This document shows, one piece after another, positions 1 through 64,000 of a stretch of 64,000 nt of DNA. The stretch lies in contig NZ_CP109479.1 in the NCBI RefSeq assembly GCF_036227485.1, positions 5,580,001 through 5,644,000 of the forward strand. Reading direction: 5' to 3'. How positions within the stretch are numbered: the first letter of the stretch is position 1; every line of letters begins with the position of its first letter. The notes below the pieces were generated by a model. The model was not told the DNA's origin. It saw nothing but the letters and a program-made list of their open reading frames with translations, and did not search any database. The translations under genes and the position numbers were made by a program. Origin of the DNA: Streptomyces sp. NBC_01451. Lineage in GTDB: Bacteria; Actinomycetota; Actinomycetes; Streptomycetales; Streptomycetaceae.

Positions 1-98
1 CGGCTGCGGGCTCGTCGTGGCTGGTCGTGCCCGCGCGGCGGTAGCCGCAGATCAAGCAGAGCCCCGCGCCCCTTCGGGACGTCCCTCGCCCGGCCTGC
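1..98. other. Window edge, no gene supported
   Basis: No coding region is supported here. The segment follows the stop codon of the minus-strand DUF3180 gene and probably holds the end of that transcript or the space before the next gene to the left. Confidence 0.4.
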
Positions 99-584
99 TT
101 ACGCGGCCGGGGCCGTGCTCGCGTTGTTGTCGTCGTCCTCCGGGAGTTTGCAGACCCGTTCCAGGAAGAAGGCCGCGGCGATGACGGCGATGCCCGCCAC
201 GACCGAGAAACCGGCGTAGACGGCCTGGTCGCGGCGGGCCGGGATGTCCAGGGACTCCAGGAGGAAGGCGCCCGTGCCGCCGTACATCCCGGCGACCAGG
301 GCGGCCACCAGGGCGCTGGCCTGGCCGAAGACGACCGCGCGGGCGGCCATCAGGGGGTCGACGCCCTTGGCGCCGGGGCGCCGGTCGCGCTGGGCCTTGA
401 GGCGGGCGCGGAGGGAGAGGGCCGTGGCCAGCAGGACCACGGCGATCAGGGCGAGGACGACGGGGGCGGCCAGCGGGACGCTGGGAAGCGTCCCCACCGA
501 GTTCCACAGCCTGGCGCCCGCCCAGGAGAGCACTCCGGCGACGACGAACACGCCGGCCAGCATCTTGACGCGCAGCTCTCTCAC
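99..584 (-). CDS. DUF3180 family membrane protein
   Basis: The 161-residue protein has four apparent hydrophobic segments: two near the N-terminus (about residues 8-25 and 38-55), one around 82-100 and one around 120-142. A charged RLKAQRDRRPGAKG loop lies between the second and third. This size and layout fit the DUF3180 family, which in actinobacteria commonly follows folK; its function is unknown. The GTG start has an AAGGGG ribosome site about 5 bases upstream. It is the last gene of the fol series, 59 bases after folK, so co-transcription is likely. Family assignment is from layout and context, not a search. Confidence 0.75.
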   Translation of the reverse strand: MRELRVKMLAGVFVVAGVLSWAGARLWNSVGTLPSVPLAAPVVLALIAVVLLATALSLRARLKAQRDRRPGAKGVDPLMAARAVVFGQASALVAALVAGMYGGTGAFLLESLDIPARRDQAVYAGFSVVAGIAVIAAAFFLERVCKLPEDDDNNASTAPAA

Positions 585-643
585 GGTGCCCCTTCAGCTC
601 CCCGGACCGGACCGCCGACCCGCGGTCGTCATGACCTTAACGG

Positions 644-1255
644 CTATTCCGGCAGCTGGAGTTCCAGGTCGGCGCGGGGCGCGACACCTTCCAGGGCGAC
701 GGCTTCCAGGAGCGTCGCCACCGGGCCGCGGCCGGGCAGCTGGGCCTCGGGGTCCACGTCGTGCCAGGGGGCGAGGACGAAGGCCCGCTCGTGGGCGCGC
801 GGGTGGGGGAGGGTGAGGGACGGGTCGTCGGAGACCTCGTCGGCGTACGCGACGATGTCGACGTCGATGGTGCGCGGGCCCCAGCGTTCCTCGCGGACGC
901 GGTGGAAGGCGTCCTCGACCGCGTGGGCGCGCTCCAGGAGGGAGGACGGCGGCAGTGTCGTCTTCAGGACGACCACGGCGTTGAAGTACGACGGCTGGCT
1001 GCCCGCCGGGACGCCCCAGGGCTCCGTCTCGTAGACCGGGGAGACCGCCTTGATCCGGACGCCCGGGGTGTCCTCCAGGGCGTCGATGGCACCCTGGAGG
1101 GTCTCCAGGCGGTTGCCCAGGTTCGAGCCGAGGGAGATGACGGCGCGTTTCGGGTTGTGCAGCGTGGTGTCTGCGGCGTCCACCTGCCGCACCACGGAGG
1201 CGGGCACCGGCTGGACGGTCGGGTCGCTGTGACTCTCGGTGAACGAGGCGGTCAT
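644..1255 (-). CDS. folK: 2-amino-4-hydroxy-6-hydroxymethyldihydropteridine diphosphokinase (HPPK)
   Basis: This 203-residue enzyme transfers pyrophosphate from ATP to 6-hydroxymethyl-7,8-dihydropterin, the step before dihydropteroate synthase. The HPPK core begins at about residue 38 with AVISLGSNLGNR. It continues through the YETEPWG segment and the PRTIDVDIVAY and LPHPRAHERAFVL motifs that hold the catalytic aspartates and substrate residues. About 37 residues precede the core, longer than in E. coli HPPK, and look unstructured. The ATG overlaps the folB stop as ATGA, indicating translational coupling. The reading frame stays open further upstream, but the ATG at 1255 is the natural start because folB occupies that DNA. 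Confidence 0.95.
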   Translation of the reverse strand: MTASFTESHSDPTVQPVPASVVRQVDAADTTLHNPKRAVISLGSNLGNRLETLQGAIDALEDTPGVRIKAVSPVYETEPWGVPAGSQPSYFNAVVVLKTTLPPSSLLERAHAVEDAFHRVREERWGPRTIDVDIVAYADEVSDDPSLTLPHPRAHERAFVLAPWHDVDPEAQLPGRGPVATLLEAVALEGVAPRADLELQLPE

Positions 1256-1620
1256 ACTCGGCTCCGGGTGATGGTGATGGTCACGTCGTCGAAGGGGACC
1301 GTGATCGGCGCGCCCGGTTTGTGGACGCACACCTCGACCTCCTGGACCCCCTGGTGCTTCAGACAGACCTGCGCGATGCGTTCGGCGAGCGTCTCTATGA
1401 GGTCGACGGGCTCGCCCTCGACGACGGCCACGACCTCCTCCGCCACGATGCCGTAGTGCACGGTTTTCGCCAGGTCGTCGTCGGCCGCGGCCGGACGGGT
1501 GTCCAGGCCCAGGGAGAGGTCCACGACGAAGGTCTGGCCCTTCTCCCGCTCCTCCGGGAACACACCGTGGTGTCCCCGGGCCCTCAGGCCGCGCAGCGCG
1601 ACACGATCCACGCGAATCAC
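1252..1620 (-). CDS. folB: Dihydroneopterin aldolase
   Basis: The protein converts 7,8-dihydroneopterin to 6-hydroxymethyldihydropterin plus glycolaldehyde in folate synthesis. At 122 residues it has the normal family length. Family motifs are visible: the N-terminal RVALRGLRARGHHGVFPEE segment, the DDDLAKTVHYG active-site stretch, the ETLAERIAQVCL helix and the C-terminal VEVCVHKPGAPI strand with its conserved lysine. The start is GTG. The stop overlaps the folK start by 4 bases. A 266-base gap separates it from the NTF2-like gene, so folB may also have its own promoter. Confidence 0.95.
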   Translation of the reverse strand: MIRVDRVALRGLRARGHHGVFPEEREKGQTFVVDLSLGLDTRPAAADDDLAKTVHYGIVAEEVVAVVEGEPVDLIETLAERIAQVCLKHQGVQEVEVCVHKPGAPITVPFDDVTITITRSRV

Positions 1621-1886
1621 TCCTGCAATCGTCGTTGGCGGCCGCTTCGGACCGGGTGCGGTCGACCCGGGCAGCCACTTCCGAATCTACCCGCGGGCAC
1701 TGACAGTGCCCGCCCCGCGAGGGGCCGGTCCACATGATGACCAGGAGGGTTCATCGAGCGTTTCCCCGTGGGAACACGGCTACTCACGGGCTGGTAGCCG
1801 CACTTACCCCGTGTTCGTGATTCCAACCACGTTCGGCCGCGTTCAGCCGCGTTCGGCCCAGGAGACGGATGCCCAGGAGACGGATG
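1621..1886. other. Intergenic region inside the fol series
   Basis: This 266-base gap separates folB from the upstream NTF2-like gene. It carries imperfect direct repeats of GCGTTCGGCC (about 1831-1858), then two copies of CAGGAGACGGATG (about 1859-1887). It may hold a promoter for folB-folK. I could not fix -35/-10 boxes with confidence and see no hairpin clear enough to call a terminator. Confidence 0.4.
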
Positions 1887-2405
1887 TCAGGAGGAGGTGT
1901 CGTCGGCCTCTGCGTCGTTCTCGTCACCCTCGTCGGTCTCGGAGAGGACCGGTGAGGCGTGGTGCGCCCAGATCTTCCAGCCGAGGGGGGTGCGCCGGAA
2001 CACGTTGGTGGCGACGACGAGCTGGCCGACCAGTGGCCCCAGTTCGTCGCTGTCCTCGGGCGCCGGGCCGCCGCTGAGGATGTTCTCGGTGCAGGTCACC
2101 AGGGCGGTGTCGCCGGTGACGGAGACATGCACGTCGGTCAGGAAGAACTGGATGTACTCGGTGTTGGCCATGATCAGCGCGTACGAGCGGAGCACCTCGC
2201 CGCGGCCTGTCAGTACCGGCCAGCCCGGGTGCACGCAGGAGACCACACCGGTCTCCGCCGGGTCGTGGTACTCCTCGTCGACGCCAAGATCGGCCGGGGT
2301 GAGCCAGAGCGCGGACAACTCGTCGAAGTCGCCCTGTTCCAGCGCCTCGTAGAAGGCGGTGTTGGCGAGTTCGACCTGCTCGACGTCGGTGTGGGGCGCG
2401 CTCAC
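1887..2405 (-). CDS. NTF2-like (SnoaL/DUF4440-type) protein
   Basis: This 172-residue protein has the pattern of a nuclear-transport-factor-2-like cone: the opening helix VELANTAFYEALEQGDFDELSALW, the segment VSCVHPGWPVLTGRGEVLRSYALI, then long strands including TALVTCTENIL and TNVFRRTPLGWKIWAHHAS. Actinobacterial relatives occur between folP and folB; no reaction has been assigned to them that I know of. I chose the GTG at 2405 because it overlaps the folP stop as GTGA, a typical coupling arrangement. It probably belongs to the folate transcription unit, but a role in folate synthesis is only inferred. The C-terminus is acidic. Confidence 0.8.
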   Translation of the reverse strand: MSAPHTDVEQVELANTAFYEALEQGDFDELSALWLTPADLGVDEEYHDPAETGVVSCVHPGWPVLTGRGEVLRSYALIMANTEYIQFFLTDVHVSVTGDTALVTCTENILSGGPAPEDSDELGPLVGQLVVATNVFRRTPLGWKIWAHHASPVLSETDEGDENDAEADDTSS

Positions 2406-3298
2406 CGGGCTCCCTCGGCGCTGTGGACCGTATCCGTGCCGCGGGCCCATTCCACCGCGCGGGCGACGCGTACGGCGTCGGCGGTGGCGCGGACCTCGTG
2501 GACGCGGACCGCCCAGGCGCCCTGGTGGGCGGCGAGCGCGGAGACGGCGGCGGTGGCGGCGTCGCGCTCCCGCGCGGGCGGCGGGGCGCCCTCGGGGCCG
2601 GCCAGTACGTGGCCCAGGAACCGCTTCCGGGACGCGGCGACCAGGAGGGGGTGACCCAGGCCCTGGAGGCGGTCGAGGTGGGCCAGGAGGGCCAGGTCGT
2701 GATCGGCCCCCTTGGAGAAACCGAGACCCGGGTCGACGACGATCCGGTCGGGGGCGACACCGCCGGCCAGTACGGCGTCCACGCGCGCGTGCAGCTCGCC
2801 GACGACCTCGGAGACGACGTCCGCGTACACGCCCTTGACGTTGCCGCCCTCCAGGAAGCCGCGCCAGTGCATGACGACGAAGGGGGCGCCCGCGTCCGCG
2901 ACGACCGGGATCATCGCGGGGTCCGCGAGGCCGCCGCTGACGTCGTTGACGAGTGCGGCGCCCGCCGCGAGCGCCTGCTCGGCGACCGAGGCGCGCATGG
3001 TGTCGACGGACACCGTGACGCCCTCGGCGGCGAGGCCGCGGACCACGGGGACGACGCGCTTGAGTTCCTCGGCCTCGTCGACGCGGGTGGCGCCGGGGCG
3101 GGTGGACTCGCCGCCGACGTCCACCAGGTCGGCGCCCTCGGTGACCAGGTCGAGGCCGTGCTTGACGGCCTTGGTCGTGTCGAACCAGCGGCCCCCGTCG
3201 GAGAAGGAGTCCGGGGTCACGTTCACGACGCCCATGACCGCGCAGCGGTCCCAGGCCGGGAGGCCGCTGACGCGGCCGCGTCCGCTGTGGTTGTTCAT
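2402..3298 (-). CDS. folP: Dihydropteroate synthase
   Basis: Condenses hydroxymethyldihydropterin pyrophosphate with p-aminobenzoate; the sulfonamide target. Diagnostic motifs occur in order: MGVVNVTPDSFSDGG (about residues 22-36), DLVDVGGESTRPGA, VSVDTMRASVAEQAL, LVNDVSGG, FVVMHWRG, IVVDPGLGFSKG and LLVAASRKRFLG (pterin and pABA sites). The HWRG and FSKG details are typical of actinobacterial forms. The start was placed at the ATG at 3298, giving 298 residues; the frame is open a further 26 codons upstream but those residues match nothing in the family. The stop overlaps the next gene by 4 bases. Confidence 0.95.
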   Translation of the reverse strand: MNNHSGRGRVSGLPAWDRCAVMGVVNVTPDSFSDGGRWFDTTKAVKHGLDLVTEGADLVDVGGESTRPGATRVDEAEELKRVVPVVRGLAAEGVTVSVDTMRASVAEQALAAGAALVNDVSGGLADPAMIPVVADAGAPFVVMHWRGFLEGGNVKGVYADVVSEVVGELHARVDAVLAGGVAPDRIVVDPGLGFSKGADHDLALLAHLDRLQGLGHPLLVAASRKRFLGHVLAGPEGAPPPARERDAATAAVSALAAHQGAWAVRVHEVRATADAVRVARAVEWARGTDTVHSAEGAR

Positions 3299-3511
3299 GC
3301 GTTCAGCGTAGGCCCCCGGCGGTGGGGCGGGTTCTGTCAGTGCGGGTGCGTTGTGGCTTGGGCCTTCGTTTCGCACCCGCCCACCCGTCTCGGTTCGTCG
3401 ATCGGCTCGGTCGAAAACATCGTCGGCTCGGGTCGAGAGGATTCCCGGCTCGGCGGGAGCACCTCACCGCTCTGTCGAACAGCGGTTGGCGGGCCCGTCC
3501 ACGTCACCGAC

Positions 3512-5407
3512 TCATACCGCGCGCACCGTCGTCCCTCTGTCCGCCGTCCCGTGGGCGCACGGGCGCGGGGTCGATGTGCGGCGGCGGAGGACGCGGGGGA
3601 GGGCCAGGGTGACGAAGCCCTCCGCCTGCATCGCGGCGAGGCCGATGCGGGGCAGGTCGCTGGAGGCGCGGTAGACGACGAAACGGGGTTCCCAGCGGGG
3701 CTGGAACTTGGCGTTGAACTTGTACAGGGACTCGATCTGGAACCAGCGGGACAGGAACACCAGCAGGCCCCGCCAGGCGCGCAGGACGGGCCCCGCGCCG
3801 ATCTTCTCGCCGCGGGCCAGGGCCGAGCGGAACATGGCGAAGTTGAGCGAGACGCGGGCGACGCCGAGGCGGGGGGCGGCCTGGAGAGCGGCGACGATGA
3901 GCAGTTCGTTCATGCCGGGGTCGGCCGCCCGGTCGCGCCGCATCAGGTCCAGGGAGACGCCGTCGGTGCCCCAGGGCACGAAGTGCAGGATCGCCTTCAG
4001 GTCGCCGTACGGGCCGGGGACCTCGTCGGCCTTGTGGGCGGTGGCGATCAGGCAGTCGCCGTCGTCCGGGTCGCCGATGCGGCCCAGCGCCATGGAGAAG
4101 CCGCGCTCGGTGTCGGTGCCGCGCCAGGCCTCCGCGGCGAGCCGGATGCGTTCCAGCTCGTTCTCCCCGACGTCACGGATGCGCCGTACCCGGGTTTCGT
4201 AGCCCGCGCGTTCGATGCGCTTGACCATCTGGCGCACGTTGCGCATCGCGCGCCCGGCGAGGGAGAAATCCGCGACGTCCACCACCGCCTCGTCGCCCAG
4301 TTCGAGGGCGTCGAGGCCGGTCTCGCGGGTCCAGACCTCGCCGCCGGTCTCGGAGCAGCCCATGACCGCGGGGGTCCAGGAGTGGGCCTTGGCCTCGTCC
4401 ATGAAACGTTCGATGGCGCCCGGCCAGGCTTCCACGTCGCCGATCGGGTCGCCGCTCGCCAGCATCACACCGGAGACGACGCGGTAGGTCACCGCCGCCT
4501 TGCCGCTGGGGGAGAAGACGACCGCCTTGTCGCGGCGCAGCGCGAAGTGGCCGAGGGAGTCGCGGCGGCCGTGCCTGTCGAGGAGAACGCGCAGCCGGTC
4601 CTCGTCCTCCGGGGTCAGGTGCGCGGCCGGGTGCTCGGGCCGGAAGGCGAAGTAGATGGTCGTGATGGCGGTCAGCAGGCCCAGGGCGCCGAGCGAGTAG
4701 CCGACGGTCCAGGAGGTGGGCCCGTCGTAGTCGACGGGGCCCTCGAAGCCGAACAGGCCGTACAGGACGTGGGTGATGCGGTCGGCGAGGCTCGGGTCGC
4801 CGTACATGCGGTCGCCGTGGGCGCTCACTATGACCAGCCCGAGCGCGAGTGAACCAGCGCTCATCAGCACGAAGTTGGTGAGCGCGCGCCAGCGGCTGCG
4901 CGGGTCGGGGAGTGCCTCGAACTCGGTGCGGTGGCGCAGCAGCACCACCAGCAGGAGTACGGAGATGACGAGCCCGACGAGCGAGTGCCGGTAGGTGAAC
5001 TGGGCCACGGCGCCGGCCGGCAGCAGGGCCACGGCGGCGCGCCAGGCGCGGCGCTTGCGGCGCCTGAGGCCGTGCGCGAGGAGCAGCAGGAGGACGCCGG
5101 TGCTGAGGGAGAGCGCGGCGGCGAACGGGCCGAGCGCGCCGGGCAGCACCTCCGCGATGGTGTGCATCCGGCTGTGCCTGAAGCGCGGGAAGACTCCCGC
5201 TGCGATGTCGACCAGACCCACGAGCGCACAGGCCCGGGCGACGACGGCGGGGACGGCCTCGGGACGCGGGCCGCGCAGTATGCGCCGCACTCGGCTTGAT
5301 CGTCCCGGAACCTCGCCCGACATTTCCCCATCTATCCTGACAGACATCGCATCCCGTAGTTCTGCGAGAGACCTGGAATCCGGAGCCAATCCGGCATCCG
5401 GCGACAT
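3512..5407 (-). CDS. Phosphatidylglycerol lysyltransferase-type membrane protein (MprF/LysX-like, no LysRS domain)
   Basis: The 631-residue protein combines an N-terminal membrane region with a C-terminal aminoacyl-lipid transferase domain (DUF2156). The membrane part has about five or six hydrophobic segments between residues 50 and 255, including GPFAAALSLSTGVLLLLLA, LVGLVISVLLLVVLL and FVLMSAGSLALGLVIV. The C-terminal domain includes KAAVTYRVVSGVMLASGDPIGD, a FMDEAKAH helix and SLYKFNAKFQPRWEPRFVVY near the end, all typical of enzymes that move lysine from lysyl-tRNA onto phosphatidylglycerol. Mycobacterial LysX carries a lysyl-tRNA synthetase fusion; none is present here. Start: ATG with GAGGG upstream; internal ATGs at 5347 and 5323 are alternatives. 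Confidence 0.85.
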   Translation of the reverse strand: MSPDAGLAPDSRSLAELRDAMSVRIDGEMSGEVPGRSSRVRRILRGPRPEAVPAVVARACALVGLVDIAAGVFPRFRHSRMHTIAEVLPGALGPFAAALSLSTGVLLLLLAHGLRRRKRRAWRAAVALLPAGAVAQFTYRHSLVGLVISVLLLVVLLRHRTEFEALPDPRSRWRALTNFVLMSAGSLALGLVIVSAHGDRMYGDPSLADRITHVLYGLFGFEGPVDYDGPTSWTVGYSLGALGLLTAITTIYFAFRPEHPAAHLTPEDEDRLRVLLDRHGRRDSLGHFALRRDKAVVFSPSGKAAVTYRVVSGVMLASGDPIGDVEAWPGAIERFMDEAKAHSWTPAVMGCSETGGEVWTRETGLDALELGDEAVVDVADFSLAGRAMRNVRQMVKRIERAGYETRVRRIRDVGENELERIRLAAEAWRGTDTERGFSMALGRIGDPDDGDCLIATAHKADEVPGPYGDLKAILHFVPWGTDGVSLDLMRRDRAADPGMNELLIVAALQAAPRLGVARVSLNFAMFRSALARGEKIGAGPVLRAWRGLLVFLSRWFQIESLYKFNAKFQPRWEPRFVVYRASSDLPRIGLAAMQAEGFVTLALPRVLRRRTSTPRPCAHGTADRGTTVRAV

Positions 5408-5547
5408 TGCGCCCTCTAGGACGGTGTCTCAGGGGAAGAGGTTCACTCCCCCGTGGAAAGCCGTATCAAAGGACATCCAAAGCCCGGGGCAAGCCGCAGT
5501 GAAGGAAGCGCGCGGGTCGCCGGCGAAGAGAGTGGGCGACTGCAGTC

Positions 5548-6669
5548 ATGGGTCTCACGAGCAAGACAGTGCTGGCGCTGGCGATCCTGGCCGCCGCACT
5601 GCTGTTCATCGGCACCATCGTGTTCTGGCCCCGGCTGGCGCGCCGCAACTGGCGGGCCGTCGGCGGCCGGACGGTGCTGCTGCTGGCCACGCAGGTCGCG
5701 GTGTTCGCCTCGGTCGGTCTCGCCGTCAACCAGAGTTTCGGTTTTTACGCCTCCTGGGACGACCTCCTGGGCAGGGAGACCGACCAGGGAGTGGTCGTCG
5801 ACCACAGCACCGGTGCGCACGGCGGCTTCCAGGTGCTGTCCACCCAGTCGGTGAGGGTGCCGGGCGGTCATCTGCCCAGGGTCGGCGGCCAGATCCAGAA
5901 GATCGGCATCGTCGGCAGGAAGACGGGCATCACCTCTCCGGCGTACGTCTATCTGCCGCCGGAGTACTTCCAGCCGCAGTACGCGAAGCGCACCTTTCCC
6001 GTGGTCGTCGTGCTGACCGGCTATCCGGGGACCGCGAAGGCCCTCGTCACCAAGCTCGACTTCCCGCACACCGCGCACGAGTTGGCGGGCGAGGGCAGGG
6101 CGCAGCCGATGATCCTGGTGATGCTGCGGCCGACCGTGGCGCCGCCCCGGGACACCGAGTGCGTGGACGTGCCGGGCGGGCCGCAGACGGAGACGTTCTT
6201 CGCACATGACCTGCCGGCGGCCGTCGCGGGCCACTACCGGGTGGGGCCGGGCCCCGGCAGCTGGGGCATCATCGGCGACTCGACGGGCGGCTACTGCGCA
6301 CTGAAGCTCGCGATGCACCACCCGCGCGTGTACACGGCGGCGGTGGGCCTGTCGCCGTCCTACAAGGCGCCGATCGACGCCACCACGGGAGACCTCTTCC
6401 AGGGTGACAGGAAGCTGAAGCGCCACGCCGACCTGGAGTGGTACATCGAGCACATGCCGCCGCCCGACGTCTCCCTACTGGTCACCACCAGCAGGCACGG
6501 AGAGGCCAACTACGGCCCGACGATGCGGTTCGTGGACCTCGTCAGGACGAAGGCCCCGACCCGGATCTCCACGATGGTCCTGGAGAGCGGCGGCCACAAC
6601 TTCAACACCTGGCGGCGGGAGATCCCCGGTTCGCTGGAGTGGCTGAGCGGGCGGCTGACGGATCGCTGA
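5548..6669 (+). CDS. Membrane-anchored esterase, antigen-85/EstA-like alpha/beta hydrolase
   Basis: This 373-residue protein has two N-terminal hydrophobic helices (about residues 7-27 and 42-60), then an extracytoplasmic alpha/beta hydrolase domain. The nucleophile elbow is GIIGDSTGGYCALKLA, with the serine in GDSTGG. Oxyanion-side and acid/histidine features appear as YLPPEYFQPQYAKRTFPVVVVLTGYPG and, near the end, LESGGHNFNTWRREIPGSLEWL with the likely catalytic histidine. The fold resembles corynebacterial mycolyltransferases and D-type esterases; Streptomyces lacks mycolates, so the substrate is unknown. It diverges from the lysyltransferase gene across 140 bases, so both may act on the envelope. 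Confidence 0.8.
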   Translation: MGLTSKTVLALAILAAALLFIGTIVFWPRLARRNWRAVGGRTVLLLATQVAVFASVGLAVNQSFGFYASWDDLLGRETDQGVVVDHSTGAHGGFQVLSTQSVRVPGGHLPRVGGQIQKIGIVGRKTGITSPAYVYLPPEYFQPQYAKRTFPVVVVLTGYPGTAKALVTKLDFPHTAHELAGEGRAQPMILVMLRPTVAPPRDTECVDVPGGPQTETFFAHDLPAAVAGHYRVGPGPGSWGIIGDSTGGYCALKLAMHHPRVYTAAVGLSPSYKAPIDATTGDLFQGDRKLKRHADLEWYIEHMPPPDVSLLVTTSRHGEANYGPTMRFVDLVRTKAPTRISTMVLESGGHNFNTWRREIPGSLEWLSGRLTDR

Positions 6670-6758
6670 CGCCCCAAGGCCTGTGAAGGGGTTTGGCGCT
6701 GCTGTGTTTTTACCGGGCGGGGCACCAAGATTCGCCTACGCGCGGTAAGTTTCTGGCC

Positions 6759-8108
6759 ATGCCACGTGGACGTCACCGCCATTCACCACCTCTGCACCGG
6801 CTGCTGCCTCCTGCGGCGATCGCGGGCGTCTCGCTCGTCTGCGCCCTGGGGCCATGGGCGTTCACGGATACCGGCGTTCTCCGGGTGATCGCCGCGTTCG
6901 CCGCGGCGGTCACGGTCGTCGGCGCGGCCGTCATGCGGCGCTGGGACGGGGACGCGGGCAAGCAGGTCGCCGACCTCACGCGCGCACGTGCGGGCGACGA
7001 CTGGCGGCACGAGGAGCGCGTCGCCGAGTTGGAGACCGACCTGGAGGAGTCCCGCGAACTGCGGGTCAAGCTGGAGCAGAAGCTGCGCGCGAAGCGGACC
7101 GAGCTCCAGGGGCTGCGCAACGAGCACGCGGCGCTGCTGCGGCGGTACGCCACGGCGGAGACCGAGCGGGCCAGCGCGCTGGAGGTCCGGCGGCTGCTGG
7201 AACTGGAGGCCTCGGTACCGGCTCAGGACGCGGACGTCGACGCCGACGTGAGCACGGCCGTTGATGTTGACGTGGATGCGGACGCGGATACGGATGCGGA
7301 CGTCGACGTGAAGTCGGCTGTGGCCACGGATTCGGGCGACCTGACGGACAAGGCGGCCGAGGCGGACAAGGCGGCCGAGGCCGACTCCGACGCGGCGGCG
7401 CTGGACGCGGCGGCGGCCGGGGTGTCGGCGGCGCTCGGCGCGGTCGGCGCGCAGACCGCGGACGACGTGGACGGCTCGGAGTCGGAGGGGAGCCAGGCGG
7501 CACCGACGATCTTCTCCCCGGAGGGTTCCTCGCTGTTCCTGCGGGCGCGGGCGGCACTGGCCAGGTTCGACGGAGAGGTCCCGGCGAAGGCCGAACCGGC
7601 CCCGGGCATCGCGGAGACGACCGCCGAGGTCCCGGATACCCCCGAGGTCCCCGACAGCCCGGCCGCCGTCAAGGCGGAGGCCGTGCTGGAGGACGAGGCC
7701 ATGGGGAAGCCCGAGGCGGCCCGCGGGCATACGCGCGCCGCCGCCACTCCCGCCGAGGCGAACCCCGCCAAGCCCGTGCGCGGTTTCGGGCACTTCACCG
7801 TCCCCACCGCGGTGGCCGTCGTACCGACGACCGTGCCCGTGCGCAGGCCCGCCGTTCCCGGCGGGTTCGACTTCTTCGGCACACAGAAGGAGACGGCGTC
7901 GGCCGCGTTGGACGCCGTGCAGAACGAGGACCTCGCCGACGTCGTCGGGCAGGAGGCGCTCGCGCTGCACAAGGCGGAGTCCGAGGCGCAGTTCAAGCCC
8001 GCGGACGAGGAGTCGCGCGGGGTCGGCAACGGTCAGGTGATCGACTTGACGGCGCACGACGAGACCGAGCAGATCGACCTCCAGGGGCTGCGGAGCGCGG
8101 TTTCCTGA
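6759..8108 (+). CDS. Membrane protein with coiled coil and low-complexity acidic repeats
   Basis: The 449-residue protein starts with a basic MPRGRHRHS segment and two hydrophobic helices (residues 17-35 and 40-56). A coiled coil rich in charged heptads follows (about 75-150: RVAELETDLEESRELRVKLEQ and onward). Then comes an Asp-Val-Ala repeat tract of DVDADADTDAD type (about 160-185) and a long Ala/Glu/Pro-rich region. The C-terminal about 130 residues look more conserved, with VRGFGHFTVPTAVAVVPTTVPVRR and GGFDFFGTQKETASAALDAVQ. I do not recognise a catalytic domain. The start was moved 22 codons inside the open frame to the ATG preceding the basic signal-like segment. Function unknown. Confidence 0.7.
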   Translation: MPRGRHRHSPPLHRLLPPAAIAGVSLVCALGPWAFTDTGVLRVIAAFAAAVTVVGAAVMRRWDGDAGKQVADLTRARAGDDWRHEERVAELETDLEESRELRVKLEQKLRAKRTELQGLRNEHAALLRRYATAETERASALEVRRLLELEASVPAQDADVDADVSTAVDVDVDADADTDADVDVKSAVATDSGDLTDKAAEADKAAEADSDAAALDAAAAGVSAALGAVGAQTADDVDGSESEGSQAAPTIFSPEGSSLFLRARAALARFDGEVPAKAEPAPGIAETTAEVPDTPEVPDSPAAVKAEAVLEDEAMGKPEAARGHTRAAATPAEANPAKPVRGFGHFTVPTAVAVVPTTVPVRRPAVPGGFDFFGTQKETASAALDAVQNEDLADVVGQEALALHKAESEAQFKPADEESRGVGNGQVIDLTAHDETEQIDLQGLRSAVS

Positions 8109-8208
8109 CGTTCCGGGCACCCCCGGGCCCTACCGGACCCCTCAGGCACCTCCTGCTGTGATGGAACCTGCCGTCATGGAACCTGCCGTGATCGGACGTG
8201 GGTGCCTG
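8109..8208. other. Convergent intergenic space with short direct repeat
   Basis: One hundred bases separate two convergent genes. They contain two adjacent copies of ATGGAACCTGCCGT (about 8162-8190). No clear hairpin terminator is visible. Confidence 0.35.
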
Positions 8209-9546
8209 TCACGCCATCCACCGGTCCGGCCGCGCGTCCCGCCGTCCGGTCCGGGAACGCTCGGCCTGCCCGCGCAGCAACTCCGCGGCCTCCTGGGCGT
8301 CCCGTAGACCGGCTGTGACGGTCTTGTTGGCCCCCGTGTCCACATGGACGTCCGCGAGGCCCTTGAAGCGCGCCCAGGGGCCCTGCTCCAGCCGTACGCT
8401 CTGGACCTTGGCGTGCGGGACCAGGGCCAGGCTGCGCCGCAGCAGTCCGTGCCGGGAGACGAAGACGCTGTCGGTGACGGCGATCCCGTAACCGCGCCAC
8501 CAGAACGGCAGGCACCAGCCCGCCCGGCGCGGCGGACGCGACAGCGAGGCGGGCACCGTCACCCCGGGCAGCACCTGGCCTATCACCGCCTCCGCGATCT
8601 CGCGGGGGGCCACCGGCACCAGCACCGAGTTGGACGAGCCCGCCACGTCCAGCTCCACCCGGACCCACCCGCGCCGCCGCCACAGCAGCGGTTCCACGAT
8701 CCGTACGGTCTGCACGCGCCCCGGGGGCACCGTCTCGTGGGTGCGGTCCAGCAGGCCGTGGTCGATGCGCAGCCCGTCCGGTGACTCGCCGACCGTCCAG
8801 TCGTACTCGCTGACGAACCGGCCCACGCTGCTCGCGCCCGCCGCGCCGAGCAGCGGCACGCCCGTCGCGAGCACTGTCCACAGGCTGTGGGTGGCGAACC
8901 AGAGGACCGGCGGTACGACCAGCGCGGCGGCCAGCGACCCCCAGGTCGCGCCGGTCAGCACCAGGGAGACGGCCAGCACGCGCGCGGGGATGTGCAGCAG
9001 CTGCCGGGACGGGGCCTCGCCCACCTCGTGCGCGGTCTCGGGCGCGAACCCGGCGGCGCGGGCGAGGAGTTCGGCCCGCAGGGCACGCGCGTGCCCCTCG
9101 CCCAGGTAGGCCAGCTCGTCCTTCTTGTCCGTCCCCACGACGTCGAGCTTGAGCTTGGCGACGCCCGCGACCCGGGCCAGCAGCGGCTGGGTGATGTCGA
9201 CGGCCTGGATGCGTTCGAGCCGGATGTGCGCGGTGCGCCGGAACAACAGGCCGGTACGGATGCGCAGTTCGCTGTCGGTCACCGCGAAGTGGGTGAACCA
9301 CCAGGTCAGAAAGCCGTACAGCGCGCCTCCGACCAGGCACACGGCGAGGCCGAGCAGCAGGGTCGTGGTCGTCAGCCGGGTCAGCTGCCGCTGCGCCTGG
9401 TTGGGGTCATGCACGGCCCACCCGATGAGCACGGCGACCGGCGCCCACGCGCGCCTGAGCGGTGTGACGGGATGCAGCCGCTGCTCGACGACCGGCTGTT
9501 TGCCGTCCTCGGTGGGTACGTCCGTCTCGGTGCCGGGCGTCGTCAC
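8209..9546 (-). CDS. PH-domain (bPH2, YdbT-like) membrane protein
   Basis: The 445-residue protein carries bacterial pleckstrin-homology-like domains (bPH2/DUF304) alternating with membrane helices. Signature pieces are [39 protein letters not shown] (about residues 90-130), [27 protein letters not shown] (about 260-290) and ITDSV-like [28 protein letters not shown] near the end: three PH-like units. Helices lie between them ([21 protein letters not shown] and [22 protein letters not shown]). Bacillus YdbT is the family relative; its role is uncertain, possibly in envelope function or bacteriocin immunity. The GTG start overlaps the preceding PH-domain gene as GTGA. Confidence 0.85.
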
Positions 9547-10070
9547 AGCCCCGCCGATCGGGCCTGGCCGAGTTCGGTGAGCCGGTCCCGCAGCCGTTCC
9601 GCCTCCGCCGGTTCGAGGCCGGGGATGAGCGCGTCGGTCGCGGCGGCGGCCGTGTGCAGCTGCACGCTCGCCAGCCCGAAGTGCCGTTCGACGGGCCCCG
9701 ACGTCACCTCGACCAGCTGCATCCGCCCGTACGGCACGATCGTCTCCTCGCGCCACAGCACACCCCTGCTGATCAGCAGGTCGTCGGAGCGCTCGGCGTA
9801 CCGCCAGGAGGCCCAGTTGCGGCCCAGCATCCGCCAGCCCCACAGCAGCAGGACCAGCGGCAGCAGCGCGAAGGCGGCCCAGGCGGGCCCGGCGAGCAGG
9901 CCGGGCAGCAGCCCCGCGCCGAGCGTCAGCGGAACCAGCCAGACCGCCAGCAGCAGCCGGCGCATCCGCAGCAGGTCCCGCGGCAGCCCGGTCCACACCG
10001 GTTCGCCGTGCCCCGCGTCGTGCCCTTCGCCTCGCGTTTCGCCCGTGGTTTCCGGGCTCCCCGTCTCCAT
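9543..10070 (-). CDS. PH-domain (bPH2, YdbS-like) membrane protein
   Basis: This 175-residue protein has a short charged N-terminus, two closely spaced hydrophobic segments (about residues 40-85, including [23 protein letters not shown]) and one bPH2 domain. The domain motif is [50 protein letters not shown]. It pairs with the larger three-domain protein, a common YdbS/YdbT arrangement. The ATG at 10070 is used because upstream codons run into the divergent nuoD promoter region. Only 31 bases separate the two divergent starts, so the promoters must overlap the genes or be leaderless. Confidence 0.85.
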
Positions 10071-10101
10071 ACCGCAAGCGTACGTACGACAGACTGTGTC
10101 C

Positions 10102-11289
10102 ATGAGTCCCATGACGGAGGCCACGGAGACCACGGGGAAAGCGGAGCCCACGGAGACCGTCGTCGGTATCGGCGGCGCCGCGGAGAGCACCGACATGGTG
10201 CTCAACATCGGCCCCCAGCACCCGTCCACGCACGGCGTGCTGCGGCTGCGGCTGGTGCTCGACGGCGAGCGGATCCAGCGCGCGGAGCCGGTGATCGGCT
10301 ATATGCACCGCGGCGCGGAGAAACTCTTCGAGGCGCGTGACTACCGTCAGATCATCATGCTGGCCAACCGGCACGACTGGCTGTCGGCGTTCTCCAACGA
10401 GCTGGGCGTGGTCCTCGCCGTGGAGCGGATGCTGGGCATGGAGGTCCCCACGCGCGCGGTGTGGACGCGCACGCTGCTCGCCGAGCTGAACCGGGTCCTC
10501 AACCATCTGATGTTCCTGGGCTCGTACCCGATCGAGCTCGGCGCCATCACCCCGATGTTCTACGCCTTCCGGGAGCGCGAGGAGCTCCAGAACGTCATGG
10601 AGGAGGTCTCCGGCGGGCGCATGCACTACATGTTCAACCGCGTGGGCGGGCTCAAGGAGGACCTCCCGGCGGGCTGGTCCACACGCGCGCGTGCCGCCGT
10701 GTCGTCCGTGCGCTCGCGCATGGACCGGTTCGACGACCTGGTCCTCGGCAACGAGATCTTCCGGGGGCGCACGCGCGGCGTGGGCGTGCTGCCGCCGGAG
10801 GCCGTGCACGCGTACGGCGTGAGCGGGCCGATCGCGCGCGCCTCGGGCGTCGACTTCGACCTGCGCCGGGACGAGCCCTATCTGGCGTACGGGGAGCTCC
10901 AGGACACCCTGAAGGTGGTCACGCGGCAGGAGGGCGACTGTCTCGCCCGCTTCGAGTGCCTCCTGGAGCAGACGCACAACGCGCTGGACCTGGCCGACGC
11001 CTGCCTCGACCGCCTCGCCGAACTGGAGCCCGGCCCGATCAACCAGCGTCTGCCGAAGGTCCTCAAGGCGCCCGAGGGGCACACGTACGCGTGGACCGAG
11101 AACCCCCTCGGCATCAACGGCTACTACCTCGTCAGCAAGGGCGAGAAGACCCCGTACCGGCTGAAGCTGCGCTCGGCCTCCTACAACAACATCCAGGCAC
11201 TGGCGGTACTGCTGCCCGGGACGCTGGTCGCGGACATGGTGGCGATCCTGGGGTCGCTGTTCTTCGTGGTCGGAGACATCGACAAGTAG
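10102..11289 (+). CDS. nuoD2: Orphan NADH-quinone oxidoreductase subunit D paralogue (NuoD2)
   Basis: The 395-residue protein is a 49-kDa/NuoD-family subunit. Clear motifs are [16 protein letters not shown] (residues 35-50), [15 protein letters not shown] (about 63-77), [67 protein letters not shown] and the C-terminal VVGDIDK. In complex I this subunit lines the quinone pocket next to NuoB. No other nuo gene is present in the window, so it is a stand-alone copy. Whether it replaces NuoD in complex I or serves another hydrogenase-like complex is not visible. A second ATG lies 3 codons downstream of the chosen start. Confidence 0.9.
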
Positions 11290-11370
11290 GGACAAGTAGG
11301 CAGGTGAGACGCAGTCGAGCAGGCCAGAGGCCCTGACAGCGGGTCTTTCGGGGGAGCGGGTCCTCGGAGG

Positions 11371-12384
11371 TCAGAGGAGCGGGTCGGGGATTCCCGTCGG
11401 CTCCACCAGCCACCCGAAGTCCCCCAGGCCGCCCGTCGCCGTCAGCTCGGCGGCCTCTCCGGCGCCCGCCAGGGCCCGTACGTACGCGGCGGGGTCCGTG
11501 GACGCCAGGGACAGCGGAGGGCGCCCGCCGGACACCCCGAGGGCGTGCAGGGCCTCCCGTTGGGTCAGCAGGCGCGCTCCCGGGCCCGCGCAGGCGTCCA
11601 GCGCCACATGGGCGGTCAGGTCGCACGAGCCGTCCGGCACGGGTGCCGTCCCGCGGCCCGCCCGGAAACCGGTGAGCGTCCCGAAGGGCGGCCGGGCGCC
11701 CGCCGTGTGCGCGTAGTCGACGGCGACGGCCAGCCCCCGGCCGACAGTGGCACGGGCGGCGGCCCAGGCGGTGTCCCTGGGGAGCCCGATCTCGGCCCGC
11801 AGCCCCGGCTCCGGCGGCAGCGGCCACCACCGCGCCAGCCACTCCGCGTCCGCACCGGCGACCGGCTCCCCGGGCCGCTCGGTCCCGTCCGGCCGTACGA
11901 GGACCAGGCGCGGTACGCCCGCGCGGTCCACCTCCGCCACCTCCACGGGGACGTTGTCCAGCCACTCGTTGGCGAACAGCAGGCCGGTGAGGCCGCCCGG
12001 GGGCTCGGGCAGCCACTCGACACGGTGATCGAGGTCCGCGGGGCGGTCGGCCAGCTCGACGGCGTACCCGCGCGCGCGGGCGGCCACCTCCGGGGGCAGG
12101 GCCGCGAGGACACCGGTGACGAGTTCGCCCCGGCCCGCGCCCATGTCGACGAAGCCGAGCGACGCGGGGCGGCCCAGCGCCTCGTCGACCCGGCACAGCA
12201 GCCGCGCCACCGCACCGGCGAAGAGCGGCGACGCGTGGACGGACGTACGGAAGTGCCCGGCGGGCCCCTCGGGCCGGCGGTAGAACCCCTGTTCGCCGTA
12301 CAGCGCCTCCTGTGTCGCCGCACGCCAGCCGCGCCACTCGCCCGCTGTCCGGCCCGCCGAGGCGCCCGCCGTCTCTGCTGTCAC
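11371..12384 (-). CDS. SAM-dependent methyltransferase, MidA/NDUFAF7 family
   Basis: The 337-residue protein matches the MidA/NDUFAF7 layout. An N-terminal [38 protein letters not shown] segment corresponds to the family's HPxxGYY and TSxxxSxLFG region. The SAM-binding motif [17 protein letters not shown] follows at about residues 77-93, then [19 protein letters not shown] (the family's NELLDALPV motif). The human member methylates an arginine of NDUFS2, the NuoD counterpart, during complex I assembly. Here the gene ends 81 bases from the end of the nuoD paralogue, convergent to it, which suggests that pairing. Catalytic activity is inferred. Confidence 0.85.
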
Positions 12385-12515
12385 GGGGTCAGGCTAGGGC
12401 CTGCACCCCCGCCGCCCAGGGGAGTGGGTCTCCACCTTGCGGAGTACGCGGGGGCGTTGCGGATCGACCCTCCGGTTGACCCCGGCACGCACAACGCATC
12501 CCTACGCTGGGTTAC

Positions 12516-13718
12516 GTGCAACGCGTCTATGACTTCCTCCGCAGACACCCGGCATGGGTGGACGGCTTCTGGGCCGTCTTCCTGTTCGGGATCTCCATGC
12601 TGAGTGGAGCCGTCCAGAACGAGAACCCGGGTGCCGTGTCCCCGGCGGTGACCGCCGTTCTGACGGTCCTGCTGTGCCTGGTGATCGCGCTGCGCCGGCG
12701 CGTGCCCGAGCGGATGCTCGTGCTGGCCGCCGTGGTCGGGGTGGCGCAACTGGTCCTGGACACCGAGCCGGTGCCCGCCGACTTCGCCCTGCTGGTGATC
12801 GTCTACACGGTCGCGGTGAGCGGGCCCCGCTGGGCCTCGCGCTTCGCGCTGATCGGCGGTCTGTGCGCGTCCCCGCTGGCCCAGTTGCGCTGGCCGGAGA
12901 AGGAGTCGAGCACCGCGGGCAATCTCGCCCTGATGGTCTTCCTGGCGGTGCCGTTCGCCCTCGCCTGGGTGCTCGGCGACTCGCTGCGCACCCGGCGTGC
13001 CTACTTCGCCCAGCTGGAGGAGCGCGCCGCCCGGCTGGAACGGGAGCGCGAGGCACAGGCCAAGGTCGCCGTCGCCGCCGAGCGCGCCCGGATCGCCCGC
13101 GAGCTGCACGACGTCGTCGCGCACAACGTCTCCGTGATGGTGGTCCAGGCCGACGGCGCCGCCTACGTCCTCGACACCGCCCCCGAACAGGCCAAGAAGG
13201 CCCTGGAGACCATCTCCGGCACCGGCCGCCAGGCCCTCGCCGAGATGCGCCGCCTGCTCGGCGTCCTGCGCACCGGCGAGCACCAGGAGGGCTGCGAGTA
13301 CGTTCCGCAGCCCGACGTCGAGCAGCTCGACGAGCTGATCGAGCAGTGCCGTACCTCCGGCCTGCCCGTCGACTACAAGATCGAGGGCACCCCGCGCCCG
13401 CTGCCCAGCGGCGTGGAGCTGACGGCGTACCGCATCGTGCAGGAGGCCCTCACCAACACCCGCAAGCACGGCGGTCCGAACACCGGAGCGAGCGTGCGTC
13501 TGGTCTACTTCGACGACGGCCTCGGCCTGCTCGTCGAGGACGACGGCAAGGGCGCCCCGCACGAGCACTACGAGGAGGGCGGCGCCGACGGACAGGGCCA
13601 CGGCCTGATCGGCATGCGCGAGCGCGTCGGCATGGTGGGCGGCACCCTGGACGCGGGCCCGCGCCCGGGCGGCGGCTTTCGCATCAGCGCCCTGCTGCCG
13701 CTCAAACCCGCCCACTGA
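12516..13718 (+). CDS. Two-component sensor histidine kinase, NarL/DesK type
   Basis: The 400-residue kinase has five or six N-terminal membrane helices (residues about 15-160) with short loops, so it probably senses a membrane or intramembrane signal. A linking coiled coil EERAARLEREREAQAKVAVAAE follows. The HisKA_3 box is RIARELHDVVAHNVSVMVVQ, with phospho-accepting His198. The ATPase part shows YRIVQEALTNTRKHGG (N-box), LLVEDDGKGAP (G1) and GQGHGLIGMRERV (G2). The start is GTG. It is followed 59 bases later by its response regulator, so they form one operon. Confidence 0.93.
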   Translation: MQRVYDFLRRHPAWVDGFWAVFLFGISMLSGAVQNENPGAVSPAVTAVLTVLLCLVIALRRRVPERMLVLAAVVGVAQLVLDTEPVPADFALLVIVYTVAVSGPRWASRFALIGGLCASPLAQLRWPEKESSTAGNLALMVFLAVPFALAWVLGDSLRTRRAYFAQLEERAARLEREREAQAKVAVAAERARIARELHDVVAHNVSVMVVQADGAAYVLDTAPEQAKKALETISGTGRQALAEMRRLLGVLRTGEHQEGCEYVPQPDVEQLDELIEQCRTSGLPVDYKIEGTPRPLPSGVELTAYRIVQEALTNTRKHGGPNTGASVRLVYFDDGLGLLVEDDGKGAPHEHYEEGGADGQGHGLIGMRERVGMVGGTLDAGPRPGGGFRISALLPLKPAH

Positions 13719-13777
13719 CACGTGCACGTTCGATCAACGCACTGCTGTTCGACACGTACCGACCGGAGGACCCCGCC

Positions 13778-14449
13778 ATGCACATCCGTGTGATGCTCGT
13801 CGACGACCAGGTGCTGCTGCGCACCGGGTTCCGGATGGTGCTCGACGCCCAGCCGGACATGGACGTCGTGGCGGAGGCGGGCGACGGCGTCGAGGCGCTC
13901 CAGGTGCTCCGGGAGACCGAGGTCGACGTGGTGCTGATGGACGTACGCATGCCGAAGCTCGACGGGGTGGAGACCACCCGGCGCATCTGCCAGGGCGAGG
14001 ACCCGCCCAAGGTGCTCATCCTGACCACCTTCGACCTCGACGAGTACGCCTTCTCCGGGCTGAAGGCGGGCGCCTCCGGCTTCATGCTGAAGGACGTGCC
14101 GCCCGGTGAACTCCTCACCGCAATCCGTTCCGTGCACAGCGGCGACGCGGTCGTGGCACCCTCGACGACCCGGCGGCTCCTCGACCGGTTCGCGCCCATG
14201 CTGCCGGCCACCGGCAAGCAGCCCCAGTACAAGGAGCTGGAGCGGCTCACCGACCGTGAGCGTGAGGTCATGATCCTGGTCGCCCAGGGCCTGTCGAACG
14301 GCGAGATCGCGGCCCGGCTGGTGCTGTCGGAGGCGACCGTGAAGACCCATGTGGGCCGCATCCTGACCAAACTGGGGCTGCGGGACCGGGTGCAGGTGGT
14401 CGTCCTCGCCTACGAGACGGGGCTCGTGCGGGCCGGCGGGGGTGGCTGA
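13778..14449 (+). CDS. LuxR/NarL-family response regulator
   Basis: The 223-residue protein has a receiver domain with acidic pocket VDDQ (Asp9-Asp10), phosphorylation site Asp55 in VVLMDVRMP and conserved Lys105 in GFMLKDVPPGEL. A C-terminal LuxR helix-turn-helix (about 150-215) contains LTDREREVMILVAQGLSNGEIAARLVLSEATVKTHVGRILTKLGLRDRVQ. The ATG at 13778 is preceded by GGAGGA about 10 bases upstream. It is the partner of the kinase gene just before it. Target genes cannot be read from the sequence; the divergent methyltransferase gene and the downstream ArsR-like gene are the nearest candidates. Confidence 0.93.
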   Translation: MHIRVMLVDDQVLLRTGFRMVLDAQPDMDVVAEAGDGVEALQVLRETEVDVVLMDVRMPKLDGVETTRRICQGEDPPKVLILTTFDLDEYAFSGLKAGASGFMLKDVPPGELLTAIRSVHSGDAVVAPSTTRRLLDRFAPMLPATGKQPQYKELERLTDREREVMILVAQGLSNGEIAARLVLSEATVKTHVGRILTKLGLRDRVQVVVLAYETGLVRAGGGG

Positions 14450-14505
14450 CCGCCTGTTCGTCACCCCGGTCGTCCACGGCCACCGGAGGCGGCCGGCTGA
14501 GGCGG

Positions 14506-15621
14506 CTATCTGAGGATGCCCTCCAGGAAGTCGCTGCCCAGCCGGGCCACCATCGTGACGTCCAGCTGGTGCAGGACGTACCGGCCGCGGCGGCGGGTGG
14601 TGGTCAGCCCCGCCTTTCTGAGGACGGCGAGGTGCCGGGATATCTCGGGTGCCGTCATGTCGTGCGTCCGCGCCAGCTCGGTCGTCGTGAACGAGCTGCG
14701 GGCCAGCTGGCGGCAGAGCCGCATCCGCACCGGGTGGGACAGCGCGGTCAGGCGCAGGCCGAGCTGCTCGACCGAGGCAGGGGCGGCGAGCTCGGTGGAG
14801 CCCGCCGGGTAGTGCAGGACCGGCTGCCAGCCGTACCGGTGCAGGACCATCAGATGCGGCCGGCCCAGGCTCGTCGGGACGAGCAGGAGGCTGCCCGCCG
14901 CCGTGGTGTGGCCGCTGCCCAGCTTGTCGACGGTGATCCGGCCCGCGGCCTCGTCGAGGGTGACCGCGGACGACACCGAGGCCAGCGCCTCCGGCAGACC
15001 CTTGTGGTGCAGGAGGTCCGTCTTGTGGCGGGCGTCCGCCACGAGCTGGGGGTGCAGCCGGGACCACGTCTCGGCGAAGAAGGCTTCCTCGCAGTCCACC
15101 AGCAGCTGTCGCAGCCAGGTGCGGATCCGGGGCGGGTCGTCCAGCAGGCGTCTGGTGAACCGGAGCCTGCCGGGGCCGCGCGAGACGGCCAGGTCGAGGG
15201 CACGCTGCCGCGCCGTGGGGTCGGTGAGCGCGCCGGCGCCCTGCTCGTCGTACGGCAGCGCGCACGTGAACTCCAGTGCGGCGTCCACGAACTGTTCGTC
15301 CGTCAACCGGTCGAGCTGGTCGAGTTCCGCGCCGAGCGTGCCGCCGGGGAGGGTGCCCGCGCGCAGACCCGCGTAGGGCAGGAAGAGGTCCGAGAACGTG
15401 GAGCGCCACAGGAAGTCGGCCTCGCACATCCGGTCGGCCAGATGCGGGTCGAGCCCGGCGGTCACTCCCGTCGCCCAGCCCTGGAGCCGGGGGTGGTGCC
15501 CCGGCTCGGACAGCGCGTGCAGCGCCATGCCGAGCTCGGCCAGCGGTGACGGCACGACGGTGATCCGCTCCCGCCCCAGCCCGCGCACGTCGATGCTCAC
15601 GCTCATGTCCACATGGTGCAC
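14506..15621 (-). CDS. ArsR-type transcriptional regulator with large N-terminal domain (DUF5937-like)
   Basis: The 371-residue protein has about 270 residues of unrecognised N-terminal domain. A winged helix-turn-helix of ArsR type follows (about 285-355): LRLTALSHPVRMRLCRQLARSSFTTTELARTHDMTAPEISRHLAVLRKAGLTTTRRRGRYVLHQLD. This layout is common in actinobacterial regulators annotated DUF5937. No metal-binding cysteine pair is seen in the HTH region, so it is unlikely to be a classical metal sensor. The start could also be the ATG at 15606 (MSVSIDV), five codons in. It ends 56 bases from the end of the convergent response regulator. Confidence 0.8.
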   Translation of the reverse strand: MHHVDMSVSIDVRGLGRERITVVPSPLAELGMALHALSEPGHHPRLQGWATGVTAGLDPHLADRMCEADFLWRSTFSDLFLPYAGLRAGTLPGGTLGAELDQLDRLTDEQFVDAALEFTCALPYDEQGAGALTDPTARQRALDLAVSRGPGRLRFTRRLLDDPPRIRTWLRQLLVDCEEAFFAETWSRLHPQLVADARHKTDLLHHKGLPEALASVSSAVTLDEAAGRITVDKLGSGHTTAAGSLLLVPTSLGRPHLMVLHRYGWQPVLHYPAGSTELAAPASVEQLGLRLTALSHPVRMRLCRQLARSSFTTTELARTHDMTAPEISRHLAVLRKAGLTTTRRRGRYVLHQLDVTMVARLGSDFLEGILR

Positions 15622-15673
15622 CCGACCACTGACAACGCCCCGGTGAGTGCCCGCGAGGACGCTCCTGCGGGCC

Positions 15674-16888
15674 CTACAGCCGCCCCGCGAACTCCGCCAC
15701 CGCCGCCTTCACGTCGTCCGGCGTCCACTCCAGGCCGGCCGCGCGGACGAACACCTCGGTGACCGCGATGCCCGGGCCGCCGCGCCCCCACTCGTTGGCG
15801 AACAGCAGGGTCTTCGTCTCCTCGCCCTGCCTGACCGCGGCCTCCGCGGCGACCTCGGGGTCGTACGGCAGCCAGACCTGGAACTCGTTCGTGTGCGGCA
15901 CCTCGGGGTGGACGCGCGCCCACGGCACCCCGGCCGCCGCGAAGCCCTCGCGCAGCGCGGCGGCGACCACGCGCGCGTGGGCCACGTACTCCGGGAGGCG
16001 GGGCAGCTCGCGGTCCAGGCCGACGAGGGCGGACAGGACCGTCGGGAACTGCTGGAAGACCGCGCCGCCGTACCGGTGCCGCCAGGCCTTCGCCTCGTCG
16101 ACGAGGGTTCGCGGGCCTGCCAGGACGGCACCGCCGTAACCGTCGAGGGACTTGTAGAGCGACACGTAGACGCTGTCCGCGAGGTCCGCGATCTCGTCCA
16201 GGGGGTGGCCGAAGTGGGTGGTGGACTCCCACAGGCGGGCCCCGTCGAAGTGCACCACCGCGTCGCGTTCCCGCGCCGCCGCCACCACCTCGGACAGCTC
16301 CTCCCAGGTGGGCAGCACGAAACCGGCGTCCCGGAGGGGCAGTTCCAGCATCAGCGTCCCGAAGGGCTCGTCGAAGTCGCGCACCTCGTCGGCCGTCGGC
16401 AGCCGGGGCTCGCTCGTCAACCGGAGCGGGCGCAGTGCGCCGAGCGTGCTGAACGCGTTCCGCTCGTGCACCTCGGGGTGGGCGAGCGCGTGCAGGGCGA
16501 CGGCCGGGTTGCCGGTACGGCCCGCCCAGCAGCGCAGGGCCACCTGCTGGGCCATCGTGCCGGTCGGGAAGAAGGCGGCGGCATCCTTGCCGAGCAGTCC
16601 GGCGACCCGCTCCTCCAGGGTCTCGACGATCCCGCCGCCGTAGATGTCGGACGGCTCGTCCAGGTCGTACGACTCGCGCGCCTCGTCGAGCAGTGCCAGC
16701 CGCTGCCCGATCGTCCCCAGGAACCCCGGGCGTGCCAGGACCCGTTCGGCGCCCCGGAGGGCTGCCCGGCGCCGCAGCCGCCGCTCCTTCCTGCTCTGCT
16801 CAGTGCCCTGCTCAGAGCCCTGATCCGTGTTCTGGTCCGTGCCGGGTTCCTCGTCCGGTCGACCGCTCTCGCCCGCCGTATCGCTCAT
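15674..16888 (-). CDS. Threonine aldolase-like PLP enzyme (beta-eliminating lyase family)
   Basis: The protein of about 404 residues is a fold-type I PLP enzyme of the low-specificity threonine aldolase family. Visible features are SDIYGGGIVETLEERVAGLLGKDAAAFFPTGTMAQQVALRCW (cofactor phosphate loop), VVHFDGARLWES (the Asp that binds the pyridine nitrogen) and SVYVSLYKSLDGYGGAVLAG with the Schiff-base lysine. The first about 40 residues are Glu/Gln/Asp/Thr rich and low complexity, so the true start could lie further in. Likely reaction: cleavage of threonine or a related beta-hydroxy amino acid to glycine plus aldehyde. It is divergent from the pantothenate/NAD operon; no functional link is evident. 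Confidence 0.8.
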   Translation of the reverse strand: MSDTAGESGRPDEEPGTDQNTDQGSEQGTEQSRKERRLRRRAALRGAERVLARPGFLGTIGQRLALLDEARESYDLDEPSDIYGGGIVETLEERVAGLLGKDAAAFFPTGTMAQQVALRCWAGRTGNPAVALHALAHPEVHERNAFSTLGALRPLRLTSEPRLPTADEVRDFDEPFGTLMLELPLRDAGFVLPTWEELSEVVAAARERDAVVHFDGARLWESTTHFGHPLDEIADLADSVYVSLYKSLDGYGGAVLAGPRTLVDEAKAWRHRYGGAVFQQFPTVLSALVGLDRELPRLPEYVAHARVVAAALREGFAAAGVPWARVHPEVPHTNEFQVWLPYDPEVAAEAAVRQGEETKTLLFANEWGRGGPGIAVTEVFVRAAGLEWTPDDVKAAVAEFAGRL

Positions 16889-17080
16889 GCCGGGGATCAT
16901 CCCGCGCGCGGGATCGGGCGGTCACCCGGATTTCCGCCGACCGTGCGCGGACGGAGTGCGGGTGCCCACAGCCTGTGGACAACCGGACGCCGCCCGGACC
17001 GATCGCGTTAACATGACGAGAAATCGTCCGGTACATCGTCCGGTACCCCGAGCGGACTGGAACGGGAAGGCCGTCGTCGA

Positions 17081-18034
17081 GTGAGTACATTCCAACAGCC
17101 AGACCCCAGGGACCGCCCCGCGCGGCTCACCGTGGGCGTGATCGGTGCCGGACGCGTGGGTCCCGCGCTGGCCGCGTGCCTGCAACTCGCCGGACACCGT
17201 CCGGTGGCCGTCTCCGCGGTCTCGGACGTCTCCGTCCGCAGGGCCGCGCAACTGCTCCCGGACGTGCCCGTCGTGTCGCCCGCCCAGGTCATGGAACGCG
17301 CCGAACTGGTGCTGCTGACCGTCCCGGACGACGCCCTGCCCGGCCTCGTGGAAGGCCTCGCCGAAACCGGCGCCGTGCGCCCGGGACAGCTGCTCGTCCA
17401 CACCTCCGGGCGGTACGGCGCGAAGGTCCTGGACCCCGCCCTGCGGGCCGGCGCGCTGCCGCTGGCCCTGCACCCCGCCATGACATTCACCGGCACCCCC
17501 GTGGACGTCCAGCGGCTCGCCGGGTGCTCCTTCGGGGTCACCGCGCGCCCCGAGCTGCGGCTGGCCGCCGAAGCCCTCGTCATCGAGATGGGCGGCGAGC
17601 CCGAATGGATCGCCGAGGAGAGCCGCCCGCTCTACCACGCGGCCCTCGCCCTGGGCGCCAACCACCTGGTGACCCTGGTCGCCGAGTCCATGGACCTGCT
17701 GCGCGCGGCCGGCGTCGAATCCCCCCACCGGATGCTCGGCCCGCTGCTGGGCGCCGCCCTGGACAACGCGCTGCGCTCCGGGGACGCGGCCCTCACCGGC
17801 CCCGTCGCGCGCGGGGACGCGGGCACCGTCGCCGCCCATGTCACGGAGCTGCGCAAGCACTCCCCGCAGAGCGTCGCCGGCTATCTGGCGATGGCCCGCG
17901 CGACCGCCGACCGCGCGCTCGCGCACGGCCTGCTCAAGCCGGAGCTGGCCGAGGACCTCCTCGGGGTGCTCGCGGAGGGCACGAACCCGCCCGCGAGTCC
18001 CGGAAGCCCGAAGACCGACGGGGGAGAGCGATGA
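17081..18034 (+). CDS. Rossmann-fold dehydrogenase with DUF2520, probable pantothenate-pathway reductase
   Basis: The 317-residue protein opens with an NAD(P)-binding Rossmann motif [23 protein letters not shown] (residues about 16-38). It continues as a 6-phosphogluconate-dehydrogenase-like all-alpha DUF2520 domain with [34 protein letters not shown] and TGPVARGD. The gene overlaps panC by ATGA. That coupling and the fold suggest a ketopantoate reductase (PanE) role, the NADPH step that makes pantoate for PanC. This is inference; the protein is not close enough to classical PanE for me to call it. The start is GTG. Confidence 0.8.
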
Positions 18035-19053
18035 GCAGCCGATTCTGGGGACTCGTGTCCGACACCGACGGTCTCGCGGACGCCCACGCGCACATCGGTG
18101 TGCCGGGACACAACGCCGTCGTCATGACCATGGGCGCCCTCCACGAAGGCCACGCCGCACTGATCCGGGCCGCCCGCGCACACGTCGGCCCCAAGGGCTT
18201 CGTGACCGTCACCGTCTTCGTGAACCCCCTCCAGTTCGGCAAGGGCGAGGACCTCGACCGCTACCCGCGCACCCTCGACGCCGATGTGGCACTCGCCGAA
18301 CAGGCGGGCGCGGACGTCGTGTTCGCCCCCTCCGTGGACGTGGTCTACCCGGGCGGCGAACCCCAGGTGCGGATCACCGCGGGCCCGATGGGGGAGCGGC
18401 TGGAAGGGGCCACGCGTCCCGGGCACTTCGACGGCGTGCTCACGGTCGTCGGCAAGCTCCTCCACCTCACCCGGCCCGACGTGGCCTTCTTCGGGCAGAA
18501 GGACGCCCAGCAGCTCGCGATGATCCGCCGGATGGTCCGCGACCTGAACTTCGGCGTGGAGATCGTCGGCGTCCCGACCGTGCGCGAGGCCGACGGCCTG
18601 GCCCGGTCCAGCCGCAACCGCTACCTCTCCCCGGAGGAACGGCGTACGGCGCTCGCCCTCTCCCAGGCCCTGTTCGCCGGCAGCGACCGGCACGCCGCCC
18701 AGGAGGCGCTGCGCGCGCGGGCCCGCGAGGTACCCGCCACGCACGCGCGTGCCCAGGCCCTCAGCGCGCTCGGCGAATCCCGCGCCGCCGCCGACGCGCA
18801 CGCCGTCGCCAAGGTCCCCGGAGGCGCTCCCGCCGCCGTCCGGGCCGCCGCCCGCCTCCTCCTGGACGACGCGGCCCGCCTCCACCCCCCGCTGGTCCTC
18901 GACTACCTCGCGCTCGTCGACCCCGCCGACTTCACCGAGATCCCGGACGACTTCACGGGCGAAGCCGTCCTCGCCGTCGCAGCCAAGGTCGGGACGACCC
19001 GGCTGATCGACAACATCCCTCTCATTTTCGGAACCCCCGGAGCCGCCTTGTGA
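18031..19053 (+). CDS. panC: Pantothenate synthetase (pantoate-beta-alanine ligase)
   Basis: Joins pantoate and beta-alanine using ATP, forming pantothenate for CoA. Motifs are [16 protein letters not shown] (HIGH-type ATP site, about residues 30-45), [66 protein letters not shown] and [23 protein letters not shown]. The protein has 340 residues, longer than the roughly 280-310 usual, because of an Ala-rich stretch at about 215-270. It is coupled to the upstream DUF2520 gene (ATGA) and the downstream nadB gene (GTGA). Confidence 0.96.
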
Positions 19054-20804
19054 GCACCACAGGCCCCACCACCAGCACCTCCACCGGCATACGGCTGCAC
19101 GCCCCCGCCCCCGGCTGGGCCCTGTCCGCCGACGTCGTGGTCGTCGGCTCCGGTGTCGCCGGACTCACCGCGGCCTTGCGCTGCGACGCGGCCGGCCTGA
19201 AGACGGTCGTCGTCACCAAGGCCCGCCTCGACGACGGCTCCACCCGCTGGGCCCAGGGCGGCATCGCGGCGGCCCTGGGCGAGGGCGACACCCCCGAACA
19301 GCACCTGGACGACACCCTGGTGGCCGGCGCGGGCCTGTGCGACGAGGAGGCCGTCCGGATCCTCGTCACGGAGGGACCGGACGCCGTACGGCGGCTCATC
19401 GAGACCGGCGCCCACTTCGACGAGTCCTCCGAAGGCGGACTGGAACTGACCCGCGAGGGCGGCCACCACCGCCGCCGGATAGCGCACGCGGGCGGCGACG
19501 CGACCGGCGCGGAGATCTCCCGCGCGCTCGTCGAGGCCGTCCGCGCGCGGGGCCTGCGCACGGTCGAGAACGCGCTCGTCCTGGACCTCCTGACGGACGC
19601 CGACGGCAGTACGGCGGGCGTAACCCTGCATGTCATGGGAGAGGGCCAGCACGACGGCGTGGGAGCCGTCCACGCGCCCGCCGTGGTCCTCGCCACCGGC
19701 GGCATGGGCCAGGTCTTCTCCGCGACCACCAACCCGTCCGTGTCGACCGGCGACGGCGTCGCCCTCGCCCTGCGCGCGGGCGCCGAGGTCAGCGACCTGG
19801 AGTTCGTCCAGTTCCACCCCACGGTGCTCTTCCTGGGGGCCGACGCCGAGGGCCAGCAGCCGCTCGTCTCCGAGGCGGTACGCGGCGAGGGCGCCCACCT
19901 CGTCGACGCCGACGGAGTGCGGTTCATGACCGGCCAGCACGAACTCGGCGAACTCGCGCCCCGGGACATCGTCGCCAAGGGCATCATGCGCCGCATGCAG
20001 GAACAGGGCGCCGAGCACATGTTCCTGGACGCCCGGCACTTCGGCGCCCACATGTGGGAGCACCGCTTCCCGACGATCCTCGCCTCCTGCCGCGCCCACG
20101 GCATCGACCCGGTCACCGAGCCCGTCCCGGTCGCCCCGGCCGCCCACTACGCCTCCGGCGGCGTCCGCACCGACTCCCGGGGCCGCACGACCGTCCCCGG
20201 CCTGTACGCGTGCGGAGAGGTCGCCTGCACCGGCGTCCACGGCGCCAACCGGCTCGCCTCCAACTCCCTCCTCGAAGGCCTGGTGTACGCCGAGCGCATC
20301 GTCGCCGACATCACCGCGGCCCACGCCGGAAACGGCCTCCACGCGCGCGTGCCCGCACCCGTCCCGCACCCCGAGAAGCCCGCGCACCCGCTGCTCGCCC
20401 CCGAGGCCCGCTTCGCGATCCAGCGCATCATGACCGAGGGCGCCGGTGTGCTCCGCTCGGCCGCCTCCCTGGACACCGCGGCGGCGGCGCTCCAGCAACT
20501 GCACGTCGACGCCCGCGACGCCCTCGACGAGAACGGCAAGACCGCCGAGCCCGGCGTCGACACCTGGGAGGCCACCAACCTCCTGTGCGTGGCCCGGGTC
20601 CTGGTCACCGCCGCCCGGCTGCGCGAGGAGACCCGCGGCTGCCACTGGCGCGAGGACCACGCGGAGCGCGACGACACGGCCTGGCACCGCCACATCGTCG
20701 TACGGCTGAATCCCGACCGGACGCTGGCCGTACACACCACCGACACCGCAGACTTCCCCCCGACCCGGCATCATCAGCCGGAGCACCGTCCCCAGGAGCA
20801 GTGA
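19050..20804 (+). CDS. nadB: L-aspartate oxidase
   Basis: FAD enzyme that oxidises aspartate to iminoaspartate, first step of de novo NAD synthesis. The 584-residue protein shows the dinucleotide motif [18 protein letters not shown] (residues about 27-44), [43 protein letters not shown], the catalytic-region [45 protein letters not shown] and [22 protein letters not shown]. The GTG start overlaps panC by GTGA. The partner quinolinate synthase (nadA) is not in the window. Confidence 0.96.
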
Positions 20805-20809
20805 GAGCA

Positions 20810-21796
20810 GTGAGCACCCCCGACCTTCCCCTCGCCCAGAGCGGCGGCTGCGGCGACGGCTGCGCCTGCGGCGCCGACCCCGACATGGCAGACGACGTCT
20901 ACCTGGAGTGCGGCCTCGACCCCGCGCTCGCCGCCCTCCTCGCCGACGCCGGCCTCGACCCCCTTGAGGTCGAGGACATCGCCAACGTCGCCATCCAGGA
21001 GGACCTCGACCACGGCGTGGACGTGACGACCGTCGCGACCATCTCCGAGGAGGCCCGCGCCACCGCCGACTTCACCGCCCGCGAGGGCGGCGTCGTCGCC
21101 GGCCTGCGGATCGCCGAGGCGGTCGTCTCCGTGGTCTGCACCGACGAGTTCGAGGTCGAGCGGCACGTCGAGGACGGCGACCGCGTCGAGGCCGGCCAGA
21201 AGCTGCTCAGCGTCACGACCCGCACCCGTGACCTCCTGACGGCCGAGCGCAGCGCCCTCAACCTCCTGTGCCGCCTGTCCGGCATCGCGACCGCCACGCG
21301 CGCGTGGGCGGACGTCCTGGAGGGCACCAAGGCGCGCGTGCGCGACACCCGCAAGACGACCCCGGGCCTGCGTTCCCTGGAGAAGTACGCGGTCCGCTGC
21401 GGCGGCGGCGTCAACCACCGCATGTCCCTGTCGGACGCGGCGCTCGTCAAGGACAACCACGTGGTGGCCGCCGGCGGCGTCGCCCAGGCCTTCAAGGCAG
21501 TGCGGGACGCCTTCCCGGACGTACCGATCGAGGTCGAGGTCGACACCCTGCACCAGCTGCGCGAGGTCGTCGACGCGGGCGCCGACCTGATCCTCCTGGA
21601 CAACTTCACCCCCGGCGAGTGCGACGAGGCCGTCGCGGTCGTCGACGGCCGGGCCGTGCTGGAGGTCTCGGGCCGGCTCATCCTGAAGAACGCCAAGGAG
21701 TACGCCGACACCGGCGTCGACTACCTGGCGGTCGGCGCCCTCACCCACTCCTCGCCGATCCTCGACATCGGTCTCGACCTGCGAGCGGCGGAGTAG
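20810..21796 (+). CDS. nadC: Nicotinate-nucleotide diphosphorylase (carboxylating), quinolinate PRTase
   Basis: Converts quinolinate and PRPP to nicotinate mononucleotide. Family motifs are DVTTVATISEEARATADFTAREGGVVAG, ERSALNLLCRLSGIATATRAW, RVRDTRKTTPGLRSLEKYAVRCGGGVNHR, DAALVKDNHV and IEVEVDTLHQLREVVDAGADLILLDNF. At 328 residues it is about 40 longer than usual. The extra N-terminus contains the cysteine cluster GGCGDGCACGADPDM, unusual for the family. Start choice: the GTG at 20810 has AGGAG 11 bases upstream; the GTG at 20801 is too close to that site. It follows nadB by 5 bases. Confidence 0.95.
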   Translation: MSTPDLPLAQSGGCGDGCACGADPDMADDVYLECGLDPALAALLADAGLDPLEVEDIANVAIQEDLDHGVDVTTVATISEEARATADFTAREGGVVAGLRIAEAVVSVVCTDEFEVERHVEDGDRVEAGQKLLSVTTRTRDLLTAERSALNLLCRLSGIATATRAWADVLEGTKARVRDTRKTTPGLRSLEKYAVRCGGGVNHRMSLSDAALVKDNHVVAAGGVAQAFKAVRDAFPDVPIEVEVDTLHQLREVVDAGADLILLDNFTPGECDEAVAVVDGRAVLEVSGRLILKNAKEYADTGVDYLAVGALTHSSPILDIGLDLRAAE

Positions 21797-21806
21797 GTAC
21801 ACGGCC

Positions 21807-22604
21807 ATGCTGCTGACCATCGACGTAGGAAACACGCACACCGTCCTCGGGCTCTTCGACGGCGACGAGATCGTCGAGCACTGGCGCATCTCCACGGACG
21901 CGCGCCGCACCGCCGACGAGCTCGCGGTCCTCCTCCAGGGCCTCATGGGCATGCACCCGCTCCTGGGGGACGAGCTGGGCGACGGCATCGACGGCATCGC
22001 CATCTGCGCGACCGTGCCGTCGGTGCTGCACGAGCTGCGCGAGGTGACGCGGCGCTACTACGGCGATGTGCCGGCGGTGCTGGTCGAGCCCGGCGTGAAG
22101 ACGGGCGTACCGATCCTCACCGACAACCCGAAGGAGGTCGGCGCGGACCGCATCATCAACGCGGTCGCCGCCGTCGAGCTCTACGGCGGCCCCGCGATCG
22201 TCGTCGACTTCGGTACGGCGACCACGTTCGACGCGGTGTCCGCGCGCGGCGAGTACGTCGGCGGGGTGATCGCCCCGGGGATCGAGATCTCGGTCGAGGC
22301 GCTGGGCGTGAAGGGGGCGCAGCTCCGGAAGATCGAGGTGGCGCGGCCCCGGGCGGTGATCGGCAAGAACACGGTCGAGGCGATGCAGGCGGGCATCATC
22401 TACGGGTTCGCCGGTCAGGTCGACGGTGTGGTGACGCGGATGGCGAAGGAGCTGGCGGCGGACCCGGACGAGGTGACGGTGATCGCGACGGGTGGACTGG
22501 CGCCGATGGTGCTGGGCGAGGCGTCGGTGATCGACGAGCACGAGCCGTGGCTCACGTTGATCGGGCTGCGGCTGGTCTACGAGCGGAACGTGTCCCGTAT
22601 GTGA
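21807..22604 (+). CDS. coaX: Type III pantothenate kinase
   Basis: Phosphorylates pantothenate, the first committed step to CoA, using product made by PanC upstream. The 265-residue protein has the ASKHA-fold pattern: MLLTIDVGNTHTVLGLFDG (phosphate-1 motif), DNPKEVGADRIINAVAAVELYGGPAIVVDFGTATTFDAVSARGEYVGGVIAPGIEIS and AIGKNTVEAMQAGIIYGF-like VIGKNTVEAMQAGIIYGFAGQVDG, with TVIATGGLAPMV (adenosine side). It follows nadC by 10 bases and ends the operon. Type III enzymes resist CoA feedback and need a monovalent cation, according to family knowledge. Confidence 0.95.
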   Translation: MLLTIDVGNTHTVLGLFDGDEIVEHWRISTDARRTADELAVLLQGLMGMHPLLGDELGDGIDGIAICATVPSVLHELREVTRRYYGDVPAVLVEPGVKTGVPILTDNPKEVGADRIINAVAAVELYGGPAIVVDFGTATTFDAVSARGEYVGGVIAPGIEISVEALGVKGAQLRKIEVARPRAVIGKNTVEAMQAGIIYGFAGQVDGVVTRMAKELAADPDEVTVIATGGLAPMVLGEASVIDEHEPWLTLIGLRLVYERNVSRM

Positions 22605-22609
22605 GCCGT

Positions 22610-22634
22610 CCCGTCCTCGGGGGCCGAGGACGGG
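22610..22634 (+). terminator. Hairpin after coaX
   Basis: An 11-bp perfect inverted repeat, CCCGTCCTCGG / CCGAGGACGGG, with a 3-base loop begins 5 bases after the coaX stop. It has no U-tract, which is common for Streptomyces terminators. Confidence 0.65.
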
Positions 22635-22713
22635 GCACGGCCACCTGGGTGGCTCCCGGCGCCACACGCCCGCTCAATGTCGAGTTTGTCTGATTAGCGC
22701 GTATCGTCGCCGC

Positions 22714-23385
22714 ATGCCCACGCCATTCGGATCTCGCGGCGGCATGGCGTTCGGTGCGGAGGAGCTGCGTGTGCTCCGTCGAGCCCTCGCCCTCGCCCTC
22801 CACCCCGGCCCCGCCTCCGCAGAGGACGTCCAGGACTGTCTCCGGCTAGCCGAGTCCGTCGACGAGGCGGCGCACGAGGGGGCCCGGCTGCGGGCCTTCC
22901 TCGTGGCCGACCTCGCCCGCTACCGCGCCGCCCTGCCCGGCACCGCCGCCGGCTTTCTCACCCTCATGGAGGAGGCGCTGAGCTCCGGCTACCGCCCGGG
23001 CCCGGACGACCTCGCCGCCCTCCGGGCGCTGCGGGGGAACCCGGTCGCCGCCGCCCTCCTGGACCGCTGTCTGCGGCACGCGGAGCGCGACGTACGGGCC
23101 CGGCTGGGCGCCAGAGTGGCAGGCCGTCCGCCGGTCGCGCCCACGGTGCCGGCCTCCCGTACCCGCCTGCTGGCCCTGACCGGTGGTCTCGCCGCCGAGG
23201 AGCCCGCCGGGAAGCCCGGTGGGAGGCCCGCGGAGAAGCAGCCCCACGAGCGGCCCGCACCCGCCCCCCGGCCCGCACCCGACGCCCCCAGGCCCGCCCG
23301 CCCGGTACCCACCCCGGGCGAGGTCTTCCCGCGGCGCAAGCCGACCCCGCCCGCGAATCCCCCACAGCAGCTCGCCGCGGGCTGA
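22714..23385 (+). CDS. Conserved hypothetical protein with proline-rich tail
   Basis: This 223-residue protein has a helical N-terminal half (residues 15-135; FGAEELRVLRRALALALHPGPASAEDVQDCLRLAESVDEAAHEGARLRAFLVADLARYRAALPG). A Pro/Ala/Arg-rich tail from about residue 140 looks disordered. No membrane segment, signal peptide or catalytic motif is seen. I do not recognise the family. It lies between the coaX hairpin and a strong terminator, so it is probably a single-gene transcript. Codon use fits its neighbours. Confidence 0.65.
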   Translation: MPTPFGSRGGMAFGAEELRVLRRALALALHPGPASAEDVQDCLRLAESVDEAAHEGARLRAFLVADLARYRAALPGTAAGFLTLMEEALSSGYRPGPDDLAALRALRGNPVAAALLDRCLRHAERDVRARLGARVAGRPPVAPTVPASRTRLLALTGGLAAEEPAGKPGGRPAEKQPHERPAPAPRPAPDAPRPARPVPTPGEVFPRRKPTPPANPPQQLAAG

Positions 23386-23441
23386 ACGGACGGTCTGAAC
23401 GGACAGGCCGAACGGACAGGCCGAACAGAGCTGGAATTGCC

Positions 23442-23467
23442 AAGGCCCGGGCCCCCGCCCGGGCCTT
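23442..23467 (+). terminator. Rho-independent terminator
   Basis: An 11-bp perfect stem AAGGCCCGGGC / GCCCGGGCCTT with loop CCCC is followed by TTCC. Three near-identical GAACGGACAGGCC-type repeats sit just before it (about 23386-23425). Confidence 0.8.
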
Positions 23468-23493
23468 TCCCCGGTCTGGCTACTCTGGACCCC

Positions 23494-23676
23494 ATGGACT
23501 ACGTCTCCGCGCTCGTGCCCCCCGTAGTGATGGCCGCGCTCTTCATCGCCGTGATCGTGACGATGGTGAAGAGTCAGGGCGGCGCCAACAAGGCCAAGGA
23601 GGACGCCGCAGCCGACGCCGCCATCGCCCGGGCCGAGCAGACCGGGCAGGCCGGACAGGGCCGCTCCGTTTCGTAG
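23494..23676 (+). CDS. Small single-pass membrane protein
   Basis: The 60-residue protein has one hydrophobic segment (VSALVPPVVMAALFIAVIVTMV, residues 4-25), a KSQGG turn and a charged Ala/Glu/Gln cytoplasmic tail. Actinobacterial homologues of this size exist between coaX and lsr2; their role is unknown. The ATG is inside the downstream arm region after the terminator. It may be expressed with the BlaI-like gene, which begins 67 bases later. Confidence 0.65.
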   Translation: MDYVSALVPPVVMAALFIAVIVTMVKSQGGANKAKEDAAADAAIARAEQTGQAGQGRSVS

Positions 23677-23742
23677 GTGTTTGGTGGTGAATGCGCACGT
23701 CCTTCGCGCTATTCACCGTTTCTCCCACTAGTGTGCTGAGTT

Positions 23743-24219
23743 GTGCCTCGCCCATTGGGAGAACTCGAAGACGCGGTCATGACGCGGGTGTGGAAGTGGA
23801 ACCGCCCGGTCACCGTTCGGGAAGTCCTGGAAGACCTTCGGCAGGAACGGTCCATCGCGTACACCACGGTGATGACCGTTTTGGACAATCTCCATCAGAA
23901 GGGCTGGGTCCGTCGTGAGGCGGAAGGCCGGGCCTATCGATATGAGGCGGTCTCCACCCGCGCCGCCTACTCGGCCGCGTTGATGAACGACGCGTGGTCG
24001 CAGAGTGACAACCCCGCCGCCGCTCTCGTCGCCTTCTTCGGCATGATGAGCGAAGAACAGCGGCTCGCCCTCAGGGATGCCGTTCACATCGTCCAAGGGC
24101 CGGAACAGGTCGAACGGCCTCAACGGGCCGAACAGACCGAACGCGCCGAACAGACGGAAGCCGCGGAAGATACCGCCTACGAGAACCCCGCCTCGGTCCA
24201 GGACCCCACCAGGCGATAG
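23743..24219 (+). CDS. BlaI/MecI/CopY-family transcriptional regulator
   Basis: The 158-residue protein has an N-terminal winged helix typical of BlaI/MecI: LGELEDAVMTRVWKWNRPVTVREVLEDLRQERSIAYTTVMTVLDNLHQKGWVRREAEGRAYRYEAV, then a dimerisation helix region. The family represses beta-lactamase or copper genes and is usually paired with a BlaR1/M56 membrane protease; no such gene is adjacent. The last about 40 residues are a RAEQTERAEQTEAAE repeat and probably disordered. The start is GTG. The target is unknown. Confidence 0.9.
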   Translation: MPRPLGELEDAVMTRVWKWNRPVTVREVLEDLRQERSIAYTTVMTVLDNLHQKGWVRREAEGRAYRYEAVSTRAAYSAALMNDAWSQSDNPAAALVAFFGMMSEEQRLALRDAVHIVQGPEQVERPQRAEQTERAEQTEAAEDTAYENPASVQDPTRR

Positions 24220-24228
24220 CGTCCGCTC

Positions 24229-24762
24229 ATGTCAGCGATCCGTCCCGAAGTCACAGCGAAAGCCATCACCGTCCGGCGGGCCAGGACCAGCGATGTCCAG
24301 GCCGTACGCGGACTCCTTGACTCGTTCGTCCGTGGCCGTATCCTGCTCGACAAAGCGACGGTGACGCTTTACGAGGACATCCAGGAGTTCTGGGTCGCGG
24401 AACGCGACGACAACGGTGAGGTCGTCGGGTGCGGGGCACTCCACGTCATGTGGGAAGACCTCGCCGAAGTCCGCACTCTTGCCGTGAACCCCGACCTCAG
24501 AGGTTCCGGTGTCGGGCATCAGTTGCTGGAGAAGTTGCTGCAGACCGCCCGCTGGCTCGGTGTTCGTCGCGTTTTCTGTCTGACCTTTGAAGTGGACTTC
24601 TTCGGGAAGCACGGCTTCGTGGAGATCGGTGAGACGCCTGTCGACACCGATGTCTACGCCGAGCTGCTGCGTTCCTATGACGAGGGTGTCGCGGAGTTCC
24701 TCGGTCTCGAACGAGTGAAACCGAACACCTTGGGCAACAGCCGGATGCTTCTGCATCTGTGA
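24229..24762 (+). CDS. GNAT amino-acid N-acetyltransferase (short ArgA-type N-acetylglutamate synthase)
   Basis: The 177-residue GNAT protein has the acetyl-CoA loop TLAVNPDLRGSGVGHQLLEKLLQTA (about residues 85-108) and the segment FCLTFEVDFFGKHGFVEIGETPV, characteristic of short actinobacterial N-acetylglutamate synthases such as the M. tuberculosis enzyme. It probably makes N-acetylglutamate for arginine synthesis. Many actinobacteria use the ArgJ cycle, so it may only prime it. It begins 9 bases after the BlaI-like stop, implying co-transcription. The C-terminal NTLGNSRMLLHL motif is typical of the group. Confidence 0.85.
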   Translation: MSAIRPEVTAKAITVRRARTSDVQAVRGLLDSFVRGRILLDKATVTLYEDIQEFWVAERDDNGEVVGCGALHVMWEDLAEVRTLAVNPDLRGSGVGHQLLEKLLQTARWLGVRRVFCLTFEVDFFGKHGFVEIGETPVDTDVYAELLRSYDEGVAEFLGLERVKPNTLGNSRMLLHL

Positions 24763-24889
24763 TCGGGCATCGGGCAATTTCCGTCGGCCGCCCTGCCCAG
24801 GTTCCCTATGTCCGAAACGCGCACGTTTCCGGCCCGGGGAAGGGTGGTCGGTCTCTCCCGGGGGTTTGTGTTTTTCCGGCAAAAGCGGT

Positions 24890-24925
24890 TTGCTTTCCGA
24901 TGTACTGCAGTACTGCATATAACAG
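24890..24925 (+). promoter_or_regulatory. Candidate lsr2 promoter with palindrome
   Basis: A perfect 12-bp palindrome GTACTGCAGTAC (24902-24913) runs into a -10-like TATAAC (24918-24923). A weak -35-like TTCCGA lies 17 bases upstream. TACTGCA is also repeated directly. A protein bound to the palindrome would block the promoter. Surroundings are AT-richer than the window average. Confidence 0.5.
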
Positions 24926-24989
24926 GGGACGCGAATCGGCGGCGCACGCCGCGGCCTCGGCTCCCAAGTTATCGATGAAAGGAAATCCG

Positions 24990-25325
24990 GTGGCACAGAA
25001 GGTTCAGGTCCTTCTTGTCGACGACCTCGACGGCGGCGAGGCCGACGAGACCGTGACGTTCGCGTTGGACGGCAAGACGTACGAGATCGACCTCACGACT
25101 GCCAATGCCGACAAGCTTCGCGGTCTCCTCGACGCCTACGTCAAGGGCGGCCGTCGTACCGGAGGCCGTGCTTCGGGAGGGCGTGGAAAGGCGCGAGTCG
25201 CCGCGGGCGGCAGCCAGGACACCGCGCAGATCCGTGCTTGGGCGAAGGAGAACGGTTACGAGGTCAATGACCGTGGCCGTGTTCCCGCGTCCATTCGCGA
25301 GGCTTACGAGAAGGCCAACGGCTGA
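24990..25325 (+). CDS. lsr2: Nucleoid-associated xenogeneic silencer Lsr2
   Basis: The 111-residue protein has Lsr2 features: AQKVQVLLVDDLDGGEADETVTFALDGKTYEIDLTTANADKLRGLLDAYV (dimerisation domain), a basic linker GGRRTGGRASGGRGKARV, and the AT-hook-like DNA-binding domain with QIRAWAKENGYEVNDRGRVPASIREAYEKANG, in which the RGR minor-groove motif is intact. Lsr2 binds AT-rich, often foreign, DNA and silences it. The GTG at 24990 is chosen: it has AAAGGA 6 bases upstream, and the preceding ATG at 24975 lacks a site. The 3' end overlaps the convergent gene by 22 bases. Confidence 0.96.
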   Translation: MAQKVQVLLVDDLDGGEADETVTFALDGKTYEIDLTTANADKLRGLLDAYVKGGRRTGGRASGGRGKARVAAGGSQDTAQIRAWAKENGYEVNDRGRVPASIREAYEKANG

Positions 25326-25978
25326 GCGCACGCGCGCCGCAGTCGGACCCGATGGCATTGCGTCGCCAGCGTGTCCACCAGCCGTACGAGATCGGGGGCG
25401 CCTCCGACGCCCCCCAGGGCCGACATCGTCGGCAGCGGGATTTCAGTCCCGCACCCTGTTTCAGGGGGCCGCAGCCAGACAGCGGCCCCCTGCGGATTTG
25501 TACGGCCCGGCAAGTCGCCCGCGGGCCCGGGAAAGCCGGGCAGTGCGGGAAACCCGGGCGGCAGGGGCGCCTCGATGTGGCCGCCCTCGCCGATCGCCCT
25601 GAGGTCCGGTGTGAGGCCGCCCCACTCCAGCCAGTCCAGCAGCCCCGGCAGCTCGTCCGCGCTGCCCGCGGCCACCAGCAGCAGCATCCGGTCCCCGCAC
25701 AGGGCCACCGGAGAACCCGGTGCTCGCGTCCGCGCCCGGTGGCGCAGCGCCGCGAAACCCGCCTCCGCCGGCACGTCCAGTACGTCGAAGCACGGACCCG
25801 CGGCCAGCCGGAGCGGAAGTCCCCGGGAACCGGAACCGGGCACTGTCGCCCATCCCAGTTCGTTCTCGTACCAACGGCGGACGTCACTGGTGACATCGCT
25901 ACCGGTGTTGCTTGTGAGACCACCGGCGGTGTCGCCCGTATCAAGAGGGCGACGAGGAAGGGGGACCGTGGAGACCAT
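25304..25978 (-). CDS. Conserved hypothetical protein, possible primase/polymerase-N-like fold
   Basis: The protein of about 224 residues contains VRRWYENELGWATVPGS, GPCFDVLDVPAEAGFAALRHR, SPVALCGDRMLLLVAAGSADELPGLLDWLEWGG and a C-terminal TNPQGAAVWLRPPETGC. The order (aromatic-Gly-Trp start, a VLDVP core strand, a GD strand) resembles the small Streptomyces proteins related to the N-terminal bifunctional primase-polymerase domain. No catalytic triad is convincing, so the function is unknown. The frame is open 64 codons further; the ATG at 25978 lacks a good ribosome site, so the start is uncertain. It converges on and overlaps lsr2. Confidence 0.6.
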   Translation of the reverse strand: MVSTVPLPRRPLDTGDTAGGLTSNTGSDVTSDVRRWYENELGWATVPGSGSRGLPLRLAAGPCFDVLDVPAEAGFAALRHRARTRAPGSPVALCGDRMLLLVAAGSADELPGLLDWLEWGGLTPDLRAIGEGGHIEAPLPPGFPALPGFPGPAGDLPGRTNPQGAAVWLRPPETGCGTEIPLPTMSALGGVGGAPDLVRLVDTLATQCHRVRLRRACAQPLAFS

Positions 25979-26418
25979 GCCAAAGCCAACCGTTGGGACA
26001 GGCCGCGAGTTACGCTGGGTGCCCCCGTGGGCGCACAGAGTGCCGATTTCGGAGTGTGCGGAGCAGTTCGGCGGCGCAAGGTTGTTCGCCCGTAGCGGAG
26101 GGAACCCGTGCATCCGGCATGGAGTGTCGGTCCGTACGGGTAAGACATCCCTAGTGGGAGGGGGCGACACGCAGAAAAGGGCGTCTCACGTTCGCCATCG
26201 GCGTACTGATAGTGAGGGTATCTCCCTGGCCTGCGGGAACATCGTCTCGCACGATCGGGTTGGAGCAAATGTCGGCGTACGGGGTCAGGAGGCTGTGTTG
26301 GTTCTCGGTCCGGTGTCGGCAGTTGGAATGAGCGGTCCCCGCTTGCGGGACTAAGCTGCGGAAGGACAGGGAGGGGAGCGTCCCCTTACTGCCTGACCGC
26401 TCTGAGGAGCGATTAACG
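25979..26418. other. Gene-poor region upstream of clpC
   Basis: No gene is supported in these 440 bases, although short frames exist on both strands. The right half should carry the clpC promoter and 5' leader, with the ClgR-like site at 26190-26206 and a GAGGAG ribosome site at 26404-26409. The left half may hold the promoter of the minus-strand hypothetical gene. Confidence 0.5.
26190..26206 (+). promoter_or_regulatory. Candidate ClgR operator of clpC
   Basis: GTTCGC-CATCG-GCGTAC is a near-perfect inverted repeat (one mismatch from GCGAAC). It fits the GTTCGC-N5-GCG pattern reported for ClgR, the activator of clp and lon genes in Streptomyces. It lies 213 bases before the clpC start, a plausible activator position if the transcript has a leader of about 150-180 bases. 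Confidence 0.55.
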
Positions 26419-28947
<2,529 letters not shown>

Positions 28948-29006
28948 CCCTCCGGGGGTTCGCCTGAGGGTCTGCCCGCGGTTCCACCTGCGGGTACTGC
29001 CTGAAC

Positions 29007-29042
29007 GAGAGGGGCCGGTGCTTTCCAACACCGGCCCCTCTC
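29007..29042 (+). terminator. clpC terminator, possibly bidirectional
   Basis: A perfect 14-bp stem GAGAGGGGCCGGTG / CACCGGCCCCTCTC with an 8-base loop lies 60 bases after clpC and 19 bases before the end of the convergent phosphatase gene, so it can serve both. Confidence 0.85.
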
Positions 29043-29060
29043 GCGTGCCCTGGCGACGTC

Positions 29061-29720
29061 CTACGACAGCTGGCCGTCGTAGTCCGGCAGCTTGTACGTC
29101 TTCTCCGCGTGGCCGCCCGACAGGTCGGTGGCGCTGTTGCCGATGTTCGCGATGATCGTGTAGCCCTTCGACTCGATGTCGACGCGTTGCGCGGTCTTGT
29201 AGGCGGCCACGTCCTTGAAGAGGTCGATCAGGTTGCGGGCGTAGAGCCCGGTCACCTTGTAGCCGACGTATGTGAGGTTGTACTGCGTCACGGGCTTGAT
29301 GATGTCCGGGCGCGCGGTGACGAAGAAGAGGGCCACGCCGTGGTCCTGGGCGTACTGGGCGACCTTCAGCACGGGTGCGTTGGCCGGCGACGGGTAGCTG
29401 AAGCCGAAGTCGGTCTCCAGCGTGGTGTTGTCGATGTCGAAGACGATCGCCGGCTTCTCGCCCTTGGAGGCGGCGGCTATGCGCTGCTTCAGATAGGGCA
29501 GGGCCTCGTCCATCACGGTCTGGCAGTCCTGTTGCCAGGTGGTGTAGTCGACGTCCTCGGCGGCGGCTGTCGACACGGACGCGGTGGCAGTGGTCGCCGC
29601 GGTGGTCGCCGCCTGGGCGGTGCCGGGGCCGGCCAGTGTCACCGCGGCGACCGCGGCGGCCGCGGTCAGGCCGATACGGCGGGTCCAGGGCGTCCAGGAG
29701 CCTGCTGAGCCTCTTGTCAT
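29061..29720 (-). CDS. Secreted HAD-superfamily acid phosphatase (subfamily IIIB type)
   Basis: The 219-residue protein starts with a signal peptide (RRIGLTAAAAVAAVTLAGPGTAQAA; cleavage probably after AQA, near residue 36). A HAD domain follows: motif I IVFDIDNTTLETD (nucleophile Asp and acid Asp), motif II FFVTARPD, and near the end IANIGNSATDLSGGHAEKTYKLPDYDGQ carrying motif III/IV acidic residues. This matches plant-VSP/class-B-like acid phosphatases secreted by Streptomyces for phosphate release. The ATG at 29720 was picked because the signal peptide begins directly after it. Upstream open codons are low-complexity. Confidence 0.85.
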   Translation of the reverse strand: MTRGSAGSWTPWTRRIGLTAAAAVAAVTLAGPGTAQAATTAATTATASVSTAAAEDVDYTTWQQDCQTVMDEALPYLKQRIAAASKGEKPAIVFDIDNTTLETDFGFSYPSPANAPVLKVAQYAQDHGVALFFVTARPDIIKPVTQYNLTYVGYKVTGLYARNLIDLFKDVAAYKTAQRVDIESKGYTIIANIGNSATDLSGGHAEKTYKLPDYDGQLS

Positions 29721-30207
29721 CGGAGTCGGGGGTCCTCTCACGTAGGGCCGTGCGGTGCCGGGGCATGCGCATGTCAGACGTATGGGTGTCAGGGGCATGC
29801 TTGCGGAAGTGAGTGGCGTGGGTGGGAAGGGCACATTACTCACGGGTAGCGGCTGGGTGCCAGTAGTCGGAGCGGGTTTATTCGCCCCATCACCGGTCCC
29901 CCGGTGGTGAGTTGTGCGCGTCACAGTCGTACGTTCATGGATCTTGCGGGCCGGTGACATGACGCACAGGTGAAATGTCCGTTACTAGGGTGATTAGTGG
30001 GTGAGGGTGCGGGTCGGTCGCGCTTTGCGGGAAGCGGCTGCTTCGGTTGCTTTGTCAAGAAGTGGGTAAATTTGTGGCCATCTACTAAGTTGTGTCGTAG
30101 ATCGGGAGTTTGGGGATGCGCGGGGCTCGGGGTTACCAAGGGGATGCCCATCCGGCGGGAACGCTCGTGCCGGGTGGCTTTTCTGTCCCCGTCCCCATGA
30201 GGTCTCG
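29721..30207. other. Long divergent intergenic region: promoters plus leader of the M23 gene
   Basis: These 487 bases separate the divergent phosphatase and M23 peptidase genes. No gene is supported. The right 200 bases look like a structured leader for the peptidase (see the hairpin at 30148-30182). The stretch around 29990-30100 is AT-richer than the window and is the likely promoter zone for the M23 gene, but I could not fix boxes confidently. Confidence 0.5.
30148..30182 (+). promoter_or_regulatory. Terminator-like hairpin in the leader of the M23 peptidase gene
   Basis: CCATCCGGC and GCCGGGTGG pair over 9 bp (one G-U) with a 12-base loop and are followed directly by TTTT at 30179-30182. 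The site is 26 bases before the start codon and within the transcript leader, so it looks like the expression platform of an attenuator or riboswitch. Upstream G-rich conserved-looking segments (about 30115-30145) could form the sensing part. Confidence 0.5.
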
Positions 30208-30810
30208 ATGTTCCAGCGCGCCACCACCCCGTCCCCGTCCCGTGAGTCCCGTACGGCCCGTGTCTCCCGTGTCTCGGTTCTGGCCGCCGGGCTCGGGGCG
30301 TCACTCGTCCTGGGGGTGACCGGGGTCGCGGCTGCCGCCGAGACCGGTGCGACGGGTGCCGTGCAGGTCCAGGCCGCTGCCAAGAAGGCCGCCTCCTGGG
30401 TGGACCCGGTCAGGAAGTACACGCTCAGCGCCAGCTTCAACCAGGCCGGCAACATGTGGTCGTCCACCCACTCCGGCCAGGACTTCGCCGTGCCGAGCGG
30501 CACCAAGGTCGTCGCCGCGCACGGCGGCACCGTCGTCAAGGCCGGCGGCAACGGCGCCGGTGACGGGGCGGCGTACGGCAATGCCGTCGTCATCAGGCAC
30601 GGCAACGGGACGTACTCGCAGTACGCCCATCTGTCGCGGATCAACGTGAAGGTCGGCCAGGTCGTGGCCACCGGGCAGCGCATAGCCCTGTCCGGCAACA
30701 CGGGCAACTCCAGCGGGCCGCACCTGCACTTCGAGATCCGTACGACGCCGAACTACGGGTCCGCCGTCGACCCGGTGGCCTTCCTGCGGGCCAAGGGCGT
30801 GACGGTCTGA
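30208..30810 (+). CDS. Secreted M23-family peptidase (LytM-type)
   Basis: The 200-residue protein has a twin-charged N-terminus and a hydrophobic signal segment SVLAAGLGASLVLGVTGVAAAA (about residues 22-44), so it is exported. The rest is an M23 domain: SASFNQAGNMWSSTHSGQDFAVPSGTKV with HxxxxxxD-type zinc ligands (the His in THSGQDFAVP and the Asp three residues on), VVIRHGNGTYSQYAHLSRINVKVGQVVATGQ and SGPHLHFEIR with the HLH motif. It probably cleaves peptidoglycan cross-bridges. The ribosome site is GAGG, 5 bases before ATG. A long leader with a hairpin suggests RNA-level control. Confidence 0.9.
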   Translation: MFQRATTPSPSRESRTARVSRVSVLAAGLGASLVLGVTGVAAAAETGATGAVQVQAAAKKAASWVDPVRKYTLSASFNQAGNMWSSTHSGQDFAVPSGTKVVAAHGGTVVKAGGNGAGDGAAYGNAVVIRHGNGTYSQYAHLSRINVKVGQVVATGQRIALSGNTGNSSGPHLHFEIRTTPNYGSAVDPVAFLRAKGVTV

Positions 30811-30941
30811 GCATCTGCGGACACGTCTGACCCGCCGGTCCGACTGGTCTGCCGGCGCGTCCGACCTGCTGGCCCGTCCGACCTGGTGGCCCGTCCGGGC
30901 CGGTCGAGCGGGGTGTGATCGGCCGGTCGGCAGTGCTGCGG

Positions 30942-31529
30942 TTACGAGGGGTGTGCCGTGCCCTCGTGCGCCTGTGTCACCAGGCCGATCGCGACCTCCA
31001 GGACCGCCTGGCGCTTCTCGTCCGCGTCGCCCGCGAGGTCGTGGAGCACGAACATCCCGGCGTGCAGCGTGAACATCGCGCTGATGCAGCGGACCTGGTC
31101 GACCAAGGGGGCGTCCGGGTCGATGATGATCTCCCGCATACCGAGCATGCGCGTCTTGAACATGTCGCCGATGCTCAGATCCCGTACCGTCGCCTGGTTC
31201 TCCTGCATGAAGCGGAAGAGGGGTGCCGCTTCGGTGAGCGCCTCGCTGTAGCGGCGTACGATCTCCTGCTTCATTTCGAGGGTGTGCGGCTGCTGCCGGC
31301 CCCACTCGATCAGGTCCTCGATCGGTTTCGTCAGGTCCTCGAACAGGCTGACGACGATCTCTTCCTTGGTCTTGAAGTGGTAGTAGAGCGCCGCCTTCGT
31401 GACGTCGAGGCGTTCGGCGATCTCCCGCAGCGAGGTCTTCTCGTAGCCCTGTTCGGCGAAGAGTTCGAGCGCCACGTCCTGGATGCGCTGACGGGTGTCC
31501 CCGCGTCGGCGCTGCTTGGTGCGGTCCAT
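30942..31529 (-). CDS. TetR/AcrR-family regulator of the adjacent MFS exporter
   Basis: The 195-residue protein has an N-terminal TetR helix-turn-helix: RQRIQDVALELFAEQGYEKTSLREIAERLDVTKAALYYHFKTKEEIVVSLFE. A C-terminal ligand-binding domain follows. It is divergent from an MFS exporter gene. The 152-base gap holds two inverted repeats of the type expected for a TetR operator. By this arrangement it probably represses itself and the exporter until a drug-like ligand binds. Confidence 0.92.
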   Translation of the reverse strand: MDRTKQRRRGDTRQRIQDVALELFAEQGYEKTSLREIAERLDVTKAALYYHFKTKEEIVVSLFEDLTKPIEDLIEWGRQQPHTLEMKQEIVRRYSEALTEAAPLFRFMQENQATVRDLSIGDMFKTRMLGMREIIIDPDAPLVDQVRCISAMFTLHAGMFVLHDLAGDADEKRQAVLEVAIGLVTQAHEGTAHPS

Positions 31530-31584
31530 GCCCGTACTCCTGCTTCCGCTTCTGATCCCGGGGAGTGCCCTTGGGACAAAACTT

Positions 31585-33337
<1,753 letters not shown>

Positions 33338-33440
33338 GGTCTGGCCTCTGGTCGCCGACCCCTGCGTGGTGGTTGGGGGACGGTGAGGAGTCGAAGGCCC
33401 TCGGGTGGTGTCTGCCCCGGGGGTCTTCGGCCGTGTTTTC

Positions 33441-33547
33441 TCGTCCCCGCCGCCCCTACCCGCCCCATCCTGTGTCTGGGGGCCGCGCCCCCAGACCCCC
33501 GCTATCGGCCCTGAACGGGCCTCGTCCTCAAACGCCGGACGGGCTGG
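33441..33547. repeat. Streptomyces-type intergenic repeat, copy 1
   Basis: Shares a block order with 38431-38546: C-rich start, GGGGGCCGCGCCCCCAGACC hairpin, then a GGCCCTGAACGGGCC palindrome, and CGTCCTCAAACGCCGGACGGGCTGG. It sits between the 3' end of the exporter gene and the 3' end of cseC, so it may act as a two-way terminator. Confidence 0.75.
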
Positions 33548-33563
33548 GGGGGGTATCTCCCCC

Positions 33564-34916
33564 TCAGCCGCTCTTGCGCGGCAGCATCGGGTAGCTGCCC
33601 GTGTTGGTCGGGGCGTGTTCCGGGAGCCACAGGACTGCGACCGCGCCCTCGGCGGGGACGTGTTCCGGGGCGCCCGGTGGGCGGATGTTGCGGAACGTGA
33701 GGCGGGCGCCCAGGACTCGGGCCTGGCCTGCGGCGATGGTGAGACCGAGGCCGTGGCCGTGTCCCGAACGGTCGCTGCTTCCCGTACGGAAGCGGCTCGG
33801 TCCCTCCGCCAGCAGGTCCTCGGGGAAGCCGGTGCCGTGGTCGCGCACGCGGATGACCCGGCCCTCGACCGACACCTCTATGGGTGCCTTGCCGTGCCGT
33901 GCGGCGTTGGCCAGCAGGTTGAACAGCACGCGCTCCAGCCGGCGCGGATCGGTCGTGACCTCCGACTCGTGCACCACGTGCACGGCGATCTCCGGGTCCT
34001 TCGCGAGCACCCGCCGGGCCACGAACTCGCCCAGCATGATGTCCTGCAACTCGGCCCGCTCCGACGCGCCGTCGAGACGGGCCACCTCCAGGACGTCCTC
34101 GACCAGCGTGCGCATGGCCTGCGCCCGGTCCAGGACCAACTCGGTCGGGCGCCCGGGCGGGAGGAGTTCGGCGGCCGTCAGCAGGCCCGTCACCGGCGTA
34201 CGCAACTCGTGCGCGATGTCGGCGGTGACCCGCCGTTCCGCCTCCAGCCGCTGCCGCAGCGTGTCCGCCATCGCGTCCACCGCCCGGGCGAGGTCGTCGG
34301 TCTCGTCCCGTACGACACCGCCGATGGCGTCCCGCACCCGTACGTCCGTCTCGCCCCTCGCGACCTGGTTGGCGGCAGCCGCCGCCTTGCGCAGCCGGCG
34401 CGACAGCTGCGCGCCGATGAGCACACCGAGCGCGCTGCCGCCGAGGACGACGGCGATCGAGCCGATGATCAGCGCCTGGTCGAGGTCGGCCATGATGTCC
34501 GTACTGCGGTCGGTGAACCCGGTGTGCAGCGACATGATGTGCCCGTCCTTGAGCGGTACGGCCGCCCAGATGTCCGGCACCCCGTCCGGCCGGTCGGTCA
34601 CATAGGTCGCCCGGCGGCCCTGCGCGGCCTTCTCCCGCAGTTCCTCGGGCAGGTTCGGGTCGTCGACCTTGATGCCGGGGAAGTTGGGCCGCCCCGACAG
34701 GTTGTAGTTGCTCTGCCCGATCAGGACGCGTTCGTCCGCGAGGTCGCGCGCGCTGTCCAGCATCGAGACCCGGGCCGCGTTGTGCACGACCAGGCTGAGC
34801 GTGACCGCCACGAGCGCGCCGACCAGCGCGATGGCTGCGCTCAGCTTCCATCTGAGGCCGGTGTGGATGCCCGTGAACCGGCTGAACGGGATGATTCGCC
34901 TCTCTCTGGAGAGCAT
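33564..34916 (-). CDS. cseC: Sensor histidine kinase CseC
   Basis: The 450-residue membrane kinase works with CseB to turn on sigE in response to cell-envelope damage (established in S. coelicolor). Features in order: helix WKLSAAIALVGALVAVTLSLVV (about residues 23-44), an extracytoplasmic sensor domain (45-145), a second helix ALIIGSIAVVLGGSALGVLIGA, HAMP, the phospho-acceptor box RVTADIAHELRTPVTGLL, the N-box LFNLLANAARHGKAPI, DHGTGFPEDL and GHGHGLGLTIAAGQ. It begins 11 bases after cseB and is the last gene of the operon. Confidence 0.93.
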   Translation of the reverse strand: MLSRERRIIPFSRFTGIHTGLRWKLSAAIALVGALVAVTLSLVVHNAARVSMLDSARDLADERVLIGQSNYNLSGRPNFPGIKVDDPNLPEELREKAAQGRRATYVTDRPDGVPDIWAAVPLKDGHIMSLHTGFTDRSTDIMADLDQALIIGSIAVVLGGSALGVLIGAQLSRRLRKAAAAANQVARGETDVRVRDAIGGVVRDETDDLARAVDAMADTLRQRLEAERRVTADIAHELRTPVTGLLTAAELLPPGRPTELVLDRAQAMRTLVEDVLEVARLDGASERAELQDIMLGEFVARRVLAKDPEIAVHVVHESEVTTDPRRLERVLFNLLANAARHGKAPIEVSVEGRVIRVRDHGTGFPEDLLAEGPSRFRTGSSDRSGHGHGLGLTIAAGQARVLGARLTFRNIRPPGAPEHVPAEGAVAVLWLPEHAPTNTGSYPMLPRKSG

Positions 34917-34927
34917 GGCCGGCCCGC

Positions 34928-35635
34928 TCAGGCCTTCAACTTGTAGCCGAAGCCGCGGACCGTCTCGATCCGGTCCTGGCCGATCTTCGTACGCAGCCGC
35001 TGCACATGGACGTCGACGACGCGGGTGTCACCGCCCCAGCCGTAGTCCCACACGCGTTCGAGGAGCTTGTCGCGGGACAGGACCGTGCCCGGCGCGGACG
35101 AGAACTCCAGCAGCAGCCGCATCTCGGTGGGTGTCAGGGCCACCGTCCGGCCCTCCTTGCGGACCTCCATGCCCTCGGTGTCGATCTCCAGGTCCCCGAA
35201 GACCAGCACTCCGCCGGTCACGGGCCCGCTGTCCTCCGAGGCAGCCGCGCCCGGGCCGCTCGCGTGCCCGAAGCGGCGCAGGACCGCGCGGATCCGGGCG
35301 ACCAGGACAGCACCGTCGAAGGGCTTCGTGACGTAGTCGTCGGCGCCCGCCTCCAGGCCCAGGACCACGTCGATCGAGTCGGCGCGCGCCGACAGCATGA
35401 TCACCGGCACGGTGGACTCGTCGCGGATACGGCGGCACAGGCTGACCCCGTCGAGGCCCGGGACCATGACGTCCAGGAGGGCGATGTCGGGGCGGTCGGC
35501 GCGGAACGCCTCCAGGCCCGACAGCCCGTCGGGCATGGCGGTGACCGCGAAGCCGTCCCGCTCCAGGGCGAGTTGGGTGGCCTCGCGGATGACGTCGTCG
35601 TCCTCGACGAAGAGGACGTGGGTCTGGTCTGCCAT
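34928..35635 (-). CDS. cseB: Response regulator CseB (OmpR family)
   Basis: The 235-residue regulator has a receiver domain with acidic pocket FVEDDD, phospho-site Asp in IALLDVMVPGLDG (about residue 54) and conserved Lys in DDYVTKPFDGAVL. After an acidic linker (ASGPGAAASEDSGPVTG) comes an OmpR winged helix: LEIDTEGMEVRKEGRTVALTPTEMRLLLEFSSAPGTVLSRDKLLERVWDYGWGGDTRVVDVHVQRLRTKIGQDRIETVRGFGYKL. Activates sigE transcription in S. coelicolor. It follows cseA and precedes cseC in the same direction. Confidence 0.95.
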   Translation of the reverse strand: MADQTHVLFVEDDDVIREATQLALERDGFAVTAMPDGLSGLEAFRADRPDIALLDVMVPGLDGVSLCRRIRDESTVPVIMLSARADSIDVVLGLEAGADDYVTKPFDGAVLVARIRAVLRRFGHASGPGAAASEDSGPVTGGVLVFGDLEIDTEGMEVRKEGRTVALTPTEMRLLLEFSSAPGTVLSRDKLLERVWDYGWGGDTRVVDVHVQRLRTKIGQDRIETVRGFGYKLKA

Positions 35636-35687
35636 CCCGGGTGCTCTCAGTTCTCGTCTCGTGTGTGGCGGCTGCGGTGTGGCGCGG

Positions 35688-36338
35688 TCAGTTCGGGGCC
35701 GCTGTCGGTGCGCCGTCGCCGTCGACCGCGCTGCTGTACTCGTTGTGCGTGCGGTACTCCAGGGCGAAGCGGCCCGCCGTCCAGCGGTAGGTGATCACAT
35801 TCTCGCCCGACGGGCTCGTCACCGGGTCGTCCTTCTTGTAGACCTGCTTGGTGACCACCAGGTCGCCGCGGTCTATCTCCGCGTACACCGGTGACTCCTC
35901 GGCCCTGAAGACGTTCCGGTATCCGTCCCCCGCCTCGCGGTACACGTAGGAACCGACCCCGACGGCATCGCTGCACGTCATGACATTGACGACGACGTCG
36001 TCGGCGGCCCCGTCGGTCAGGTCCCCGTACGACACGTCGACCGGGTACTCGTCCCCGACGCACGGCTTCAGCGCGCGCTTGACCGACGCCGCGACCCCCG
36101 GATCGCCCTTGACGAGCTCGACCGCGTCCACGTCGTCCGGAGTGGCGTACGCGGAGGCCATGGGGGTGGGGCTCAGCTTGCCCGCGACGGCGTCGGCGCC
36201 GGCCGGGCCCTCGTCACGGGCGCCGGTGCCGCCGGTGGCGCAGGCGGAGACGAAAAGGGCGAGGGCGGCGAGCACGGCCGTCGCCGTGATCACCGCCTGA
36301 AAGCCACGCCGGGCGGGGACGGACAGGGCCGACCCCAT
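35688..36338 (-). CDS. cseA: Lipoprotein CseA
   Basis: The 216-residue lipoprotein has a lipobox at the end of AVITATAVLAALALFVSACATG (Cys about residue 32). Known in S. coelicolor as a negative modulator of the SigE signal. The mature part includes YPVDVSYGDLTDGAADDVVVNVMTCSDAVGVGSYVYRE and EIDRGDLVVTKQVYKKDDPVTSPSGENVITYRWTAGRFALEY. The start chosen (ATG 36338) places the signal peptide first, but it has a poor ribosome site. The frame is open for 79 more codons to within sigE, encoding low-complexity GT/GA/TD repeats; see the repeat entry. Operon: sigE-cseA-cseB-cseC. Confidence 0.85.
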   Translation of the reverse strand: MGSALSVPARRGFQAVITATAVLAALALFVSACATGGTGARDEGPAGADAVAGKLSPTPMASAYATPDDVDAVELVKGDPGVAASVKRALKPCVGDEYPVDVSYGDLTDGAADDVVVNVMTCSDAVGVGSYVYREAGDGYRNVFRAEESPVYAEIDRGDLVVTKQVYKKDDPVTSPSGENVITYRWTAGRFALEYRTHNEYSSAVDGDGAPTAAPN

Positions 36339-36455
36339 GAGCAGCCCCGGGCCACGACGCCCCGGCCACTCCCGCGATCCCGCACCGTAGACAGGACCAG
36401 GACCTGCGCCAGGACCAGGGCCTTGGCCTGGGCTTTGGCCCGAGGGCGAGGCCGC

Positions 36456-36532
36456 GTCCGTATCCGTATCCGTCGCCCCTGCCCCTGCCCCTGCCCCTGC
36501 CTCTGTCCCCGTCCCCGTCCCCGTTCCTGTCC
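36456..36532. repeat. Hexanucleotide tandem repeats between sigE and cseA
   Basis: On the plus strand the sequence runs through TATCCG units, then four CCCCTG units and four TCCCCG-like units. All are multiples of six, so the minus-strand frame stays open and would encode GTGTGT/GAGAGA/TDTDTD runs. The 224 bases between sigE and the chosen cseA start are mostly this kind of repeat. Confidence 0.75.
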
Positions 36533-36562
36533 GTGGGACCCCGGGATCGGTCGCTCCTGTGC

Positions 36563-37105
36563 CTAGGCCGCGCAACGCTCCCGCTCCTCATGCTCCAGCG
36601 CGCGTGCGTCCAGATCGCGGGACTCCAGCTCCTCCCGGAGCCGGGCGAGCGCCCGGTGCAGCGTGCTCTTGACCGTTCCGGCCGACATGCCGAGGGCGGC
36701 GGCCGTCTCCTCCGTGGACATCTGCTCCCAGTGTCGCAGCACGACGACACTCCGCTGCTTGGGTGCGAGAACCTTCATGACGTCCATCAGAAGCGCGCGG
36801 TCCGCGTGCTGCTCGGTGGAGTCGTCGACGCACGCGTCCGGGAGCTGCTCGGTGGGCACCTCTTCCAGCTTGCGCGCCCGCCACCACTCCGTCCGGGTGT
36901 TGATCATCACCCGGCGGAGGTAGGCGTCCGCGAGCCGCTTGTCCGCTATGCCGTCCCAGCGGCCGTACGTCCGCACGAGCGCCGTCTGGAGCAGGTCCTG
37001 CGCGTCGACGGGGTCCGGGACCAGCCGACGGGCGCTGCGCAACAGCGCGTCCTGCCGTGTGCGGACGTACTCCTCGAACTCGAGCACCTCGCCCTGCTGC
37101 GCCAT
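36563..37105 (-). CDS. sigE: ECF sigma factor SigE
   Basis: The 180-residue ECF sigma factor directs cell-envelope stress genes in Streptomyces. Region 2 is VLEFEEYVRTRQDALLRSARRLVPDPVDAQDLLQTALVRTYGRWDGI; region 4 is VLAPKQRSVVVLRHWEQMSTEETAAALGMSAGTVKSTLHRALARLREEL. The ATG at 37105 has GGAGG 8 bases upstream. A GTG at 37156 would add 17 residues but has only AAGG at 2 bases, so I prefer the shorter form. No anti-sigma gene is adjacent; control is by CseB/CseC on transcription. First gene of the operon. Confidence 0.95.
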   Translation of the reverse strand: MAQQGEVLEFEEYVRTRQDALLRSARRLVPDPVDAQDLLQTALVRTYGRWDGIADKRLADAYLRRVMINTRTEWWRARKLEEVPTEQLPDACVDDSTEQHADRALLMDVMKVLAPKQRSVVVLRHWEQMSTEETAAALGMSAGTVKSTLHRALARLREELESRDLDARALEHEERERCAA

Positions 37106-37402
37106 CTCGACCGCCTCCGTCCCCGTTTCCGACCCGCCCTGCCGGTCGGCATTCACTGCCTTGTGGTCCCTACAGGGATGAAGCTACGGAGCCGTTGTCA
37201 CGGGGCTGTCCGAGCCAGCCTGCGGTGAGCGCTCGGCTGTCCGTCGGTTGTGTAACGGAAATAGGGAAGGGGTAAGCGGCTGGGGTAATTGGTGGCGCTA
37301 TGTGGTGATTTGGGCGTGGGGTGAGTGTGTTGCGGAAGCGCGCCGGGGCGTTACGGGAAGCCGGGCATGTGTGGTGGCTGTGTGGATCTCCGGCTGTCTG
37401 TC
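37106..37402. other. sigE upstream region
   Basis: About 297 bases between sigE and the end of mutY, which reads in the same direction. It should hold the CseB-dependent sigE promoter. The most AT-rich segment is 37245-37325. I see no hairpin of terminator quality after mutY. Confidence 0.4.
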
Positions 37403-38359
37403 TCAGCTGTGCGGCAGGCGGTACAGCCCGCCCGGAAGGGGCTCGACCAGTCCGTCGGAGACGAGGCCGTCGAGGGCCCGGGCGCGCTGGACCGGCTCGT
37501 GCCACACGTCGTCGAGCGCCGCCTGCGGTACGGGTGTGTGGGCTTCCCGGAGTACGGCGAGCAGCTTGCCGCGTACCTGACGATCAGTGCCCGCGTACGT
37601 CTGACCGCGGCGGGCCGGACCCTCGTGCTCGGGCTTCCCGGCGAGCCGCCAGGCGCACTGGGCGGCGATCGGACAGCGGTGGCAGCTCTCGTTCCGGGCC
37701 GTGCAGACGAGCGCGCCGAGCTCCATCGAGGCCGCGGCCCAGCGGGCGGCCGTGGACTCGTCGTCCGGCAACAGGGCGCGGGCGAGCTTGCGTTCGGCGG
37801 CGGTGGTGGCGTTCGGGGGGTACTGGACGCCGGTGACGGCGCGGGCGAGGACACGGCGGACGTTCGTGTCCAGTACCGCGTGGCGCTGGCCGTAGGCGAA
37901 GGAGGCGACGGCCGCGGCGGTGTACTCGCCGATGCCGGGCAGGGCGAGCAGCTGGGCGTGCTCGGTGGGTACGTCGCCACCGTGGCGTTCCGTTATGGCG
38001 ACAGCCGCGCCGTGCAGGCGCAGGGCGCGGCGCGGGTAGCCGAGCCGGCCCCAGGCGCGGACGGCTTCGCCGGAGGGGGCGGCGGCGAGGTCGGCGGGGC
38101 GGGGCCAGCGGGCGAGCCACTGCTCGTAGACGGGCAGTACGCGGATCACGGGCGTCTGCTGGAGCATGAACTCGCTGACCATCACGCCCCAGGGGCCGGC
38201 GTCCGGGCGCCGCCAGGGGAGGTCGCGGGCGTGGTCGTCGAACCAGTCGATGACGGGGGAGTGGAGAGGGGTGCCGTCGGTGGCGGGGGACGGGGGGCGG
38301 GGGTGCTGGAGGGGAGTGGGGCCGGCGTCGCGGTGCGGGGGTTTCGTGGGCGCAGTCAT
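37403..38359 (-). CDS. mutY: A/G-specific adenine glycosylase
   Basis: Removes adenine mispaired with 8-oxoguanine. The 318-residue enzyme has the N-terminal core LPWRRPDAGPWGVMVSEFMLQQTPVIRVLPVYEQWL, the helix-hairpin-helix LLALPGIGEYTAAAVASFAYGQRHAVLDTNVRRVLAR (with the catalytic Asp in LDTN) and the [4Fe-4S] loop C-x6-C-x2-C-x5-C (CTARNESCHRCPIAAQC). The C-terminal NUDIX-like 8-oxoG domain of E. coli MutY is reduced to about 70 residues. The first about 30 residues are Pro/Thr rich and the start may be further in. Confidence 0.93.
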   Translation of the reverse strand: MTAPTKPPHRDAGPTPLQHPRPPSPATDGTPLHSPVIDWFDDHARDLPWRRPDAGPWGVMVSEFMLQQTPVIRVLPVYEQWLARWPRPADLAAAPSGEAVRAWGRLGYPRRALRLHGAAVAITERHGGDVPTEHAQLLALPGIGEYTAAAVASFAYGQRHAVLDTNVRRVLARAVTGVQYPPNATTAAERKLARALLPDDESTAARWAAASMELGALVCTARNESCHRCPIAAQCAWRLAGKPEHEGPARRGQTYAGTDRQVRGKLLAVLREAHTPVPQAALDDVWHEPVQRARALDGLVSDGLVEPLPGGLYRLPHS

Positions 38360-38430
38360 GGCGGTTCCGATCCTGCCATGTGGGGGTGCGGGGGTGTGCG
38401 ATGCGGTGCGTTACGGGGTGGGTGGTTTCT

Positions 38431-38546
38431 TCGCCCCCGCCGCCCCTGCCCGCCCCGTCCTCTTCCTGAGGGCTGCGCCCCCAGACCCGCCCCCAGACCC
38501 GCCTTCGGCCTGAACGGCCTCGTCCTCAGGCGCCGGACGGGCTGGG
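38431..38546. repeat. Streptomyces-type intergenic repeat, copy 2
   Basis: Second copy of the block described at 33441-33547, here with an internal duplication of CCCAGACCCGCC and the same final CGTCCTCAGGCGCCGGACGGGCTGG. It sits upstream of mutY and of the secreted protein gene, so here it is not between convergent 3' ends. With flanking sequence it fills the 364-base gap 38360-38723, where I see no gene. Confidence 0.75.
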
Positions 38547-38723
38547 TGGCGCCGGCCGGCGCTGAATGGATGCGGCGCCGTGAACTGCTCCCCGCCCGGC
38601 AGGAGTTCACCCACGTCATCAACGCCCCTTCGCCGGGATGATGATCCGGAAAAGTTGCGTCCCCGGCGGCGGGTGGGGCGAGTGAACTGTCCGATCTCTC
38701 GTACAGTTTGCGCCGTGGGATCT

Positions 38724-39575
38724 ATGCGCAATCCGGTCGGGCCGCTTCCCTCCTCCATCTACTGGCGACGGAGGGCTGTTCTGCTGTCCGTGCTCGCCCT
38801 GTTGGCGATGCTGGGCATCTGGATCGCCGCTTCCGGCGGCGGGGGCGGCGACAACGGCACGGACGGCGCCAACGGCAAGGATCCCGTGCAGACGATCACC
38901 CCGGGACCGTCCGGATCGGGGCCCGCGATCAGCCAAGCCCCTGGCGGACGCGACGAGTCGGGCAGCACGGACACCGGCGGCTCGAACTCCGGTTCCGGCT
39001 CGGCGGGTTCCGGGGATTCCTCGGGTTCCGGTGACTCCGGCAGCTCGGACGGTTCGGGCGGGTCCGGCGGCGACAGCGGTTCCGCCGGGACGGGTGGCGA
39101 CGGCGCAGGCACGGACGACGGTGTCAACGGCAGCGTAGGCAGCGGCGATACCCTTCCGGCCGGTTCCACCCTGCCCAACTGCACCGCCGGCATCGTCCGG
39201 TTGAGCCTGCGCAGTGTCCAGAACGTCTACGCGCCCGACGAGACGCCCACCTTCCAGCTGATCGCCAGGAACTCCTCCGCCAACGACTGCAAGATCGACC
39301 TCGGCCCGAAGGCGGCGGTCGTGACGATCACGCAGGCGAGCAGTGACGACGACATCTGGGTCTCGGACGACTGTCCCAAGGACGCGGCCGGTCTGCTGTT
39401 CCGTGTCTCGGCCGGCGGCAGCATCACGTACACCTTCGAGTGGGACCGCAAGGCGAGCGCCCCCGAGTGCGCCACCCCGAAGGCGGGGTCGGCAACGGCC
39501 GACACCTACCTCGTGGAGGCGCAGGCCCAGGGCTTCCCGAAGGCCCAGACGTCCTTCGTCCTGGACAAGGACTAG
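38724..39575 (+). CDS. Membrane-anchored extracellular protein with Ser/Gly linker
   Basis: The 283-residue protein has one N-terminal membrane segment (RRRAVLLSVLALLAMLGIWIAASGG, about residues 15-38) and a long Gly/Ser/Asp-rich linker (39-145). A C-terminal beta-rich domain of about 135 residues includes CTAGIVRLSLRSVQNVYAPDETPTFQLIARNSSANDCKIDLGPKAAVVTITQASSDDDIWVSDDCPKDAAGLLFRVSAGGSITYTFEWDRKASAPECATP. Five cysteines there could form disulfides, and it reads like an immunoglobulin-type fold. Function unknown. A GTG three codons upstream is an alternative start. Confidence 0.7.
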   Translation: MRNPVGPLPSSIYWRRRAVLLSVLALLAMLGIWIAASGGGGGDNGTDGANGKDPVQTITPGPSGSGPAISQAPGGRDESGSTDTGGSNSGSGSAGSGDSSGSGDSGSSDGSGGSGGDSGSAGTGGDGAGTDDGVNGSVGSGDTLPAGSTLPNCTAGIVRLSLRSVQNVYAPDETPTFQLIARNSSANDCKIDLGPKAAVVTITQASSDDDIWVSDDCPKDAAGLLFRVSAGGSITYTFEWDRKASAPECATPKAGSATADTYLVEAQAQGFPKAQTSFVLDKD

Positions 39576-39677
39576 GTAGGACTAGGAGAGAAGGGCGAGA
39601 AGGGCCGAGAGGGACTGGGGAGGGCCGAGGAGAACCCGGTAGGCCGGCCGCCCCTCGGGCCCCGTGCACGCGCCGAC

Positions 39678-40802
39678 CTACACGTACCGCTCCAGGATCG
39701 ACGACTCCGCCAGCCGCGACAGGCCTTCCCGCACGCTGCGTGCCCTCGCCTCGCCGACCCCGTCCACCGTCTGGAGGTCGTCGACGCTCGCCGCCAGCAG
39801 CTTCTGCAGGCCGCCGAAGTGTTCCACCAGGCGGTCGATGATCGCGCCGGGCAGGCGCGGCACCTTCGCCAGGAGGCGGAAGCCGCGGGGGGAGACCGCC
39901 GAGTCGAGCGTCTCGGGTGAGCCCGTGTAGCCCAGGGCCTTGGCCACCGTGGAGAGTTCGAGCAGCTCGGCGTGGCTGAGCGCGTCGAGTTCGGCGAGCG
40001 CCTCGTCGACGGTGCGGGAGCGCTTGGCGGTCGGCTCGGGGACATAGTCCCGGACGACCAGCTCGCGCTCCGGCTCCACGCCCGCGATCAACTCCTCCAG
40101 CTGGAGGGCCAGAAGCCGCCCGTCGGTGCCCAGTTCGAGCACGTAACCGGCGATCTCCGTCGCGATGAGACGGACCATCTCCAGGCGCTGCACCACCGCG
40201 GAGACGTCCCGGACCGTCACGAGGTCCTCGATCTCCAGCGCGGACAGCGTGCCCGCGACCTCGTCGAGGCGGAGCTTGTAGCGCTCCAGGGTCGCCAGGG
40301 CCTGGTTCGCGCGGGACAGGATCGCGGCCGAGTCCTCCAGGACACGGCGCTGGCCGTCCACGTACAGCGCGATGAGTCTCATGGACTGGGACACCGAGAT
40401 GACCGAGTAGCTCACCTGCTTCGACACGCGGTCGGCGGTGCGGTGCCGGGTGCCCGTCTCCTCGGTGGGGATGTTCGGGTCGGGGACCAGCTGCACGCCG
40501 GCCCGCAGGATCTTGGACAGGTCCGAGGAGACCACGATGCCGCCGTCGAGCTTGCACAGCTCGCGCAGCCGCGTCGCCGAGAACTCGACGTCCAGGACGA
40601 AACCGCCCGTGCACATCGCCTCGACGGTCTTGTCGGAGCCCAGCACGATGAGTCCGCCGGTGTTGCCGCGGAGAATCCGTTCAAGCCCGTCGCGCAGCGC
40701 CGTGCCGGGTGCCACGGCGCTCAGTGAGGCGCGCATCAGGCCATCGGCACCGGAGCTCCCACCGTACTTTCCGGGAGCTGCTGCCCGGTCGTTGGCTGCC
40801 AC
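39678..40802 (-). CDS. disA: DNA integrity scanning diadenylate cyclase DisA
   Basis: The 374-residue enzyme makes c-di-AMP from two ATP and scans DNA. The DAC domain shows [13 protein letters not shown] [11 protein letters not shown] (residues about 84-94; most DisA have DGA, here DGG) and the RHR motif in [11 protein letters not shown] (about 117-127). The long helical linker is [32 protein letters not shown]. The C-terminal helix-hairpin-helix for branched DNA contains [47 protein letters not shown] start with GGAGGAG 5-6 bases upstream. It follows radA by 81 bases in the same direction. Confidence 0.96.
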
Positions 40803-40883
40803 TGCACTCCTCCGGTCGCAGGTTCTGGGCCGCTCCCGTTTCGCACACGTTGTTCGTACGGACGGGCGAGACCTGGGCAAAGT

Positions 40884-42293
40884 CTACCGGCGGTCCTCGT
40901 CGTCCCGTGGGGCCTCTCGCCTACGCGACCGCGGAAGCACTCGGAGCGCGTCCCCCATGTCGGCGACTTCGATGACCTTCATACCGGCGGGGATCTTGCC
41001 GGGGTCCGAGGGAACGAGGGCGTGGGTGAAGCCCAGACGGTGTGCTTCGGACAGCCGGCGCTGGACCCCCGTCACCCGTCTGACCTCGCCCGCAAGGCCC
41101 ACTTCGCCGATCGCGACCAGGTTCTTGGGCAGCGGGGTGTCGCTCGCGGCGGAGGCCAGCGCGAGGGCGATCGCGAGGTCCGCGGCCGGTTCGGAGAGCT
41201 TCACCCCGCCGACCGTCGCCGAATAGATGTCCCGCTTTCCGAGCGCGCTGATCCTGCCCCGTTGTTCGAGAACCGCGAGCATCATCGAGACCCGGGACGT
41301 CTCCAGGCCCGACGTCGTCCGCCTGGGGGAGGGGATCTGCGAGTCGACGGTGAGCGCCTGGACCTCGACGACGAGCGGGCGGCGGCCCTCCAGGGTGACG
41401 GTCAGGCAGGTCCCCGGCACCGGTTCGGCGCGCCGGGTCAGGAACAGGCCGCTCGGGTCGGCGAGGCCCGTGATGCCCTCGTCGTGCAGTTCGAAGCAGC
41501 CGACCTCGTCCGTCGTGCCGTAGCGGTTCTTGACGCCCCGGACGAGACGGAGGCGGGCGTGCCGGTCGCCCTCGAACGACAGGACCACGTCCACCAGGTG
41601 TTCCAGCAGGCGCGGGCCGGCGATCGCGCCGTCCTTGGTGACATGGCCCACCAGGAGCGTCGACATGCCGCGCTCCTTGGAGGCGCGGATCAGTGCCCCG
41701 GCGACCTCGCGGACCTGCGCCATGCCGCCCGCCGCGCCGTCGATCTCCGGCGAGGCCACCGTCTGGACGGAGTCGAGGATCAGGAGGGACGGTTTCACGG
41801 CTTCCAGGTGGCCCAGCACCGCCGCGAGGTCCGTCTCCGCGGCCAGGAACAGATGGTCGTCGATCGCCTTGATGCGGTCGGCGCGCAGCCGGACCTGGCT
41901 CGCGGACTCCTCACCCGTGATGTAGAGCGTGCGGTGCTCGTCGCTCGCCGACTTCGCCGCGACGTCGAGGAGGAGCGTCGACTTGCCCACGCCCGGCTCA
42001 CCGGCCACGAGAACGACGGCACCCGGGACGAGCCCGCCGCCCAGTACGCGGTCCAGTTCGGGCACACCGGTGCTGCGGGCGGTGGCCTGGCGGACGTCGA
42101 CCTGTCCGATGGGGACCGCGGAGGTGGTGACCCGGCCCGGTGCCGTCGTACGGACCGCGGGCGCGCCGTACTCCTCGACCGTGCCCCACGCCTGGCACTC
42201 GGAGCAGCGGCCGAGCCACTTGGCCGTCTGCCAGCCGCACTCGGTGCAGCGGTAGGACGGACGGTCCTTAGCGGTCTTCGTACGAACAGCCAT
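40884..42293 (-). CDS. radA: DNA repair protein RadA (Sms)
   Basis: The 469-residue RecA-like helicase helps branch migration in recombination. It has an N-terminal zinc finger YRCTECGWQTAKWLGRCSECQAWG, Walker A AGEPGVGKSTLLLDV, Walker B LLILDSVQTV, the RadA-specific KNRYGTTDEVGCFE (KNRFG motif with Tyr) and a C-terminal Lon-like domain with DLAIALALASAASDTPLPKNLVAIGEVGLAGEVRRV. The start at ATG 42293 (MAVRTKTAKDR) follows family usage; 14 further open codons lie upstream. Forms an operon with disA, a pairing known in Bacillus, where RadA also inhibits DisA. Confidence 0.95.
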   Translation of the reverse strand: MAVRTKTAKDRPSYRCTECGWQTAKWLGRCSECQAWGTVEEYGAPAVRTTAPGRVTTSAVPIGQVDVRQATARSTGVPELDRVLGGGLVPGAVVLVAGEPGVGKSTLLLDVAAKSASDEHRTLYITGEESASQVRLRADRIKAIDDHLFLAAETDLAAVLGHLEAVKPSLLILDSVQTVASPEIDGAAGGMAQVREVAGALIRASKERGMSTLLVGHVTKDGAIAGPRLLEHLVDVVLSFEGDRHARLRLVRGVKNRYGTTDEVGCFELHDEGITGLADPSGLFLTRRAEPVPGTCLTVTLEGRRPLVVEVQALTVDSQIPSPRRTTSGLETSRVSMMLAVLEQRGRISALGKRDIYSATVGGVKLSEPAADLAIALALASAASDTPLPKNLVAIGEVGLAGEVRRVTGVQRRLSEAHRLGFTHALVPSDPGKIPAGMKVIEVADMGDALRVLPRSRRREAPRDDEDRR

Positions 42294-42510
42294 GGGACGA
42301 ACCGTAACCGGACCCACTGACATCACCGCCACCACCGTCGCCGACGGGTGCCGGAAGCCGCGCTCCCGGCGCTAATCGGCCACGTCAGGGCGGGAACAGG
42401 CCACAAAATCCGGGGCTGCTGTCCCCTATTGAGGGATCGTTTCACCCGTACGGATTAAAAGTGCTCAAGGTGGAGGGAGGGGCCGTCGTAAGGCGCCTAC
42501 GGTCGCACGG

Positions 42511-44307
42511 GTGATGAGCAGTAGCCCGGACACCCCGACCCGCAGCACCGGCACACACCGGGCGCACCGTGAGGCGCGCGACCGGGCGGCGGGACGCACT
42601 CTGGTCCAGCGCCCGCCCGCGCGCTACGAGCCGTATCTGGACGGCCTGTTCACCTACTGCCTGTCCGTCCTGTGCGACCACGACACGGCCACCGCCGCCC
42701 TCGGCGACGTCCTCGCGCTCGCCGAGCGCCGCAGCCCGCGCGGCCCCGAGTCCGCCGGTGACCGCAGGGCCTGGCTGTACGCGCTGGCCCGCTGGGCCTG
42801 TCTGCGCAAACTGGCCGAGGCCAAGCAGAAACGTCAGAGCAGCCACGCGGCGGGCCGGCGCGCCAAACGGCAGGCGTCCGCCGCCCCCGTGCCCCGGTCC
42901 GGCCCCGGCTCCGCCGACTCCGCAGCCTCCGCGGTTCCCGTGTCCGAGGAGACCCAGGAAGCGCACCGGCGTGAACTGGCCCAGCTCGCCTGGCCGGAGG
43001 CCGCCGGCACCACCCCCGAGCAGCGCGAGGCACTCGAACTCGCCGTGCGCCACAAGCTCGCCGCCCACGAGGTCGCCGCCGTACTGGGCCTGGACCCCGC
43101 CGCCGCCGGAGACCTGCTCGCCTCCGCCGCCTGCGAGGTCGAACGCACCCGCGCGGCCCTCGCCGTCGTCGAGACCGGCGCCTGCCCGAGCGTCTCGCGC
43201 CTCACCGGCGACCACCAGCTGGTGCTCAGCACGGCCCTGCGCCGCGAACTGGTCCGGCATGTCGACGACTGCCCGCGGTGCCGCCGTACCGCCGAGCGGG
43301 CCGTCCCCGGCTCCTGGCCCGGCACCAGCGTCACGCCCGCCGAACTGCCCGTCCTGGAGGCGCCCCGCGCGGCCCTGCACGTCGCCATGGCGCACCTCCC
43401 GCGCGCGCGGGGAGCCGCCGCTCCGCGCTTCGACCGGCGCGGCTTCCCGATGGACCCCAAGGACCGTGCCGCCCGGAGGGACCGGCTGCGCGCGCGTGCC
43501 GTCACGACCACCGTCGTCGCCACCGTGGTCGCCGCGCCCGTGCTCGCCCTGTGGGCGGCCTACCGCGCTCCGGCGACCGGCGAGGGCGGCCCCGGGGACC
43601 GGTCGGCCACCGCGAGCGAGGCACAGCGCCAGGACGTCCTCGACGGCGAGGCGGCGGGCGGCGGTTACGAGAACGCGGGCAACGCCGGCAACGCGGGAAC
43701 CGGCGCCGACAGCGGCCTCGTCAGGAAGGACCACGGCTCACCGGACGTCTCCGTGGAGGTCGTCAGCGCGGTCCCCGGCGCGAAGGACAGCCCGGGCCTG
43801 CTCACCGTGGAGGCGTCCAGCGACGGCGACACGACACTCATCACCCTCACCGCGTCCGGGCACACCCCGGTGCGCTGGACGGCGTCCACCGGGGCGTCCT
43901 GGCTGTATCCGAGCCGGTCCTCGGGAACCCTGCGGCCCGGCGAGTCGTTCACGATCAAGGTGTACGTCGACCCTCTGCGTGAGCCCGCCGGCCACTGGAG
44001 CGCGCGGGTGTCGATCGCACCGGCATCGGCCGTCGTCTCCATCGAGGGGTACGGCACCGCGCCCACACCCCCGGACCCGACCCCGGTGCACCCACCGGCC
44101 CCCGGCCCGCCCCGCCCGAGCACCCCGCCCCCGGACCCGACGACCTCGGCGCCCGCGACGCCGCCCCCCAGCGACCCGCCACCGTCCACGTCACCGGACC
44201 CGGAACCCACCCCCACCCCCACCCCGACGGCCTCGACCCCGGCCGACCCCGGAGACTCGTCGCCGCCCGTCGACAGCGCCTCCCCGAGCCCCTCGACGGC
44301 CTCCTGA
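42511..44307 (+). CDS. Sigma-like / zinc-finger anti-sigma-like / transmembrane / BACON-like fusion protein
   Basis: The 598-residue protein carries parts normally found on separate proteins. Residues about 35-105 resemble ECF sigma region 2 (YEPYLDGLFTYCLSVLCDHDTATAALGDVLALAERR, then RAWLYALARWACLRKLAEA). About 165-235 resembles region 4 (TTPEQREALELAVRHKLAAHEVAAVLGLDPAAAGDLLASAACEVERTRAAL). About 240-265 has an anti-sigma zinc motif LVRHVDDCPRCRRTAERA (H-x3-C-x2-C). A membrane helix is at about 330-353. An extracellular BACON-like domain (about 427-515: LTVEASSDGDTTLITLTASGHTPVRWTAS, RPGESFTIKVYVD) precedes a Pro/Thr tail. Starts GTG, then ATG at 42514. Confidence 0.75.
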   Translation: MMSSSPDTPTRSTGTHRAHREARDRAAGRTLVQRPPARYEPYLDGLFTYCLSVLCDHDTATAALGDVLALAERRSPRGPESAGDRRAWLYALARWACLRKLAEAKQKRQSSHAAGRRAKRQASAAPVPRSGPGSADSAASAVPVSEETQEAHRRELAQLAWPEAAGTTPEQREALELAVRHKLAAHEVAAVLGLDPAAAGDLLASAACEVERTRAALAVVETGACPSVSRLTGDHQLVLSTALRRELVRHVDDCPRCRRTAERAVPGSWPGTSVTPAELPVLEAPRAALHVAMAHLPRARGAAAPRFDRRGFPMDPKDRAARRDRLRARAVTTTVVATVVAAPVLALWAAYRAPATGEGGPGDRSATASEAQRQDVLDGEAAGGGYENAGNAGNAGTGADSGLVRKDHGSPDVSVEVVSAVPGAKDSPGLLTVEASSDGDTTLITLTASGHTPVRWTASTGASWLYPSRSSGTLRPGESFTIKVYVDPLREPAGHWSARVSIAPASAVVSIEGYGTAPTPPDPTPVHPPAPGPPRPSTPPPDPTTSAPATPPPSDPPPSTSPDPEPTPTPTPTASTPADPGDSSPPVDSASPSPSTAS

Positions 44308-44361
44308 GCCTGCTGGCCTGCTGGGCCTGCTGGGCCTGCTGGGCCTGCTGGGCCTGCTGGG
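44308..44361. repeat. 9-bp tandem repeat in a convergent intergenic gap
   Basis: Five perfect consecutive copies of CCTGCTGGG (44317-44361) are preceded by one shortened copy. They fill nearly the whole 59-base space between two convergent genes. Unit length keeps a multiple of three, but no gene covers it. Confidence 0.85.
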
Positions 44362-44366
44362 CCGCG

Positions 44367-45233
44367 TCAGCGAACGGGATCCGCCGGATGCGGAGCCAGC
44401 AGCGGCAACTGCGAGGCCAGCCGCTCCTCGCAGAGCTCGACCAGCCTGTCGTACCCCGCCTTGCCCATCAGCTCGACCAGCTCCGGCCGGTACGAGACGT
44501 ACACCGGGTCGCCCGCGCCGTGCGCCGAGGTCGCCGACGTGCACCACCAGTGCAGGTCGTGGCCGCCCGGACCCCAGCCGCGCCGGTCGTACTCACCGAT
44601 CGACACCTGGAGCACGCGCGTGTCGTCGGGCCGGTCGATCCAGTCGTACGTCCGCCGCACCGGAAGCTGCCAGCACACGTCCGGCTTGGTCTCCAGCGGC
44701 TCCAGGCCCTCCTTCAGCGCCAGGATGTGCAGCGAGCAGCCGGCGCCGCCCGCGAACCCCGGCCGGTTCTGGAAGATGCAGGACCCCTGGTAGGGCCGGG
44801 TCTGCCGCGACCCCTCCTCGTCCTCGGAGGTCCAGCCCGACTCCGTGCCGATGTCGTGGTGCTGCCAGATGTCGGGCGTGAGCCGCGCCACGAATCCGGC
44901 GACGCGTTTCTCGTCGTCCTCGTCGGAGAAATGGGCGCCCAGCGTGCAGCAGCCGTCGTCCGCGCGGCCGGCCTGGATGCCCTGGCAGCCGCTTCCGAAG
45001 ACGCAGTTCCAGCGGGAGGTCAGCCAGGTCAGATCGCAGCGGAAGACCTGCTCGTCGTCGGCCGGATCGGGGAACTCCACCCACGCGCGGGCGAAGTCGA
45101 GCCCCTTCTCGTCGCTCACCACCACCGTCTTCGGAGGTTTCGCGGATCTCGGGGACTTCACGGACTTCGTGGACTTCGCGGGGAGGGCTTCCGCTGCCGA
45201 CTTGTCGGCCTTTGCCTTTTTCGTCTTTGGCAC
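44367..45233 (-). CDS. Conserved cysteine-rich protein (YkgJ/DUF3109-like), function unknown
   Basis: The 288-residue protein begins with a Lys/Ala/Ser-rich tail (1-38). A compact domain then has many cysteines: [53 protein letters not shown], later [26 protein letters not shown] and [12 protein letters not shown]. The C-x2-C-spaced CC...H pattern resembles the cysteine-cluster (metal-binding) family YkgJ/DUF3109, so a zinc or Fe-S site is plausible. No signal peptide. It ends in the 9-bp repeat and is divergent from ppx. Confidence 0.65.
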
Positions 45234-45316
45234 GCGTCCAGAGTAAGTCGCCGAGAGCCCCTTCCGGCACCGCTCCGGGGGCGGATGCGGGCGCGGCTGG
45301 CAGTAGCGTTCCGTCC

Positions 45317-46261
45317 ATGAGACTCGGTGTCCTCGACGTGGGATCGAACACGGTGCATCTGCTGGTGGTGGATGCGCACCCCGGCGCGCGCCCCCTGCCC
45401 GCGCATTCGCACAAGGTCGAGCTGAGGCTCGCCCAGCTCCTCGACGACGCCGGAGCCATCGGCCCCAAGGGGGTCGACAAACTCGTCGCGGTGATCCAGG
45501 ACGCGCTCCAGGCCGCCGAGGACAAGGGCGTCGTGGACCTGCTGCCGTTCGCCACCTCCGCCGTGCGCGAGGCCAGCAACGCCGACGACGTCCTCGCGCG
45601 CGTGCAGGCCGAAACGGGAGTCGAGCTCCAGGTCCTGTCCGGCTCCGAGGAGGCCCGGCTCACCTTCCTCGCGGCCCGCCGCTGGTTCGGCTGGTCGGCC
45701 GGCAAGCTCCTCGTCCTCGACATCGGCGGCGGCTCCCTGGAGATCGCCTACGGCATCGACGAGCAGCCCGACGCCGCCGTCTCCCTCCCCCTCGGCGCCG
45801 GCCGCCTGACCGCCGGCTGGCTCCCCGGCGACCCGCCCGACCCCGACGACATCAGGTCCCTGCGCCGCCATGTACGCGCCCAGATCGCCCGTACGGTGGG
45901 CGAGTTCAGCCGATTCGGCGCCCCGGACCACGTCGTCGCCACCTCGAAGACGTTCAAGCAGCTCGCCCGCCTGGCCGGGGCGGCCCGCTCCACGGAGGGT
46001 CTCTACGTCCAGCGCGAGCTGAAGCGCGAGTCCCTTCAGACGCTGGTCCCCGAACTCGCCTCCATGACGACAGCGGAACGCGCGGCCCTCCCCGGAGTCT
46101 CGGAGGGCCGGGCCAACCAGCTCGTCGCGGGCGCCCTGGTGGCCGAGGCCGCGATGGACCTCTTCGCCGTGAAAACCCTGGAGGTCTGCCCCTGGGCCCT
46201 CCGGGAGGGCGTGATCCTCCGCCGCCTCGACCACATGGGCACCCACATGGGCACGGAGTAG
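45317..46261 (+). CDS. ppx: Exopolyphosphatase/guanosine pentaphosphatase (Ppx/GppA family)
   Basis: The 314-residue ASKHA-fold enzyme degrades polyphosphate or pppGpp. Motifs are [20 protein letters not shown] (phosphate-1), [36 protein letters not shown] and [15 protein letters not shown] (phosphate-2). The length matches the short actinobacterial form without the C-terminal HD domain. ATG at 45317. It is separated by 83 bases from the divergent cysteine-rich gene. Confidence 0.9.
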
Positions 46262-46305
46262 ACAGCCTTCGGCACCTCTCGAAAGACCTGTGCTGCACGT
46301 ACCTC

Positions 46306-46333
46306 GGGGGCGCGGGGAACTGCGCGACGAGCC
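46306..46333 (+). repeat. Dispersed repeat GGGGCGCGGGGAACTGCGCG, copy 1
   Basis: The sequence GGGCGCGGGGAACTGCGCGA, then CGAGCC, recurs at 47951-47979 with one base changed. It is followed in both cases by a similar run of CCGCACCC/CCAACC-type sequence. It lies in the gap between ppx and the isomerase gene. Confidence 0.8.
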
Positions 46334-46449
46334 ACGCACGGCCCCGCACCCGCCCAACCACCGACCCCCGACGGCGAACGGCACCCCGGCGCCGGCCAAC
46401 CTCACTGCCCCCGAGCCCAACTGCCGGGGGCACCCCGTACGCTGTCCCC

Positions 46450-47289
46450 GTGGCAGAACCAGTCGTACGCATCCCGGATGCGAAGGTCGCGCTGTCCACA
46501 GCCTCCGTGTACCCGGAGTCGACGGCGACGGCCTTCGAGATCGCCGCGCGTCTCGGCTACGACGGCGTCGAGGTCATGGTCTGGACGGACCCCGTCAGCC
46601 AGGACATCGAAGCGCTGCGCAGACTGAGCGACTACCACAGGATCCCCATCCTCGCCGTCCACGCCCCCTGCCTCCTCATCACCCAGCGCGTCTGGTCCAC
46701 GGACCCCTGGACCAAGCTCCAGCGCGCCCAGGCGGCGGCGGAGAAGCTCGGCGCGACCACCGTCGTCGTACATCCGCCGTTCCGCTGGCAGCGCCAGTAC
46801 GCGCGGGACTTCGTCACCGGCATCTGGCGCATGGCCGACGAGACGGACGTCCGGTTCGGCGTCGAGAACATGTACCCCTGGCGCTACCGCGACCGCGAGA
46901 TGCTCGCGTACGCCCCCGACTGGGACGTCACGAAGGACGACTACCGGCACTTCACGATCGACCTCAGCCACACCGCGACGGCACGCAGCGACGCCATGGC
47001 GATGGTCGACCTCATGGGCGACCGCCTCGGCCACGTCCACCTCGCCGACGGCAACGGCTCCAACAAGGACGAGCACCTGGTCCCGGGTCGCGGTACGCAA
47101 CCCTGCGCCGAGCTGCTCGAACGGCTCGCGGTCACCGGTTTCGACGGCCATGTCGTCATCGAGGTGAACACGCGCCGCGCGATGTCCGGCGCCGAGCGCG
47201 AGGCCGACCTCGCCGAGGCGCTCGCCTTCACCCGTCTCCACCTGGCCTCGGCCGTCAGAGCCGTCCCCGGCGGGGGACCGCGCCCGTGA
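46450..47289 (+). CDS. Sugar phosphate isomerase/epimerase (TIM-barrel, AP-endonuclease-2 family)
   Basis: The 279-residue xylose-isomerase-like TIM-barrel protein has [37 protein letters not shown] (strand-1/2), [45 protein letters not shown] (metal Glu), [14 protein letters not shown] (metal Asp/His), [26 protein letters not shown] (metal His) and [11 protein letters not shown]. These metal-binding positions are intact. The substrate is unknown; the family acts on sugar phosphates and inositol derivatives. GTG start; its stop overlaps the TetR gene as GTGA. Confidence 0.85.
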
Positions 47290-47906
47290 CCAGCGCCGCC
47301 CCCCGCCGCCGGGGACGCCCCTCCCGTACGGACACCGCGGACGCCCCCGCCGCCCGCGACCGCATCCTGACGGCGGCCCGCGAGGAGTTCGCCGAACGGG
47401 GTTACGACAAGACGTCCGTACGCGGCATCGCCAAGGCCGCGGGAGTGGACTCGGCCCTCGTCCACCACTACTTCGGCACCAAGGAACAGGTCTTCGAGGC
47501 GTCGATCGAGGTGGCCGCCGGCCCTCTCCTCAGCGCTCCCGGCTCGATCGCCGAGGGCCCGCTCGACGGCGTCGGCGAGCGCCTGGCCCGCTTCTTCTTC
47601 GGAGTCTGGGAGAACCCGGCCACCCGCAAGGCCCTCCTCGCGATCGTCCGCTCCGCCATGAACAACGAGGCAGCGGCCGGCGTATTCCGCCGCCTGATCT
47701 CCACCCAGCTCCTCCGCCGAGTGGCCGCGCAGCTGGACCTCCCGGACGCGGAACTCCGCGCCGAACTGGCGGCAGCCCAGCTGGTGGGCATCGCGATGCT
47801 GCGCTACGTGATCAAGGTCGAGCCCCTGGCTTCGGCGAACCCGGAGCTGATCATCGAAAGAGTGGCTCCCGCGATCCAGGCCCACCTGGCCGGCCCCGCC
47901 CGTTAG
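47286..47906 (+). CDS. TetR-family transcriptional regulator
   Basis: The 206-residue protein has the [63 protein letters not shown]. The [12 protein letters not shown] ending is typical of TetR helix 3-4. The C-terminal domain includes [37 protein letters not shown]. Coupled (GTGA) to the sugar isomerase, so it may control that gene and itself. I found no inverted repeat upstream of the isomerase that I could assign to it. Confidence 0.9.
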
Positions 47907-47950
47907 GGGCGCGGGGCCGACGCTCTCAGCGGGGGCGCGCACGAGCGTTC

Positions 47951-47979
47951 AGGGGCGCGGGGAACTGCGCGACAAGCCC
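47951..47979 (+). repeat. Dispersed repeat GGGGCGCGGGGAACTGCGCG, copy 2
   Basis: Second copy of the repeat at 46306-46333, reading GCGCGGGGAACTGCGCGACAAGCC. A partial copy GGGGCGCGGGGCCGACGC begins at 47907, directly after the TetR stop. The 225-base gap before ilvD is built largely of this material. Confidence 0.8.
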
Positions 47980-48131
47980 CCACCGGGCCCGCACCCCACC
48001 ACCGAGCTCCCGCTCCCGCACCCAAAACCCGAGACACCCATCCCGTATTCCGGACACCGCGTCTGCAACCGGAACGACCGGCGTACGCTCGACTTCAGTC
48101 ATAACTCTCTGAAGTAGCGAGGCGAGCGAAG

Positions 48132-49985
48132 ATGCCCGAGCTGAGGTCCCGCACAGTCACCCACGGCCGCAACATGGCGGGCGCCCGCGCCCTTATGCGC
48201 GCCTCCGGTGTACCGGGTGCCGACATCGGGCGGAAGCCGATCATCGCGGTCGCGAACAGCTTCACCGAGTTCGTGCCCGGCCACACCCACCTCCAGCCGG
48301 TCGGCCGTATCGTCAGCGAGGCCATCACCGCCGCCGGAGGCATCCCGCGCGAGTTCAACACGATCGCCGTCGACGACGGCATCGCGATGGGCCACGGCGG
48401 CATGCTGTACTCCCTCCCCTCCCGCGACCTCATCGCGGACTCGGTCGAGTACATGGTCGAGGCCCACTGCGCCGACGCCCTGATCTGCATCTCCAACTGC
48501 GACAAGATCACCCCGGGCATGCTGAACGCCGCACTGCGGCTCAACATCCCCACGGTCTTCGTCTCCGGCGGCCCGATGGAGTCCGGCCGGGCCACGCTGG
48601 TCGACGGCACGGTCCGCACGCTCGACCTGGTCGACGCGATCTCCGACGCCGTGAACGAGAAGATCTCGGACGAGGACATCCTCCGTATCGAGGAGAACGC
48701 CTGTCCGACCTGCGGTTCCTGTTCCGGCATGTTCACGGCCAACTCGATGAACTGCCTCGCGGAGGCCATCGGACTCGCCCTCCCCGGCAACGGCTCGGTC
48801 CTGGCCACGCACACGGCCCGCCGGGCGCTGTACGAGAACGCGGGCCGCACGGTGATGGACATCACCCGCCGCTACTACGAGCAGGACGACGAGACGGTCC
48901 TGCCCCGCAACGTCGCCACCTTCGCCGCCTTCCAGAACGCCATGGCCCTCGACATCGCGATGGGCGGCTCGACCAACACGATCCTGCACCTGCTGGCCGC
49001 CGCCCAGGAGGCGGGCGTCCCGTTCGACCTGGACGACATCAACGAGGTCTCGCGCCGGGTCCCGTGCCTGGCGAAGGTCGCGCCGAACGTCGCCAAGGAC
49101 CGCACGTACTACATGGAGGACGTGCACCGGGCCGGCGGCATCCCCGCCCTCCTCGGCGAACTGCACCGCGCGGGCCTCCTCAACGAGGACGTGAACTCGG
49201 TTCACAGCTCGTCCCTCGCGGACTGGCTGAAGACCTGGGACGTGCGTGGCGGCTCCCCGTCGCCGGAGGCCCTGGAGCTGTGGCACGCGGCTCCCGGCTG
49301 CGTCCGCTCCGCCGAGGCCTTCTCCCAGTCGGAGCGCTGGGAGGCCCTGGACATGGACGCCGCCGGTGGCTGCATCCGCAGCGCCGAGCACGCGTACTCG
49401 AAGGACGGCGGCCTGGCGGTCCTCAAGGGCAACCTCGCCGTCGACGGCTGCGTCGTGAAGACGGCCGGTGTCGACGAGTCGATCTGGACCTTCGAGGGCC
49501 CCGCGGTCGTCTGCGAGTCGCAGGAGGAAGCCGTCGAGAAGATCCTCAACAAGCAGGTGAAGGACGGCGACGTCGTCGTCATCCGCTACGAGGGTCCCAA
49601 GGGCGGCCCCGGCATGCAGGAGATGCTCTACCCGACCTCGTTCCTCAAGGGCCGCGGCCTCGGCAAGACCTGCGCGCTGGTCACGGACGGCCGCTTCTCC
49701 GGCGGCACCTCGGGCCTCTCCATCGGCCACGCCTCCCCCGAGGCGGCCTCCGGCGGCACCATCGCCCTGGTGAAGGACGGCGACCGCATCCGCATCGACA
49801 TCCCGCACCGCACGATCGAACTCCTCGTCCCGGACGACGAGTTGACGGCCCGCCGCGAGGCCCTGAACGGCGTCTACGCCCCCGTCTCCCGCGAGCGCAA
49901 GGTCTCGCAGGCCCTGCGCGCGTACGCGGCGATGGCGACGAGCGCCGACAAGGGCGCGGTCCGGGACGTGTCACTGCTGGGCTGA
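48132..49985 (+). CDS. ilvD: Dihydroxy-acid dehydratase
   Basis: Dehydrates dihydroxy-isovalerate and dihydroxy-methylvalerate to the keto acids for valine and isoleucine. At 617 residues it has the length of the E. coli type. Fe-S cluster cysteines are in [34 protein letters not shown] and upstream AHCADALI. Other motifs are [44 protein letters not shown] and [27 protein letters not shown] with GCGAGG/GAAG upstream. It is transcribed alone: dispersed repeat before, strong hairpin after. Confidence 0.96.
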
Positions 49986-50004
49986 CCCCTCCCACATCCG
50001 CGTC

Positions 50005-50043
50005 ATGACGAAGGGCCGCTCCTCAGGAGCGGCCCTTCGTCAT
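50005..50043. terminator. Bidirectional terminator between ilvD and the kinase gene
   Basis: A perfect 19-bp inverted repeat ATGACGAAGGGCCGCTCCT / AGGAGCGGCCCTTCGTCAT with a minimal loop lies 20 bases after ilvD and about 57 bases after the kinase stop on the other strand. It suits both convergent genes. Confidence 0.85.
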
Positions 50044-50099
50044 GATCTTCCCGTACGTGCTTCAGACGTCGTACGAGTCCGGGGCGCCCCGGGTCACGG

Positions 50100-52274
50100 T
50101 CACCAGCCGGCCGGGTCGGTCGCGTCCACGGCGAAGACGGAACCGTCGGGAGCGCTCGCGTAGACGCGTCCGCCGGCGGCGACGGGGGCGGGCAGCGAGG
50201 CCTCGATCGTGTCCGCGGCCGGGGCGAGCCGCGGCGACGTCTGGCCCGCGATCGTCCCCGTGCGGGCGTCCACCGCGAGCAGGCGTCCGTCGGCGGCGGT
50301 GAAGTACACGTACCGCCCGTCGATGGTCGGCGCCGAACCGAGACTCACGGACGTCTCCAGCCGCCACAGCTGCTTCCCCGCCTTCAGGTCCACGGCGATC
50401 AGCGCACCCCCGGCGGCCAGCAGATAGACGGTGTTCCCGCGCACGACACCGTGTGCCCGCTGGAGCGGGACGCTCACCTCGACCTTGCGCGAGGCCCCGG
50501 TCGCCGGGTCGTAGTCGACGACGGCGACCGTGTCCCCGTACACGCTGTCGATGGCGGCGAAGAAGACGGAGGCGCCCGCGTCGGTGGTGCCGATGGGCTT
50601 CAGCTGCCCGTTCAGCTTCTCCTGCCAGCGCACGTCACCGGTGCCGGGGTCCAGCGCGGCGACTCGCGTACTGCCGCCGTCCTCGGCCGTGCTCGTGGCG
50701 TACGCGAGTCGGTCGCCGGCGAAGGAGAACAGCCGCGGGCCGCTCAGCCCGGCGATCCGCCGGTTCCACTTGCTGTCGCCGGACGCGCTGTCGACGCCGG
50801 TGACCTTGCCGTCGGCGCCGGTGAGGAGGGTCATGCCGCCGGCGTATCCGAGGCCGACACGGCCTGGCACGGTCTCCTGCCAGCGGGTTCGGCCCGTCTC
50901 CGGATCGAGCGCCTCCAGGCGGGTGCCCTCGTCCAGCGGGGGGTGCACGAGCCCGCCCGACAGGACCGGCGGGCGGCTCGGAATGAGGCCGGCGTCGATC
51001 GGGTGCCGCCACAGGACGGTGCCGTCGGCGGGGTCGATGGCGGAGACGAGCCCCTTCTGGGCGCAGAACAACTTCCCGTCACCGTACGAGCATTGGGGCA
51101 TACCGGCGTTGCCGCCGGTGGCCGGCCGGATCGCCCAGGCCCGGAATCCGGCGGCGGCGGCCGTCGTACCGGTACCGGAACTGCTGCCCGAGGAACCGTC
51201 CGTGGGCTCGGCGACCGGATCACCGCCGAACACCTGCACCGAGGTGAGGACACACCCGGCGGCGAGGACGAGGGAGCCCGCGGCGAGGAGAACGTGCTTG
51301 CGCAGTCGCCGCCGACCCGAACGCTCGGCTGCTGCGGGGGAGTTGGAGGAAGGGGGAACGGATTTGGAGGAGTCGGGAGCAGCCGAGGGAGCGGGGGAGC
51401 GGCCCCTGCGCCGCTCCTCGGGCACGAACGCCTGGGTGTCGTAGGAGGCGGCGACCGACCTGAGCTCCCGCATCAGTTCATCCGGAGTGGGCCGGTCCTC
51501 GGGCTCCTTGGCGAGACAACCCAGCACCAGATGGGCGAGGTTCTCCGGCACACCGGTCAAGTCGGGTTCGTCGTGCACCACTTGGTAGGCGACGACGTAC
51601 GGACTGTCGGAGTCGAACGGCCCGCGTCCGGTCGACGCGTGCACCATCACCGACCCCAGGGCGAAGATGTCGGCGGCGGGACCCACCTCGCGGGGCCGTC
51701 GGAACTGCTCGGGCGCCATGAACGGAGGCGTGCCGATCAACTTGCCGGTCTCGGTGCGCAGTTCGCTGTCCTTCGGCCGAGAAATGCCGAAGTCGATGAC
51801 CTTCGGACCGTCCTCGGCGAGCAGTACGTTGCTCGGTTTCAGGTCCCGGTGGACGACCCCGACCCGGTGGATGTCCCGCAGCGCCTCGGCGAGCCCGGCC
51901 ATCAGCCGCCGCAACTGCCCGGGGTTCATGGACCCGTTCCGCTTGACCTCCTCGGCAAGGGTCGGCCCGGGAATGAACAGGGTGGCCATCCAAGGCCGTT
52001 CGGCATCGGGGTCGGCGTCGACGACGGGCGCGGTGAAGGCGCCGCTGACGCGCCGGGCGGCGGCGATCTCCTGCCGGAACCGCCCCCTGAACTCGGGGTC
52101 CTTGGCGAACTCCCCGTGTACGACCTTGACGGCGAGCTTCATCCCGGAGGTGCTCCGGGCCAGGTGCACCACGCCCATGCCGCCGGAACCCAGCCGTGAC
52201 TCCAGACGGTACTGACCGGCGTACTCCGGGAATTCCGCTTCCGCGCCGGTTCCGGAGTTCCGCTGTGGCGTCAT
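50100..52274 (-). CDS. Membrane Ser/Thr protein kinase with PQQ-repeat (beta-propeller) sensor
   Basis: The 724-residue kinase has an N-terminal Hanks-type catalytic domain (about residues 20-275): Gly loop GSGGMGVVHLA, Lys50 in LAVKVV, catalytic loop VVHRDLKPSNVLL, DFG in VIDFGISR and APE in FMAPEQF. A proline/serine-rich juxtamembrane segment follows, then a helix HVLLAAGSLVLAAGCVLTSVQV (about 329-350). The extracellular half has repeats of WR-x-PID / ALDPETGRTRWQETVPG / VAALDPGTGDVRWQEKL type, i.e. a PQQ-like propeller. The kinase core is intact, so it should be active. It probably senses an envelope ligand. Confidence 0.92.
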   Translation of the reverse strand: MTPQRNSGTGAEAEFPEYAGQYRLESRLGSGGMGVVHLARSTSGMKLAVKVVHGEFAKDPEFRGRFRQEIAAARRVSGAFTAPVVDADPDAERPWMATLFIPGPTLAEEVKRNGSMNPGQLRRLMAGLAEALRDIHRVGVVHRDLKPSNVLLAEDGPKVIDFGISRPKDSELRTETGKLIGTPPFMAPEQFRRPREVGPAADIFALGSVMVHASTGRGPFDSDSPYVVAYQVVHDEPDLTGVPENLAHLVLGCLAKEPEDRPTPDELMRELRSVAASYDTQAFVPEERRRGRSPAPSAAPDSSKSVPPSSNSPAAAERSGRRRLRKHVLLAAGSLVLAAGCVLTSVQVFGGDPVAEPTDGSSGSSSGTGTTAAAAGFRAWAIRPATGGNAGMPQCSYGDGKLFCAQKGLVSAIDPADGTVLWRHPIDAGLIPSRPPVLSGGLVHPPLDEGTRLEALDPETGRTRWQETVPGRVGLGYAGGMTLLTGADGKVTGVDSASGDSKWNRRIAGLSGPRLFSFAGDRLAYATSTAEDGGSTRVAALDPGTGDVRWQEKLNGQLKPIGTTDAGASVFFAAIDSVYGDTVAVVDYDPATGASRKVEVSVPLQRAHGVVRGNTVYLLAAGGALIAVDLKAGKQLWRLETSVSLGSAPTIDGRYVYFTAADGRLLAVDARTGTIAGQTSPRLAPAADTIEASLPAPVAAGGRVYASAPDGSVFAVDATDPAGW

Positions 52275-52457
52275 GGACTCACCCCCGTGCTGTTCGGCCG
52301 CGCGCGCGACCCATCGAGCCTAGTCGATGAGTGCTACGGGACAGAGGCGGCTTGCTGACGTCGGTGTACGAGTTCCGTACATGTGTTTCATGGCGTGTTT
52401 TAGGGGTATCACCCGGACCCCATGGGAGTCATGGGGTCCAACGGGGGAGGGTTTTTC

Positions 52458-52802
52458 ATGTCCACAGAGCACGAGGAGAGAACGGCCGACAAGGCCACGG
52501 ACCTGACGCTGACCACCGCGGCAGCCGCGACCGCGTCGGCGGCGACAACGTCCGTCCGCTACTACTCGGTCGCCCCGGGGTACCGCCTCAACGTCCGCAG
52601 CGGCCCCGGCACCGGCTACACGATCGTCCGCGTGCTGGCGGAGGGCGCCAAGGTCCCGATCTACTGCCAGCGCCCCGGTGAGGCGATCGCCGGTCCGTAC
52701 GGTACGTCGAACATCTGGGACAACATCGACAACGGCGAGTACGTCTCGGACGCGTACGTCCTGACGGGGAGCGACGGCTACGTGGCGGCCCACTGCTCCT
52801 GA
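52458..52802 (+). CDS. Bacterial SH3-domain protein without classical signal peptide
   Basis: The 114-residue protein has a Thr/Ala-rich N-terminus and a C-terminal SH3_3-type domain: GYRLNVRSGPGTGYTIVRVLAEGAKVPIYCQRPGEAIAGPYGTSNIWDNIDNGEYVSDAYVLTGSDG, ending AAHCS. The two cysteines (in IYCQR and the last AAHCS) could pair. SH3_3 domains usually bind peptidoglycan, but I see no hydrophobic signal segment (N-terminus MSTEHEERTADKATDL). The ribosome site is GGGAGG, 8 bases before the ATG. It is divergent from the kinase gene across 183 bases. Confidence 0.75.
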   Translation: MSTEHEERTADKATDLTLTTAAAATASAATTSVRYYSVAPGYRLNVRSGPGTGYTIVRVLAEGAKVPIYCQRPGEAIAGPYGTSNIWDNIDNGEYVSDAYVLTGSDGYVAAHCS

Positions 52803-52870
52803 CCCGCGCGACGCACCCGGGCATCGGTACCACCGGCATTCGGTGCCGATGCCCGGCTGGCGATAATCGA

Positions 52871-53377
52871 GTGGTGAGCGACAAGACCAGAAAGACAGGC
52901 GCGACGGACGGCCCCCGCCCGGAACCCCGCCCCGAGCCCATCCGCTTCTTCGGCACGACCTGGGTGGACCACGACGCCGGCTACACGGCCCGCCGGGCCG
53001 GAGTGGCCGCGGGTTCACTGGCGGCGACGCTGGCATCCTGCCTGATCCTGGGCTTCGCCTACGAGGGTCTGCGGATCGCGGAGGTCGGAGGCGTGGTGAC
53101 TCTCCTGGTCCTGGCCATGTTCGCGGTGTGCAGCGCGCTGGCGTTCGGCCACACCTGGGGCGCCTTCACCAACCGCCCGGACCCGGCACGCCAGGCCTCT
53201 CTCCGGGGCCTCCTGGCGATCGGCTTTGTGGGCTCCCTGGCCGCCTACTTCCTCCGCTCACTGAAGGAGGCCCCCGGCGAATCCCTCCACCGCCAGGAAT
53301 ACGAGGCGTCCCGCGACCAGCACGCCCGCCGCACAACCCGCCGCACAGGAAACCCGGCGAGGCGGCGAAAGCCGTAG
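52871..53377 (+). CDS. Hypothetical membrane protein
   Basis: The 168-residue protein has a basic/proline N-terminus with FFGTTWVDHDAGYTARRAG, then three hydrophobic segments (about residues 42-60 GSLAATLASCLILGFAYEGL, 68-88 GGVVTLLVLAMFAVCSALAFG, 110-127 LLAIGFVGSLAAYFL). The C-terminal tail is strongly basic (RDQHARRTTRRTGNPARRRKP). Start is GTG at 52871, with a second in-frame GTG directly after it. I do not recognise the family. The lower-case spacing to the SH3 gene (68 bases) allows co-transcription. Confidence 0.65.
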   Translation: MVSDKTRKTGATDGPRPEPRPEPIRFFGTTWVDHDAGYTARRAGVAAGSLAATLASCLILGFAYEGLRIAEVGGVVTLLVLAMFAVCSALAFGHTWGAFTNRPDPARQASLRGLLAIGFVGSLAAYFLRSLKEAPGESLHRQEYEASRDQHARRTTRRTGNPARRRKP

Positions 53378-53515
53378 GGGCAGGGGCATGGGCATGGCCG
53401 ACCGACACCGTTCAGCGTGTCGGGGGTCCCTCTCCGGGCCCGGCACCCCACCCGCTCCCCCCAACTCTTCCCCAAACCCCCTCCCCCCACCAACACCCCC
53501 CGCCACCATGTCCAC

Positions 53516-54346
53516 ATGACGGCCTCAGCCCAACCGCCCACCCAACCCCCCACGCCCTCCCGAACCACCCACTCGCGAGCCACCTCCTTCAACACAGCCG
53601 CAGCCCAGTACGCCCAGAACCGTCCCTCCTATCCGCCCGCCCTCCTCGACGCCGTAGAACACCTGGCCGCCCACCCCCTCCCCGGCTCGCGCGTCGCGGA
53701 CGTCGGCGCCGGCACCGGCATATCCACCGCCCTCCTCCACGCCCGCGGCGCCCACGTGATCGCCGTGGAACCCGGCGACGGCATGGCGGCCCAGTTCCGC
53801 CGCACCCTCCCCGACGTGCCGATCGTCCGAGGCGACGGCAACGCCCTCCCCCTGGCCGACGCCTCCGTCGACTTCCTCACCTACGCCCAGTCCTGGCACT
53901 GGACCGACCCGGACCACGCCGTCCCGGAGGCCCTCCGCGTCCTGCGCCCGGGCGGCGCACTCGCCCTGTGGTGGAACACGTACGCCCTGGACACCCCCTG
54001 GATCGCCGCCCAGGCGAACCGCATCCAGTACTTCTTCGGCGTCGACGTGGCCGTGGAGCAGAACAACGCCTCCCACCGCGCGGTCGATCCCTCGGGACGC
54101 CTCGACTTCACCCGCCGCCGACTCCGCTGGAGCCGCCGCGTCCCGATCGACACCCACCTGGCCAACATCGGCAGCCATTCCGTCTTCCTGGTCCACGACA
54201 AGGAGGCCGCCGCAGCCTTCCTGGCCGATGAACGCAACCTCCTCCTCAAGCTCTTCCCGGCCGGAACACTGGAGGAGACCTACGAGGTGGACCTGCTGGT
54301 GGCCAGATCCCCGGCCGCCCCCGCCCGCACCCCCTCCACTCATTGA
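53516..54346 (+). CDS. Class I SAM-dependent methyltransferase
   Basis: The 276-residue protein has SFNTAAAQYAQNRPSYPPALLDAVEHLA, SAM motif I RVADVGAGTGISTALLHARGAHVIAVEPGDGM, motif II/III DGNALPLADASVDFLTYAQSWHWTDPDHAVPEALRVLRPGGALALWWN. The C-terminus resembles UbiE/COQ5-like small-molecule methyltransferases. The substrate is unknown. The start at ATG 53516 precedes the conserved core by about 15 residues; 33 more open codons upstream look non-coding (proline runs). It converges on the SulP gene with a 7-base overlap. Confidence 0.85.
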   Translation: MTASAQPPTQPPTPSRTTHSRATSFNTAAAQYAQNRPSYPPALLDAVEHLAAHPLPGSRVADVGAGTGISTALLHARGAHVIAVEPGDGMAAQFRRTLPDVPIVRGDGNALPLADASVDFLTYAQSWHWTDPDHAVPEALRVLRPGGALALWWNTYALDTPWIAAQANRIQYFFGVDVAVEQNNASHRAVDPSGRLDFTRRRLRWSRRVPIDTHLANIGSHSVFLVHDKEAAAAFLADERNLLLKLFPAGTLEETYEVDLLVARSPAAPARTPSTH

Positions 54347-55902
54347 CCACGTACTCCCACCACCTCGTGCCCCCGCGCGGCGGCCCACCCCGCAAGGGCC
54401 GCCGCACACGCGTGATCCACATGCCGAAGCCCACCCAACTCCAGCCGCACCAAACGCCCTTGAGGCAACGCCACCGGGGCACTCGGACCACCCGGCGTGT
54501 CCCTCACGCCCAGGGCAGCGACGGCATCCAGGGCGTCCAGGGCATCCAGGTGATCCAGCAACTCGGGCAACCGCAGGAACGTCGTATGCCCGACAACCCT
54601 CACCACCACGCACCCGTCACCCCCCTCGCCGACCTCCACCCGCACATGACTGACATCCCAGGCGGTCTTCCCCACGGCCACCGCGAGCCCGACCACCACC
54701 CCCTCGAACAAGCCCGCCACAGCGATGGCACCGGCCGTCACCACAAGCACCACCAGCTCCCCCCGATGCTCCCGCCACAGCACCCCCACCTCCCGCACGG
54801 GCACGAGCCCGCACCCGAGATGCACCAGCAGCCCGGCCAGAGCGGCCACCGGAACCGCCCCGAGCACCCCGAGCGCCCCGGGCACGACGGCCACGAAGAC
54901 GAGCAGCCACACCCCATGCAGCACCCGTGACACCTTCGTACGTGCCCCCGCCCGCACGTTCACGGCACTCCGTACGACCACCGCGGCCATCGGCAACGCC
55001 CCGAGCGCCCCGCACACCGCGTTCCCGATCCCCTGCGCCATCAACTCCCGGTCGTAGTCGGTCCGCGCCTCCCGATGCAGCCGGTCGACGGCCGCCGCAC
55101 CGAACAGCGACTGCGCGGACGCGATCAGGGCGAGGGCGACGACCGTCCCGATCACCCCCACTTCCGTGAGCCGCCCGAAATCCGCCGCCTCCGGCACCCG
55201 TACGGCGGCCGGCAGCCCGCGAACCTCCACCCGTCGCACGTCCAGGTCGAACACCCAGGTCACTCCCGCGGCCAGTGTCACCGCCACCAACGGCCCGGGC
55301 GCCAGCCGAGCCCCCCACGCCCAGCGCCGCCACAGCAGGAGTACGGCGACGGTGGCGCCGCCGATGCCGAACGCCAGGGGATCCGCGTCCCCGGGGAGCG
55401 AGACCAGCCCGCCCACCGCCCCGAGCGCACTCGCCGGCGCGCTCACGTCGCCCATGGCGTACACCTGCCCGGCGACCAGCACGATCCCGATCCCGGCGAG
55501 CATCCCCTGGACGACCGCCACGGACACGGCCCGGAACCACCGCCCGAGCCGCAGCGCCCCCAGCCCGAGCTGGACCGCACCGGCCGCGAACACGAGCACA
55601 CCGAGCACCTCAGGTCCGTACGCCCGCACGGCCTCGTACACGAGCACGGTGAGCCCCGCCGCCGGCCCGCTCACCTGAAGGCTGCTCCCGGGCAGCAGTC
55701 CGGCGACGAGGCCACCGACGATCCCGGTGACCAGCCCCAGCTCGGCAGGCACACCGGAGGCGACGGCGACACCCACACACAGGGGCAGCGCGGCGAGGAA
55801 GACGACGAGAGAGGCGAGCAGATCGGCCTTGCGGACGCCAAAGCGCACGACGAATGCACCTCCGACAGCGAACGGAAGCAGGGCAGAGCGAATGAAACCC
55901 AT
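54340..55902 (-). CDS. SulP-family anion transporter
   Basis: The 520-residue protein has about 11 membrane helices and typical SulP signatures: DLLASLVVFLAALPLCVGVAVASGVP, GLVTGIVGGLVAGLLPGSSLQVSGPAAGLTVLVYEAV and QGMLAGIGIVLVAGQV. QGIGNAVCGALGALPMAAVVVRSAVNVRAGARTKVSRVLHGV is typical of the SulP transport core. The cytoplasmic end carries a STAS-like domain (VALPQGRLVRLELGGLRHVDHACAAALAGWAAARGHEVVGV). The substrate (sulfate, bicarbonate or other) cannot be read. No carbonic anhydrase is fused or adjacent. Confidence 0.9.
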   Translation of the reverse strand: MGFIRSALLPFAVGGAFVVRFGVRKADLLASLVVFLAALPLCVGVAVASGVPAELGLVTGIVGGLVAGLLPGSSLQVSGPAAGLTVLVYEAVRAYGPEVLGVLVFAAGAVQLGLGALRLGRWFRAVSVAVVQGMLAGIGIVLVAGQVYAMGDVSAPASALGAVGGLVSLPGDADPLAFGIGGATVAVLLLWRRWAWGARLAPGPLVAVTLAAGVTWVFDLDVRRVEVRGLPAAVRVPEAADFGRLTEVGVIGTVVALALIASAQSLFGAAAVDRLHREARTDYDRELMAQGIGNAVCGALGALPMAAVVVRSAVNVRAGARTKVSRVLHGVWLLVFVAVVPGALGVLGAVPVAALAGLLVHLGCGLVPVREVGVLWREHRGELVVLVVTAGAIAVAGLFEGVVVGLAVAVGKTAWDVSHVRVEVGEGGDGCVVVRVVGHTTFLRLPELLDHLDALDALDAVAALGVRDTPGGPSAPVALPQGRLVRLELGGLRHVDHACAAALAGWAAARGHEVVGVRGQ

Positions 55903-56132
55903 TGTCGACAGGGGCGGACAGCCTCAGCACCCCCTTCTCCGGCCCCCCAAAGGAAAACCGGAGTCATAGGAAGCCCCCGGAGTCACCCGAACCGGACCGC
56001 CCCCCTCCGATCACTCCACCACGCGCCTGCGCCCCCGCCCCGAGCCCTCCCGACCCGAACTCGACGCGCCACACGCGCCATACGCGCTCAACGGACTTGA
56101 CGCCCCCACGGACCGGGAGCATTATTCATCGC
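55903..56132. other. Divergent promoter region between SulP and ABC exporter
   Basis: These 230 bases lie between divergent genes and are proline-codon-like, C-rich sequence with no supported gene. The right end holds the inverted repeat overlapping the ABC start codon. Confidence 0.4.
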
Positions 56133-56141
56133 ATGATGAAT
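56124..56141. promoter_or_regulatory. Candidate operator over the ABC exporter start codon
   Basis: ATTCATC-GCAT-GATGAAT is an inverted repeat with perfect 7-bp arms. Its right half overlaps the start codons (ATG at 56133 and 56136). A protein bound here would block the exporter gene. No regulator gene is adjacent. Confidence 0.55.
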
Positions 56142-56930
56142 TACAGCGCTCCTCCTCCCGGAAGGACAGCCCCAGCCGTCCGGGCCGAGGCCCTCACCGT
56201 CGTACGAGGCACCCGCGAAGTCCTGCGCGGCCTCGACTTCACCGTCCCGCGCGGCCAGATCACCGGCCTGCTCGGCCCCTCGGGCTGCGGCAAGTCGACC
56301 CTCATGCGGGCGGTCGTCGGCACCCAGGCCAAGGTCACCGGCACCCTGGAAGTCCTGGGCCACCCCGCCGGTCAAGCCGTCCTCCGCACCCGCATCGGCT
56401 ACGTGACCCAGGCCCCCTCGGTCTACGACGACCTGACGGTCCGCCAGAACCTGGCCTACTTCGCCGCGATCCTCGACCCCGGCCGCGCAGCCGCCGACCG
56501 CCGCCACGAGAACGTCACCCGGGCCATCGACGACGTGGACCTCACCACCCACGCCGACGCCCTCGCGGGCAACCTCTCCGGCGGCCAGCGCAGCCGGGTC
56601 TCCCTCGCGGTGGCCCTCCTCGGCGCCCCCGAGCTGCTGGTCCTGGACGAACCGACGGTGGGCCTGGACCCCGTCCTCCGCCGCGACCTGTGGGCGCTCT
56701 TCCACACCATCGCGGCCACCCGAGGAGCGACGCTCCTCATCTCCTCCCACGTCATGGACGAGGCCGAACGCTGCCACCGCCTCCTCCTCATGCGCGACGG
56801 CGAACTCCTCGCCGACGACACCCCGGACGCCCTCCGCACCCGCACGTCGACGGAGACGGTGGAAGCGGCGTTCCTGCACCTGGTGGACGAAGCGAAGAAG
56901 TCGACGACGAAGAAGGAGCAGACCCAGTGA
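56133..56930 (+). CDS. ABC exporter ATP-binding protein (DrrA-type)
   Basis: The 265-residue ATPase has Walker A GLLGPSGCGKSTLMRAVVG, Q-loop YVTQAPSVYDDLTVRQNL, signature LSGGQRSRVSLAVALLG, Walker B LLVLDEPTVGLDP and the switch His in LLISSHVMDEAERC. This is the drug-resistance/nodulation type that pairs with an ABC-2 permease. Two adjacent ATG codons (56133, 56136) can start it. The downstream permease begins at an overlapping GTGA. Confidence 0.92.
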   Translation: MMNYSAPPPGRTAPAVRAEALTVVRGTREVLRGLDFTVPRGQITGLLGPSGCGKSTLMRAVVGTQAKVTGTLEVLGHPAGQAVLRTRIGYVTQAPSVYDDLTVRQNLAYFAAILDPGRAAADRRHENVTRAIDDVDLTTHADALAGNLSGGQRSRVSLAVALLGAPELLVLDEPTVGLDPVLRRDLWALFHTIAATRGATLLISSHVMDEAERCHRLLLMRDGELLADDTPDALRTRTSTETVEAAFLHLVDEAKKSTTKKEQTQ

Positions 56931-57733
56931 CCACCGCGCCCCTCACCCCTACCCCCACGCCAGCCTCCAGCCTCGCCCCCACCCCCACCTCGGCCCTGAA
57001 CGCCTCCCGAACCACGGCCACCGCGATCCGGGTCCTGGCACAGCTCCGGCACGACCCACGCACCATCGCGATGCTGATCGTGCTCCCGAGCCTGCTCCTG
57101 TTCCTGCTCCGCTACGTCTTCGACGGCAGCGCACGCACCTTCGACGGCATCGGCGCATCGCTCCTCGGGATCTTCCCGCTCATCACGATGTTCCTGGTGA
57201 CCTCGATCGCCACCCTGCGCGAGCGCACCTCGGGCACGCTGGAGCGCCTCCTCGCCATGCCCCTGGGCAAGGGCGACCTCATCGCCGGCTACGCCCTGGC
57301 CTTCGGAATCCTCGCCATCGTCCAGTCGGCCCTGGCCACCGGCCTGGCGGTCTGGTTCCTGGGCCTGGACGTGACGGGCTCCCCCTGGCTGCTCCTCCTG
57401 GTGGCCCTGCTGGACGCCCTGCTGGGCACCGCTCTCGGCCTCTTCGTCTCGGCCTTCGCATCCTCGGAATTCCAGGCGGTCCAGTTCATGCCGGCGGTGA
57501 TCTTCCCCCAGCTCCTCCTCTGCGGCCTCTTCACTCCCCGCTCCAACATGCACCCGGTCCTGGAAGCGATCTCCGACGTCCTCCCCATGTCCTACGCGGT
57601 GGACGCCATGAACGAGGTCCTCACCCACCCGGACATCACAGCCACCTTCGTACGAGCCACCCTGATCGTCTCGGCCTGCGCCCTGCTCGTCCTGACCCTG
57701 GGCGCGGCGACCCTCCGCCGCCGAACCCGGTGA
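56927..57733 (+). CDS. ABC-2 type exporter permease
   Basis: The 268-residue protein has a Thr/Pro-rich N-terminus, then six hydrophobic segments (residues about 45-65, 80-100, 130-150, 155-178, 195-215, 240-262). ABC-2 motifs are RVLAQLRHDPRTIAMLIVLPSLLLFLLRYVF, TSIATLRERTSGTLERLLAMPLGKGDLIAGYALAFG and FMPAVIFPQLLLCGLFTPRSNMHPVLEAISDVLPMSYAVDAMNEVL. It forms a two-gene exporter with the ATPase. The substrate is unknown; the family exports drugs, lipids or glycans. Coupled by GTGA. Confidence 0.9.
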   Translation: MTTAPLTPTPTPASSLAPTPTSALNASRTTATAIRVLAQLRHDPRTIAMLIVLPSLLLFLLRYVFDGSARTFDGIGASLLGIFPLITMFLVTSIATLRERTSGTLERLLAMPLGKGDLIAGYALAFGILAIVQSALATGLAVWFLGLDVTGSPWLLLLVALLDALLGTALGLFVSAFASSEFQAVQFMPAVIFPQLLLCGLFTPRSNMHPVLEAISDVLPMSYAVDAMNEVLTHPDITATFVRATLIVSACALLVLTLGAATLRRRTR

Positions 57734-57854
57734 GCGACTCCGCAGCCCTCACGTACGGGACGGGACATCCCGCCCACCGGACACCCCGCCCGCCCACCCG
57801 CCCCCGATGCGAGGATGACCCCGGACGACGCAACCCCCGGAGGGCACCGCAACC

Positions 57855-58664
57855 ATGACCCAGAAAGTCGCAGTCCTCGGCACCGGCAAGATCGGCGAAG
57901 CCCTGCTCAGCGGAATGATCCGAGCCGGCTGGGCCCCCGCCGACCTGCTGGTCACCGCCCGCCGCCCGGAACGGGCCGAAGAACTCCGCACCCGCTACGG
58001 AGTGACCCCGGTCACCAACCCCGAGGCGGCGAAGACCGCCGACACCCTGATCCTCACGGTCAAACCGCAGGACATGGGCACCCTCCTCGACGAACTCGCC
58101 CCCCACGTCCCCGCCGACCGCCTGGTCGTCAGCGGAGCCGCAGGCATCACCACCACCTCCATCGAGGCCCGCCTCGCCACCGGCACCCCCGTCGTCCGCG
58201 TCATGACGAACACCCCGGCACTCGTCGACGAGGCCATGTCGGTCATCTCCGCCGGCAGCCACGCCACCGCCGACCACCTCGCCCACACCGAGGAGATCTT
58301 CGGCGCCGTCGGCAAGACACTCCGCGTCCCCGAGTCCCAGCAGGACGCCTGCACCGCGCTCTCCGGCTCCGGCCCGGCGTACTTCTTCTATCTCGTCGAG
58401 GCCATGACGGACGCCGGCATCCTGCTCGGCCTGCCCCGCGACAAGGCCCACGACCTGATCGTCCAGTCCGCGATCGGCGCCGCGGTGATGCTCCGCGACA
58501 GCGGCGAACACCCGGTGAAGCTCCGCGAGAACGTCACGTCCCCCGCGGGCACCACCATCAGCGCCATCCGCGAACTCGAGAACCACGGCGTACGAGCAGC
58601 CCTCATCGCCGCCCTCGAAGCCGCCCGCGACCGAAGCCGAGCCCTGGCCGCAGGCAACAACTGA
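57855..58664 (+). CDS. proC: Pyrroline-5-carboxylate reductase
   Basis: Last step of proline synthesis (P5C + NAD(P)H to proline). The 269-residue protein has the Rossmann start KVAVLGTGKIGEALLSGMIRAGW, TLILTVKPQDMGTLLDELAP, VVSGAAGITTTSIEARLATGTPVVRVMTNTPALVDEAMSVI and the C-terminal ALSGSGPAYFFYLVEAMTDAGILLGLPRDKA with LRENVTSPAGTTISAIRELENHGVRAALIAALEAARDRS. ATG with GGAGGG 8-10 bases upstream. It converges on trpS, 18 bases away. Confidence 0.95.
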   Translation: MTQKVAVLGTGKIGEALLSGMIRAGWAPADLLVTARRPERAEELRTRYGVTPVTNPEAAKTADTLILTVKPQDMGTLLDELAPHVPADRLVVSGAAGITTTSIEARLATGTPVVRVMTNTPALVDEAMSVISAGSHATADHLAHTEEIFGAVGKTLRVPESQQDACTALSGSGPAYFFYLVEAMTDAGILLGLPRDKAHDLIVQSAIGAAVMLRDSGEHPVKLRENVTSPAGTTISAIRELENHGVRAALIAALEAARDRSRALAAGNN

Positions 58665-58682
58665 GACCGGCCGCCACCGCGC

Positions 58683-59744
58683 CTACCGCCCCATGCCCAC
58701 CACGGCCTCGGACTCGCTTGCGGACACGCCCACGGCCTCCACCTCGGAGGCCGCGGGCAGCAGCCCGATCGCGCGACAGGCGGCGTCAACGGTCGGCCGG
58801 GCCATCGCCCGTGCCCTCTCCGCCCCGTCCCGCAGCACCCCCTCCACGAACGCGGGATCCGCGCACAACTCCCGGTGCCGATCCCGCAGGGGTCTGAGAG
58901 CCTCGACCACGGCCTCCGCGACGTCCTTCTTCAATTCCCCGTAGGACTGATACACACCACCCAGTTCCGACGGTTCCCCATCCGTGCAGGCCGCCAGGAT
59001 CTCCAGCAGATTCGCGACCCCCGGCCGCCCCTCCGGGTCGTACTCGACGTCCCGCCCGCTGTCGGTCACGGCCCGCATGACCTTCCTCCGCACCACGTCG
59101 GGCTCATCGAGCAGATAGACGATCCCCGGCCCGACGTCCTCGCTCTTCCCCATCTTCGACGTCGGCTCCTGAAGATTCATGACCCGCGCTCCCACCGCCT
59201 GCCGTGTGGCCCGCGGCACCACGAACGTATGCCCGTACCGCTGGTTGAACCGCACCGCCAGATCCCGGGTCAGCTCGACATGCTGCGTCTGATCGTCCCC
59301 GACGGGCACCTCATCGGCCCCGTACGCCAGGATGTCCGCCGCCATCAGCACGGGATACGTCAGCAACGACAGCCGCACACTCCCACCCCGCGCCCGCTCC
59401 CGTGCCGCCTTCTCCCGGTACTGGATCATCCGCCGCATCTCCCCATCAGAGGCGACGCACTCCAGCACGTACGACAGCCGCGTGTGCTCGTCCACATGAC
59501 TCTGCACGAAGACGGTGCACAGCTCCGGATCGAGCCCCGACGCCAGCAGCAGGGTGGCCGCCTGCCGGCTCAGCCGCCGCACGCGCGCGGGATCATGATC
59601 AACGGTCAGCGCGTGCAGATCGACGATGCAGAACAGGGAGTCAGCCCGGTGCTGGTCCACCGCGGCCCACCGCCGCATGGCCCCCAGGTAGTTCCCCAGC
59701 GTCAGATGCCCGGTCGGCTTGATCCCACTGAAGACCCGCGTCAT
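58683..59744 (-). CDS. trpS: Tryptophanyl-tRNA synthetase, probable auxiliary indolmycin-resistant type
   Basis: The 353-residue class I enzyme charges tRNA-Trp. HIGH-region FSGIKPTGHLTLGNYLGAMR is at the N-terminus; KMSKS loop reads SKMGKSED, a KMGKS variant. Other motifs are LTYPVLMAADILAYGADEVPVGDDQTQHVELTRDLAVRFN. In S. coelicolor the trpS beside proC and the rRNA operon is, as I recall, the auxiliary enzyme resistant to indolmycin, with ribosome-mediated attenuation; the leader below matches. ATG with GGAGG-GGAG upstream. The start lies 11 codons within the open frame. Confidence 0.93.
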   Translation of the reverse strand: MTRVFSGIKPTGHLTLGNYLGAMRRWAAVDQHRADSLFCIVDLHALTVDHDPARVRRLSRQAATLLLASGLDPELCTVFVQSHVDEHTRLSYVLECVASDGEMRRMIQYREKAARERARGGSVRLSLLTYPVLMAADILAYGADEVPVGDDQTQHVELTRDLAVRFNQRYGHTFVVPRATRQAVGARVMNLQEPTSKMGKSEDVGPGIVYLLDEPDVVRRKVMRAVTDSGRDVEYDPEGRPGVANLLEILAACTDGEPSELGGVYQSYGELKKDVAEAVVEALRPLRDRHRELCADPAFVEGVLRDGAERARAMARPTVDAACRAIGLLPAASEVEAVGVSASESEAVVGMGR

Positions 59745-59810
59745 CTCTTCTCCACCTCCTGGTCGAGACCACCGCACCCGGCCGGCCGACCCTCAGGAGA
59801 GAGAAACAAG

Positions 59811-59835
59811 AACGGCCGCCGAGGCGGCGGCCGTT
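59811..59835 (-). terminator. trpS attenuator terminator
   Basis: Read on the minus strand: AACGGCCGCC, loop GCCTC, GGCGGCCGTT, then CTTGTTTCT. It is a 10-bp perfect stem with a U-rich end. The upstream arm (59826-59835) can instead pair with GGCGGCCGT at 59852-59860 to form an antiterminator. Confidence 0.9.
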
Positions 59836-59861
59836 GAGTACATACGTGTGTACGGCCGCCG

Positions 59862-59909
59862 TCAGGCGGCCCACCACTGCTGGGTGCACGTATGCGTAGT
59901 CACGTCCAC
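59862..59909 (-). CDS. trpS leader peptide with tandem tryptophan codons
   Basis: A 15-codon frame, GTG to TGA, encodes MDVTTHTCTQQWWAA. Two consecutive TGG codons lie 4 and 3 codons before the stop, and the stop abuts the antiterminator arm. Ribosome stalling at the Trp codons (uncharged tRNA-Trp) would leave the antiterminator free and let trpS be transcribed; completion of the peptide favours the terminator. It starts 44 bases before the terminator arm. The ribosome site is a loosely spaced GGAGGGGGG at about 59922-59930. Mechanism matches the ribosome-mediated attenuation reported for the S. coelicolor homologue (from memory). Confidence 0.85.
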   Translation of the reverse strand: MDVTTHTCTQQWWAA

Positions 59910-60626
59910 GAGAGTACGCCGCCGGACCCCCCTCCGACACCGAGTTGACACGCCTCAGGCCCCTACGTAGTGTTCTCCGAGTTGTTCGACGTGAGTGCCG
60001 ACCCCGGTCGGTCCCCGAACAGCCATTCCGCAGGTACCAAGCAACGGTCGACGACCTGTCGTCGCGCCGGTGGCATGTTATTGGCATGCGTATTTGCGAA
60101 ATGAGGAATCCGCGTTCGAAAGGGCGCACCCCCCGATTAGCTCGGGAGGCAGGGAATCCGCTAAAGTCTCACTCGTCGGAACGGCCCAACAGCCGGGAGG
60201 ACAAGCCCCACTGACTGGGAATCAGGCCCGAAACGGTCTGGTAGAGTCGGAGTCGCCGGAAAGGGAAACGCGAAAGCGGGAACCTGGAAAGCACCGAGGA
60301 AATCGGATACGGAAACGGTCTGGTAGAGTCGGAAACGCAAGACAGCAGGACAGTACAACAGCAAGAATAGTAGGACCGAAGGGAAACTGCCCGGAGGAAA
60401 GCCTGAGAGTGTTCTTGGGTGAGTACGAAGGAAGCGTCCGTTCCTTGAGAACTCAACAGCGTGCCAAAAATCAACGCCAAGTTTGTTGATACCCCGGCTC
60501 ACAGGCTTTTGTCTGTGGGTTGAGGTTCCTTTGAAGCAGTAAACACAGCGAGGACGCTGTGAACGGTCGGGCTTATTCCGCCTGACTGTTCCGCTCTCGT
60601 GGTGTGACCCGATTACGGGTTGACAT
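59910..60626. promoter_or_regulatory. rRNA operon promoter and leader region
   Basis: These 717 bases have no gene. The left end may hold the trpS promoter (minus strand). The plus strand has -10-like boxes TAAAGT (60162-60167), TAGAGT (60242-60247) and TAGAGT (60324-60329), roughly 80 bases apart. The last two sit in 22-base direct repeats GAAACGGTCTGGTAGAGTCG-GA (60230-60251 and 60312-60333), a typical multi-promoter rrn arrangement. No clear -35 TTGACA is seen for them. Confidence 0.65.
60440..60462 (+). promoter_or_regulatory. boxA-like antitermination site before 16S
   Basis: GTTCCTTGAGAACTCAACAG and adjacent bases closely match GTTGTTTGAGAACTGCACAG at 62440-62460 before 23S. Such paired sites before each large rRNA are expected of rRNA antitermination signals. 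Confidence 0.6.

Positions 60627-64000
<3,374 letters not shown>

Follow-up and report, generated by a model that had tools for sequence, protein, structure and literature searches.

A probable tryptophan leader-peptide attenuator with a conserved additional helix in front of an auxiliary tryptophanyl-tRNA synthetase gene of Streptomyces

The trpS1 locus and its leader

The window, i.e. the whole stretch of 64,000 nucleotides from Streptomyces sp. NBC_01451 that was analysed, carries on its minus strand the gene trpS1 for a tryptophanyl-tRNA synthetase (TrpRS), preceded by a short leader ORF, trpL, and by overlapping inverted repeats; a promoter-like element on the opposite strand faces an rRNA operon. 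The features are as follows.

58683..59744, minus: trpS1, auxiliary-type tryptophanyl-tRNA synthetase (KMGKS, Lys in SGIKP)
59760-59755, minus: AGGAGG ribosome site of trpS1
59801..59810, minus: T-rich tail CTTGTTTCTC of the terminator
59811..59820, minus: segment 4 (GGCGGCCGTT), 3' arm of the terminator
59826..59835, minus: segment 3 (AACGGCCGCC), antiterminator with segment 2 or terminator with segment 4
59840..59848, minus: 3' arm of the candidate lock helix P0, in the linker between segments 2 and 3 (from covariation and the cognate-pairing test)
59852..59860, minus: segment 2 (GGCGGCCGT), read directly
59862..59903, minus: trpL leader ORF, 13 codons (MTTHTCTQQWWAA), GTG start; start and stop conserved among relatives
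59864-59862, minus: TGA stop codon of trpL, read directly
59865..59871, minus: segment 1 (GGCCGCC), pairing with segment 2 to form the protector hairpin P1
59871..59876, minus: tandem Trp codons TGG TGG, the putative sensor; WW is common to 146/151 collected leaders
59887..59895, minus: 5' arm of P0, within leader codons 3-6 (from covariation and the cognate-pairing test)
59911..59916, minus: TACTCT, a -10-like hexamer (TAnnnT) and putative leaderless promoter, 7 nt before the conserved start
59945..59973, plus: divergent promoter-like element TTGACA-17-TAGTGT, facing the rRNA operon
60626-62154, plus: 16S rRNA

Convergent with trpS1, and ending at most 20 bp from its stop codon, is an ORF on the plus strand (57855-58664) that we take to be proC-like.

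A TIGR00233 search identified two trpS genes in the genome. The other gene, at 3,477,403-3,478,386, lies just 3' of an ORF that is presumably glyA-like, has housekeeping motifs, and gave no match to R1, the covariance model built for the trpS1 attenuator. An earlier note on this DNA had proposed that the window TrpRS is the auxiliary enzyme and had pointed to a possible second trpS elsewhere; that gene is present, and both its housekeeping type and the absence of the R1 attenuator from single-trpS genomes (relic G006 aside; see below) support the proposal. Among the loci of the TrpRS1 clade (153 loci with at least 64% identity), which form a set in which some loci recur and the window's own gene is counted twice, Lys in SGIKP is present in 143/153 and KMGKS in 149/153, while Gln and KMSKS are present in 16/16 housekeeping-type loci; this clade marker was derived in the present analysis and not from the literature. 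We take the His of VDLHA in window-type TrpRS to be residue H43, and this His is kept in 151/153 TrpRS1 loci. H43 has been linked to indolmycin sensitivity in the accessible part of PMC4899734. Since the His is kept, an H43 substitution was ruled out as a resistance signature; thus, indolmycin resistance is not readable from this residue and would need another change. TrpRS1 is named as indolmycin-resistant in the accessible part of a review (PMC9437257).

The 3' end of trpL, on the minus strand upstream of trpS, reads CAG CAG TGG TGG GCC GCC TGA, which places two successive codons for the regulating amino acid close to the end of a short leader ORF; these Trp codons and the stop codon lie where the earlier note had placed them (59876-59871 and 59864-59862, read directly). 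A protein search of named genomes gave 457 TrpRS relatives, of which the best 80, all from Streptomyces, were used; two loci with N at the leader (L067 and L076) were left out before alignment, and a W(W/R)AA-stop leader was present in 78/78 readable loci among these best 80 of 457. In the larger collection of 151 leaders, which comprises 79 leaders from the window and the named relatives and 72 from further genomes, mostly of the same genus and some of other genera, the five leaders lacking WW have W-R in its place. L117 and L118 match R1 but, with over 260 nt between leader and trpS1, did not enter the 151; L174 is also absent.

The earlier note had described a leader of 15 codons from the GTG at 59909. 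The frame is indeed open from there (VDVTTHTCTQQWWAA); however, the relatives start at the second GTG (59903), and the upstream start was dropped on the basis of this conservation and of the -10 spacing. Most likely, from the sequence comparison, trpL has 13 codons and starts at GTG 59903. Of 79 leaders (the window and 78 relatives), 69 have a gap of 7 nt between the TAnnnT hexamer and the start, six have one of 6 nt and four one of 10 nt. A wider count over the 151 leaders, which is partly circular because the counting script favours starts with such a hexamer, gave 7 nt in 114, 6 nt in 24, 10 nt in 9, 9 nt in 1 and no such hexamer in 3. Conservation of the start together with a TAnnnT hexamer 7 nt upstream thus points to a leaderless 13-codon leader. 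For Streptomyces lividans TK24, the accessible part of PMC8079986 (2021) describes trpL2 (MMTRTCTQLWRAA) before trpS as leaderless by RNA-seq and as having two hairpins. Based on the hexamer position and on leaderless trpL2, trpL mRNA is probably leaderless, with its transcript starting at or adjoining the leader start codon.

The opposite-strand TTGACA is present in 79/79 leaders and is followed by a TAnnnT after a spacer of 17 nt in 78 of them and of 18 nt in the remaining one. At seven loci chosen for enough upstream DNA, rRNA genes were found in 7/7 (16S in six, and 5S with the end of 23S in L030). The conserved TTGACA-17-TAnnnT and the rRNA genes at these seven loci suggest that the trpS1 and rRNA promoters are probably arranged back to back, and the two may be functionally linked. 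A consensus promoter scan, which requires a closer -10, found no promoter.

Overlapping hairpins and the P0 helix

The arms of the two alternative hairpins proposed in the earlier note proved to be exact complements: segment 2 (59860-59852) can form 9 bp with 59834-59826 as an antiterminator, and 59835-59826 can form 10 bp with 59820-59811. An extra G-C pair closing a 3-nt loop brings the terminator stem to 11 bp, and the tail CTTGTTTCTC, an interrupted T-tract, follows directly. A terminator scan of the window also reports the 59811-59835 hairpin. Antiterminator and intrinsic terminator are mutually exclusive, and protector hairpins (P1 and P0) adjoin the control codons. Folding of 59903-59801 gave -53.3 kcal/mol (z -4.8; 0/200 shuffles as good), and folding of the longer piece 59912-59800 gave z -4.0 (1/200 shuffles as good).

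In the alignment, the antiterminator pairs are kept in 95.9% of cells without any covariation of their own, and segments 1-4 of the 76 leaders show hardly any. This is as expected, because each core segment must serve two partners and therefore hardly varies.

The leader might also act mainly at translation initiation or via Rho instead of by intrinsic termination. The T-tract of the window is interrupted, and in the accessible part of the S. lividans report the annotators saw two hairpins and no U-rich stretch 3' of trpL2, both of which would fit such a mode of action. However, the window has an 11-bp GC-rich stem with a T-rich tail; moreover, ~66 nt separate the end of the hairpin from the trpS1 start, and no hairpin includes the AGGAGG site. 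We therefore regard control mainly at translation initiation or via Rho as very unlikely, and read the element as an attenuator acting by intrinsic termination.

The minimum-energy fold contains an additional helix, P0, in which 59895-59887 in the leader ORF pairs with 59848-59840 in the linker, and which is absent from the earlier note's description. In an alignment (A1) of 76 distinct leaders (three of the 79 were dropped as duplicates; L069 is misaligned and was kept), P0 is paired in 98.4%. For the structure consisting of P0, P1 and the terminator, 17 cells were changed on both sides with pairing kept, 16 of the 17 in P0; this number was reached by 0/500 shuffles, and slid controls gave at most 12. 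Five covariation measures were used in all. The overall covariation score and the percentage paired were also beyond all 500 shuffles; two measures were not beyond chance: 3 pairs showed a double change, a count that 25/500 shuffles reached and a +2 slide surpassed with 4, and as many further pair types as observed arose in 174/500 shuffles.

Because kinship among sequences can inflate covariation counts, a second test compared the pairing of each leader with its own linker and with the linkers of others. From 140 distinct leader-linker pairs, 37 representatives were taken whose leader 5' parts are <80% identical. Among these representatives, the mean duplex energy was -16.0 kcal/mol for cognate and -12.8 kcal/mol for swapped pairs (0/5000 permutations as low). 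The cognate duplex was better than its own mean swap in 32/37 representatives and in 115/140 of the full set, and was >2 sd better than with shuffled linkers in 30/37 representatives. In total, we conclude that the existence of P0 as a helix is well supported by these comparisons.

Base-pair probabilities of the window leader were then computed with assumed ribosome footprints. With no ribosome, P0 and P1 are predicted to form with probabilities of 0.96-1.00, and the antiterminator with 0.00-0.01, for all transcript ends tried. A ribosome placed at the first Trp codon (RNA free from 59861) gives a predicted antiterminator of 0.91-0.93 until segment 4 is complete, after which the terminator is at 0.95-0.96; one at the second Trp codon (RNA free from 59858) gives 0.61-0.70 for the antiterminator. 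Once segment 4 is transcribed, the terminator is predicted to win at equilibrium (0.95-0.97) even with the ribosome stalled; the switch can thus only be kinetic. For a ribosome at the stop codon, the model gives 0.96-0.97 for the terminator and 0.00-0.01 for the antiterminator. The two-state switch put forward in the earlier note consequently holds in these models up to a point: a stall favours the antiterminator until segment 4 is made, but at equilibrium afterwards the terminator wins.

When RNA is free only from 59885, so that P0 is unavailable and segment 1 is free, P1 is predicted to drop to 0.38 and the antiterminator to rise to 0.57 for a transcript ending at 59821 and to 0.92 for one ending at 59815; completion of segment 4 would let P1 and the terminator prevail once more. 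These model states suggest that P1 without P0 does not guard the default state during transcription while P1 with P0 does. Across 38 leaders (the 37 representatives and the window), the antiterminator is predicted at <0.3 in 37/38 with the 5' part free. With the 5' part blocked, it is predicted to rise by >0.2 in 30/38 and to reach at least 0.5 in only 14/38; in L141, blocking the 5' part lowers it. The folding predictions thus give moderate support to P0 acting as a lock that keeps an untranslated leader off.

From these arrangements, the switch would work as follows. Transcription would begin at or adjoining the leader start codon. When both Trp codons are read, the ribosome would reach the stop codon and cover segment 2, so that segments 3 and 4 form the terminator and trpS1 is off. 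Trp starvation, or a block of the housekeeping TrpRS, would leave charged tRNA-Trp short; the ribosome would then stall on TGG TGG and cover segment 1 and the 5' arm of P0, segments 2 and 3 would pair ahead of the synthesis of segment 4, and the polymerase would continue into trpS1. With no ribosome on the leader, P0 and P1 would hold segment 2, and the default would also be off. The ribosome positions and footprints, the induction, the resistance and the role of P0 in vivo are what we infer. In total, a ribosome-mediated transcription attenuator very probably controls the auxiliary TrpRS.

Distribution, gene copy number and a second leader family

R1 was searched in a drawn sample of 295 genomes of the window's genus and matched 198 of them, or 196 after removal of G006 and G022. 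In 12 hand-picked genomes with odd or weak results, all 10 R1 matches with E <=1.1e-5 precede trpS1, and TrpRS1 was found at all 30 and 18 further loci inspected among R1 matches. Three weak matches of 31-35 bits, one each in G006 and G022 and the second one in G207, lack a downstream trpS and were rejected; G006 and G022 were taken out of the attenuator counts.

A single trpS gene is present in 31/295 genomes, and the attenuator is present in 0/31 of these once relic G006 is set aside. Thus, apart from one relic, every genome of the 295 that carries the switch has at least two trpS genes.

The rejected matches in G006 and G022 are relics (L122, 1460-1720, minus strand, and L123, 1440-1700, minus strand, respectively) in which the hairpin and promoter region lie without trpS downstream. 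The G006 relic keeps the hairpin and a TGTCAAC element beside a proC-like ORF, and this ORF resembles the one convergent with the window trpS1.

These relics bear on a further explanation, i.e. that the element is an ordinary terminator by the rRNA operon region, with an incidental short ORF, and that trpS1 is transcribed from a downstream promoter. In favour of this explanation, the weak matches in both G006 and G022 keep the hairpin and the TGTCAAC element without a downstream trpS, and thus the hairpin can persist without the gene. However, the tandem Trp codons, the stop codon, P1 and P0 are all conserved, the coding and non-coding arms of P0 change together, 10/10 matches with E <=1.1e-5 in the 12 hand-picked genomes precede trpS1, and the S. 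lividans transcript, according to the accessible part of its report, starts at the leader. An ordinary terminator with an incidental ORF is accordingly improbable to a high degree, and we retain the leader-peptide attenuator.

An Rfam search found no family at gathering score in the leader; weak matches with E up to 10 (isrD with 25.8 bits versus a gathering score of 37, and seven others) were taken as hairpins or chance. T-boxes control synthetase genes elsewhere, and occur before ileS in several Actinobacteria according to the accessible part of PMC1262725, but a T-box riboswitch sensing uncharged tRNA-Trp directly is exceedingly improbable here, given the lack of a T-box match, both in the window at gathering score and in 59740-60000 with E up to 10, and a putative transcript of ~93 nt to the terminator end, much of which is leader ORF. 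The earlier note's view that the element is not a T-box thus agrees with the absence of a model match in the window and in the leader region, and its assignment to the trp-operon type is borne out by the exact alternative hairpins, the tandem Trp codons, the conservation among relatives and the trpL2-trpS counterpart of S. lividans.

In a search of the family, R1 matched 51/121 genomes in 8/17 genera, and in a search of the class it matched 18/197 genomes, of which 7/18 lie outside the family and are weak. Six of these seven matches, all but G504, were fetched, and a WW-containing leader was present in 5/5 with trpS in the stretch (L174, L176, L177, L178 and L179, from other families of the class, with TrpRS 35-56% identical to that of the window). 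The TrpRS is 56% identical in G543 and G458, 35-36% in G523 and G575, and 37% in G550, whose leader was missed by the first regular expression; the sixth, G521, had no trpS in the stretch taken. Two diverged leaders, L183 (G303) and L185 (G316), occur in other genera of the family, and in L185 the trpS1 match is short, which may reflect a decayed gene.

Sixty-seven genomes with more than one trpS are R1-negative, and 15 of these were examined. Only G067 among them has a near-full TrpRS1, with its leader masked by N, and G036 alone has a fragment. In 11 of the 14 examined multi-copy genomes without intact TrpRS1, another trpS was found, encoding a protein 35-39% identical to the window TrpRS. 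Upstream lies a leader of this second family (type-B), typically MTSVPCRNWWRSS, 6-7 nt 3' of a TAnnnT hexamer. At 10 of 12 loci read (L100-L104, L106-L109 and L111), the type-B leader is predicted to fold into a P0-like helix, a protector and a terminator; two of the ten leaders have R-W in place of W-W. At L105 and L110 a regular expression found no type-B leader, and the twelfth locus read is a different gene, 28% identical. The second family presumably corresponds to the SGR_3809 type of S. griseus. According to the accessible part of PMC6804068, the SGR_3809 product is resistant to indolmycin.

A covariance model of the type-B leader, R2, matches 49/295 genomes, 46 of them among the 67 R1-negative multi-copy genomes. 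It later matched the genome of L105 (G019) and not that of L110 (G026). Of 51 R2 matches, 30 were fetched (L194-L223), and 30/30 precede a second-family trpS. Three genomes match both R1 and R2. R2 scores the window trpL at 25.4 bits (E 8e-4 over 64 kb), and R1 scores five of the ten type-B loci at E 0.1-0.4 and the others not at all. R2 also scores a non-leader site in the window, 49938-50044, at 22.8 bits; this match was rejected as a leader, being the end of a 617-aa ORF, which is presumably ilvD-like, with a terminator-like hairpin.

Altogether, an attenuator match (R1 and/or R2) is present in 242/264 multi-copy versus 0/31 single-copy genomes (Fisher p 5e-28, with the relics G006 and G022 removed and uncorrected for kinship or incomplete genomes). 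The 22 other multi-copy genomes match neither R1 nor R2.

Relation to known systems and a proposed back-up module

The trp operon attenuators of E. coli combine repeated Trp codons with an alternative antiterminator and terminator. An auxiliary TrpRS gene was also the subject of Vecchione and Sello in J Bacteriol in 2010, reportedly in S. coelicolor. The title of that work, as cited in the accessible part of PMC4787780, names an auxiliary, antibiotic-resistant TrpRS gene under ribosome-mediated attenuation; compared by this title alone, the system is like that of the window in that an auxiliary TrpRS gene is controlled by a translated leader. For Corynebacterium and Streptomyces, the accessible part of PMC1262725 describes trp operon attenuators with repeated Trp codons and alternative hairpins, and reports gGCC-rGCy-GGCC triples for such attenuators. 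These attenuators control biosynthetic operons and have different leader peptides, whereas the window element precedes a synthetase gene. The same source, in the part accessible, already predicted in 2005 an attenuator before trpS2 of S. avermitilis, which like that of the window is a classical trp-type attenuator before a Streptomyces trpS; unlike the present analysis, that prediction names one species and comes without lock helix, distribution or gene-copy link. The published counterpart trpL2-trpS of S. lividans shares with the window the leader before trpS, the leaderless start, the two hairpins and a peptide, MMTRTCTQLWRAA, close to MTTHTCTQQWWAA; by contrast, trpL2 has one Trp codon versus two in the window leader, and in the accessible part of the report no U-rich stretch is given and P0 and the divergent rRNA promoter are unmentioned.

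Thus, the type of switch is already known in the genus, and the window element would be a further instance of it. Beyond the known type, the switch of the window has the conserved P0 and the back-to-back rRNA promoter. The literature searched, which covered sources other than the J Bacteriol 2010 paper, yielded no account of P0, the second leader family or the link to gene copy number. Moreover, a switch predicted for one species is present in 78/78 readable copies among the best 80 of 457 named relatives, and further genera of the family have it as well.

We tentatively propose a joint reading, to which we give somewhat less than even weight, that the auxiliary TrpRS genes of Streptomyces form a general 'Trp-tRNA shortage' back-up module. 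It would comprise two non-orthologous families, about 33-38% identical, each with its own leaderless Trp attenuator built on the same three-helix plan; a lock helix, formed by early leader codons and the 2-3 linker, that would keep an untranslated leader off; and, in the trpS1 version, an arrangement back to back with an rRNA promoter. The lock helix P0 would provide a structural reason why a leaderless attenuator need not leak without a ribosome, and since an unrelated auxiliary TrpRS also comes with a leader of its own, such control seems to be favoured wherever a spare TrpRS is kept. If the module exists as proposed, growth rate may govern how much leader transcript is made, with tRNA charging governing its output.
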